From Caldisericia bacterium (GTDB lineage: Bacteria > Caldisericota > Caldisericia > JAAYUI01), in NCBI GenBank assembly GCA_017992555.1, contig JAGOOK010000010.1, forward strand, positions 1-45,502: 45,502 nucleotides of DNA, in the 5' to 3' direction. Positions 1 through 45,502 of the stretch are shown here, piece after piece. Numbering within the stretch: the stretch's first letter is position 1; every line of letters starts with the position of its first letter. The notes beneath the pieces are model-generated. The model ran no database searches. It saw only the letters and a program-made list of their open reading frames with translations, and was not told the DNA's origin. Position numbers and translations under genes: made by a program.

Positions 1-745
1 CGTCGACTTTGGCAAAGAAATCACCATCAAGGGTGACCTCTTCAAACCCGACACTAAATGAATCGGAAAAACCATTTAAAATGTTTTCTTTCAATTGCTC
101 CAGACCAATCCTAAAACCCAGTTGCTCATTGACGCTTGTGATTTTTGCTTTTGCAGACTCAGCAAGCCTTGATGACTGGTTTTCATCTTTGCTTACAACA
201 TCAAACAACTTTTTTATGTCCACGTCAAGCAGTATCGAACCATGTTGAAGAAGGCCCTCTTTTGCCCTCATTTGTGCAGACCCGACAAGCTTTCTTCCGC
301 CAGACTCGATGTCATTGAATGTTGGAGCGGCAAAACAAGACGGTGTAGAAAGCTCCCTGTCATCGCTCTTCTTAAGGGCAGCATTCACACCAAGGGAATT
401 TAATCCGGAGACTATCCCTTCGCACAAGAGGTAATACGAATCAAGAACATTCATGTTCAAAATCTCATGGGGTGGCGTGATGACGATTGAATAGGTTAGT
501 TCCTTATCATGAAGGACCGCTCTTCCACCAGTTGACCTTCTCACGACATCAAAACCATTCTCTTTTACTTTCCCGAGATTAACTTCGGAATATTTTTGGA
601 AACACCCTAAAGAGAGACATGCCGGCTCCCAGGTATACGTCCTGAGCGTTACCGATGAAGGTGGTGCAGTTTTCAGCATCGCCTCATCATAGGCCATGTT
701 CCTGGCACCCTTCATTGGGGCTGTATTATAGTATCTCCATGTCAT
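1..745 (-). CDS. lplA: Lipoate-protein ligase A, C-terminus cut by window edge
   Basis: Attaches lipoate (or octanoate) to lysines of lipoyl domains such as GcvH or 2-oxoacid dehydrogenase E2, in the cytoplasm. The frame is open from the ATG at 743-745 to base 1, about 248 codons. It shows the N-terminal family pattern (WRYYNTAPM, NMAYDEAML), the ligase core RRSTGGRAVLHDKELTYSIV encoded near 480-540, and a later HGSILLDVD stretch near 225-245. The start is set by a 4-base ATGA overlap with the ftsH stop, so translation is probably coupled to ftsH. It is the last visible gene of the tilS-hpt-ftsH run. Family identification is firm. LplA against LipM/LipL-type octanoyltransferase cannot be settled without the missing C-terminus. 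Confidence 0.85.
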   Translation of the reverse strand, partial: MTWRYYNTAPMKGARNMAYDEAMLKTAPPSSVTLRTYTWEPACLSLGCFQKYSEVNLGKVKENGFDVVRRSTGGRAVLHDKELTYSIVITPPHEILNMNVLDSYYLLCEGIVSGLNSLGVNAALKKSDDRELSTPSCFAAPTFNDIESGGRKLVGSAQMRAKEGLLQHGSILLDVDIKKLFDVVSKDENQSSRLAESAKAKITSVNEQLGFRIGLEQLKENILNGFSDSFSVGFEEVTLDGDFFAKVD

Positions 746-2571
746 TTTTTGGTATCTGAAAACAGTTTTTGAAGTTCTTCTGCCTCCAGAGTTTCCTTTT
801 CAAGGAGAACTTCGACAAGTCTGTCCATGGTCTCTCTGTTGTTCTGAACGGTTTTTATGGCCCTTTCAAGACCATCGGATATGATTTTTCTTATCTCCTG
901 GTCAATCATTCTGCCAGTCTCATCAGAGTAGTCCGGCGAAGCCGAGAAATCTCTGCCAAGGAAAACCATTTCGGCTGGATGTCCGAAGGCTATTGGCCCA
1001 AGAGAAGACATGCCATACTCGGTAACCATTTTTCTTGCTATGTCAGTTGCTTTCCTTATGTCATTGGAAGCACCTGTTGATATTTCGTTGAACACCACTC
1101 TCTCGGCAGCGGTTCCGCCAAGTATTCCGGCAACATTTTTCTCAAGTTCATCTTTGGAACTCAGGTATTTGTCTTCAACTGGCAAAGGAAGGGTGTATCC
1201 AAGGGCCATTCCCCTCGAAACGATGGATATCCTGTGGACAATCTCAGGGCCAAGAACATGGGTCACAAGGGCATGACCTGCTTCATGGTAGGCAACCTTT
1301 TTCTTTTCTTCAGTGCCAAGGACTCTGGTCCTTTTTTGCGGGCCGGCGATGACCCTGTCAATAGCCTCTTCCACATCTTTGTTTTCAACTTCTTTTTTTC
1401 TGCGGCGAGTGGCTATGATGGCTGATTCATTGAGCAAGTTTTCAAGGTCGGCGCCAGAAAAACCGGCTGTTCTTTTTGCAACAACAGCCAGGTCAACGTT
1501 CTGTGCCATTGGCTTGTTTTTGGCATGGTACTTGAGGATTGCTTCCCTCTCCATGAGGGTTGGCAAGTCGATCATGACACGCCTGTCAAACCTACCAGGT
1601 CTTAGAAGTGCTACATCGAGAATATCAGGTCTGTTGGTCGCGGCAATGATTATTATTCCAACGTGGGGGTCAAAACCATCCATCTCCACAAGGAGCTGGT
1701 TCAGGGTCTGTTCCCTCTCGTCATGGCCACCACCAAGGCCCGCGCCCCTCTGTCTTCCAACTGCATCGATCTCGTCAATGAAGATGAGCGCAGGTGCGTA
1801 TTTTTTTGCCTGCTCGAACAGGTCTCTCACCCTTGATGCACCAACACCGACAAACATCTCCACAAACTCTGAGCCAGAAACCGAGAAGAAAGGCACTTTG
1901 GCTTCACCTGCAACCGCTCTGCTGATGTACGTTTTTCCGCATCCTGGAGGGCCAACAAGCAGAACGCCTCTCGGCACCTTGGCACCCATTACAGCAAAGC
2001 GTTTTGGGTCCTTAAGGAAATCAATTATCTCCTGGAGTTCTTCCTTGACCTCCGGTATGCCGGCCACATCTTTGAACGTGATCCGCGGCTTGTCGTCCAT
2101 AAAAAGTTTGGCCTTTGATTTGCCAAAACTGAGCACCTGTGAGCCAGAACCTTGCATGGAACGGGACATCATGAACCAGAAGAATATGATTATCAGGAAC
2201 GGCCCAAGGTAATTCAGGAGTTCGAGGATGAAGTTGCTTGAGGGTGGCTCAAACTCCAGCACTTTGATGCCCTTTTCCATGGCCAGATGGGTCACTTCCT
2301 CGGCAAACTGCGGTGGTATAGTGACCTCAAACTTGATGCTTGGCTTGCCAGGCTCCTTTGGGGAAAGCTCGCCTTCTGTGTAGAAGCTGTTTACATCAAT
2401 GGCGAGCGAGCTTATTTCGCCAGCCTGAAGGCTCTTATAAAATTCACTGTAAGTCAGCGTTTGTTTTGGGGATGCATTAAAAGCTGAGAAAAAGAAATAC
2501 AGCAAAACACCGACTGCAACAAGTATTATTATCGGTATATACGTCTTTACACTGTCTTGGTTCTTGTTCAT
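742..2571 (-). CDS. ftsH: ATP-dependent zinc metalloprotease FtsH
   Basis: Membrane-anchored AAA+ protease that extracts and degrades membrane and short-lived cytosolic proteins as a hexamer. The 609 residues show two N-terminal membrane helices (about 12-31 and 113-136) flanking a periplasmic domain of about 80 residues. The AAA domain has Walker A GPPGCGKT (207-214), Walker B FIDEID (264-269) and the arginine-finger region RPGRFDRR (324-331). The M41 zinc protease motif HEAGH lies at 429-433, with a likely third ligand Asp504. Walker A has Cys where most FtsH have Thr, a substitution known from other AAA ATPases. The start ATG shares one base with the hpt stop (TAATG). The order tilS-hpt-ftsH is the classical arrangement seen in Bacillus. 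Length and motif order are normal, so it should be functional. Confidence 0.97.
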   Translation of the reverse strand: MNKNQDSVKTYIPIIILVAVGVLLYFFFSAFNASPKQTLTYSEFYKSLQAGEISSLAIDVNSFYTEGELSPKEPGKPSIKFEVTIPPQFAEEVTHLAMEKGIKVLEFEPPSSNFILELLNYLGPFLIIIFFWFMMSRSMQGSGSQVLSFGKSKAKLFMDDKPRITFKDVAGIPEVKEELQEIIDFLKDPKRFAVMGAKVPRGVLLVGPPGCGKTYISRAVAGEAKVPFFSVSGSEFVEMFVGVGASRVRDLFEQAKKYAPALIFIDEIDAVGRQRGAGLGGGHDEREQTLNQLLVEMDGFDPHVGIIIIAATNRPDILDVALLRPGRFDRRVMIDLPTLMEREAILKYHAKNKPMAQNVDLAVVAKRTAGFSGADLENLLNESAIIATRRRKKEVENKDVEEAIDRVIAGPQKRTRVLGTEEKKKVAYHEAGHALVTHVLGPEIVHRISIVSRGMALGYTLPLPVEDKYLSSKDELEKNVAGILGGTAAERVVFNEISTGASNDIRKATDIARKMVTEYGMSSLGPIAFGHPAEMVFLGRDFSASPDYSDETGRMIDQEIRKIISDGLERAIKTVQNNRETMDRLVEVLLEKETLEAEELQKLFSDTKK

Positions 2572-3131
2572 TACTCCTCACTAATTGTGTATATGTCTTT
2601 TAGGCACCTAAAATGCTCATCGCAATCGAGCCCATAGCCAACAATAAATTTGTTTGGCACCACAAACCCCACATAGTCAACTGAGACCTCGACCTGACGC
2701 CTTTCGGGTTTGTCCAAAAGCGACACGACTTTGACATCTTTCGGGCCTTTTTGTTTTATTTGTTCGACAAGTGCCTTGATCGTATGCCCCGTATCAACAA
2801 TGTCCTCTATTATCAGGACCCTCCTGCCGGACACATCAATTTTATCCAGACATGAAACGGAGACCTTTCCGCTAGAAACTGTAGAAGAACCATAAGAGCT
2901 GACTTTAACAAAATGCAATGGCGCATCAAAGGAAAAGTTTCTTGTCAGGTCGGATGCAAACATGAAAGAACCTGTCAGCACAGGTAGCAGAACAGGCGGA
3001 TCCTCACCATAGTCTATGGCAATCTGACGGGCCAGTTCTGCGACCCTTTTCTGGATCGCAAGGCTTTCAATCAGCACGCCTTCCAGTTTCATGTTCATGG
3101 CCAGAGTATACTTTTGTGCATTATCAATCAC
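2571..3131 (-). CDS. hpt: Hypoxanthine phosphoribosyltransferase
   Basis: Purine salvage enzyme converting hypoxanthine or guanine plus PRPP to IMP or GMP. The 186-residue protein has the PRPP-binding signature VLIIEDIVDTGHT (about 105-117). It also has the flexible-loop SSYGSST region (78-84) and the C-terminal base-binding segment VPNKFIVGYGLDCDE (158-172), all typical of type I HPRT. The ATG overlaps the tilS stop by four bases (ATGA) and its stop overlaps the ftsH start by one base, so the three genes form one translationally coupled unit. A second in-frame ATG follows 11 codons later, but the overlap favours the upstream one. Confidence 0.95.
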   Translation of the reverse strand: MIDNAQKYTLAMNMKLEGVLIESLAIQKRVAELARQIAIDYGEDPPVLLPVLTGSFMFASDLTRNFSFDAPLHFVKVSSYGSSTVSSGKVSVSCLDKIDVSGRRVLIIEDIVDTGHTIKALVEQIKQKGPKDVKVVSLLDKPERRQVEVSVDYVGFVVPNKFIVGYGLDCDEHFRCLKDIYTISEE

Positions 3132-4087
3132 AAGGGCAAAACCTTGACAATATTTTTTCCAACCTTTACAAATCTAGCCCTGCCAACAATTTCCGACTTG
3201 CCATTTTCCCCTTTTCTAAGAAAATTTAATGCCGAATCAACTGCAGAAAGCGACGGGGAACCATTGGCAAGGATCCTTATGATCCTACGCTGAATTACAA
3301 AGTTTTGTTCAAATAATTTACTGCAATCCAAGAAAGCGCACCCTTCTTTTTCAAAAACACACTGTTTTACGGCACCTTTGGCAAGCACGTCAAGATAATT
3401 GGATTCTTCTTGCGCAATATCTGCAAACCTGGAAATGTTTGCGCCAGCCTGGACAAAAATCTTTTCAAGCTCCGGGATGACGTTTTTGCGTATCCTGTTC
3501 CTGGAATATCTTACATCCTCATTTGTTTCATCGGTGCAATAAGATTCGCCCAGCAACAAAAGATAAGACAAAATGTTCCTTTTGGAAGCAAAAAGCAATG
3601 GCCTTACAATCTTCCCAGTTTTTGGGTGCATGGTGCCAGCACCAAAGAGACCTGCGCCTCTGGCAATGTTGTGCAAAAGGGTTTCTGCCCTGTCTGTTGC
3701 GTTATGGGCTAGCGCAATCTTGTTACACCCAAAATGTTCTGCGGCTTCGTCAAGTGCATGGTGGCGCAATATTCTTGCTTCCTCTTCAAGATTGCCTTTC
3801 AACTCTTTTGGCAGGCAAATTTCTTTGCATAAAAGAGGGGTCCCAAGCCTCTCGCAAAGGGACGCAACATAATCCTCGTCTCTTTTTGATGTGGGTCTGA
3901 TATTATGGTTGACATGGCAACAAAACACCTCTATTCCAAGGACTCTTTTCAATTTTTCCAATAGAAACAGAAGACAAACTGAATCAGGCCCCCCAGAACA
4001 ACCCACAAGGATTTTATCTCCTTTTGCAAGGAGTTTTTTTGAAGCTGCAAAACCCAAAAAATTCTGTTCGAAAGCCCTTGTTTTCAT
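3128..4087 (-). CDS. tilS: tRNA(Ile)-lysidine synthase
   Basis: Modifies C34 of the CAU-anticodon tRNA(Ile) to lysidine, allowing AUA decoding; ATA codons are common in this window. The 319-residue N-type ATP pyrophosphatase shows the PP-loop SGGPDS at 31-36 (context LVGCSGGPDS). It then has the HVNHNIR segment (58-64) and the AHNATDRAETLLHNIARG region typical of TilS. It lacks the long C-terminal tRNA-binding extension of E. coli TilS and resembles the short form. No Shine-Dalgarno sequence is visible: a terminator hairpin ends only six bases before the ATG. Expression therefore probably depends on read-through from the protease gene upstream, or on an unusual initiation mode. Confidence 0.93.
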   Translation of the reverse strand: MKTRAFEQNFLGFAASKKLLAKGDKILVGCSGGPDSVCLLFLLEKLKRVLGIEVFCCHVNHNIRPTSKRDEDYVASLCERLGTPLLCKEICLPKELKGNLEEEARILRHHALDEAAEHFGCNKIALAHNATDRAETLLHNIARGAGLFGAGTMHPKTGKIVRPLLFASKRNILSYLLLLGESYCTDETNEDVRYSRNRIRKNVIPELEKIFVQAGANISRFADIAQEESNYLDVLAKGAVKQCVFEKEGCAFLDCSKLFEQNFVIQRRIIRILANGSPSLSAVDSALNFLRKGENGKSEIVGRARFVKVGKNIVKVLPL

Positions 4088-4093
4088 AATATG

Positions 4094-4125
4094 AAAAAAG
4101 GGGCGGTAAAATCACCGCCCCTTTT
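4094..4125 (-). terminator. Rho-independent terminator between S8 protease and tilS
   Basis: An 8-bp GC-rich stem (4100-4107 with 4114-4121) encloses a 6-base loop and is followed on the minus strand by six T (complement of 4094-4099). It follows the protease stop at 4139. The tilS ATG lies six bases beyond the T-run, leaving no room for a normal promoter or ribosome site, so it may act as an attenuator for the tilS operon. Confidence 0.85.
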
Positions 4126-4138
4126 GTTTCTTACCTGA

Positions 4139-7100
4139 TCAATTCTGATACAGCTTTGCAAATTCCGTGAGATCATTTATATCGATGACGTCATCGAAGT
4201 TTAGATCGCATCTCCAGAAGAAGCCATCATCACCTCTCCTCAGGCCGAGTTTACCAAGGATTATTGCAGCATCTTTTTCGTTGACCACACCATCCCTGTT
4301 GAAATCAGCAACAGAATACGCCGTCTTATAGATGGAAATTTCACCTTTTCTATAGAAGGCCTTGGTGCTCTTTTCGCTGGTTGGATCTGATGGATCTTCA
4401 AGCCTAGTTATCGAGAGGTTTTGGAAATTGACATCAAAATAGTTTGCTTCCTCGGCAAGGAACCTGAGTTTTAGGAGGTAGCCTTCTCCGCTGACTCCAT
4501 CAAGGGCCCTCTGCATGTCAACATTCACGATATTTTTTTCTTCATCATACTCGATATTGGTCAGAAGGTTTGGCTCATCTCTTTGCATGAATTCACCAAC
4601 ATCATGACCAAGATATTTTATTATTCCTTCTGAGCCTTTCAAATTGATCTGGAATTGTAACGTTTTTACATCGACGGCGTATTTGATGTAGATTCCAACA
4701 GAGAATTCATCACCAACACCCGGTTCAATTGGTAAGGCATAGGCAAATATCGTGGGTAGTGGCGGCACAGTGCTTTTTGAAACGACAAAAGATTCATTCA
4801 GGAGGTTAAAATCCTCTGCTGTTGTTGTAAGCCCCTTTGACGGAACATACTTTTCTCCTGAAGCCGATACCTGTATAAACCACTCGCCTTCAGGAAGGAC
4901 ATAATTTCCTGCGCTATCTTTGCCATCCCAAACAAAGCTATGATTACCAATTTCCACATTTGAAGCCTCGTGGATCTTCACCCATCTTTCAGAGTTCAGA
5001 TCAATGGCCCAGAAAATTAGCTCATCCTGAAAATTAAGATGAGTATCTATGCCATATCCGCTCAAAATTCGAGTAGTTCCATTTGTTAAAGTGTAATCGA
5101 CTTTAATCTCATCCTGCTCGCCATCACCATTTGGAGTAAATTCAGGAGGATTGATCTCTATTGCTCCAGCATGAGTATTATTTCTTGGGTTCTGGTTGTT
5201 ATAAATACACCAACCAACATGCCACTTCTTGCCAGTTGCTTTGTCAGTTGCCCAGATAAACACATCATTGACATTGCCCTGGATGTTTTTTGGGAGTGTG
5301 ATGTTGAATCCAACCCATGCTTCTCCAGGTTTTTTGCCAACCATCTTTGGAACAGTAAGGTTTTTTGTAGAGAATGATACATCAATTCTTTCAGGATACC
5401 TTGCATTGACTTCAAATGAGAATTCTATATTTTTGCTGTCTTTATCATTATAATTGCAAATTTTCATTCCTATCGGGTAGTCCCTGACATCGGCTGGAAG
5501 CTGGCTTCTCTTGTCAGGATTTGCCCATTCTGCTGGCCAATCTGCAACATGAATGGCATTGTTATTATTTGTATCAATAAGACCTGACGGTGGCTGGAAC
5601 ATAAGATCTGTATTTATCGCATTGTAAACATTTATTCTTCCCTGTCCCTGAACAGTCAGAGGAATATATCCCTGCCCATCGAAACGCTTGAGCGGGATTG
5701 CTGTATTCATTACGGCACGCTTTATTTCAAATGGATTCCAGTCTGGTCTTGCCTGACGTATAAGAGAGACGCAACCAGCCACAAATGGGCCAGCAGCAGA
5801 GGTTCCACCAAATGTGAACATATATGGATTCTTTGCGTCCCATGTTGGGTTTGTGGTTTCTATGCCAACTCCAGGGGCTGAAACATCTGGCTTGAGCATC
5901 ATTCTGCGGGTTGGACCAGAGGAAGTAAAATCAGCAACATTGGCTTTTATCGAAGGTTTGCCAAAACTAATGATGATTTTTTTCTGGTCAGTATCTTTCT
6001 GACCAAGTTCCCACTCGTTGTCGCGGTGGAGTTCTTTTCTGAGCGCTTCACCCTGTATTCTTGACAGATGGAAGCTGGGAATGAGATTTTTATCAAGCGG
6101 TCCACCTGGGGAATCCGCATAAAGTGCACGAATTGGTCCTGGTTCATAATTATAGAGAACCATGACTTTTGCACCAGCTTTTGATACGCTCAAGTTTTTA
6201 TCTTTGAACAAGGTTGGTGGACCAAATTTGTCTCCGTAAAGCACTGGTGAAGGACCACGCTGAATGAGAGCTGCTTTTCCAGTCAGATCAAGACCCTCAA
6301 AATCCTCTGGTCTTCCCCATCCACAATCAACAAGTTCAAGCGGTGCGCCGGTATTGCCAAACACTTTTCCAGTGTCTCCCCACTCACCAGGGAATAGCAT
6401 GCCCTGCATTTCTTGTGTTGGGGCATCTTCGATCTTCATGATAACACCATCGGTATCATCAGTTGCACCAACACCAATAACATTGTCCGGTGTGGCCGTA
6501 GAACCAGATGGGATCGGAAGTTTTGGACCAGGAGAACCTTCATTACCCTGGGAGGCAACGACAGCGCAACCTGCCAAAACGGTATTGTTCTCAAGCTCAT
6601 CCATCCATGAAGAGCCACCTGGCGCTCCATAGGAATTGTTTGATACGTGTATTTTTTCGGTGACAAGGTATTCAAATGATTTCAAAATGCCATCTGAGTT
6701 AAGACCATTGTTATCTTTTGAATCAGATATCTTGTAACCAGCAAGAAGGGCCTTTGGTGCCATTCCCTTTTCATTTCCTGGGCCATCACCTGCAATGATT
6801 CCAGAACAAGCGGTACCATGGCTTGTTCCTGGGTTTTGGGCACCACCTGGCTGAATTTCTTGGCAATCATCATCGCCATCACCAAAATCATGGCTGAAAA
6901 CTACTTTTTTGCCCTGGGGTGACTTCTGGCTCCCGAAATCCTGGTGTGTGTAATCAATTCCAGTATCAGTGACAGCACAAATGATGCCTGTCCCATCAAC
7001 TTTTCTGCCTTTTGGGTCTTTTACTTCATTCCAGACCCTTTCTGCACCAAGAAAAGTTTTTGATCTGATACGGTTCAATTTCATCTCCGGTATGAAAGTA

Positions 7101-7519
7101 ACATATTTGACACCACGAATTCTTGCGACATCAAACACCTTATTTACCGGAAGTCTCATATATACGCCATTATAAACGTACTGAAGTGGTGTCCCAACCT
7201 TGATGATGCCTTTTATGTTTGCAAGTTTCGGCATCAAAACACTCTGCTGGAACCTGATAGGAGTCATGGCAACGCTTGTCATGACGTTTCCTGGCCTCAT
7301 TATTTCACTTGATGTTGTCGGGAATGCTCCATGGTATGTGTATGTCTGTACAACAGGTTCAGCACTGAACTTAACAAGGACTTCAATGACCTTGTTCCCG
7401 TTGTTTTTCATGGAGATGATCTCTGGATCAACATTGGACATAGCAAAGGCATCACCATGCAATGGAATGACAGTGAGTGCCATGGCCAAAACAAAGATAA
7501 CCGCTAAAACTTTCTTCAT
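4139..7519 (-). CDS. Secreted S8 (subtilisin) protease with PA, cohesin and dockerin modules
   Basis: Extracellular serine endopeptidase. The start at 7519 is chosen because GGAGG (7525-7529) lies five bases upstream; an ATG six codons earlier would enclose that site. The 1126-residue protein has a signal peptide (1-26) and an inhibitor-like propeptide (about 40-150). The catalytic triad is Asp185 (VTDTGID), His234 (SHGTACSG) and Ser574 (GGTSAAGP), with oxyanion Asn326. A PA domain (about 400-500) is inserted before the Ser. Then come a linker domain, a FlgD-like Ig fold (about 790-890, starting FTPNGDGEQDE), a cohesin-like beta domain (about 920-1040) and a C-terminal dockerin pair. The dockerin loops are DFNRDGVVNEKDA and DLNFDDVIDINDL. 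A strong promoter lies upstream. Protease identity is firm; cohesin and dockerin calls rest on motif and length. Confidence 0.93.
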   Translation of the reverse strand: MKKVLAVIFVLAMALTVIPLHGDAFAMSNVDPEIISMKNNGNKVIEVLVKFSAEPVVQTYTYHGAFPTTSSEIMRPGNVMTSVAMTPIRFQQSVLMPKLANIKGIIKVGTPLQYVYNGVYMRLPVNKVFDVARIRGVKYVTFIPEMKLNRIRSKTFLGAERVWNEVKDPKGRKVDGTGIICAVTDTGIDYTHQDFGSQKSPQGKKVVFSHDFGDGDDDCQEIQPGGAQNPGTSHGTACSGIIAGDGPGNEKGMAPKALLAGYKISDSKDNNGLNSDGILKSFEYLVTEKIHVSNNSYGAPGGSSWMDELENNTVLAGCAVVASQGNEGSPGPKLPIPSGSTATPDNVIGVGATDDTDGVIMKIEDAPTQEMQGMLFPGEWGDTGKVFGNTGAPLELVDCGWGRPEDFEGLDLTGKAALIQRGPSPVLYGDKFGPPTLFKDKNLSVSKAGAKVMVLYNYEPGPIRALYADSPGGPLDKNLIPSFHLSRIQGEALRKELHRDNEWELGQKDTDQKKIIISFGKPSIKANVADFTSSGPTRRMMLKPDVSAPGVGIETTNPTWDAKNPYMFTFGGTSAAGPFVAGCVSLIRQARPDWNPFEIKRAVMNTAIPLKRFDGQGYIPLTVQGQGRINVYNAINTDLMFQPPSGLIDTNNNNAIHVADWPAEWANPDKRSQLPADVRDYPIGMKICNYNDKDSKNIEFSFEVNARYPERIDVSFSTKNLTVPKMVGKKPGEAWVGFNITLPKNIQGNVNDVFIWATDKATGKKWHVGWCIYNNQNPRNNTHAGAIEINPPEFTPNGDGEQDEIKVDYTLTNGTTRILSGYGIDTHLNFQDELIFWAIDLNSERWVKIHEASNVEIGNHSFVWDGKDSAGNYVLPEGEWFIQVSASGEKYVPSKGLTTTAEDFNLLNESFVVSKSTVPPLPTIFAYALPIEPGVGDEFSVGIYIKYAVDVKTLQFQINLKGSEGIIKYLGHDVGEFMQRDEPNLLTNIEYDEEKNIVNVDMQRALDGVSGEGYLLKLRFLAEEANYFDVNFQNLSITRLEDPSDPTSEKSTKAFYRKGEISIYKTAYSVADFNRDGVVNEKDAAIILGKLGLRRGDDGFFWRCDLNFDDVIDINDLTEFAKLYQN

Positions 7520-7564
7520 CAAAGCCTCCAACGCCATTTCAGGCTTGTATTAAGTCTTGCATAC

Positions 7565-7593
7565 ATTCTAGTTTGACACGGTCAATTCGTCAA
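7565..7593 (-). promoter_or_regulatory. Sigma-70-type promoter of the S8 protease gene
   Basis: On the minus strand TTGACG (complement of 7588-7593) is separated by exactly 17 bases from TAGAAT (complement of 7565-7570). The expected transcript start is near 7558, giving a leader of about 38 bases that contains the GGAGG ribosome site. Confidence 0.8.
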
Positions 7594-7654
7594 TTGAAAT
7601 TTGATGTTGATACAAGAAACTATTTGTGATGTTTTGGAAAAGTCAAATAATAGC

Positions 7655-7687
7655 AATCGCCCTTTGCACAAAATGCAAAGGGCGATT
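7655..7687 (-). terminator. Long perfect hairpin after radical SAM gene
   Basis: A perfect 14-bp stem (7655-7668 with 7674-7687) encloses the loop CAAAA. It sits just beyond the stop of the radical SAM gene and upstream of the protease promoter. The T-tract on the minus strand is poor (TATTATTT), so it may be a weak terminator or an mRNA 3'-end stabiliser. Confidence 0.65.
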
Positions 7688-7715
7688 ATCAGTTAAGAGA
7701 TAATTAAAAATTCGG

Positions 7716-9176
7716 CTAAGACAAATCCTCTTTTATGTCATCCAGGCTTTGTATGTTTTTCTGTGCGATCTTGCTGATCTTTTCATACCTCTTATTGTAA
7801 TTCTGGATCGATTCCCATATTTCGTTGGCAACAGGCTCCCAGGCTTTTGCTCTCCTGTCAAGTTCACCAGCGACTTTTTCATCCATGAGATGGATGGAGC
7901 CAGCTTCAGATGCATTAGCGGAGACCTCTTTCACAACGTCCCTCAGAGCCCACGGTCTGTCCACAATCCAGCACGGTCTCATCGGATTGGACTCATAGGC
8001 AGGATCCTGTCTTGCCCTCATCGCATTAAATAATTTTGATTCCTCCAGCACTTTCAACAATGATTTCTCTCTTATACTGTCTTCGGGTCTGTTAAAATGC
8101 ACAAAAGCGCAAGGCTCAACATGGCAATCGGCCGTTATATGTACGTATCTTCTTCCTCCGGCCAGACAGCCATCAGTGACTGGGCCATCATTCCAGAAAT
8201 CTGCGAACACGATCGGTTTCTCGTTCCTGATTTTTGTTGTCCTCTGCCACATGTATTTGCGCTGTTCGGGGCTAAGCATGATTTCAAAATTCGGGTCTCT
8301 ACCTATCGGCATATACATAAAATACCAGCCAAGCATAGCCCCCTTTTCAATCATTGCATCGACGAATTCATCAGATGTTATCTCTTTGTAGTTTTGCGAA
8401 GTTGCAGTGCAGGAGATCCCGAAGGGGTGCTTCCTCTCCCTCAAGTTGTCCATGGCCTTCATAACCTTGACAAAAGCACCTTTGCCCCTTCTTTCATCAG
8501 TTCTTTCTTCAAAACCTTCCAGCGAAAAACATGGAAGTCCGTTTCCAAGCGCAACAAATTTATCAGAAAATTCCTCATCGGCAAACAATGAACCATTTGT
8601 GTAGAAATGGAACGTCATGTCGGGGTGCCTTTCCATAATTTTGAAAAGATCTTTGTAAAGAAAAGGCTCTCCACCACTGACCGTAACAAAATAAATTCCA
8701 AGCTCTTTGGCTTCATAAAGCAGGCGATCAAAAACCTCATACGGCATGTCGCATGGGTCAAAGTTTCCGGCCCAACAACCTTTACATCTGTAGTTGCATC
8801 TCTCTGTCGGATCAATCAACAGAAAAAATGGAAGCATCATTTTGTGTTTCTTTTCCAAATCAAGCGTCTTTTTTCTGCCAACAACCATGGAATTCACAAA
8901 AAAGTTTGCAGCAGCTTTTTTGACCCAATTCTGGTCAGATTTGAGAACATTTATCAAAAGTTTCTTTTGCGGGCAATCAGGGTCTTTAAACCTGCTTATA
9001 AGTTGAAGTATGTACTCCCTGTCACAAGGTCTCCATGCGAGCTTAAATGCAATGTTGAAAAGGCTGTCAAGTTTTTTTTCAACATTGCCATTGATAACAT
9101 AACTCATTGCAACACTTACGACAGTATTTCCAGCAATTCTTTTCGCATTTTCAATGGCATTCATAATTTCTATCAT
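7716..9176 (-). CDS. Radical SAM enzyme with SPASM/twitch-like C-terminal cluster site
   Basis: Cytoplasmic radical SAM protein of unknown substrate. The 486 residues show a helical N-terminal region of about 110 residues. The 4Fe-4S motif CNYRCKGC (Cys127, Cys131, Cys134) follows, with the SAM-binding SGGEP (168-172). Four later cysteines (337, 351, 356, 402) could hold an auxiliary iron-sulfur cluster. The start overlaps the stop of the winged-helix gene (ATGA, 9173-9176). An alternative ATG lies four codons downstream. It is paired with that regulator and divergent from the FNT channel. Radical SAM identity is firm; whether it modifies a peptide, lipid or cofactor cannot be told. Confidence 0.88.
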   Translation of the reverse strand: MIEIMNAIENAKRIAGNTVVSVAMSYVINGNVEKKLDSLFNIAFKLAWRPCDREYILQLISRFKDPDCPQKKLLINVLKSDQNWVKKAAANFFVNSMVVGRKKTLDLEKKHKMMLPFFLLIDPTERCNYRCKGCWAGNFDPCDMPYEVFDRLLYEAKELGIYFVTVSGGEPFLYKDLFKIMERHPDMTFHFYTNGSLFADEEFSDKFVALGNGLPCFSLEGFEERTDERRGKGAFVKVMKAMDNLRERKHPFGISCTATSQNYKEITSDEFVDAMIEKGAMLGWYFMYMPIGRDPNFEIMLSPEQRKYMWQRTTKIRNEKPIVFADFWNDGPVTDGCLAGGRRYVHITADCHVEPCAFVHFNRPEDSIREKSLLKVLEESKLFNAMRARQDPAYESNPMRPCWIVDRPWALRDVVKEVSANASEAGSIHLMDEKVAGELDRRAKAWEPVANEIWESIQNYNKRYEKISKIAQKNIQSLDDIKEDLS

Positions 9177-9751
9177 CCCCTTCCCATAACGATTAGATTA
9201 TTTGCCATGAAGAAAAATGATGTCAGCGCCCTACATAACGACCTAATTTCAACATCTGAGAGTTTTGAAATAGATTTGAGAAACTGCTTCTTGGTCCCTG
9301 AAACCCTGCCCAGGAACTCCAGGGAGGTTTGATCACTAGATATATTTTCAATTACTTTGTCCCATATCCCGGTCATGAGCCCAACGACAACCGACTTTGA
9401 AGAGTCTTTGCAGCATCGCGTCGAGGAGAGGATCTCCGGAGCCTTCATCACTGCGGTCATAATGTCAAAGTGGCAAGCCAGGATACAATCCATAAGGTTC
9501 CCACCATTTTCACGGCTTGTAGCAAGCGTGCCGTCCTCTGTGGGTATAAACAAAACCTTCGCCCTGCCCTTCTTTCCATCAGGTTCATAAATCTTTTTGA
9601 GGAGGCCCCTGGATGACAATTCTAGAAGAATGTTGTATGCGGTTGAGAGTGACACTCCCAAAAAATCCGCAACACCAGAGTAATGGACCGGCTTTTTGGT
9701 CCTCCGGTAAATATTGTTTACTGACTCCAAAAATTGATATTTTCTATCTTT
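9173..9751 (-). CDS. Winged-helix DNA-binding regulator
   Basis: Probable transcription factor controlling its own operon, the divergent FNT channel gene, or both. With the start at 9751 the product is 192 residues. The N-terminal half has a helix-turn-helix (VADFLGVSLSTAYNILLEL, about 28-46) followed by a wing containing GKKGRAKVLFIPTEDG. The C-terminal half is helical and unrecognised. The start is uncertain: frames also open at 9799 (ATG) and 9814 (TTG), but a TTGACT/TAAAAA promoter overlaps those codons and the protein beginning MKDRKYQFLE looks complete. No clear ribosome site precedes any of the three. The stop overlaps the radical SAM start, so the two are co-translated. Confidence 0.75.
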   Translation of the reverse strand, partial: KDRKYQFLESVNNIYRRTKKPVHYSGVADFLGVSLSTAYNILLELSSRGLLKKIYEPDGKKGRAKVLFIPTEDGTLATSRENGGNLMDCILACHFDIMTAVMKAPEILSSTRCCKDSSKSVVVGLMTGIWDKVIENISSDQTSLEFLGRVSGTKKQFLKSISKLSDVEIRSLCRALTSFFFMANNLIVMGRG

Positions 9752-9786
9752 CATTTTAAAAATAACCAAAAAAATGTTTTCCTGTG

Positions 9787-9814
9787 TTTTTAGCACCATT
9801 TGGCGGGAAGTCAA
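9787..9814 (-). promoter_or_regulatory. Candidate promoter of the regulator/radical SAM pair
   Basis: On the minus strand TTGACT (complement of 9809-9814) and TAAAAA (complement of 9787-9792) are separated by 16 bases. The -10 box is weak. If correct, the transcript starts near 9780 and the regulator must begin at 9751. Confidence 0.4.
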
Positions 9815-9841
9815 TACTCTATTTTTTCAAAAATATGAACC

Positions 9842-9871
9842 TTGAAAAAATCCCAATCAGAGCAATAAATT
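9842..9871 (+). promoter_or_regulatory. Candidate promoter of the FNT channel gene
   Basis: TTGAAA (9842-9847) and TAAATT (9866-9871) are separated by 18 bases. The predicted leader is short and contains GGTGA five bases before the ATG at 9895. The promoter lies back to back with that of the regulator, within 30 bases. Confidence 0.45.
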
Positions 9872-9894
9872 ACATCCCAAAAGGCTGGTGAAAA

Positions 9895-10743
9895 ATGGAC
9901 AATCAATCATTCGATTCGCTGTTACCAAACGAAATGGCAAAAAAAGCTGAAGAAATAGGCGTTAAAAAAGCCAACCAGAGCTTTACAAAAACATTCGCCC
10001 TTTCGTTGCTGGCGGGTGCGTATATTGCAATAGGTGGTTTCTTTTCATCCACCGTTCTTGTGGGCTCTGAGACAATCCCTTACGGGATATCAAAGATGCT
10101 TGCAGGATTTGCATTTTGCACTGGACTCATACTGGTCGTTGTTGGAGGGGCAGAGCTTTTCACCGGCAACAACTTGATAGCAATGGCCTGGGCAAACAAA
10201 AAAATCACCTTCTCCAAACTTCTTCGCAATTGGGCGATAGTCTATTTTGGCAATTTTGTAGGTTCCGTGATAATAGCTGCAACAATTTTCCTCGGTGGCC
10301 AATACCTCTTTTCTGGTGGCCAGGTGGGACTTTGGGCGCTCAAGATTGCAGAGGGCAAGTTTGCACTTCAGCCATCACAGATGTTTTTTCTTGGAATTTT
10401 GTGCAATGTACTCGTTTGCCTGGCCGTATGGCTCACATACAGCGCCAAAACAACCACATGCAGGATAATGGCAATAATCTTTCCAATCACCGCGTTTGTG
10501 GCCGCAGGTTTTGAACACAGCGTCGCCAACATGTATTTTGGCACCATTGCCATACTTATAAAAAACTTTGCAGGGCAATCATTTTGGTCATCAATTGGCA
10601 AAACTGCCCAGGATTTTTCACACCTCTCGCCAGGCGCCATGGCAAATAACCTTTTGTGGGTCACACTCGGCAATATTGTTGGAGGAGCATTGTTTGTCGG
10701 TATTTCTTACTGGTTCATCTATTTAAGGGAAAAAACGAAATAA
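9895..10743 (+). CDS. Formate/nitrite-family (FNT) channel, probably formate
   Basis: Pentameric inner-membrane channel for formate or related small anions. The 282-residue protein has six predicted membrane helices. It carries FNT signatures: GAYIAIGG (41-48), GAELFTGNN (85-93) and the central histidine His208 in GFEHSVANMY, equivalent to FocA His209. Normal family length is about 280. The sequence cannot decide between formate, nitrite and hydrosulfide. Formate is favoured because formate-tetrahydrofolate ligase and folD occur in the same window. It is divergently transcribed from the winged-helix regulator. A GGTGA element precedes the ATG. No terminator is evident downstream. Confidence 0.9.
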   Translation: MDNQSFDSLLPNEMAKKAEEIGVKKANQSFTKTFALSLLAGAYIAIGGFFSSTVLVGSETIPYGISKMLAGFAFCTGLILVVVGGAELFTGNNLIAMAWANKKITFSKLLRNWAIVYFGNFVGSVIIAATIFLGGQYLFSGGQVGLWALKIAEGKFALQPSQMFFLGILCNVLVCLAVWLTYSAKTTTCRIMAIIFPITAFVAAGFEHSVANMYFGTIAILIKNFAGQSFWSSIGKTAQDFSHLSPGAMANNLLWVTLGNIVGGALFVGISYWFIYLREKTK

Positions 10744-11048
10744 ATCATATTTCTTCTTATTGCCTCAAGAGCGTTCCTTCTTTATGATTGATATCAGCAC
10801 TTCAAGGTACCAATTGCCCACTCCGAACCATACAAAACCAGCGTTATTGCTATACTGAAAAACCTAATCATTCTCGCCAAGAACTTAATGGGTCATTGGA
10901 AAAACGGATGAAAATGAGTGCAATGGCAGATGGAAACGCTCTATAAAAGAAGATTTCTTGCTTATTTTTTTGAACAGTTAAAAACTTTTTTACGGGATGG
11001 AGTGTACTGAAGGTGAGCGCTCCTAACTCAAAAAACGGAGGTAACAAA
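10744..11048 (+). other. Intergenic stretch, largely featureless
   Basis: This 305-base gap separates the FNT gene from the SIMPL gene. Apart from a possible transposase remnant (10795-10911) and GGAGG at 11037-11041 for the next gene, I see no convincing promoter, terminator or RNA structure. A TATAAA at about 10944 lacks a matching -35 box. Confidence 0.5.
10795..10911 (+). pseudogene. Possible remnant of an IS110-type transposase C-terminus
   Basis: The frame ending at TGA 10909-10911 encodes a short stretch containing EPYKTSVIAILKNLIILAK, followed by GHWKNG. This resembles the C-terminal helix of IS110/IS116/IS902 transposases, which usually read like KPHKVA.TAVMRKL.VL. An in-frame stop at 10789-10791 closes the frame upstream and there is no start codon, so it would be a decayed fragment. 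The match is from memory of the family pattern only. Confidence 0.3.
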
Positions 11049-11801
11049 ATGAAGAAAACTATAATAATGACGACAGGGATAGTCATTGGTTCGCTAATTA
11101 TCGGTTCCATAGCAGCCTTTGGCGTTGCAGGTGCAAAAGACACGCAGGATGTTCAGGAAGCAGAGAACAAAAATACAATATTTGTGACTGGTGTAGGAAC
11201 AGTAACAGCAAAGCCTGACAAATTTATTATCGATCTGACCATTACAACAACTGACAAATCGGCAAGACAGGCCCAGCAGCAGAACGACAGCAAGGCAAAT
11301 GCACTCATCGAAGCGCTCAAGAAGATCGGCTGCAAGGAAGATGACCTCGAAACAACTGGCTACTATCTCAACCCGGTCTACAAGTATTTTCCGGAAGACA
11401 ACGAGAGCAGGCTTGTTGGCTACCAGGCAAGCTACACACTCAAGGTGACAGCTTATGATCTCAAAAAGATTGGCGAGATTATCGACAAGGGAACAGAAAA
11501 TGGCGTCAACCAGATTGGCTCCATAAACTACACAGTGAAAAATGAGGCAGATTTCTACGCCGAAGCACTCAAGACAGCCATGAGGGACGCAAAGTCCAAG
11601 GCAGACACTGCGCTTGGCGAGTACAGCCTCAAGGTGCTTTCAGTCAAGAACATCAACATCGCTGGATACCAGCCATACATAACAAACAAGAGCATGTCAC
11701 CAAGCGAAGATTCCCGTGGTGGTGGAGGTGGTGTAGCACCAAACATCATCAGCGGCAATTACTCAATCACAGTAAACGTGAACGTCGAGTTCAACTACTA
11801 A
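11049..11801 (+). CDS. SIMPL-domain (DUF541, YggE/BP26-like) secreted protein
   Basis: Envelope protein of the SIMPL family, whose members form oligomeric channel-like shells or act in stress defence; the precise role is unknown. The start at 11049 follows GGAGG (11037-11041); an upstream in-frame GTG at 11013 would include that site. The 250-residue product has an N-terminal signal/anchor helix (about 4-28) and then the SIMPL domain (about 38-250). It includes IFVTGVGTVTAKPD and the dimer-like pattern TTGYYLNPVYKY. Near the C-terminus is a glycine-rich stretch RGGGGG before the last beta strand. A strong terminator follows directly, so it is monocistronic. Confidence 0.88.
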   Translation: MKKTIIMTTGIVIGSLIIGSIAAFGVAGAKDTQDVQEAENKNTIFVTGVGTVTAKPDKFIIDLTITTTDKSARQAQQQNDSKANALIEALKKIGCKEDDLETTGYYLNPVYKYFPEDNESRLVGYQASYTLKVTAYDLKKIGEIIDKGTENGVNQIGSINYTVKNEADFYAEALKTAMRDAKSKADTALGEYSLKVLSVKNINIAGYQPYITNKSMSPSEDSRGGGGGVAPNIISGNYSITVNVNVEFNY

Positions 11802-11817
11802 AAAAGAATGGACACCT

Positions 11818-11850
11818 AAAAGGCCGGGCAGATAAAACCCGGCCTTTTTT
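11818..11850 (+). terminator. Rho-independent terminator after SIMPL gene
   Basis: Perfect GGCCGGG/CCCGGCC stem (11822-11828 with 11838-11844), extended by A-T pairs, followed by six T (11845-11850). Confidence 0.92.
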
Positions 11851-11933
11851 AATTTCAGGTCAGTCCCAGCAAGCGGTCCAGCTTTTCCATATCAGCTAAA
11901 TAACAAAATCCTCTTTTTCTACAACAATATTTA

Positions 11934-11961
11934 TTGACTAAACCAACTATTCTGATAAATA
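11934..11961 (+). promoter_or_regulatory. Promoter placed for leaderless transcription
   Basis: TTGACT (11934-11939), 16-base spacer, TAAATA (11956-11961). Only seven bases separate the -10 box from the ATG at 11969, so transcription should start at or next to the start codon. Confidence 0.65.
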
Positions 11962-11968
11962 GAAGGGC

Positions 11969-12457
11969 ATGAAACCAAGATTTGGCTGGACAATAAGCGC
12001 TTTACTGGAAGGCTCGCTTTTATACGTGTTCACAACGGTATGCTTTGCAGTTTTTGGCGGAAACATCGGCGTTGTGATTTCAAAAACATCTTTTCTTGCA
12101 GGATGGCTGGTGTTTCTGGGTCTCTTTGCTGTTTTGGGCTTCATTTTTGGAAAAAAGCTCCACGAAAACCAGATTTTATCTATTTTTGGATTTGCAACTC
12201 CAACAAATTCCAGCTTCACAATGACTTTAGCAATATCTGTAGGGCTCGGGCTCTTTTCATGGGCGTTGACATGGGCATGCCACGAGCTGGCAAACCTTGC
12301 CACAGGGCAAACGGTTGTTGGTGCAATATTCAACCAGACAGGCCCGATTTTGCTGTGCCTTGGAGGTTTTGCCATATCCGGCGCACTCGTCTGGACAAAA
12401 AACATGCTTTTTGAAAATTCCCCGACTCCCAGAGCCGGCAACACAAGGAGGAAATAA
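11969..12457 (+). CDS. Unknown four-helix membrane protein
   Basis: I do not recognise this 162-residue protein. It has four predicted membrane helices (about 8-29, 43-61, 84-107, 119-143) and a basic, proline-containing C-terminal tail (PRAGNTRRK). No catalytic motif is visible; WACHELAN in helix three contains the only noticeable polar cluster. It is preceded by a promoter whose -10 box ends seven bases before the ATG. AAGGG lies directly against the start codon, too close for a normal Shine-Dalgarno. The lipoprotein gene follows after four bases and its ribosome site lies in this gene's last codons, so the pair is probably co-transcribed. Confidence 0.75.
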   Translation: MKPRFGWTISALLEGSLLYVFTTVCFAVFGGNIGVVISKTSFLAGWLVFLGLFAVLGFIFGKKLHENQILSIFGFATPTNSSFTMTLAISVGLGLFSWALTWACHELANLATGQTVVGAIFNQTGPILLCLGGFAISGALVWTKNMLFENSPTPRAGNTRRK

Positions 12458-12461
12458 AAAC

Positions 12462-12905
12462 ATGAACCTGAAAATATTATGCTGCATCCTGGTGGCCACC
12501 TCGGCTTTAGTGCTAGTTTCTTGCGGTGGCAGCAGCAAAATCACCTGGAACGACAACGAGCAAAAGATCTACGATTCCTTCGTGCAGGTAGAACAAAAGG
12601 CATCAGAAATCTTTGGCTCCATTACAAAAGACAATGAAAAGAAACCATCAGAGCTCTCAAAACCGGTTTGGGACTGGGCCGAGTACAAAAACAGCCAGCT
12701 CTCTGAAACCTACAAGGAATGGAGAATGTCTGCCGGCAAAGCCATTGAAGACAAGATAATGCTCATGAGATCAACAACTGCAGATCCCCAGCACGAAACA
12801 CTCAAAGGAAAAATACAGTTTGAGACAGAATACATGGCTAAAATGAAAGGCAAAATCACTCAGATGGTCGAAAAGCTCAAAAAGGGCGAAGATCCTGGCA
12901 AGTAA
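12462..12905 (+). CDS. Small helical lipoprotein
   Basis: Lipid-anchored envelope protein of 147 residues, function unknown. The start at 12462 is supported by GGAGG at 12447-12451; the frame is open far upstream but overlaps the membrane-protein gene. The signal peptide ends in a lipobox LVSC with Cys21. The mature part is charged and predicted mostly helical, with repeated lysine/glutamate heptad-like stretches near the C-terminus (YMAKMKGKITQMVEKLKKGE). No family is recognised. It faces the convergent stalk-domain gene across 60 bases with no clear terminator. Confidence 0.75.
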   Translation: MNLKILCCILVATSALVLVSCGGSSKITWNDNEQKIYDSFVQVEQKASEIFGSITKDNEKKPSELSKPVWDWAEYKNSQLSETYKEWRMSAGKAIEDKIMLMRSTTADPQHETLKGKIQFETEYMAKMKGKITQMVEKLKKGEDPGK

Positions 12906-12965
12906 GTAGGCCTAGCTTTTTGAGACTGGGCAAAATCCCAAAACCTAATTCTCACCAGTAAACAA

Positions 12966-15900
12966 TTATGGTCTTGGGTGGGTCAGCGTTATCTTTTTTG
13001 TTTTTGTATCGTACTGCACATCACAACTCAGGTTTTCAGCAATAAACCTGAGCGGAAGCAACGTCTTTCCAGAGACGATCGTTGGGTAAAGGACCTTTTT
13101 TGCATCAATCCAGACATCTTTGCCATCAATTCTTGCCTGTTTCTTGCCAATCCACAGCTGGATGACTTTTTTGGTTTCATTGTCGAGGGTTTGAGTGAGG
13201 ACAACCATCTTTTCTTTTGCATACCAACTGACCTCCGCACCGAGCGCTTTTGCGACATCGGCAATTGGCATGAATGTCGTGCCAGCAAATGCTTTTGGAA
13301 GTGGTGGTGAAGAGGCTGTTGGTGCTGTGGCGAGATTTGGCATCTTTTTCCCGTTGACCACAAAATCAGTCTTTCCAATCCAGAGTTCGATGGCAACAAC
13401 CTTTGTTCCACTCATGAATGTAAGGTAGGCTACCGCAGTGTTTCCCGCCGCATCAGTGGAAAGGATTTTAACCTTGTTCTCGCCTTCTACGACATCCCAG
13501 CCGCCTTCAAAGATGGCCGTTTTCCAATAAGGAAGCTCCTCTATCTTCTGGGCAATCTGGCCATCGATAAACACTGAAGCATCGGTCTCGGACTTGACCT
13601 GGATTGCGATGTTTTCACCAGGCTTTTGGAGCTCTTTTGGATCTGGCCGAACAATTTCTATTGCTGGTGGAATGGTGTCCAGAATAATCGTTCTCTTCTC
13701 AATCTTCACGTTTCCTGCCTGGTCGGTGCCCTTTATCTCGACAATGTTTGATCCCTCTTTCAGGTCAATTGTTGTCTCATAGGTCATTTTAACATCGTCC
13801 CTGTTCACGGTCTCGAATATCTCCGCAGCGAGGAGCTCCTTGCCGTTAACATAAATGCCGTCAACTGCCATGTATTTCTCATTGTCGCCATCAATGAGCA
13901 TTTCGGATGTCTCGCGCTCGCCTTTGACGGTGTAATTCTTTTTGTTGGTGGTGGCTACCTGCTTGTCAGGCTGGGCGATCGAAAACATGGGCAGAATCGT
14001 ATCCAGACAAAGATACATGAATTTCGGTTCTTCTTTTATGTCTCCAACCTGGGCATAGTACCAGATTGTCGTGCGCTGCGAGGCAGGGCTCAGTCTCTTT
14101 TCACCAGTGTACTGGACGATTGAGTCAGTCTTGTTATCATACCAAAAGAAAATTTTTGCAAGAGGATTACAGCTTGTTATCGATAGCATTGGCGGCGTCT
14201 TGTACCAGAGACAACCACCATATTCAAGACCATCCGGCTGCGCCGGGTCCTTGAATTCAAGCCATGATTCCACTTTTGGCATGGTGATGGTGAATTCCGG
14301 GGAAAGCACTGGTTCGTCCTTCCCTGTCCAGATTTTGAGGTTGTACTTTCCAGAATATCTCGTGTTTATGATGCCAGCACCCCATGTAATATCTACAACT
14401 GCACCACCATCTGCAGTTTTGATTGCCGTGTCTGTTGTTATGGTGAGTTTGAGGCCATCGACCGACACCGATCTTGAAGGTTTGTCGCCAACCAGAACTG
14501 CGTCATTGGGTATCACTTTCGGAATGCTTGTGTCCCACGGGAACTCCACCGTCAGGCCGTCGCCAGGTTCAAGATCGCCTTTGAAGGACGGTATGTAGGT
14601 GAGCTTGTACCCCGACCCCTCACAGCCTTGGTAGTCGCTTAGCATGAGGTCAAGGACTTCGTGCCTGTCCGAAATGGTGTATTTTGGGAAAGCATATCCC
14701 TTGCCGTCAACTTCATATGAAAGCTCGTATTCGCCAGGCAGGGGGTTTCTGATGCCGGCAGTTTTGAGGAACCTGATTTTCAGGGCATCCACAATGTCAA
14801 AGTGCGACCTGAGCGAAACAGTTTGCCAGCCTACCAGTGTCTTTCCATCATACTTTCTTCCGTTGAGCACAATGCTTGAAGAGGCGATCGTTTCCGGCAG
14901 CAAAGTGCCATCCGGGAAAATGATCTTGAATTCCTGTCCGGCCTTTATTGGCCTGTCGGGGAGCAAAGCCACTGCGTAATATTCGGCAATGTTGCTGAAG
15001 ATATTGGGTTTCACCTCCACCCTCGGCTTTGTCGCGACCACAAATGGCAGGGACTCGACTTTTTCCGGTTCGGAATCTGTCCACACGGTGAGGGTTGCCT
15101 CTGTCCCCTTGGCAGGGTTTCTTATTCCAGCCTCTGGTGAAAAAGCGATGTTGACCTCTCCGGAATTGTTTATGTTCACCGGGCAGGTAATCTCGATGGT
15201 GCGCGACTGGCTGTCAATCTTCGGGCCCACCTCAAGGAAATCCCCGTTTATTTTTACATGCCTGGCATCTATTGCCTCCGGAAAAACAAAGCCTTCCGGG
15301 AAACGCACCCAGATTTTCGATTTTCCCTTGTCCAGCGCGCCACCATCACCAACATTGAATTTCATTGCGATATCGCTTGGTTCGCCCGGATCGGAACCAG
15401 CAAGCGTTATAACCGGCCTTGAAATTTGGGAACACGGAAACACAAAGTATTCCGATTCGACAGGTGTCGGCTCCGGTGCTGTTGCGACAGAAAGCCTGTA
15501 CCTTCCGGGTGTCATCGGGGCAAGGATACCAGCACCTTTTCCAATATTAAAATCGATTGGATTGTATCCCTTGCGCCACGCTTCGACTTCGAGAGGGGAG
15601 AGAACTTGTAAGGATCTTTCTTTTTTTGTGCTGATGATTGCTGGTAAGTCTCCACAATCACATGGATTATACCCAATTGCTACTTGTTGTCTTATCGCAT
15701 ACAAATATTTAATACGTTGTTTATCATCTCTTGGCAGCGCAGGCATGACCGTGCCTGTCATCCAACACCCCAGGCCAGACGGATCGGCAATTATTCTGCA
15801 ATTACCCTCTGGTGCACAGTTGCTGTATGGCGGGGCGCCATCCTCACACTCGCATTTGTCAAAGCTGGTTTTTTCCCTTCTGTCATCTAATGCTTCATAA

Positions 15901-16271
15901 AGCTTCCCAATTTTTGCTTCTTCTTCATTCTTGTACTTCTTGAAGTACTCATCATTCGGCACAAACCTTGGGTGCTCTTTTGCGCCAGTGATTTTTGGCA
16001 TCCCGTCGCAGATGTCCTCCAGCTTGCATGAAGCCTCGTCAATCGGGAACCAGACCTTCACCCAATCGTGGACTCTGATATTCACATTGAACCTAATGTG
16101 TATCTTGAAATAGGTGGCCTGGCCGGCCCTCACCGAGGAGGGGGAATCACCCATAACATTGAGTTCAACATGAATAGGCCCCAGCAGGGCAAAAATATGC
16201 GGCATGCTGGCAAAAAAGATTGAAAACACAAGGGTTGCGACCAAAAGCGAAAAAGCAAAACTTCTCCTCAT
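12966..16271 (-). CDS. Giant secreted surface protein with Ig-like repeats and C-terminal stalk domain
   Basis: Probable cell-surface protein of 1101 residues. The start at 16271 follows AAGGAGGG (16278-16285) with a six-base gap; the frame continues upstream but that extension contains no signal peptide. A signal peptide occupies about 1-28. Then follow a cysteine-containing N-terminal domain and three to four related beta modules, each with an 'A-GIRNP/GIINT' turn and 'V-FP-' strands. Two glucodextranase-B/Ig-like domains follow (about 780-950, with KEGSNIVEIKGTDQAGN and VEGENKVKILSTDAAGN). The C-terminus (958-1101) is a copper-amine-oxidase-type stalk domain, including LWIGKKQARIDG and TLLPLRFIAENL. 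Residue positions are approximate. No enzyme motif is seen; a structural or S-layer-like role is inferred. It is divergent from the cysteine-repeat giant gene. Confidence 0.85.
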   Translation of the reverse strand: MRRSFAFSLLVATLVFSIFFASMPHIFALLGPIHVELNVMGDSPSSVRAGQATYFKIHIRFNVNIRVHDWVKVWFPIDEASCKLEDICDGMPKITGAKEHPRFVPNDEYFKKYKNEEEAKIGKLYEALDDRREKTSFDKCECEDGAPPYSNCAPEGNCRIIADPSGLGCWMTGTVMPALPRDDKQRIKYLYAIRQQVAIGYNPCDCGDLPAIISTKKERSLQVLSPLEVEAWRKGYNPIDFNIGKGAGILAPMTPGRYRLSVATAPEPTPVESEYFVFPCSQISRPVITLAGSDPGEPSDIAMKFNVGDGGALDKGKSKIWVRFPEGFVFPEAIDARHVKINGDFLEVGPKIDSQSRTIEITCPVNINNSGEVNIAFSPEAGIRNPAKGTEATLTVWTDSEPEKVESLPFVVATKPRVEVKPNIFSNIAEYYAVALLPDRPIKAGQEFKIIFPDGTLLPETIASSSIVLNGRKYDGKTLVGWQTVSLRSHFDIVDALKIRFLKTAGIRNPLPGEYELSYEVDGKGYAFPKYTISDRHEVLDLMLSDYQGCEGSGYKLTYIPSFKGDLEPGDGLTVEFPWDTSIPKVIPNDAVLVGDKPSRSVSVDGLKLTITTDTAIKTADGGAVVDITWGAGIINTRYSGKYNLKIWTGKDEPVLSPEFTITMPKVESWLEFKDPAQPDGLEYGGCLWYKTPPMLSITSCNPLAKIFFWYDNKTDSIVQYTGEKRLSPASQRTTIWYYAQVGDIKEEPKFMYLCLDTILPMFSIAQPDKQVATTNKKNYTVKGERETSEMLIDGDNEKYMAVDGIYVNGKELLAAEIFETVNRDDVKMTYETTIDLKEGSNIVEIKGTDQAGNVKIEKRTIILDTIPPAIEIVRPDPKELQKPGENIAIQVKSETDASVFIDGQIAQKIEELPYWKTAIFEGGWDVVEGENKVKILSTDAAGNTAVAYLTFMSGTKVVAIELWIGKTDFVVNGKKMPNLATAPTASSPPLPKAFAGTTFMPIADVAKALGAEVSWYAKEKMVVLTQTLDNETKKVIQLWIGKKQARIDGKDVWIDAKKVLYPTIVSGKTLLPLRFIAENLSCDVQYDTKTKKITLTHPRP

Positions 16272-16282
16272 CCTGGACCCTC

Positions 16283-16326
16283 CTTGCCTGTCTTTGGCAC
16301 CCATGTTTTTATTATAGACAGGCAAG
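16283..16326. repeat. 10-bp inverted repeat flanking a -10 box
   Basis: CTTGCCTGTC (16283-16292) and its exact complement GACAGGCAAG (16317-16326) flank the TATAAT box and inferred transcript start of the 12966-16271 gene. One arm lies in the promoter spacer and one in the leader, so it is better explained as a protein-binding site on DNA than as an RNA hairpin. Confidence 0.6.
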
Positions 16327-16588
16327 TTTAAATAAATACTGATAAGAACTTGCTTTTTTAACAAAACCCTTAACTTGGGCCACAATTTGACAACAAAAAC
16401 AAAGATGTTCCCGACCACACGAAAAGATTTTCTGTATTGCCAAAACTTGTCCCAAATTCAAATTCCAATGCCAGCGGCAAAGACACCATAAAACACCTCT
16501 GGGGAGAAACAAGTTCCATAGAACATTTCTTCAGATTAAGCCGGTGGCAAAGTCCAAATAAAATTGAGATTATAAAGAAATCCACTTA

Positions 16589-16617
16589 TTGACAGCACAT
16601 ATAAAGAGCAATTTAAT
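16589..16617 (+). promoter_or_regulatory. Promoter of the cysteine-repeat giant gene
   Basis: TTGACA (16589-16594), 17-base spacer, TTTAAT (16612-16617). The expected leader is about 47 bases and carries AAAGGAG (16658-16664) six bases before the ATG. Confidence 0.7.
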
Positions 16618-16670
16618 ATTAGCTACGATTGATTTTGTTGCATCTATTCGTCACGTGAAAGGAGCACTAT

Positions 16671-19600
16671 ATGAGGAGAAATCTATTTATTTGGCTGACC
16701 GTTCTGGCCATGGCAAGCTCTATTTTTACTCCATTCTCTTTTAGCAACACATATTCACTTACACCAACGTTTAGCCTGGAGGTAACACCAGGCTGTGGCT
16801 ACAACGTGCTGAAATGGGAGAAAGTAACAGGAGCAACAAACTACTGGATTTACAGAGGCCCTTCCGAGGGCGCTGAATTCGACACCCCGCTGACAGATTT
16901 TCCAATCCCGGATAACACATTTAAAGACGACATCAACATCATAAATGGCACAAAATATTGTTATTTTGTCAGGGCCGTCGATGCAAATGCAAATGAGTTT
17001 GCGCAATCCAAAGAGGCTTGCGGGACACCGACTTGCGAGAACCCTCCTGAGGAAATACCACCAGAGAATGAAGATTGCAGGCTGATGCTGGAATATCAGA
17101 TTGGCAACAAGTACTACAAATCCGGTGATGTCCAGAAAGGCCCTATGGAATCAGCACCTCTTCTTACACAAAACCGCATGTTCCTGCTCATAAGGTATGT
17201 GGCCGAAGAGGTTGGTGCATCAATTGCCTATGATGCAACAACAAAGATTGTCATAATAAAGACGCTGGATGGGCAGACCCTGGAAATCCAGATCGGAAAT
17301 CCGACGGCAAAAGTAAATGGAAGCCCTGTCCAGATCGACCCAAACAACCCACAGGTGGTTGCTTTCATAGTGGGCGGTAGGACAGTCCTCCCAATGAGGT
17401 TTGTGGCCGAAAACCTCGGCGCAACAGGCCCCGAAGACATCAAATGGTTCGAGGCAACAAAAATTGTCCAGTTGCTGTTTGGCGACCCAAACTGTAGAAG
17501 GTGCATGTGCGTCACAGTATCAAAAGTTGACTGCAACGCAAAACCACCGGTCGTATACGGGAAAGACGCCAATGGCAAAGAGTGGCGGATATACCTTTCA
17601 AAAGAACTGTGTCTGAAAGTAAAAGAAGGCGGGTGCTACACATTCTGTGGTTCAATCAGGCAAGGAGCCTCAACACCAACCACAGCAACAGCACTGAACA
17701 CCTACTTCATCGCAACAGTTGTAAAACCGGCCGATTGCCCGTGCAAACAAGAGCCGTACCCGGACTACAAGTGCATGTGCGTAACGATTGAAACCCAGAA
17801 CTGTTCGGCAAACCCGCCAACAGTTTATGGTGTCGATGAAAAGAACCAGAAATGGGTCTTGCAAGTTGATGCCAGCCTCTGCCAGCAAATGACATCTGGA
17901 ACATGCTGGAAAGTTTGCGGGACTGTTGCGGTGACAACCGTAACAGCCATTGCAAACCTTCCGCCGGTAATGAAGGTCACAAGGGCAGTAAAGGTCGATT
18001 GCCCATGCGGTGGGAACCAGGCACCAAGATGCCTCTGCATGAAGATCGAAAAAGTCGACTGTGCAAGCGCGCCGCCAATGGCGTGGGGCACCGACAAAAA
18101 CGGCAAACCGTGGGTGATGGAGTTGGACGAGAAGATGTGTCTGGAGCTAAAACCAGGCTCCTGCTACATAATATGCGGGCATGTCCAGCCGCAATCCACA
18201 GCAACAACGTATGTACAGGCAAAGAGGATTAAGGTTGTAAGATTTGAAAAGATTGAATGTGAACAGTGCAAGCCAGACGAAAAATGCTTCTGCGTAAAAA
18301 TCGACCGCGTGGATTGCAATGCGGCCCAGCCAACCGTTTATGGCTATGATGAAAATGGCAAGCTTTGGGCACTCTATGTTGATTCAAAATGGTGTGCCGA
18401 CATGCAACCCGGAACTTGCTGGAGAGTGTGCGGAAATCCGCCAGAAATCATCCGTGTCGACAGCCTGCCCTGGATGAAAGTCACAAGGGCAGAAAAAATC
18501 GATTGCTCCAAATGCCCAGTCAAGGAACAAAAGGAAAATTGTATTTGCCTGACGGTAGAAAGGGTCGACTGCAATTCAGACAAACCAATGCTTTATGGCA
18601 AAGACGAGAACGGAAAATTTTTCTCGCTCCTTCTCTCAAAAGAGCTTTGCGAAAAATATTCAAACTACCTAGTCCCTGGAAAGTGCTTGAAAGTTTGCTA
18701 TATAATCACGGATTCAACGCTTGCAGTCACAATGAAGGTCACATCAATAGCGCCTGTCGAGTGCCCCTGCGAAGCGCAAAAAGAGAAATGTTTGTGCATA
18801 ACACTGGAAAGGGTCGACTGCACAAGTGAGAACCCGACGGCACTTGGGAAAGACGAGAGCGGACAAACACGGTGGTCGCTTGGCCTCTCAAAGGAACTCT
18901 GTGCCAAGTACGCCAACTATCTTGTCCCGGGCAAGTGTTTAAAGGTCTGCGGGGTGCCAAAGCCAAGCCCATTAAGTTCTGCGCTGTATATGGAAGTCAC
19001 CTCAATCACCCCGGTGGAATGCCCATGCAAGGAAGAAACAAAGCTTGACTGTTTCTGTGTGAAGATCGAAAAGAAAGACTGCGAGAATCTTTTGCTTTAC
19101 GCCACAATCGATGGCAAGACCCTAATACTTTCGGTATCAGCCGAACTGTGCAAGATGGCAGAGCCCGGAACATGCTGGTGGGTCTGCGGAAGAAAGGTAG
19201 AGGTTGCTGGTGCTGTTCCATATTTCAAGGTTGAAAAATACGAAAAGAGAGACTGCCCCTGCGGGACAGAACAGCCAAAAGAAGAGTGCTTCTGCGTGAC
19301 GATTGACCGTTTTGCATGTGACCAGGACCCACCAATGATCTGGGGCAAGGACAAAAAAGGGAACCAGGTCGTGCTTGTAGTCAGCAAGGAGATATGCCTG
19401 AAGTATGCGGAGGCGCTTGGCCCTGGAAAGTGCGTCGAGATTTGCGCAATTAAAACAACGCTTGCAAGCGGACTTGTTGTGTGGAAGGTAACAAAAATAA
19501 GCCAGACGAACTGCCCATGCGAAGAAAAACCGCCAGAAGAAATTTGCAGATGCGTCACGATCAAAAAAGTAGACTGCACAGCAAAACCACCAATGGTTTG

Positions 19601-22064
19601 GGGTGTCGATGAAAACGGCAACGAGATCACCCTAGCTCTTGAGAGCTGGATGTGCGACAGGTATGCAAACTATCTGGTCCCAGAAAAATGCATCAAGGTG
19701 TGTGGCGTCTGGTCAAAGATTGCAATAAGCGACACGGTGTCTATTGAGGTGCTCAAACTGACAAAAATCGTCCCTGTTGAATGTCCATGCAAGCAGGGGC
19801 CAAAACCAGACTGCTTCTGTATACAAGTTGAGAAAAAAGATTGCGAACGCGGAATTTTGTACGCAAAGATTGGAGAAAAAACCATCATGCTGATGGTCCC
19901 TCCAGAGCTTTGCAAAATGGCAGAGCCAGGAACATGCTGGTGGGTCTGTGGCGAGTGGTCAGAGCAGGTTAGTGCAGCACCTTATTTTAAGGTCACAAAA
20001 TTTGAAAAGAGGGACTGCCCGTGCGAAAAACCGCCTGAGGAGATTTGCCACTGCGTAACATTAAGAAAAGTAGATTGCAATTCAGACCCGCCAATTGCGA
20101 TGGGTGTGGACGAGAACGGGAACGAAATAAACATCCTGCTGACAAAAGAGCTGTGCGAGAAGTTTGGCGACAAACTCTCCCCTGGCAAGTGCTTCAAGGT
20201 CTGCGGGAAAATGGTCAAGGTCGCCCTGGCACCCAATGTCGATGCGCTGGCATTGAAGCTGACCTACATAAACCAGGTCGACTGCCCGTGTGTCCAGCTC
20301 CCCAAGGAAGAATGTTTTTGCGTGACGATCGAGAAGATTTCATGTGAAAGCGACCCGCCAATGATCTGGGGCAAAGACAAGGCCGGTAATGCCATTGTGC
20401 TCGTGCTTTCAAAAGAGCTTTGTGACAAATACGCCAACTATCTCGTCTCAGGCAAATGCATTGAAGTCTGTGGAACCAAAACAACACTGGCAGATGGGCA
20501 AATTGCGTGGAAGCTTTCTTTAATCAAGATGGTTGATTGCCCTTGTGGAGAAAAACCACCGGAAGAAATATGCCATTGCGTAACGATCAAAAAGGTCGAC
20601 TGCACGGCAAAACCACCCATGGTTTGGGGTGTCGATGAGAATGGCAATGAGATAACCCTCGTGCTTGAGAGCTGGATGTGCGACAGGTACGCAAACTACC
20701 TGGTTCCAGAAAAATGCATCAAGGTGTGTGGCATCTGGTCAAAGATTGCCATAAGCGACACGGTGTCCATCAAAGTGCTGAAACTGACAAAAATCTACCC
20801 AGTCGATTGCCCATGCAAAGAACAAGAACCTGACTGTTTCTGCATGGAGGTACTCAGAAGGGACTGCGAGAAAGGCATACTGTATGTAAAGATCGGCGAG
20901 AAGACGGTCATGATGACCGTTCCTGCCGACTTGTGCAAGATGGCAGAAGTGGGCACTTGCTGGTGGGTCTGCGGCGAGTGGGTTGAGAACCCCGGCGCAG
21001 CACCATCATTCAAGCTTTTGAAAATCGAAAAGAGGGACTGCCCATGCGAGAAGCCGCCTGAGGAGATTTGCCATTGTGTGACAATAAGGAAGGTAGACTG
21101 CACAAGGGAACCACCGCTTGTCTGGGGCGTGGACGAGAACGGGAATGAGATAGTATTGGTTCTTTCAAAGGAATTGTGCCAGAAATGGGCCAATTACATC
21201 GTCCCCGGAAGGTGCGTCAAGGTCTGTGGCCAGATGGTAAAGTATCCGATTGATGCCTCAACCACAGGGCTTGGGCTGAAAATCACCAAACTAGAACCAA
21301 CCGAGTGTCCATGCCAGGAAACCCAAAAAGAAGAATGTATCTGCCTTGAGATAACAGACAGCAGCTGTGGAGAAGGGAAATACGTTGCATACGGCAAGCA
21401 ATCAAACGGAAGGACATGGATGCTGGAGCTTGGGCCGGACATATGCAAACTGTTTGTAAAGGGTACATGCTGGAAGGTCTGTGGCATTGTGACCGCCCCA
21501 ACTACCAGGGGTGGGCCAGCAAAGATGAAGGTCACAAAATATGAAAAAGTGGATTGCCCCTGTGATTCCGGGCAAACCGAATGCTATTGCTTGACTGTCC
21601 TGAAAGCTGACTGCAACGCAAACCCGCCGGTTTTATACACCAAGGACGCAAAAGGCAGGGAAATAAAAGTCATCCTGACCAGCGACATGCTCAGGATATG
21701 CTACCTTGCAAAACCTGGGACATGCTGGAAAGTTTGCGGAAAACTGACCCGCCTTGACTCGGGGGAATATGTCATCTACGCATCGACAATAACTGCTATC
21801 GATTGTCCGTGCGCAGGTTCCCAGGACTGCAAGTGGATAAGAGGCATCGTCAGTTACGTCAGATATGCCAACAACAAATGGCAGATTGGCTTCAAGCGCT
21901 GTGACGGGACCGAGACAGTGTATGTTGCAAATGAAGACCTTATAGACATAACAAGGAAGTATAAGCTCTCGCAATACAAGGGATGCGCAGAGCTGTGCAT
22001 CAATGACAACAATGAGATAGTAGGCTGGAAGGCACTCCCGGACCAGGATTGCTGCCCAAAATAA
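16671..22064 (+). CDS. Giant secreted protein with 17 eight-cysteine repeats
   Basis: Secreted protein of 1797 residues, no recognised overall family. Order: signal peptide (1-25), fibronectin-III-like domain (about 38-122), copper-amine-oxidase-type stalk domain (about 136-275). Seventeen tandem repeats of about 78-90 residues follow (278-1719), then a divergent C-terminal module (1720-1797). A typical repeat reads CxCVxI-xKVDC, PPxVWGxDENGNE, LSKELC, PGKCxKVCG and ends DCPC, giving eight cysteines. Even cysteine number and export suggest disulfide-locked beta modules, or metal binding. Copies 7, 10 and 14 are a shorter variant lacking the PPxxxG segment. Repeats 8-11 and 12-15 are a duplicated block of 1026 bases. 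A clear promoter, AAAGGAG site and terminator show a single-gene unit. A sheath, fibre or adhesin role is inference. Confidence 0.85.
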   Translation: MRRNLFIWLTVLAMASSIFTPFSFSNTYSLTPTFSLEVTPGCGYNVLKWEKVTGATNYWIYRGPSEGAEFDTPLTDFPIPDNTFKDDINIINGTKYCYFVRAVDANANEFAQSKEACGTPTCENPPEEIPPENEDCRLMLEYQIGNKYYKSGDVQKGPMESAPLLTQNRMFLLIRYVAEEVGASIAYDATTKIVIIKTLDGQTLEIQIGNPTAKVNGSPVQIDPNNPQVVAFIVGGRTVLPMRFVAENLGATGPEDIKWFEATKIVQLLFGDPNCRRCMCVTVSKVDCNAKPPVVYGKDANGKEWRIYLSKELCLKVKEGGCYTFCGSIRQGASTPTTATALNTYFIATVVKPADCPCKQEPYPDYKCMCVTIETQNCSANPPTVYGVDEKNQKWVLQVDASLCQQMTSGTCWKVCGTVAVTTVTAIANLPPVMKVTRAVKVDCPCGGNQAPRCLCMKIEKVDCASAPPMAWGTDKNGKPWVMELDEKMCLELKPGSCYIICGHVQPQSTATTYVQAKRIKVVRFEKIECEQCKPDEKCFCVKIDRVDCNAAQPTVYGYDENGKLWALYVDSKWCADMQPGTCWRVCGNPPEIIRVDSLPWMKVTRAEKIDCSKCPVKEQKENCICLTVERVDCNSDKPMLYGKDENGKFFSLLLSKELCEKYSNYLVPGKCLKVCYIITDSTLAVTMKVTSIAPVECPCEAQKEKCLCITLERVDCTSENPTALGKDESGQTRWSLGLSKELCAKYANYLVPGKCLKVCGVPKPSPLSSALYMEVTSITPVECPCKEETKLDCFCVKIEKKDCENLLLYATIDGKTLILSVSAELCKMAEPGTCWWVCGRKVEVAGAVPYFKVEKYEKRDCPCGTEQPKEECFCVTIDRFACDQDPPMIWGKDKKGNQVVLVVSKEICLKYAEALGPGKCVEICAIKTTLASGLVVWKVTKISQTNCPCEEKPPEEICRCVTIKKVDCTAKPPMVWGVDENGNEITLALESWMCDRYANYLVPEKCIKVCGVWSKIAISDTVSIEVLKLTKIVPVECPCKQGPKPDCFCIQVEKKDCERGILYAKIGEKTIMLMVPPELCKMAEPGTCWWVCGEWSEQVSAAPYFKVTKFEKRDCPCEKPPEEICHCVTLRKVDCNSDPPIAMGVDENGNEINILLTKELCEKFGDKLSPGKCFKVCGKMVKVALAPNVDALALKLTYINQVDCPCVQLPKEECFCVTIEKISCESDPPMIWGKDKAGNAIVLVLSKELCDKYANYLVSGKCIEVCGTKTTLADGQIAWKLSLIKMVDCPCGEKPPEEICHCVTIKKVDCTAKPPMVWGVDENGNEITLVLESWMCDRYANYLVPEKCIKVCGIWSKIAISDTVSIKVLKLTKIYPVDCPCKEQEPDCFCMEVLRRDCEKGILYVKIGEKTVMMTVPADLCKMAEVGTCWWVCGEWVENPGAAPSFKLLKIEKRDCPCEKPPEEICHCVTIRKVDCTREPPLVWGVDENGNEIVLVLSKELCQKWANYIVPGRCVKVCGQMVKYPIDASTTGLGLKITKLEPTECPCQETQKEECICLEITDSSCGEGKYVAYGKQSNGRTWMLELGPDICKLFVKGTCWKVCGIVTAPTTRGGPAKMKVTKYEKVDCPCDSGQTECYCLTVLKADCNANPPVLYTKDAKGREIKVILTSDMLRICYLAKPGTCWKVCGKLTRLDSGEYVIYASTITAIDCPCAGSQDCKWIRGIVSYVRYANNKWQIGFKRCDGTETVYVANEDLIDITRKYKLSQYKGCAELCINDNNEIVGWKALPDQDCCPK
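17502..21827 (+). repeat. Seventeen tandem ~255-bp coding repeats
   Basis: Each unit starts at a Cys-x-Cys codon pair and ends after an Asp-Cys-Pro-Cys motif. Unit length is about 234-270 bases. The unit spacing stays in frame throughout, and most copies have diverged at third codon positions, so the array is old and under protein-level selection. Confidence 0.85.
19287..21335 (+). repeat. Duplicated four-repeat block, period 1026 bp
   Basis: Block one (19287-20312, repeats 8-11) and block two (20313-21335, repeats 12-15) align in order. Equivalent points are exactly 1026 bases apart, for example 19551 and 20577, and the final repeat of block two is one codon shorter. Repeats 9 and 13 are nearly identical in protein and close in DNA. 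Confidence 0.85.
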
Positions 22065-22082
22065 CTTTAAGCAGATTTTCTG

Positions 22083-22113
22083 AAAAAAGAGGGAGCAAAA
22101 CTCCCTCTTTTTT
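22083..22113 (+). terminator. Terminator after the cysteine-repeat gene
   Basis: Perfect 13-bp stem (22083-22095 with 22101-22113), loop CAAAA, with a run of six T at the 3' side. The A/T ends make it potentially active in both directions. Confidence 0.9.
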
Positions 22114-22132
22114 ATTTTAGCTGGCTGGAGGC

Positions 22133-22161
22133 TTGAAGACTTGCCAATCTGGTAATAATAT
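22133..22161 (+). promoter_or_regulatory. Promoter placed for leaderless transcription
   Basis: TTGAAG (22133-22138), 17-base spacer, TAATAT (22156-22161). The ATG follows at 22170, eight bases beyond the -10 box, and no ribosome site is present. Confidence 0.7.
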
Positions 22162-22169
22162 CTAGCCAA

Positions 22170-23327
22170 ATGAAAACTGGATTTGTCCAAAAAAACCTGG
22201 TTCTGGTTGTTATGGTCGCCCTGCTGATGTCGTCATGCACCGGGGTGTTCAATGAAGGTCCCGGCCCTTCCGGAGGGTGCGACTGGTCAATGTTTGGCCA
22301 GAGTCCGTCACACAATTCGTCGGTGCATGGTACTTGCGGGCCGCAGACGAGCGACCTCATAAAAAAATGGGCCTTCGCAACAAAGGGGCCAATAACCTCG
22401 TCCTGTGCATTTGAAAACGGAAAGTGCTTCTTCGGATGTTTCGACAAAAACCTTTATTGCATCGACAGTATTGAGGGTTCGCTGATATGGAAGCATGAAA
22501 CTGGCGGAACCGTTGGTTCACCGGCAGTTTCTGGCGGGTATGTCTGCTTTGCAAGCCAGGACAAAAAGCTTTACTGCCTCAGCTCTGCCACAGGTGAAAC
22601 AGTCTGGGAAATTGAAGGTACCCAGAACTTCTCCTCACCCACGATCTACCAGTCAAAAATCTACTATGCCTCGATAGACCGCAATGTTTACTGCGTCGAC
22701 CTGTCTTCCGGCCAGGAAGCATGGCGTTTTGAAACAAAAGGTCCGATAGGCTCCTCGGTTACAGTGGCAAATGACAGGGCATACGTTGGCTCGAATGACT
22801 ACAACGTGTATTGTCTGAACGCCAAAAACGGGAATGAGCTGTGGTCTTTCAAGACAGACAACGCCGTCGTTTCAACGCCATCTGTCTGGGGGGACAGGGT
22901 GTTTTTTGGCTCCTACGACGACAAGATATACTGCCTGAATGCAACAACTGGCGAGAAGATATGGGAATTCAAGACGGGCGGAGACATTGTCTCGACACCT
23001 TCGGTCTACATTGACAGGCTCATCGTCGGTTCAAACGCTGGAGTTGTCTACTGTGTTTCGATAGAAGACGGCAAAGAGCTCTGGTCATTTGACCCGGGCC
23101 TCTGGGTGCCTATTCCTTCAACGCCAGCAATTGCAGGCACAAAAATGTTTGTCGGTTCGGCAGACAAGAACGTTTACCTGATTGACACGATCACAGGCAA
23201 AAAGCTGTGGCATTTTGAAACCAGCGACAGGATTTTCGCCTCCCCTGCCATATATAAAAACATGGTCTACATTGGCTCTGCAGACGGGAAACTCTACTGC
23301 TTCGAGGACAAGGCAATCAGTAAATAG
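22170..23327 (+). CDS. PQQ-type beta-propeller lipoprotein
   Basis: Lipid-anchored extracytoplasmic protein of 385 residues. The signal peptide ends in a lipobox around MSSC (Cys23). The rest consists of about eight PQQ-like propeller blades, each with a strand such as LYCLSSATGETVWE, then SP(A/T)(V/I), then a VYVGS/VFFGS strand. It resembles BamB and other PQQ_2 repeat proteins. There is no dehydrogenase active site, so a scaffold or binding role is likely. Many blades carry a Cys in the strand (YC, FC). It lies after the terminator of the cysteine-repeat gene with its own promoter, so it is separately controlled although possibly related in surface assembly. Confidence 0.85.
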   Translation: MKTGFVQKNLVLVVMVALLMSSCTGVFNEGPGPSGGCDWSMFGQSPSHNSSVHGTCGPQTSDLIKKWAFATKGPITSSCAFENGKCFFGCFDKNLYCIDSIEGSLIWKHETGGTVGSPAVSGGYVCFASQDKKLYCLSSATGETVWEIEGTQNFSSPTIYQSKIYYASIDRNVYCVDLSSGQEAWRFETKGPIGSSVTVANDRAYVGSNDYNVYCLNAKNGNELWSFKTDNAVVSTPSVWGDRVFFGSYDDKIYCLNATTGEKIWEFKTGGDIVSTPSVYIDRLIVGSNAGVVYCVSIEDGKELWSFDPGLWVPIPSTPAIAGTKMFVGSADKNVYLIDTITGKKLWHFETSDRIFASPAIYKNMVYIGSADGKLYCFEDKAISK

Positions 23328-23350
23328 TTTAAAAAACTGGCTGAAATTCA

Positions 23351-23375
23351 AAAACCCTGCCAAAGGCAGGGTTTT
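23351..23375 (+). terminator. Terminator after the beta-propeller gene
   Basis: ACCCTGCC/GGCAGGGT stem with an AAA loop and flanking A and T runs; the T-run on the plus strand is six long. Confidence 0.9.
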
Positions 23376-23480
23376 TTGCTTTCTGGAACTTTTTTGGAAC
23401 AAAACCCGAAAATCTTTTGTAAGGGTTGTATCGGGAATGACCTCCCCGATCCAAAGCAAGTTAAAACTTTTTCCTCTCCT

Positions 23481-23510
23481 AAAAAAGGCCCCGCCGACCC
23501 CGGGGCTTTT
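23481..23510 (-). terminator. Terminator serving the leftward radical SAM gene
   Basis: GCCCCG (23488-23493) pairs with CGGGGC (23501-23506), with a bulged G. On the minus strand it is followed by six T (complement of 23481-23486). It lies about 105 bases past the radical SAM/SPASM stop and is convergent with the previous terminator. Confidence 0.75.
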
Positions 23511-23612
23511 GTTTTTACAGGTCGATAATTGCACAAATAAATGGCTTAAAAATCGTATCTGTCATTTGAATTTACAAAAATAAAAAAAATAATACAATTT
23601 CTACGCATGTGC

Positions 23613-24686
23613 TTATGAGTAGCAATCTCGTGCAATCAGTTCTTTGTTGCGTAATGGCAATATTGGACATATTTGGCAAATTGCAAATCTATATCCACAT
23701 TTCTTACATACCTCAGGCAAGCACCCAGAGAATTTCTCCCATCTTTCCATAAAATCTAAAAAAATACCCGACGAGAGGACTTCATCGAAGGTGCCACATT
23801 TTTTGATATCAGGCAAATCATTCTTTTTATATAAGATATTTGCCTGGTATAAGCATGGCACTATCTTTCCAGAAGAGGTTATTATTATCACTTTTGTAAT
23901 TGCATCACAGGTTGTTTCAAATTGCGCACTCATAACACCGCACTTGGATTTACCTATTGAATGTTCAATAATTTTAGGTTTAAAATTTACCCTAATATTG
24001 GTATATTTTGATGCCTCATGTATGGCATCAATTAGCTTGGGCATTAATTCTATCATATTCTTATCATCAATCACCATATCCTTATTGACAGAAGCTCTGC
24101 CCTCTGGAACCATTGCATTAAGATACATAAAATCTGGAGAAATCTTTTTAACAAAATCTCCAAGCTTATCTATTTTATCAGACCACAAAGAATTTATGGT
24201 CATATCAATTACTATCTTGGGATAATTAATATTTTTTTCACTTCTGATAAGTTTAATTGTTTTAATCGTTGTAGAAGTTCTTTCGAATGTACCCGAACCC
24301 CTTATGAAATCGTTGGAATAAGTATCTATTCCATCATAAGAAAAACTTATCGAATTAGTTTCAACTCTACATAGCTCTCTAGAGTATCTATTATCAATCA
24401 ATTGAGAATTTGTATTGAAACTAGTTTTGATACCATTTTTTTTAGCAAAATAGATTATATCTATAAAATCAGGCCTTGTTGTAGGTTCACCTCCAAGAAA
24501 ATGAACATGATTTATGCCCCATTTTGAAAGTTTAGAGATACCAGATAAAATATCATTTGTCTTAAGCGTGCCATCACACGGTGGTGATGGCACGCTTTCA
24601 TCTAATTCACATACTTGACAATGTTTACATGCCAAATTGCACTGATCTGTTATATACCAACGTACAGTTGGTGATATGCTGATCAT
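23613..24686 (-). CDS. Radical SAM/SPASM peptide-maturase-like enzyme
   Basis: The 357-residue protein has the cluster motif CNLACKHC (Cys16, Cys20, Cys23) and the SAM motif LGGEP (64-68). Its C-terminal part is rich in cysteine (249, 260, 278, 297, 322, 327, 330, 337, 340, 355), a SPASM domain that should hold auxiliary 4Fe-4S clusters. SPASM radical SAM enzymes commonly modify ribosomally made peptides or proteins. It begins six bases after the stop of a 99-residue peptide gene that has a strong ribosome site, the usual precursor-maturase order. Codon use is visibly more AT-rich than in flanking genes, suggesting horizontal transfer. No transporter or protease lies beside it. Enzyme class is firm, substrate inferred. 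Confidence 0.88.
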   Translation of the reverse strand: MISISPTVRWYITDQCNLACKHCQVCELDESVPSPPCDGTLKTNDILSGISKLSKWGINHVHFLGGEPTTRPDFIDIIYFAKKNGIKTSFNTNSQLIDNRYSRELCRVETNSISFSYDGIDTYSNDFIRGSGTFERTSTTIKTIKLIRSEKNINYPKIVIDMTINSLWSDKIDKLGDFVKKISPDFMYLNAMVPEGRASVNKDMVIDDKNMIELMPKLIDAIHEASKYTNIRVNFKPKIIEHSIGKSKCGVMSAQFETTCDAITKVIIITSSGKIVPCLYQANILYKKNDLPDIKKCGTFDEVLSSGIFLDFMERWEKFSGCLPEVCKKCGYRFAICQICPILPLRNKELIARDCYS

Positions 24687-24692
24687 TAACTT

Positions 24693-24992
24693 TTACAATT
24701 CTCCTGGCGTTTCAAATGCTGATCTTAAAAAACAGCAAATTATGCCACTATTTACGTCTCCTTCCATTAATTCATCAATTGTTACTTTGATCGCCCTTGT
24801 AGTTGCATGCAAGGACACCGCAGATAGAGCTTTTGCATAATCGTTAAGGACCTTGTTTTCTTCATCAGTTAACGTCAAACCAGCCTCTTTGAGCAAAATG
24901 GGCAACTTTTTGTAACGATTCATTTTATCCTCTTCATTATATTTTTCCACCAGCGATTGAAATTTCTTTACATCAAGCTTTCTTTCAGGCAT
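24693..24992 (-). CDS. 99-residue peptide, candidate radical SAM substrate
   Basis: Small protein of no recognised family. The start at 24992 is fixed by GGAGGG five bases upstream; an ATG five codons earlier would overlap that site. The first 75 or so residues are charged and predicted helical (RKLDVKKFQ, LLKEAGLTLTDEENKVLNDY). The last 20 change character and contain the only two cysteines, adjacent, in SGIICCFLRSAF, ending TPGEL. A leader-plus-core layout directly before a SPASM enzyme suits a RiPP precursor, although the leader is long. An alternative is a small regulator or carrier protein. There is no paralogue in the window. Confidence 0.65.
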   Translation of the reverse strand: MPERKLDVKKFQSLVEKYNEEDKMNRYKKLPILLKEAGLTLTDEENKVLNDYAKALSAVSLHATTRAIKVTIDELMEGDVNSGIICCFLRSAFETPGEL

Positions 24993-25347
24993 TTGAACCC
25001 TCCTCATTTATTTGAATATAGATTTAATACAAACTTACTATTAATCAATAATCCATATTTTAAATGTATATATTATTAATTTATTGCTAAATATATTTAT
25101 AATTATTTTATATAAATTATAAACCAAATTATCAAATATTGAAGAAAAACCGATTATCAAAAAAATTTTGAAAAATAATATTGATAATTTTTACATTTTT
25201 ATGTGTTATATCTTTAATAAACATAAAAAATATAATTATACCAAGTTAATTCACTTTCCCGCTAATTTTTAGCGGCTAATTCTATAAAATTTAAAGCGAC
25301 ATTAAATAAACAGATATATTTAGCAAGAGCGGCGTTCCTTAAAAAAC
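24993..25347. other. Very AT-rich intergenic region with half-site repeats
   Basis: There are no genes between the peptide gene and the TetR promoter. It contains the GGAGGG ribosome site of the peptide gene. The octamer ATTATCAA occurs at 25128-25135 and 25153-25160, exactly 25 bases apart, and its complement lies at 25181-25188. A 7-bp stem-loop CCGCTAA-TTT-TTAGCGG (25259-25275) lacks a T-run. Several TATAAT-like boxes exist but none can be chosen because of base composition. Confidence 0.55.
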
Positions 25348-25375
25348 TTGACAAATCAAAATTAACGATTATGAT
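25348..25375 (+). promoter_or_regulatory. Promoter placed for leaderless transcription of the TetR gene
   Basis: TTGACA (25348-25353), 16-base spacer, TATGAT (25370-25375). The first usable ATG downstream is at 25383, seven bases after the -10 box. The in-frame ATGs at 25371 and 25374 lie inside the -10 box and cannot be in the transcript. Confidence 0.75.
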
Positions 25376-25382
25376 GACTCAC

Positions 25383-25997
25383 ATGTCAATGACTAATGAA
25401 TCAATGACTGGTGAGTCAACGAACAGGAAGCAGCAAAAAGAGAACACGAGGAACAACATTCTCCAGGCTGCATTGAGGGAATTTGTGGAAAAAGGCCTTG
25501 CCGATACAAATGTCCAGGACGTTGCCAAAGCGGCAAATGTTTCATACGGCACGATCTTTGCCCATTTCCCCAAAAAAGATGACCTTCTGATAAGGGTCAT
25601 CAACGAATACGGCTCGCAGATTGTCGAAAAATTCAACAATCTTGTAAAAGAGGAGAACGACCTTGAGAAGATATTGAGGGCCGACCTCAAGGTCATCGGA
25701 GAATACGAGCCGTTCTACGCACAATTAGTCTCGTCGATATCGAGGCTCCCAAGCGACGCAAGGAATGTCCTCATAGGCATTCAGTCCGTTGTTTCACATC
25801 ATTTCCAGAGAGGATTGAGAAAGGGAGTCATAAACTGGGTTTACAAAGACCTGCCAGGGCATCTGGCCTTCAATTGCTGGACCAGCCTGGTTTACTACTA
25901 CCTCTCAAACAGGGATCTCTTCGCACCTGGTGGTTCTGTTATCGAAAACAAAGGTGAGGAATTGATTGGTTTTTATATGCGTATGGTCAGAAAGTAA
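25383..25997 (+). CDS. TetR/AcrR-family transcriptional regulator
   Basis: Ligand-responsive repressor. With the start at 25383 the product is 204 residues. A polar N-terminal tail (about 1-18) is followed by the TetR helix-turn-helix: ILQAALREFVEKGL, then VQDVAKAANVSYGTIFAHF (about 40-58), then KKDDLL. The C-terminal ligand and dimer domain is diverged, as usual. Frames open upstream to 25371, but those codons are within the promoter. It is followed after 23 bases by a membrane-protein gene with a GAGGG site, so the pair is co-transcribed and that protein is a possible target or partner. The adjacent AT-rich region carries ATTATCAA repeats that could be operators. Confidence 0.9.
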   Translation: MSMTNESMTGESTNRKQQKENTRNNILQAALREFVEKGLADTNVQDVAKAANVSYGTIFAHFPKKDDLLIRVINEYGSQIVEKFNNLVKEENDLEKILRADLKVIGEYEPFYAQLVSSISRLPSDARNVLIGIQSVVSHHFQRGLRKGVINWVYKDLPGHLAFNCWTSLVYYYLSNRDLFAPGGSVIENKGEELIGFYMRMVRK

Positions 25998-26020
25998 AAA
26001 AGGAAAGTGAGGGCAACCAA

Positions 26021-26752
26021 ATGAACGAAAGAGATGAAAGAATAGAAGAACTCGCAGAACACATGGTAAAAACACAGGGCCTTGACAAGGAGGCAGCAAG
26101 AAAGATAGCAACGGAAATGTTTGAATACAGGCCCGCAGGCCCGAGTTGGTTTTCAAAATCGCTCAAGAAGACTGTTTCGGTTTCGCCAATGATCATTGGG
26201 GCAATGGGCGTTGCAATCATCGGATTGTCCGTGGCCCTTGTAACTACAAATATCGGCAAGGATCAGAAGGAATATTTGGTGAGTTCCGTAGGGACTGTAA
26301 CAACAACTTTGCCCGATATTCCGCCAAATAATGCATTCAATTTTGAAATCAGTGATGCCGTGCCTCCGACTGGAATGTTCAATTATGAGGCAATACCAGT
26401 ACCATCGCCAGTGCCAGAACAACCAAACACGATCGTTGTTTCCCCTTCTGAAAAAATGGAAGGCGACACAACAGTAACATATCACATTGAAGATAACAAA
26501 GAAGGCCGTGTTTACTCATTTGAGACGCCAGAAGGTGGTAAAGAAGGTGTTGTTTACTCATTTGAGACGCCAGAAGGCAATGTTTATTCGTATGAGACAC
26601 CCCCAGTGCTCAAATTCAAGATTGAATCAAACAAACTGTTGCCAAACCCCAGCACGCCCCCAATAACAACACCAAGCACAGGCGCAAAGTCCAGCTCTGA
26701 TGAACCACCCACAATAACCATAACCCCAAAGACAGGCACAAAAGCAAGATAA
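26021..26752 (+). CDS. Single-pass membrane protein with short tyrosine-rich repeats
   Basis: Unknown protein of 243 residues. A charged cytoplasmic N-terminus (1-52, RDERIEELAEHMVKTQG) precedes one membrane helix (about 53-77) and an extracytoplasmic region rich in Pro, Thr and Glu. That region contains 14-residue repeats around VYSFETPEG (two near-exact copies and a third ending VYSYETPP). The C-terminal tail is Thr/Pro/Ser-rich (STPPITTPSTGAKSS), likely extended. The size and layout recall anti-sigma or wall-spanning sensor proteins, but no such domain is recognisable. It is second in the TetR operon and is ended by a strong terminator. Confidence 0.7.
   Translation: MNERDERIEELAEHMVKTQGLDKEAARKIATEMFEYRPAGPSWFSKSLKKTVSVSPMIIGAMGVAIIGLSVALVTTNIGKDQKEYLVSSVGTVTTTLPDIPPNNAFNFEISDAVPPTGMFNYEAIPVPSPVPEQPNTIVVSPSEKMEGDTTVTYHIEDNKEGRVYSFETPEGGKEGVVYSFETPEGNVYSYETPPVLKFKIESNKLLPNPSTPPITTPSTGAKSSSDEPPTITITPKTGTKAR
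26501..26601 (+). repeat. Short in-frame tandem repeat, period 42 bp
   Basis: Copy one begins at 26501 and copy two at 26543; a run of about 20 bases is identical between them. A shortened third copy follows from about 26582. Confidence 0.8.
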
Positions 26753-26765
26753 CCAAAAAATGTCC

Positions 26766-26797
26766 AGCCTCTCCATCTATAGATGGAGAGGCTTTTT
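26766..26797 (+). terminator. Terminator after the TetR operon
   Basis: Perfect 12-bp stem (26766-26777 with 26782-26793 by pairing AGCCTCTCCATC with its complement), tetraloop TATA region, followed by a T-run. Confidence 0.93.
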
Positions 26798-26842
26798 TAT
26801 TTGACCATCTCAAAAATTGGTCGCCAGCCTGACCACACTTTC

Positions 26843-26871
26843 TTGACATAACCCCCTTCTGGATGTAACAA
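26843..26871 (+). promoter_or_regulatory. Promoter of the riboswitch-thiT-yigZ transcript
   Basis: TTGACA (26843-26848), 17-base spacer, TAACAA (26866-26871). The transcript would start near 26879, about nine bases before the riboswitch. Confidence 0.7.
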
Positions 26872-26887
26872 GGAAACGTCTTAATAA

Positions 26888-26970
26888 CCATCGGGGTGCT
26901 GTGAAGGCTGAGATGGGCGAAAAGCCCGACCCGCAAGACCTGATCTGGGTAATACCAGCGCAGGGAATGG
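26888..26970 (+). promoter_or_regulatory. TPP riboswitch (THI element)
   Basis: The conserved thi-box elements occur in order: CCATCGGGGTGC, GGCTGAGATGGG, a short P3 hairpin GGGC-GAAA-GCCC, GACCCGCAAGACCTGATCTG, GGTAATACCAGCG and CAGGGAATGG. P1 closes between CCAT (26888-26891) and ATGG (26967-26970). It senses thiamine pyrophosphate and precedes thiT, as in other bacteria. Confidence 0.95.
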
Positions 26971-26980
26971 GACCTTCCTC

Positions 26981-27003
26981 CCTCCTGATAATTTAAAAGG
27001 AGG
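26981..27003 (+). promoter_or_regulatory. Shine-Dalgarno sequestering hairpin, riboswitch expression platform
   Basis: CCTCCT (26981-26986) can pair with AGGAGG (26998-27003), the ribosome site of thiT, across an 11-base loop. There is no T-run, so control is probably translational. The alternative partner that frees the site is not obvious. Confidence 0.65.
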
Positions 27004-27010
27004 CTTTTGC

Positions 27011-27970
27011 ATGCTTAGTGATTCTGGTGCTGTGGCCCAAACGGGCCTCTTAGAGAAAATTGCCAGCTATTTCAACTCCTTCAACTTCCTTATCACTCTG
27101 GCAATTCTGGCGTTTTTTGTATTCCTCATTATTGCATCACGGAAATACAAATGGGACGTTTATATAATTGCGACAATAGGGATTTGTTTAATTTTATTAC
27201 TATTGTTCATCTACTTCAAATCATTCCACATTCTTGTCACTCTGGTAACCCTGGTATTTCTTGCCTTCCTTATTATTGTATCGCGATTATATAAGTGGGA
27301 TGTCCGAACAATAGCAATAGTCGGGATTTGCTCTGGACTTTCGGTAGCGCTTGGATACTTTCCATTCTTCAGGATGCCAGAAGGCGGAACAATCTCGCTG
27401 GCAATGGTGCCAGTGGTTGTTGTGGCATTAACAAAAGGTGTTGTGCCCGGAGTTATCGCAGGTGTCATTGCTGGTTGTCTCCAGTATTTCCCAGACCCAT
27501 TTTTCTACAACCTGCCCCAGTTCCTTCTTGATTACCCGATAGCATGGGGACTCGTGGGTCTGGCTGGCCTCTGGAAAATTGACAACGGCAAAAAAACGCT
27601 CCTGTGGGTAATAGGCGGACTGGGGCTGCTGGTTTGTGGCGGGTTCATACTAGACATGGTGCTTGAGGGCGGGTATTCCTGGGACAAATTTGTCGCGTTG
27701 GCAATAATGCTTGGGTTGCTCGTTCCTGGGTTCCTGACCGCAAAGAGGGGTGGAGCATGGTCGCCAGCTGGCGGTGTTGCGATTGGTGCATTTGCGCGTT
27801 TTCTTGCCCACCTGCTGTCCGGAATGCTTTTCTTCTACACATTCGCATGGCCAGGATACAGCATACTGGGCTACACCTCGATTTACATAGCCATACACCT
27901 TGTTCCCGAGACCATCTTGTGTATGGTTGCAGCTGTACCAATAAACAAATATGTGATAGAGAGGTCATAA
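27011..27970 (+). CDS. thiT: Thiamine transporter ThiT (ECF S component) with duplicated N-terminus
   Basis: Membrane substrate-binding subunit of an ECF-type thiamine importer; it needs a shared energising module not found in this window. Identification rests on the TPP riboswitch plus ThiT signatures: FRMPEGGTISLAMVPV (120-135) and LPQFLLDYPIAWGLVGLAG (168-186). The 319 residues exceed the usual 180-200 because about 95 residues are added in front. That extension contains a 48-codon tandem duplication: membrane segments around FLITLAILAFF and ILVTLVTLVFL, each followed by a (K/L)YKWDV motif and IGIC/VGIC. GGAGG lies seven bases before the ATG. yigZ follows after nine bases. Confidence 0.9.
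   Translation: MLSDSGAVAQTGLLEKIASYFNSFNFLITLAILAFFVFLIIASRKYKWDVYIIATIGICLILLLLFIYFKSFHILVTLVTLVFLAFLIIVSRLYKWDVRTIAIVGICSGLSVALGYFPFFRMPEGGTISLAMVPVVVVALTKGVVPGVIAGVIAGCLQYFPDPFFYNLPQFLLDYPIAWGLVGLAGLWKIDNGKKTLLWVIGGLGLLVCGGFILDMVLEGGYSWDKFVALAIMLGLLVPGFLTAKRGGAWSPAGGVAIGAFARFLAHLLSGMLFFYTFAWPGYSILGYTSIYIAIHLVPETILCMVAAVPINKYVIERS
27071..27331 (+). repeat. In-frame 144-bp tandem duplication within thiT
   Basis: Unit 27071-27187 and unit 27215-27331 align without gaps at a spacing of exactly 144 bases, sharing TCACTCTGG near the start and GGGATTTG at the end. The intervening 27 bases complete the period. Confidence 0.8.
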
Positions 27971-27979
27971 AGGAGACAT

Positions 27980-28603
27980 TTGGAAGAACTAACCGTTGCC
28001 TGGCGCTCGGAAGGCTATCTTGAGGAGAAGAAATCCGAATTTTTCTCGTTTCTTGTCCCTTCAAGATCGCTTGCGGAGTTTGAGGGTTTCATTTCGGAGC
28101 TCAGGCAGAAAAACAGGGAAATGTGCCACTTCTGCAGTGCAGTCAGGCTCAGGAACCCAACGCTTGTTGAAAAGGCAAGTGACGACGGTGAACCTTCTGG
28201 AACGGCCGGCAGACCCATATTAAATGTCCTGCAACGCAAGAACCTGATAAATTGCGGGATTGTCGTGATGAGAAAGTTTGGTGGAACGCTTCTTGGGACA
28301 GGCGGCCTCACAAGGGCATATTCCGAGTCCGCCCAGTCCTGTGTTTTGTCCGCAAAAATGGGCAGAATGGCCCCATTTTCCATGATGAAGGGAACCATCG
28401 GCTACAAGGAGTGGGCAAAAGTAGAAAAACTGATCCGTGAATATGACAAGTCCCCCCAAACCAGCTTTGGTGAGAACATTCAAGTTTCCTTTCTGGTAAG
28501 GGGGGACAAGATAAGCACTGTTTCGATGCTGCTGAAAGAAGCACTTGGGGGAGAAGAGCCCTTCTCCCCTGCCGAACGCAGGATGATTTTTGAATCTGTC
28601 TAG
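27980..28603 (+). CDS. yigZ: YigZ/IMPACT-family protein
   Basis: Cytoplasmic protein of the conserved IMPACT family, whose bacterial role is not settled; it has been linked to translation and amino-acid metabolism. The 207-residue protein starts at TTG (27980) with AAAGGAG five bases upstream. It shows the family core DDGEPSGTAGRPIL (about 68-81) and VVMRKFGGTLLGTGGL (90-105), followed by a DUF1949-type C-terminal domain. It is co-transcribed with thiT and therefore at least partly under TPP riboswitch read-out. The stop lies seven bases from the convergent VOC-family gene. Confidence 0.92.
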   Translation: MEELTVAWRSEGYLEEKKSEFFSFLVPSRSLAEFEGFISELRQKNREMCHFCSAVRLRNPTLVEKASDDGEPSGTAGRPILNVLQRKNLINCGIVVMRKFGGTLLGTGGLTRAYSESAQSCVLSAKMGRMAPFSMMKGTIGYKEWAKVEKLIREYDKSPQTSFGENIQVSFLVRGDKISTVSMLLKEALGGEEPFSPAERRMIFESV

Positions 28604-28610
28604 TTAAAAA

Positions 28611-28925
28611 CTACTCCCCAAGGAGAGACATTGCGTTTGTGTCCGGGTCTTCAAAAAGAATCATGTCGCAGTCTTCCCATTCTTCTATGGTTGATTTTTC
28701 ACTCTTGAGAAGTGCTTTGTCCTTCTCAAAATCGTCGGTCACAAAAGTCAATCCAACTCCCTGCTGGTCTTCTTCAGCCTTCCACAGGGCGAACTTCACA
28801 TTGCCAATTTCGAGAGCGATAAAATCATCTTCTTTGGAAATTTCTTTTGCACCAAGTTTTTTGTAAAACTCGAGCATCTTTTCAAGGTTTTCGCAACCGA
28901 TGTCAAATCTGACTTCTTTTATCAT
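28611..28925 (-). CDS. VOC (glyoxalase-fold) domain protein
   Basis: Small single-domain member of the vicinal oxygen chelate superfamily, 104 residues. It starts IKEVRFDIGCENLEKMLEFYKKLGA and ends FEDPDTNAMSLLGE, the usual two beta-alpha-beta-beta-beta modules. The typical metal-ligand positions are not all occupied by His or Glu, so a binding or resistance function is as likely as catalysis. AAGGAGAG precedes the ATG by about five bases. It is convergent with yigZ, and its upstream region overlaps the promoter of the PEGA gene. Confidence 0.8.
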   Translation of the reverse strand: MIKEVRFDIGCENLEKMLEFYKKLGAKEISKEDDFIALEIGNVKFALWKAEEDQQGVGLTFVTDDFEKDKALLKSEKSTIEEWEDCDMILFEDPDTNAMSLLGE

Positions 28926-28988
28926 TTTTCTCTCCTTTTCTTTCTAGTGGAGTTTCCGCTCAAAACCACCCAATGTCAAGAGATTGTG

Positions 28989-29016
28989 TTGACCTTGTGT
29001 TCTTAGATGGTAATAT
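28989..29016 (+). promoter_or_regulatory. Promoter of the PEGA-domain gene
   Basis: TTGACC (28989-28994), 16-base spacer, TAATAT (29011-29016). The leader is short, about 15 bases, but contains GAGGAGG. Confidence 0.7.
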
Positions 29017-29037
29017 CTTCTTCTTGAGGAGGCATTG

Positions 29038-34611
<5,574 letters not shown>

Positions 34612-34614
34612 AAC

Positions 34615-35457
34615 CTATCTTTTTCCCCAGTTAAATTTTATTTGAAGGACCCTGTAAAATTCTTTTTGTCCAAATTTTGCAAAAACAGCGTTATACGGTG
34701 ACCTTGTCACAATCAGCTCGTCTTGCGGGCGAAGCTGGGAAACAATGTCTCCGTCGGCAAAAATAGATGCTGGCCCGTAAGACATGTCAAAAACAAGCCT
34801 CAGGGGTTTGCTGTTCGGGATTATTATCGGACGCTGGTCTATTCTGTGCGGGCATATGGAGATCATTCCTATAACTTCGCATTCGGGGTCAATTATTGGC
34901 CCGCCGGCAGAAAGTGCATAAGCTGTCGACCCTGTGGGGGTAAAGACAATAAGACCATCAGCCCTTGTTGTTGAAACCTTTTCCTCGCCCACGTACGCTT
35001 CGACATCGACCACCTGGGAGAGAATATTTCTGTACAGGTAAATATCATTCAAGGCATCGATCGTGAGGAGCTCCTTGCCTTCCCTCATGAGGGTGCCCCT
35101 TATCATGAACCTGCGCTCCAGATCATACTGGTTGGAGATGACCCTGATTAGGGAATTCCTGAGCCATGAGCCTTCAACTTCGGTCAGGTAACCAAGATGG
35201 CCAAGATTGATACCAAGCACTGGGATGGCATACGGGGCCGTTTTGTGGATCGCCCTCAACAGGGTACCATCGCCTCCAAGCGAAAGCACCAGATCACACC
35301 CTTTAGGAAAATCAGGGTCCGCATTTATGCCAAGATGGATTGCAACATCCTCCGGGGCACTGACACTGACCCCTCTGTCTTGCAACCATCTTACAGAGTC
35401 AATCGCAGTCATGACGATTGACTCTGTGATTTTTCTGATGAAGATGCCTATCTTCAT
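34615..35457 (-). CDS. nadK: NAD kinase
   Basis: Phosphorylates NAD to NADP, supplying the cofactor that FolD next to it commonly uses. The 280 residues contain the catalytic GGDG (61-64, context LSLGGDGTLLRAI) and LGINLGHLGYLTEVE. The family segment VFTPTGSTAYALSAGGP and the later DGDIV strand are also present. Its ATG shares one base with the folD stop (TAATG) and recN follows after three bases, so it is tightly co-translated. Confidence 0.96.
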   Translation of the reverse strand: MKIGIFIRKITESIVMTAIDSVRWLQDRGVSVSAPEDVAIHLGINADPDFPKGCDLVLSLGGDGTLLRAIHKTAPYAIPVLGINLGHLGYLTEVEGSWLRNSLIRVISNQYDLERRFMIRGTLMREGKELLTIDALNDIYLYRNILSQVVDVEAYVGEEKVSTTRADGLIVFTPTGSTAYALSAGGPIIDPECEVIGMISICPHRIDQRPIIIPNSKPLRLVFDMSYGPASIFADGDIVSQLRPQDELIVTRSPYNAVFAKFGQKEFYRVLQIKFNWGKR

Positions 35458-36308
35458 TAAAAGTTTGCTCTCAACTCCGCTGATCTGAGTGTATTTTCCA
35501 TGAGCATCGTGATTGTCATTGGCCCAACGCCCTTTGGAACTGGAGAAATTGCGTATGCAACTTCTTTTGCTTCATCAAATGCCACATCACCAACCTGCCT
35601 GCCATCTTCGAGTTTGTTGGTGCCCACATCAACGACCCAGGCGCCCGGCTTTATCCAGTCGCCCCTGACCATCTCTGCCTTGCCAACTGCCGCAACCACA
35701 ATGTCTCCTTCCCTCACAACGCTGGGGAGGTCGGCTGTCTTCGAGTGGCATACGGTGACTGTGCAGTTTTTTGAAAGGAGCATCATAGAGACGGGCTTTC
35801 CAACAATATTTGACCTGCCAATCACAACGGCCCTCTTTCCGGCAAGGGTTGCACCGTATCTCTCGAGAAGAGCAATTATTCCAGCCGGTGTTGCCGGAAG
35901 GAAAACCGGTGAACCGATGGAGAGCCTGCCAACATTGTATGGGTGGAAACAGTCAACATCTTTTGATGGGTCAATCGCCTCAAGGACCGCCTGCTCATTG
36001 ATGTGTTTTGGCAGTGGCAATTGTGTAAGTATGCCAGTTGTTTCCTTGTCTTTATTCAATTTGTCAATCAGCTCGAGCAATTGCTGCTGGGTTGTTTCTT
36101 CCGGAAGATGGATTGTTTCTGAACCCATGCCGAGTTTGTTGCACCTTTTACCCTTCATCCTGACGTACGTTTCGGAGGCGGGATCGTTGCCCACAAGAAC
36201 GGCAGTCAGTTTGACCGGAAGACCATTTTTGCGAATTTTTTCTACCCTTAGAGCAAATTCTGCGTCCATTTTTTCAGCAAGCAGTTTGCCATCAAGAAGG
36301 ATTTCCAT
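35457..36308 (-). CDS. folD: Methylenetetrahydrofolate dehydrogenase/cyclohydrolase FolD
   Basis: Bifunctional enzyme interconverting 10-formyl-, methenyl- and methylene-THF. The 283-residue protein has the catalytic Tyr48 and Lys52 in ETYVRMK. The QLPLP segment and the Rossmann motif VIGRSNIVGKP are present. The usual PCTP motif reads PATP. GAGGAGA lies shortly before the ATG. It lies directly behind fhs (nine-base gap), making the formate-to-methylene-THF branch of one-carbon metabolism a unit, and overlaps nadK by one base. Confidence 0.97.
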   Translation of the reverse strand: MEILLDGKLLAEKMDAEFALRVEKIRKNGLPVKLTAVLVGNDPASETYVRMKGKRCNKLGMGSETIHLPEETTQQQLLELIDKLNKDKETTGILTQLPLPKHINEQAVLEAIDPSKDVDCFHPYNVGRLSIGSPVFLPATPAGIIALLERYGATLAGKRAVVIGRSNIVGKPVSMMLLSKNCTVTVCHSKTADLPSVVREGDIVVAAVGKAEMVRGDWIKPGAWVVDVGTNKLEDGRQVGDVAFDEAKEVAYAISPVPKGVGPMTITMLMENTLRSAELRANF

Positions 36309-36317
36309 TGTGTCTCC

Positions 36318-37949
36318 TCAGATTCCAGTTATAACGCCGTTGTCGTCTACGTCAATGTGTTCGGCGGCCGGCTCTTTGGGGAGACCAGGCATAAGCATTA
36401 TATCACCGCATATCGCGACCACAAATCCGGCACCAGCAGAGACCTTTGCCTCCCTCACGGTAACTTCGAAGCCCGTTGGTGCGCCAAGAAGGTCTTCGTT
36501 GTCCGAGAAGCTGTACTGGGTCTTTGCCATGCAAACCGGCAGATTGCCGTAGCCCATTTCTTCAATGCGCCTGATGTCGGAAGAGGCCCTGGAGGTGAAA
36601 TTCACCTTTGTTGCGCGATAGATTTCTTTTGCAACTGCCGTAATCTTTTCCTTTATCGGGAGCGAGTAGTCGTAGATTGGCTTGTAGTTTGGCGGATTGT
36701 TCTTTATTCCCTCAACAACGTTCTTTGCAAGACCAATGGCACCCTGGCCGCCCTGCTCATAGTTGCTGATTATTGCCGCGCTTGCACCCATCTGCTCACA
36801 CAGCGAGCAGATCAGCTGGAGCTCAGAATCAAGATCAGTCGGGAACCTGTTGATAGCAATCTGTGGCGTGATTCCAAACTTCTTGATGTTCTCAATGTGT
36901 CTGGCAAGGTTTGCAAACCCAATCTTTATGGCCTGGTCATTCGGTTCAAGAACATTCTTCTTGCTCACTCCGCCATTGTACTTGAGCGCCCTTGTGGAGG
37001 CCACGATTACAACAGCATCTGGCGGCAATCCCTTGCTTGGGGCAACAATATCAAGGAACTTCTCGCACCCAAGATCAGCACCGAAGCCGGTTTCCTGAAC
37101 AATGTAGTCACCAAGGCCAAGGGCCAGTCTTGTTGCTATGACAGAGTTTGTGCCATGGGCAATGTTGGCGAATGGGCCACCATGTATGAACACAGGGGTG
37201 CCTTCAATTGTCTGGACAAGGTTTGGCTTGATTGCTTCTGCCATCAGTGCGGCAAGTGCACCAACGCACTTCAGGTCTTTTGGTGTTATTGGTTTGTCGT
37301 CATTTCCATAGGCACAGACAATCCTTCCAAGTCTGGCTTTAAGATCGGCAAGATCATCAGAAAGGCAAAGGATCGCCATGATTTCAGAAGCTACTGAAAT
37401 AACAAACCCCTCGTCCCTTACAACGCCATTTGTCTGCCCGCCAAGACCGACAATGACTTCTCTGAGGCACCTGTCGTTGAGATCAACACATCTTTTCCAC
37501 GGTACATGCCTTATATCAATATTCGGCTCAAGGTCGTACTTGATGAAGTTGTCAATTATCGAAGAGAGAAGATTGTTTGCTGTTGTGACCGCGTGAATGT
37601 CACCAGTGAAATGGAGGTTGATGTCGGAACTCGGCACAATAAGCGATTTTCCCCCACCAACAGCGCCACCCTTTACGCCCATGCAGGGGCCAAGCGAAGG
37701 CTCCCTGAGGCATACTATCGAATTCAGGCCAATCTTTCTCAATGCATCGCCAAGACCTATCGAGGTGGTTGTCTTTCCTTCCCCAAATGGAGTGGGGTTG
37801 ATTGCAGTGACAATGATCAGCTTGCCTTTCTTTTCTGATCCATACTTTTTTGCAGTGGCATAGGAGATTTTAGCTTTGTATTTGCCGTAAAGTTCTATGT
37901 CATCTTCAGTGAGTCCGAGAACGCCAGCAATTTCCTTAATCGGTTTCAT
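36318..37949 (-). CDS. fhs: Formate-tetrahydrofolate ligase
   Basis: ATP-dependent activation of formate to 10-formyl-THF, central to formate assimilation or, in reverse, ATP formation. The start at ATG 37949 follows GGAG with a nine-base gap; an upstream TTG at 37964 would contain that site. The 543-residue product has the P-loop TPFGEGKTTT (53-62) and the FTGDIHAVTTANNLL segment. Folate-site sequences such as ETGFGADLG are also present. Size is close to the usual 555. It starts four bases after a small membrane-protein gene and is followed by folD. Together with the FNT channel it points to formate use. Confidence 0.97.
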   Translation of the reverse strand: MKPIKEIAGVLGLTEDDIELYGKYKAKISYATAKKYGSEKKGKLIIVTAINPTPFGEGKTTTSIGLGDALRKIGLNSIVCLREPSLGPCMGVKGGAVGGGKSLIVPSSDINLHFTGDIHAVTTANNLLSSIIDNFIKYDLEPNIDIRHVPWKRCVDLNDRCLREVIVGLGGQTNGVVRDEGFVISVASEIMAILCLSDDLADLKARLGRIVCAYGNDDKPITPKDLKCVGALAALMAEAIKPNLVQTIEGTPVFIHGGPFANIAHGTNSVIATRLALGLGDYIVQETGFGADLGCEKFLDIVAPSKGLPPDAVVIVASTRALKYNGGVSKKNVLEPNDQAIKIGFANLARHIENIKKFGITPQIAINRFPTDLDSELQLICSLCEQMGASAAIISNYEQGGQGAIGLAKNVVEGIKNNPPNYKPIYDYSLPIKEKITAVAKEIYRATKVNFTSRASSDIRRIEEMGYGNLPVCMAKTQYSFSDNEDLLGAPTGFEVTVREAKVSAGAGFVVAICGDIMLMPGLPKEPAAEHIDVDDNGVITGI

Positions 37950-37953
37950 TTTT

Positions 37954-38304
37954 TCAAGCTCCAAGTTTTACTAGTATGAAAAGCCAAAATATAAAGATTT
38001 GAAAAACACAATTTGTAGCGGCATAGATACCCCAAGCCTTAAACTTGCCCTGTCCCTGGATTGGCCACCAGAACTGGAAAAAGACAAGAAGAAGGGCATT
38101 GAAAATAACCATCCAGAGATAGCTCTGTCCAAACAGCGAGAACATGAATAGCATAAACAGCGTTGTCGTAACAGCGGCATAAAGGTTTGCCTGGGTTGGT
38201 ACTTTCTCGCCTGAAAACGCTTTTACTATCAAAGGAAGCAAGAACATGGCAAACGCAAAACACACGACAAACCAGAAAGAGTAAAACCACCAGTTAATAT
38301 ACAT
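37954..38304 (-). CDS. Unknown four-helix membrane protein
   Basis: A 116-residue, strongly hydrophobic protein with four predicted membrane helices (about 7-28, 43-60, 63-80, 93-113) and many aromatic residues. No family is recognised. GGAGG lies five bases before the ATG at 38304. It lies nine bases after the lipoprotein/membrane gene and four bases before fhs, so it belongs to the same operon. It may work with the preceding membrane protein; a role in one-carbon metabolism is not indicated by its own sequence. Confidence 0.75.
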   Translation of the reverse strand: MYINWWFYSFWFVVCFAFAMFLLPLIVKAFSGEKVPTQANLYAAVTTTLFMLFMFSLFGQSYLWMVIFNALLLVFFQFWWPIQGQGKFKAWGIYAATNCVFQIFIFWLFILVKLGA

Positions 38305-38313
38305 TTAGTCCTC

Positions 38314-39861
38314 CTATTTCTGCGCGCGGAGCTGGTCAATGGTCACAGCACAGGCCTCCTGGGAGAGCCTGGCCAGCTTTTGGCGGTATAACAGCACGGC
38401 AATGAAGCCGGCAAAAATGATTAAAGTTATGACAATACCCTGGGCAACAGATGAACCAAACGGAAACTGCTCCAGCATGCTGGCCTGGCTGACCCCAAGC
38501 ACTGGAAGAACATTGAAGTAGGACATCAGTACATCCATGACAATTTTTGCAATTATCGCCAGAGTAAAAACGGCCCAGGTTTTCATTCCTTCATGCGTCT
38601 GCCTTCTGAAAGACCAGAGGACCCAGATCACAAGGGCAAGCGTTATTACCATTCCCATCCCTCTCTGAAGGAAAGGAACAGTCAGATCGTAAATGGCAAG
38701 CGAGGTTGAAGGATAGACGCCTGGCAGTGGTGCTCCATACATGACAGGAACATTGCTGGAGCCGATCCCGAAAAGACTTGTAAAGCCAGTGTATGCTGAC
38801 AGCAATGGCTCGACCATTATATAACCCACTGCAAAACCATAAAGCTCTCTTGGGGTTATCGTCTTCATCTCGGCTATTGATCTGGAGAAATAGAGTCCTA
38901 TTACAACAATGATTGCTATTATGGCCACACCGGAGAGCGTTGGAACAAGATAGCTGTATGGGCTGTTTACCAGTTTTGCAATGTTGCCCCTGGCAATCTC
39001 GCCAATGATCTGGCCCACGAAGTTTGAAACAAGAAAGATCATGGCACCCCAAACCATTACACGCATATTTTTCTTGCCAACGCTCACAATCGCAGCAATG
39101 GCAAGCAAAAGGAAAAGTATCGGTCTCAGTGAAGCCACCCATGGGATTTCTTCTTCAGTATAACTTATGGCAACCGCCTGGCCGGTCGTCTTCTCTGATT
39201 CGATTATTGCCCTGAATGTTCCTGTCTGCCCGGCCTTTTGGCTGAAAACAACAGGATTATCAAGTTTCTGTCCCGATGAAATTCTGGCCGTATAAAGCTG
39301 TTTGCCATCTGGGGCAAAAACCTTTGCGGTAAGAGTGCCGCTCTCATAGGCTCCGTGGAAGCTGAAGTTAATTTTTTGCGAGGAGTCCTTTGCTTCCTGG
39401 ATGGCTTCTGATGCTATTCCAGTAAAATTTGTGAACCCAGTATCGTATTTGGGGTTTATCTGGATAATGCCGGAGGCGTTCTCACCCAACACCTCTACTT
39501 TAAAAACGCCTGGCTCTTCTGAGGTTTTGGCAAATGTGAAGATGCCCCAGGTTGCCCTCTCGGCTTCACTCTGGTTTTTCTGGAATTCGGCATTTGAAAG
39601 GAGTGTGCCTTCTTCAATGGTTTTCCCAGAGGGAGTTTCAATCCTGTATTTCAGTGCACCCGAAGTTTTCCTGAAATTGATTTCAAAAGCCAGCGGGAGC
39701 TGGCCTGAAGAAACAATCATCTTTGAAGAAAAAGCAGTCCCGTTTACATTGGAAAATTCAAGGGGACGCTTTGAAGCGAGCGGTGATTCGACTTTTGCTG
39801 TACAGCCTGCCAGCAAAACCACGGTAGCCAAACAAAAAACCACAAATGATATTTTTCTCAT
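38314..39861 (-). CDS. Lipid-anchored ectodomain fused to a polytopic membrane domain
   Basis: Unrecognised 515-residue protein. With the start at 39861 the signal peptide ends in lipobox LLAGC with Cys20. Residues about 21-220 form a beta-rich outer domain resembling secreted Ig-like folds. From about 225 on there are seven or eight membrane helices. One loop contains GFAVGYIMVEPLLSAY and another GFTSLFGIGSSN. The C-terminal tail is cytoplasmic and charged (RQKLARLSQEA). The upstream ATG at 39870 lies in the -10 box, so it is excluded. A polytopic protein beginning as a lipoprotein is unusual. It is first in the seven-gene operon that runs through fhs to ligA. Confidence 0.8.
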   Translation of the reverse strand: MRKISFVVFCLATVVLLAGCTAKVESPLASKRPLEFSNVNGTAFSSKMIVSSGQLPLAFEINFRKTSGALKYRIETPSGKTIEEGTLLSNAEFQKNQSEAERATWGIFTFAKTSEEPGVFKVEVLGENASGIIQINPKYDTGFTNFTGIASEAIQEAKDSSQKINFSFHGAYESGTLTAKVFAPDGKQLYTARISSGQKLDNPVVFSQKAGQTGTFRAIIESEKTTGQAVAISYTEEEIPWVASLRPILFLLLAIAAIVSVGKKNMRVMVWGAMIFLVSNFVGQIIGEIARGNIAKLVNSPYSYLVPTLSGVAIIAIIVVIGLYFSRSIAEMKTITPRELYGFAVGYIMVEPLLSAYTGFTSLFGIGSSNVPVMYGAPLPGVYPSTSLAIYDLTVPFLQRGMGMVITLALVIWVLWSFRRQTHEGMKTWAVFTLAIIAKIVMDVLMSYFNVLPVLGVSQASMLEQFPFGSSVAQGIVITLIIFAGFIAVLLYRQKLARLSQEACAVTIDQLRAQK

Positions 39862-39868
39862 TGTACCC

Positions 39869-39897
39869 ATGATATTGAGGAAAAGGGTTAATGTAAA
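39869..39897 (-). promoter_or_regulatory. Promoter placed for leaderless transcription of the seven-gene operon
   Basis: On the minus strand TTTACA (complement of 39892-39897), 17-base spacer, TATCAT (complement of 39869-39874). The ATG at 39861 follows seven bases after the -10 box; no ribosome site is visible. Confidence 0.7.
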
Positions 39898-40019
39898 TTA
39901 TTTCCATAAACAAGTCATAATTGGGAAATTTTTACGCTGTGTTTTTTATTCACAGTAATCAATGGCTTATTTTCTTTTTGCAACCAGAAAGTTAACTAAT
40001 GTAAACTATTTGCCATAAA
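39889..40019. repeat. Direct repeat of about 22 bases, 108 bases apart
   Basis: Copy one (39889-39910) and copy two (39997-40019) share TAATGTAAA, then TATTT and CCATAAA, differing by one substitution and one inserted base. Copy one covers the -35 box of the leftward promoter. Confidence 0.65.
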
Positions 40020-40181
40020 AGACGCCAAATATAATCATATAGTTCATTTAGAAACATAAAGTCAAAACAGCTATATAAGATTGCATATATAGCCACATAT
40101 TGGCCATATAAAACAAAATACCATCAGTACTAAGTTTTTTGGCAAAAATATTTTTCAACATCGACGCAATGAGCATCGGGC
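39898..40181. other. AT-rich divergent intergenic region
   Basis: The gene-free stretch between the leftward seven-gene operon and the rightward protease carries the second copy of the direct repeat. It also has a short CTGTG/CACAG inverted repeat near 39936-39955 and a TATATAGCC/GGCCATATA near-palindrome around 40085-40110. No open frame of note is present. Confidence 0.5.
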
Positions 40182-40210
40182 TTGAATTGTCAGATAAAGT
40201 GTTATATGAT
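40182..40210 (+). promoter_or_regulatory. Promoter placed for leaderless transcription of the second S8 protease
   Basis: TTGAAT (40182-40187), 17-base spacer, TATGAT (40205-40210). The ATG is at 40219, eight bases beyond; no ribosome site precedes it. Confidence 0.72.
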
Positions 40211-40218
40211 TGCTTATC

Positions 40219-43179
40219 ATGAGGAGAATAGTGCCCGTCGTATGTACTATTTTAATAGCTGCGATTCTTTTTTCGCTGAATTTTTCAGCCCCTTTCCCAA
40301 CGCAAGCCAGACAGAATTTGGTCACCTGCATTGTCGAGCTCACCGACTATACGGGGCGGGGTGAAACAAGCTCAATATTGACTGCCAGCCAGCACAAAGG
40401 GTTCCTTGAGGCACTAAAAGATGATTTTCCAACGGCATCGGTCAATTTTGAGTATTCGATGCTCTCCTCTGGTTTTTCAATAAATGTTGCACAAGACGAG
40501 ATAAATGACCTGGCATCACTCCCCGATGTGGAACACATCTATTTCACAAAATTTTATTATCCAGTACTTTTTGAGTCTGTAGAAAGTACCAGGGCAAAGG
40601 AAGCCTGGGATTTGAAAGATGGCCATGGACAACCGCTAACCGGCAAGGATGTGCTTGTTGGCATTGTCGATTCCGGCATAAGCTACGACCATCCATCACT
40701 CTCAGGGGGGTTCAATCCTGACTCAAAAGTCTGCGTTGGCTACGACTTTGCAAACATGGATGACGACCCGATGCCAGAGCCAGGACATGTTGGTTGGCAT
40801 GGAACACACTGCGCAGGAATTGTTGCTGGTACCGGACTCCCCGGAGTTCCCGGTTCAGACCCAGCTCCAAGCGGAATAGCACCCGATGCCAAGCTTGGTG
40901 CCTACAAAGTCTTTGGCAAAAGTGGCGGGGCAAGAAACGACAGGGTAATGGCCGCGATAGAGAGAGCCTACAAGGACGGATGCAAAGTAATATCCCTGAG
41001 CCTTGGAAGCAACTACGTCTGGGCAGACGAGCCAGTTTGCAAGCTGATAGACAGGGTGGTCGAAAATGGCGTTGTCGTAGTAGCTGCGGCTGGAAACGAT
41101 GGCGACCTGTCAAGGGATGAACTCCCATACAAAGTAATCTCGCCTGGTGGGGCAAAAAATGCAATATGCGTCGGGGCCGTTGATGATTCACAGTACCCGC
41201 ACCTGGTGGCCGGCAATGTTGATTGCCTGCCAGAATACCTGACCTATTCGAAACCCATAGAAGATCCCATAACAGGCCCACTGGTTTTTTGTGGCCTTGG
41301 AAAAGCTGATGACGTAAAAAACCTTGATCTCACAGGCAAAATTGCCCTCATCAAAAGGGGCGACAACACATTTTTTGACAAAGCAAACAATGCGCAATTA
41401 AAAGGAGCATTGGCATGCGTTATTTTCAACAATGAGGAGGGGGACGTACAGGGAACGCTTGGCTCTTCAGATATCACGATCCCTGTTGTCGGCGTGTCGA
41501 GTGAAACAGGCGACAAGTTGAACGGATTTGCCTCTACCGGTAACAACGCGACCCTGGACGTCAAGAGCAAGCTTGGCCTGATGGCTGATTTTTCCTCCCA
41601 GGGCCCGACAAACGATTTCAGGCTAAAACCGGATGTTTCTGCACCCGGTGTCAACGTCCTCTCGGCTGTCGGCAGCAACAGCTATGTAAAAATGTCTGGA
41701 ACAAGCATGGCCACTCCAATGGTTTCTGGCGCATGCGCCATACTCATCCAGGCCCATCCTGAATGGACACCGTTTGATGTGAGGTCAGCAATAATAAACT
41801 ACGCTGTTCCACAAAAAGACAAAGAAGGGAATTCGCACCCGGTCCTCTCGCAGGGCACCGGAAGGATCGACATTGTTTCATCTATAGGCGCCAAGGCGCT
41901 CTTCCGCCCGACATCAGTTGACCTTGGATATATAAAATCCGACTCCGCCGCATCGGTAACGATCAGAAACATCACAAAAACCCAGCTCAAGGTAACAGTG
42001 ACCAACGAGCCAGAAGGCGGGCAACCCGCAAAAATCGGCGAAATCACGCTCAAAGCGTCAGAATCCAGACTTTTCACCACCAATATCACGCCAGACACCT
42101 CAACGGCTGGTGCACACGCGGGTTATCTTGTTTTTGACTATGGCGACTCAAAGGCCAGGGTGGCCTACCTCTACTTCACGGGAGATAAACCCAATCCCCC
42201 AACAGTTTCCGCTGTAGAAATGCCTTTGCCGGCCTTCTCGCCCAATGGTGACAGAAGGGGCGATTATCTGAGTGCAACAGTGTCCTTGAACAAAATGGTG
42301 GACGGTTTTGAGCTGGATTTGACCGATACAAACAACAAAATCTTGACCATACTTGATTATTCATACGGGACCCAGGGTGGTGGAATGTGGGACCTCGGCT
42401 GGGACGGCAGCATAGAAGGAATGAAGATCCAAGACGGAGTTTACAGGATACACCTCTACACCCTAGCAACCGGAAGAGACCCAAAGGAACAGGCAAACTG
42501 GGAACACTTTGGGCCAATCGAATTCATGGCCACAACAAAAGCTCCATTGATTCAACTGAATGCAACAAACGGGAAATTCTACAACCTCGATGGGCCTGTG
42601 ACCCTTTCTGGCTCAATCAAGGACCCGCTCTTTGATTTCCAGGGACTTGGTGAAAAGGCCTTTGAAATGGTCGTTCTAAACTCTGAAAAACCATTGGAAA
42701 TTAAAGAGGACGGCAGCTTTAGCTTTCAGACTGCGCTCAAGAAAGGCGACAACTCTATTTCAATAACTGTCCTGAATATAGCAGGTTTGAAAACAATCCT
42801 TACAATTAACCTCCAGTCTCTCAGAAAAGCAGAAATTTCCTGGGACAACACTGGCATCACCTTGAACGGCAAAAAAATTGCCGACATTTTATTCAAGATT
42901 ATCGACAATGAGATAATGATTGATGCTTCAAAACTTGGCCTTCTTGTCGATGGAATAGTATTTGACAAAAAAGGGCAGAACCTGACTTTCACGCTCGACA
43001 AGAAAGCTGTCCTGATGATGATTGGGCAACCATTCATTATAGTGGATGGCAAAGTGTTATTCTGCAATCCGCCTGAAGCAAAAGACAATGTGGTAATGAT
43101 TCCTCTTGGAGCATTGGTAACCGCTTTCGGCGGAGACGTTGGAGATTCGAAAGCAACAATCGTCTGGAGGGGTGATTGA
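40219..43179 (+). CDS. Secreted S8 (subtilisin) protease with PA insert and C-terminal stalk-like domain
   Basis: Extracellular serine endopeptidase of 986 residues. The start at 40219 is set by the promoter; a TTG at 40210 is inside the -10 box. A signal peptide (1-30) is followed by an inhibitor-like propeptide (about 35-115). Catalytic residues are Asp151 (GIVDSGISYD), His194 (GWHGTHCAG), oxyanion Asn293 and Ser496 (SGTSMATP). A PA domain sits at about 335-450. Beyond the catalytic domain lie an Fn3-like domain, a FlgD-like domain (FSPNGDRRGDYL, about 675) and a Glucodextranase-B-like segment. The C-terminus (about 865-986) is a diverged copper-amine-oxidase-type stalk domain (IVDGKVLFCNPPEA, MIPLGALVTAFGG). 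It lacks the dockerin of the first protease. The next gene overlaps by four bases. Confidence 0.93.
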   Translation: MRRIVPVVCTILIAAILFSLNFSAPFPTQARQNLVTCIVELTDYTGRGETSSILTASQHKGFLEALKDDFPTASVNFEYSMLSSGFSINVAQDEINDLASLPDVEHIYFTKFYYPVLFESVESTRAKEAWDLKDGHGQPLTGKDVLVGIVDSGISYDHPSLSGGFNPDSKVCVGYDFANMDDDPMPEPGHVGWHGTHCAGIVAGTGLPGVPGSDPAPSGIAPDAKLGAYKVFGKSGGARNDRVMAAIERAYKDGCKVISLSLGSNYVWADEPVCKLIDRVVENGVVVVAAAGNDGDLSRDELPYKVISPGGAKNAICVGAVDDSQYPHLVAGNVDCLPEYLTYSKPIEDPITGPLVFCGLGKADDVKNLDLTGKIALIKRGDNTFFDKANNAQLKGALACVIFNNEEGDVQGTLGSSDITIPVVGVSSETGDKLNGFASTGNNATLDVKSKLGLMADFSSQGPTNDFRLKPDVSAPGVNVLSAVGSNSYVKMSGTSMATPMVSGACAILIQAHPEWTPFDVRSAIINYAVPQKDKEGNSHPVLSQGTGRIDIVSSIGAKALFRPTSVDLGYIKSDSAASVTIRNITKTQLKVTVTNEPEGGQPAKIGEITLKASESRLFTTNITPDTSTAGAHAGYLVFDYGDSKARVAYLYFTGDKPNPPTVSAVEMPLPAFSPNGDRRGDYLSATVSLNKMVDGFELDLTDTNNKILTILDYSYGTQGGGMWDLGWDGSIEGMKIQDGVYRIHLYTLATGRDPKEQANWEHFGPIEFMATTKAPLIQLNATNGKFYNLDGPVTLSGSIKDPLFDFQGLGEKAFEMVVLNSEKPLEIKEDGSFSFQTALKKGDNSISITVLNIAGLKTILTINLQSLRKAEISWDNTGITLNGKKIADILFKIIDNEIMIDASKLGLLVDGIVFDKKGQNLTFTLDKKAVLMMIGQPFIIVDGKVLFCNPPEAKDNVVMIPLGALVTAFGGDVGDSKATIVWRGD

Positions 43180-43874
43180 ACTGGATTGATTACATCTTCC
43201 TAGCTTTTGTTCTATACATGGCCATCAAGGGGTTCATTATAAGATTTTCCGGTGCAATCCTCGGGAGTCTTGCAACGCTCATCGCCTGGATTGCAGCATT
43301 TTTACTAGCCGCCCCAGTAAAGAATCTCCTCCAGTCATTATTTGGTGTCGTCTCGTGGCTGGCATCACTGCTCTCTCCCGCCATACCAGGAACACCGCTC
43401 CAGGGCTGTTCAACTGTTGCAGATGCGCTGGTCAAATGCGGTCTTCCACCATGGGCAAAGGGAATGTTGGGAAGGGTTGTTGACCAGGGATACGTGATTT
43501 CAACAACTGGCGACCTCATTTCCTACTGGGTCGCAAACACGATAATCGTAGTGGTAGTATTCATGCTATTGCTCATGATAATCGGATTTTTCACAAGGAT
43601 GCTGGTTGAAAGAACCAAGCTCTCACTCCCACAGGAGGGTTTTATCCACGATTTTGACAACCTCCTTGGTGGAGCAACCTATGCCCTCCTCGCCTTTTTT
43701 ATCGGGTTTGGCATCCTGGCCATTTTTGCAGCTCTTTTCCCCGCGGGTGTTGCTGACAAGTCGCCTGTGGGAACTTATGTTTCACAATCATTCTTCGGAG
43801 GTCTGGTCTATAACAACTTCTTGGGAATTCAAACAATTTACGGCTCAATCACTCGCCTTGTGCTTGGCTATTAG
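43176..43874 (+). CDS. CvpA-family-like membrane protein
   Basis: Inner-membrane protein of 232 residues resembling the CvpA (colicin V production) family. It has four predicted helices, begins NWIDYIFLAFVLYMAIKGF and has a GxIL-G-LATL second helix. The start is TTG at 43176, overlapping the protease stop (TTGA), with GGAGGGG just upstream. CvpA-like proteins are widespread, often beside envelope genes, with no agreed molecular role. An insertion of about 60 residues between helices two and three contains the cysteines CSTVADALVKC. The SpoIID/LytB gene begins inside its 3' end. Confidence 0.78.
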   Translation: MNWIDYIFLAFVLYMAIKGFIIRFSGAILGSLATLIAWIAAFLLAAPVKNLLQSLFGVVSWLASLLSPAIPGTPLQGCSTVADALVKCGLPPWAKGMLGRVVDQGYVISTTGDLISYWVANTIIVVVVFMLLLMIIGFFTRMLVERTKLSLPQEGFIHDFDNLLGGATYALLAFFIGFGILAIFAALFPAGVADKSPVGTYVSQSFFGGLVYNNFLGIQTIYGSITRLVLGY

Positions 43875-45216
43875 CCTAATACTTCCCTTCACCATATCAG
43901 CAAGCAAAGAACCTGCTATAAGGGTCGGGCTGGGATCAATTGCCAAAGAATTCACCATTGGCGGGACAGACCAGTTCTCTGTCATCGAGGCGTCCAGCGG
44001 GAAGGTCGCATGCACCCTCCAGAAGGAAACAAAATGCCTCGTCCAGGACGGTGAAAAGGCAGTTTATTCGGTATTTATAGATACTTTCTACACAAGCACT
44101 GACGCAGAAAATTTTGCCAAAACACTGCTTTCAAGGTTCCCAGCTGGTACTGGTTACAACATCGTTTCACAAAAAGGCGTTTTTTCACTCGAGATTGGCG
44201 AATACTCGACAGAGGACGAGGCGAAAAATGCCATAAAATCTTTCCTGTCCGATCTTCCAAAAGCAGCGGTCGTTGCACATGCTGGTTTGACAGTGAAAAT
44301 TGGCGACAACATCGTCATACATCCTATCGTGACTGGAAAGGCCACAAAGATATTCGCCATTGAAATAAAGCAGGGGCAATATGCAAAATACAACAGCAGG
44401 AGATACAGGGGGACCCTTGAGTTGTTTTATTCAAACGAAAAATTTGTAATGGTCAACACCCTCCCCTTCGAAGATTATCTGAGGGGTGTTGTTCCAGCAG
44501 AAATGCCGGCACTGTGGCATATAGAAGCGGTCAAATCGCAGGCTGTAGCAGCCAGGACATACGCAATACGCTACATCGACAGGCCGACAAACTACGTCTA
44601 TGACATCTGTGCAGACACCGGTTGCCAAGTTTATGGTGGTCTGGACCGTGAACAACCGCAATCAAACAAAGCAATTGATGAAACAAGGGGAATGGTGGCC
44701 ATTTACCAGGGAAAACCCATAGATGCAGTATTTTTTGCCAACTCCGGTGGCTACACCGAAAATTCCGAGTATGTTTTTTCAAGTCCGACACCATACCTGA
44801 AAGGCGTCCCTTCGCCAGGCGAGGAGGAATCGCCACGCCACACATGGTTCAAAACAGTGCCCATGGAGGAGTTCCAGGAGATATTCAAGCCACTGGTCAA
44901 AACCGACATAGGCGAAATAATCGACTGGAAACCAACCAAACTCGGTGTTTCTGGAAGGACCTATGCAGGTACTGCCATCGGAACAAAAGGTGAAGCCAAG
45001 GTTTCAGGTGGAACCGTAAGGTCGGCATTTTCACTCAACAGTACCTGGTTTGATGTGGTTTTTGCTTCAGGATTTATTGTTTTTTGCGGAAGAGGATGGG
45101 GCCACGGCGTCGGGCTCTCGCAGTACGGTGCCAAGGCCATGGCGCAATCCGGGAAAACGTATTCCCAGATTATATCCCACTACTATCAGGGGGCATTACT
45201 CACAAAATGGTATTAA
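43777..45216 (+). CDS. Secreted SpoIID/LytB protein with SPOR-like domain
   Basis: Probable peptidoglycan-acting protein; SpoIID is a lytic transglycosylase that cleaves glycan strands. Starting at ATG 43777 it has 479 residues. They show a hydrophobic export segment (about 27-46, ALCLAISLILPF), a SPOR-like repeat region (about 90-160, YSVFIDTFYTSTDAE) and the SpoIID domain (about 190-479). That domain includes NTLPFEDYLRGVVPAEMP, AVKSQAVAARTYA and WGHGVGLSQYGAKAMA. The start is uncertain. GGAGG at 43797-43801 points to a start near 43810, where only ATA is in frame, and in-frame TTG codons exist at 43858 and 43864. All options overlap the CvpA-like gene in another frame. Sporulation is not implied, since SpoIID/LytB occurs in non-spore formers. 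Confidence 0.8.
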   Translation: MFHNHSSEVWSITTSWEFKQFTAQSLALCLAISLILPFTISASKEPAIRVGLGSIAKEFTIGGTDQFSVIEASSGKVACTLQKETKCLVQDGEKAVYSVFIDTFYTSTDAENFAKTLLSRFPAGTGYNIVSQKGVFSLEIGEYSTEDEAKNAIKSFLSDLPKAAVVAHAGLTVKIGDNIVIHPIVTGKATKIFAIEIKQGQYAKYNSRRYRGTLELFYSNEKFVMVNTLPFEDYLRGVVPAEMPALWHIEAVKSQAVAARTYAIRYIDRPTNYVYDICADTGCQVYGGLDREQPQSNKAIDETRGMVAIYQGKPIDAVFFANSGGYTENSEYVFSSPTPYLKGVPSPGEEESPRHTWFKTVPMEEFQEIFKPLVKTDIGEIIDWKPTKLGVSGRTYAGTAIGTKGEAKVSGGTVRSAFSLNSTWFDVVFASGFIVFCGRGWGHGVGLSQYGAKAMAQSGKTYSQIISHYYQGALLTKWY

Positions 45217-45245
45217 ACCACACATCTGATGAAACGTATTTAAGT

Positions 45246-45274
45246 TTGACCGGCAAAAGAGTGGTATTTATAAA
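45246..45274 (+). promoter_or_regulatory. Promoter of the last, partial gene
   Basis: TTGACC (45246-45251), 17-base spacer, TATAAA (45269-45274). A leader of about 55-60 bases carries AAGGAGG before the ATG at 45338. Confidence 0.8.
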
Positions 45275-45337
45275 CCAATACGTATTTTTTCTTTCCGTAA
45301 TAGGTTTTCAAAACCAAGTGTTTGGGAAGGAGGAATT

Positions 45338-45502
45338 ATGAAAAAACTGGCAACGTTTGCATTGCTGTTTTTTCTTGTTTTGGGTGGGTTCTACAAGGCG
45401 GCATTGTCTCAGGACATGGCGACCCTGTGGATATCACCCCAGCTTGAGTGTGTAACAGTGGGTTCTGAGATCCTCGTGCAGGTGAAGATAACGGAATGTC
45501 CC
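45338..45502 (+). CDS. Secreted protein, N-terminus only, possibly cohesin-like
   Basis: The frame starts at ATG 45338 after AAGGAGG and is open to the window end, 55 codons. A signal peptide (MKKLATFALLFFLVLGGF, cleavage near LSQ) is followed by TLWISPQLECVTVGSEILVQV. This resembles the first strands of cohesin domains, which usually open with a strand, a 'VxVGxEFxVxV' strand and then a loop. Since the first protease carries a dockerin, this could be a partner, but only the first strands are visible. Confidence 0.7.
   Translation, partial: MKKLATFALLFFLVLGGFYKAALSQDMATLWISPQLECVTVGSEILVQVKITECP

Follow-up and report, generated by a model that had tools for sequence, protein, structure and literature searches.

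A radical SAM/SPASM enzyme and an adjoining 99-residue peptide as a candidate RiPP-type pair in Caldisericota

Does a small peptide gene that is followed almost at once by a gene for a radical SAM/SPASM enzyme encode a RiPP precursor and its maturase, or is the association of another kind? The question is raised by a locus in an incomplete Caldisericia MAG (G000; 1.5 Mb, 70% complete), for which the original prediction had suggested a possible new RiPP-type pair, with a peptide divided into leader and core. We analyzed this locus within its 45,502-nt contig (the window, meaning the whole stretch of DNA analyzed), and compared it with related genomes and with known systems.

The peptide gene and the adjoining enzyme

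The features of the pair are as follows.
24998–25003, minus strand: Shine-Dalgarno sequence GGAGGG, 5 nt 5' of the peptide ATG, read directly
24693–24992, minus strand: candidate RiPP precursor of 99 aa (MPERKLDVKK...SGIICCFLRSAFETPGEL), an ORF with a strong ribosome-binding site and solely synonymous differences from a sister species
24744–24785, minus strand: residues 70–83, VTIDELMEGDVNSG, loosely resembling a degenerate double-glycine leader end (post-hoc pattern)
24696–24743, minus strand: residues 84–99, IICCFLRSAFETPGEL, the presumed core, delimited from the sequence
23613–24686, minus strand: radical SAM/SPASM enzyme of 357 aa, without an N-terminal RRE-sized extension (PF04055, E 6.1e-18; best NCBIfam scores far below cutoffs)
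24618–24641, minus strand: CX3CX2C motif (Cys16, Cys20 and Cys23), read from the sequence and invariant in alignment A2
23622–23909, minus strand: SPASM region, C260-X12-GX4-C278, CX2CX6CX2CP (Cys327, 330, 337 and 340) and Cys355 (alignments A2 and A3)

The 99-residue gene and its strong ribosome site were located on the minus strand as had been proposed, with the coordinates and the GGAGGG sequence both verified. An alternative in-frame ATG lies at 25007, and the spacing from the ribosome-binding site suits the ATG at 24992. When the 645-nt stretch was modelled as a first-order Markov chain, an ATG-initiated ORF of at least 99 aa was encountered in 0.1% of trials, and the five nucleotide differences from the sister species G001 are all synonymous and all in third positions (5/5; p about 0.002); the gene was therefore taken as protein-coding, and it is under purifying selection. 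Two alleles are known (G000 and G001), with the same protein sequence in both. The tail had been quoted correctly, and its pair Cys86-Cys87 (codons at 24732–24737), two residues adjacent to each other, accounts for all the Cys of the peptide; in a post-hoc test, 0.4% of peptide shuffles carried 'CC' within the last 20 residues. Single-sequence structure prediction (pLDDT 56) gave a helical body and last 40 residues that are not helical.

A 6-nt gap separates the peptide stop codon, ending at 24693, from the enzyme ATG at 24686, the two genes being on the same strand, and the C-terminal half of the enzyme carries ten Cys (249, 260, 278, 297, 322, 327, 330, 337, 340 and 355), seven of which form the SPASM set; on both points the first reading of the sequence was accurate. 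The protein belongs to the Radical SAM superfamily (PF04055, 66 bits versus a cutoff of 29.5, with CX3CX2C present). The Pfam SPASM model scored 15.7 bits, below its cutoff of 21.5, yet the seven-Cys pattern is complete: when compared to the published pattern CX9-15GX4C-Xn-CX2CX5CX3C-Xn-C (PMC5715301), the Gly and the full set of seven Cys are in place and are kept in relatives, with the third block, CX2CX6CX2C, being a spacing variant, and this places the enzyme in the SPASM subfamily. Its single-sequence structure prediction reached a pLDDT of 33, and neither this model nor that of the peptide was of a quality suited to fold comparison.

The best NCBIfam scores were 96 bits for NirJ2, 93 for the tungsten-cofactor maturase (W_rSAM) and 84 for AhbD, versus equivalog cutoffs of 500, 380 and 500 bits, respectively, and no NCBIfam cutoff was passed. 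The prokaryotic viperin model gave 66.6 bits versus a cutoff of 180, with the match confined to the radical SAM core. No RRE was matched in the enzyme by Pfam or NCBIfam models, the CX3CX2C motif beginning already at residue 16, and no gene for PqqD was noticed next to the pair; an RRE within or near a RiPP maturase is frequent, not universal.

Distribution and exchange of the pair

Two of the four genomes of the genus carry the pair, and in both the genes are adjacent. In the sister species G001 (contig JAGOOO010000010.1, MAG Go_SlDig_bin_82, where we read 'SlDig' as sludge digester), it occupies the same site, with a peptide 100% identical and an enzyme 96% identical to those of the window; the C-terminal end of the enzyme differs slightly. 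A precursor-like gene that adjoins a putative maturase gene and is inherited with it is thus observed, over a scope of two near-identical loci. In the other two genomes (G002 and G003), an unrelated gene of ~430 aa replaces the block between the same flanking genes. This site occupant (2129–3421 of L026 in G002 and 1610–2893 of L027 in G003) matches nothing in Pfam or NCBIfam, and a 27% relative of it is present elsewhere in G001.

A pattern scan of one genome per species, over 84,980 species, returned only G001, by a method limited to close relatives. When 386 whole genomes (54 in the phylum, the others domain-wide) were searched, no enzyme match exceeded about 30% identity and no credible relative of the peptide came up; the peptide also matched none of the plasmids, phages and viral contigs, and in 291 genomes of another phylum nothing was found at E 1e-30, a weak negative. 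Three weak peptide matches in distant genomes (E 0.003–0.009) were set aside as chance, lying inside unrelated long genes, namely SecA in G229 (G082 aligns likewise) and an aminotransferase-like protein in G170. No occurrence of the cassette is known outside this species and a single sister species. Peptide homologues occurring apart from the enzyme, which had been named as evidence against a functional pair, were absent from the collections searched, and the two genes are adjacent in each genome that carries either. Of the proposal that the pair is new, absence from these collections holds, while newness is not based on chemistry.

The pair lies within a block whose composition and divergence set it apart from its surroundings.
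23521–25330, no strand assigned: AT-rich block of ~1.8 kb carrying the pair (blastn junctions, GC and dS)

The GC content of the pair genes is 33–37%, versus 45–50% for their neighbours, and falls to 13% in the upstream region. When comparing G000 and G001, dS is 0.08 for both pair genes, the lowest of 26 genes, the other 24 ranging from 0.18 to 0.52; the synonymous divergence of the block is roughly fourfold below that of its surroundings. The low dS and the foreign GC content therefore indicate that the block was probably acquired by, or exchanged between, the two species after their split, with strong constraint on synonymous sites being a less likely cause of the low dS.

The block contains neither transporter nor protease, in agreement with what had been noted. 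Two subtilase genes of the window (4139–7537 and 40210–43179) are far from the pair, on vertically inherited DNA. Elsewhere in the window are a 1797-aa protein (16671–22064) with many Cys-rich repeats (CFCVxIxxxDC...GTCWxVCG...DCPC), which is OB-fold-scored and has one Cu_amine_oxidN1 domain; a second radical SAM enzyme (7716–9176; 486 aa), adjoining an S8 protease gene and under every NCBIfam cutoff shown; and an ordinary TPP riboswitch (26882–26983; 71.7 bits), preceding a gene at 27011 that resembles thiamine transporters.

Enzyme relatives and the proposed leader and core

The nearest full-length relatives of the enzyme are of the same class (G020, E 2e-33, and G008, E 5e-33, at 25–28% identity; G019, E 7e-32, at 31%), and FastTree grouped it with these three with supports of 0.66 and 0.60 only. 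In G020 and G008, the gene for a Cys-rich protein with CxD/CxN repeats starts at most 15 bases from the end of the enzyme gene or overlaps it. A signature of CX2CX6CX2CP followed by LR, in some cases LRN, is common to the window enzyme, those of G020 and G008 and a truncated enzyme of G003, and this spacing is absent from the MftC, nif11, GDL and own-genus SPASM enzymes compared. The C-terminal extension of the G008 enzyme resembles Frankia_peptide, of the RiPP-leader clan (E 4e-4, below cutoff), and that of the truncated G003 enzyme NH_RiPP_Os17 (E 1e-5, below cutoff); the Cys-rich protein of G008 has a weakly NHLP-like N-terminus (E 0.07). The adjoining Cys-rich proteins and the shared, unusual SPASM signature favour a role as a peptide maturase for the window enzyme as well.

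The three loci with such extensions (2816–5757 of L051 in G020, 940–3176 of L052 in G008 and 2386–4557 of L049 in G003) each encode a SPASM enzyme with a C-terminal leader-clan-like domain, followed directly by a Cys-rich repeat protein of 269–540 aa made of CxD/CxN units, and likely represent a multi-core RiPP family of their own. In G003 (contig C175), the enzyme N-terminus is cut short and the adjoining sequence, at about 4560–5398, is CRISPR-array-like (GTPPRVWG / HPHVCGE translations), so that this contig is perhaps chimeric or interrupted. In G019 (1471–4007 of L009), the SPASM enzyme gene is followed immediately by an MFS-transporter-like gene, an order also seen on an Agathobacter plasmid (L067). 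A locus of an unrelated phylum, represented by one genome (G131; 1–4777 of L050), encodes two SPASM enzymes accompanied by small PqqD-like ORFs, a Cys/Gly repeat protein of 236 aa and a P-loop protein of 341 aa, and is likely another radical SAM RiPP locus.

The division of the peptide into leader plus core, as originally proposed, was not established. HMMER with Pfam and NCBIfam models found no NHLP, Nif11, Frankia or other leader family in it, and when the peptide was compared with the leader-like segments of the relatives, using a small four-sequence profile, 205 of 2000 shuffles reached its score (p about 0.1). The segment YKKLPILLKEAGLTLTDEENKVL, picked out by eye as an NHLP-type leader, was dropped on this shuffle test. 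Residues 70–83 were compared with a double-glycine leader logo (PMC2887384); a pattern of this type occurred in 0.26% of shuffles, being post hoc and loosened to fit, and it is suggestive only of a degenerate leader end that would leave residues 84–99 as the core. The tail does differ from ranthipeptide, SCIFF and sactipeptide cores, as had been stated, having no CX3D/E repeats, no six-Cys pattern and no sactipeptide family match.

Readings of the pair and comparison with known systems

With a probability of roughly 0.58, we read the pair as a minimal RiPP-type cassette in which the peptide is a precursor with a CC core and the enzyme a thioether-forming maturase; we infer the peptide to be the substrate, the modification to fall on the CC tail and the bond to be of this type. 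The reading gains support because the genes lie 6 nt apart on the same strand in an operon-like arrangement, recur as the same pair in G001 and are found nowhere apart, because the peptide is under purifying selection, the block behaves as a unit and the seven SPASM Cys are present, and because the nearest relatives within the class adjoin Cys-rich precursor-like proteins and bear leader-clan-like extensions. It is weakened because the enzyme has no RRE-sized extension, no PqqD was seen and the peptide matches no leader family, because the relatives are only 25–31% identical and group with the window enzyme at supports of 0.66 and 0.60, because the top NCBIfam models for the window enzyme are those of heme and tungsten-cofactor enzymes, and because a single peptide sequence is available and the block has no transporter or peptidase. 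Peptide plus radical SAM pathways of two or three genes are common (PMC9062424).

If so, the charged and, by prediction, mostly helical N-terminal part of the precursor would serve in recognition, and the core would be a short C-terminal stretch around Cys86-Cys87. The SPASM enzyme would reduce SAM, and the 5'-deoxyadenosyl radical would take a hydrogen from a core residue, as in other peptide-modifying SPASM enzymes (PMC8326336). One or two thioether bonds would most likely be formed from the peptide Cys, held near the auxiliary Fe-S cluster, each with a loss of 2 Da (PMC9413430); for sacti- and ranthi-enzymes, the substrate Cys is proposed to bind the auxiliary cluster and to end as a thioether (PMC8326336). 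Leader removal and export, if any, would have to depend on host enzymes encoded elsewhere, or neither may occur.

The small helical protein could instead serve the enzyme as PqqD or MftB would, whether as partner, as chaperone or as a subunit for recognition, the true substrate being another protein or peptide of the cell. Such a role would suit an enzyme without an RRE and a peptide that no leader family matches, with a body predicted as helical at moderate confidence and 40 final residues outside the predicted helices. We consider it unlikely: a recognition subunit would not be expected to have its sole Cys side by side in the tail, a low-confidence model predicts helices alone where PqqD and RREs have a winged helix, and the block offers no other candidate precursor. 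Somewhat less likely again is an enzyme acting, as NirJ2, AhbD and the tungsten-cofactor maturase do, in the synthesis or modification of a cofactor or other small molecule, next to a peptide that is a structural or regulatory neighbour. These three models gave the best NCBIfam scores, and the three enzymes have no RRE either; the scores nevertheless fall far under the curated 380–500 bits and arise mostly over the radical SAM core that these enzymes have in common, the pair adjoins no gene for heme, tungsten or any other cofactor, relatives beside Cys-rich precursor-like proteins score equally or better on the same models, and the pair moves as a two-gene unit.

The foreign composition, the recent exchange, the lack of a transporter or protease and the slightly different enzyme C-terminal ends could also point to what is left of a larger mobile cassette, decayed or selfish and functionless in its host. 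This is the least probable of the alternatives, given that neither reading frame is disrupted in either species, that the peptide changes are all synonymous and that the catalytic and SPASM Cys are all kept. A further proposal goes beyond the favoured RiPP-type reading, namely a new RiPP class in which an RRE-less SPASM enzyme would crosslink a vicinal Cys-Cys close to the C-terminal end of a long, helical precursor, encoded by an exporterless, exchangeable cassette and giving an intracellular product. We hold this to be doubtful; the present evidence falls short of a new class, and an orphan RiPP-type pair within a known kind is most likely. If right, it would add from Caldisericota an orphan precursor and an unclassified maturase in a small cassette, and a vicinal-Cys core beside an RRE-less SPASM enzyme would be unusual. 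A full-text search of an open-access library listed no paper on RiPPs that names this phylum.

Comparison with known systems places the pair as follows. Like the ranthipeptides (PapA/PapB of freyrasin, SCIFF/CteB), it combines a SPASM radical SAM enzyme with a Cys-bearing peptide and possibly Cys thioether chemistry; in contrast to them, the peptide has neither CX3D/E repeats nor six Cys in 45 residues, and the enzyme has no RRE and scores under the PapB and CcpM model cutoffs. With the sactipeptides (SkfA/SkfB, StsB), it shares a radical SAM enzyme with an auxiliary cluster domain and a small peptide with a hydrophobic, Cys-bearing C-terminus, whereas SkfB has an N-terminal RRE, the peptide matches no sactipeptide family and the enzyme scores 69 bits versus the 625-bit cutoff of the StsB model. 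NHLP/Nif11 precursors with radical SAM maturases (e.g. nif11 maturase 3) likewise have a long charged N-terminal part and a short core, with the precursor upstream in a Nostoc example as in the window, but the window peptide matches none of the NHLP, Nif11 and Frankia_peptide HMMs and has no clear Gly-Gly site. The NirJ2, AhbD and tungsten-cofactor SPASM enzymes resemble the window enzyme in being RRE-less, in their length and in giving its best raw HMM scores, and differ in equivalog cutoffs that it falls far under and in pathway genes that are absent nearby.

The other Caldisericota SPASM loci differ in that their enzymes carry a C-terminal leader-clan-like domain, which the window enzyme does not, and in that the putative precursors of the G020/G008 type have 269–540 aa and dozens of Cys and lie downstream, whereas the window peptide has 99 aa and two Cys and lies upstream. 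The likeness is in the enzymes, which are 25–28% identical over their full length (G020, G008) and have CX2CX6CX2CP then LR(N), and in the adjacent peptide gene. These related loci, in which the enzyme bears a fused leader-clan-like domain and the precursor-like proteins are very rich in Cys, offer a stronger lead on this theme.
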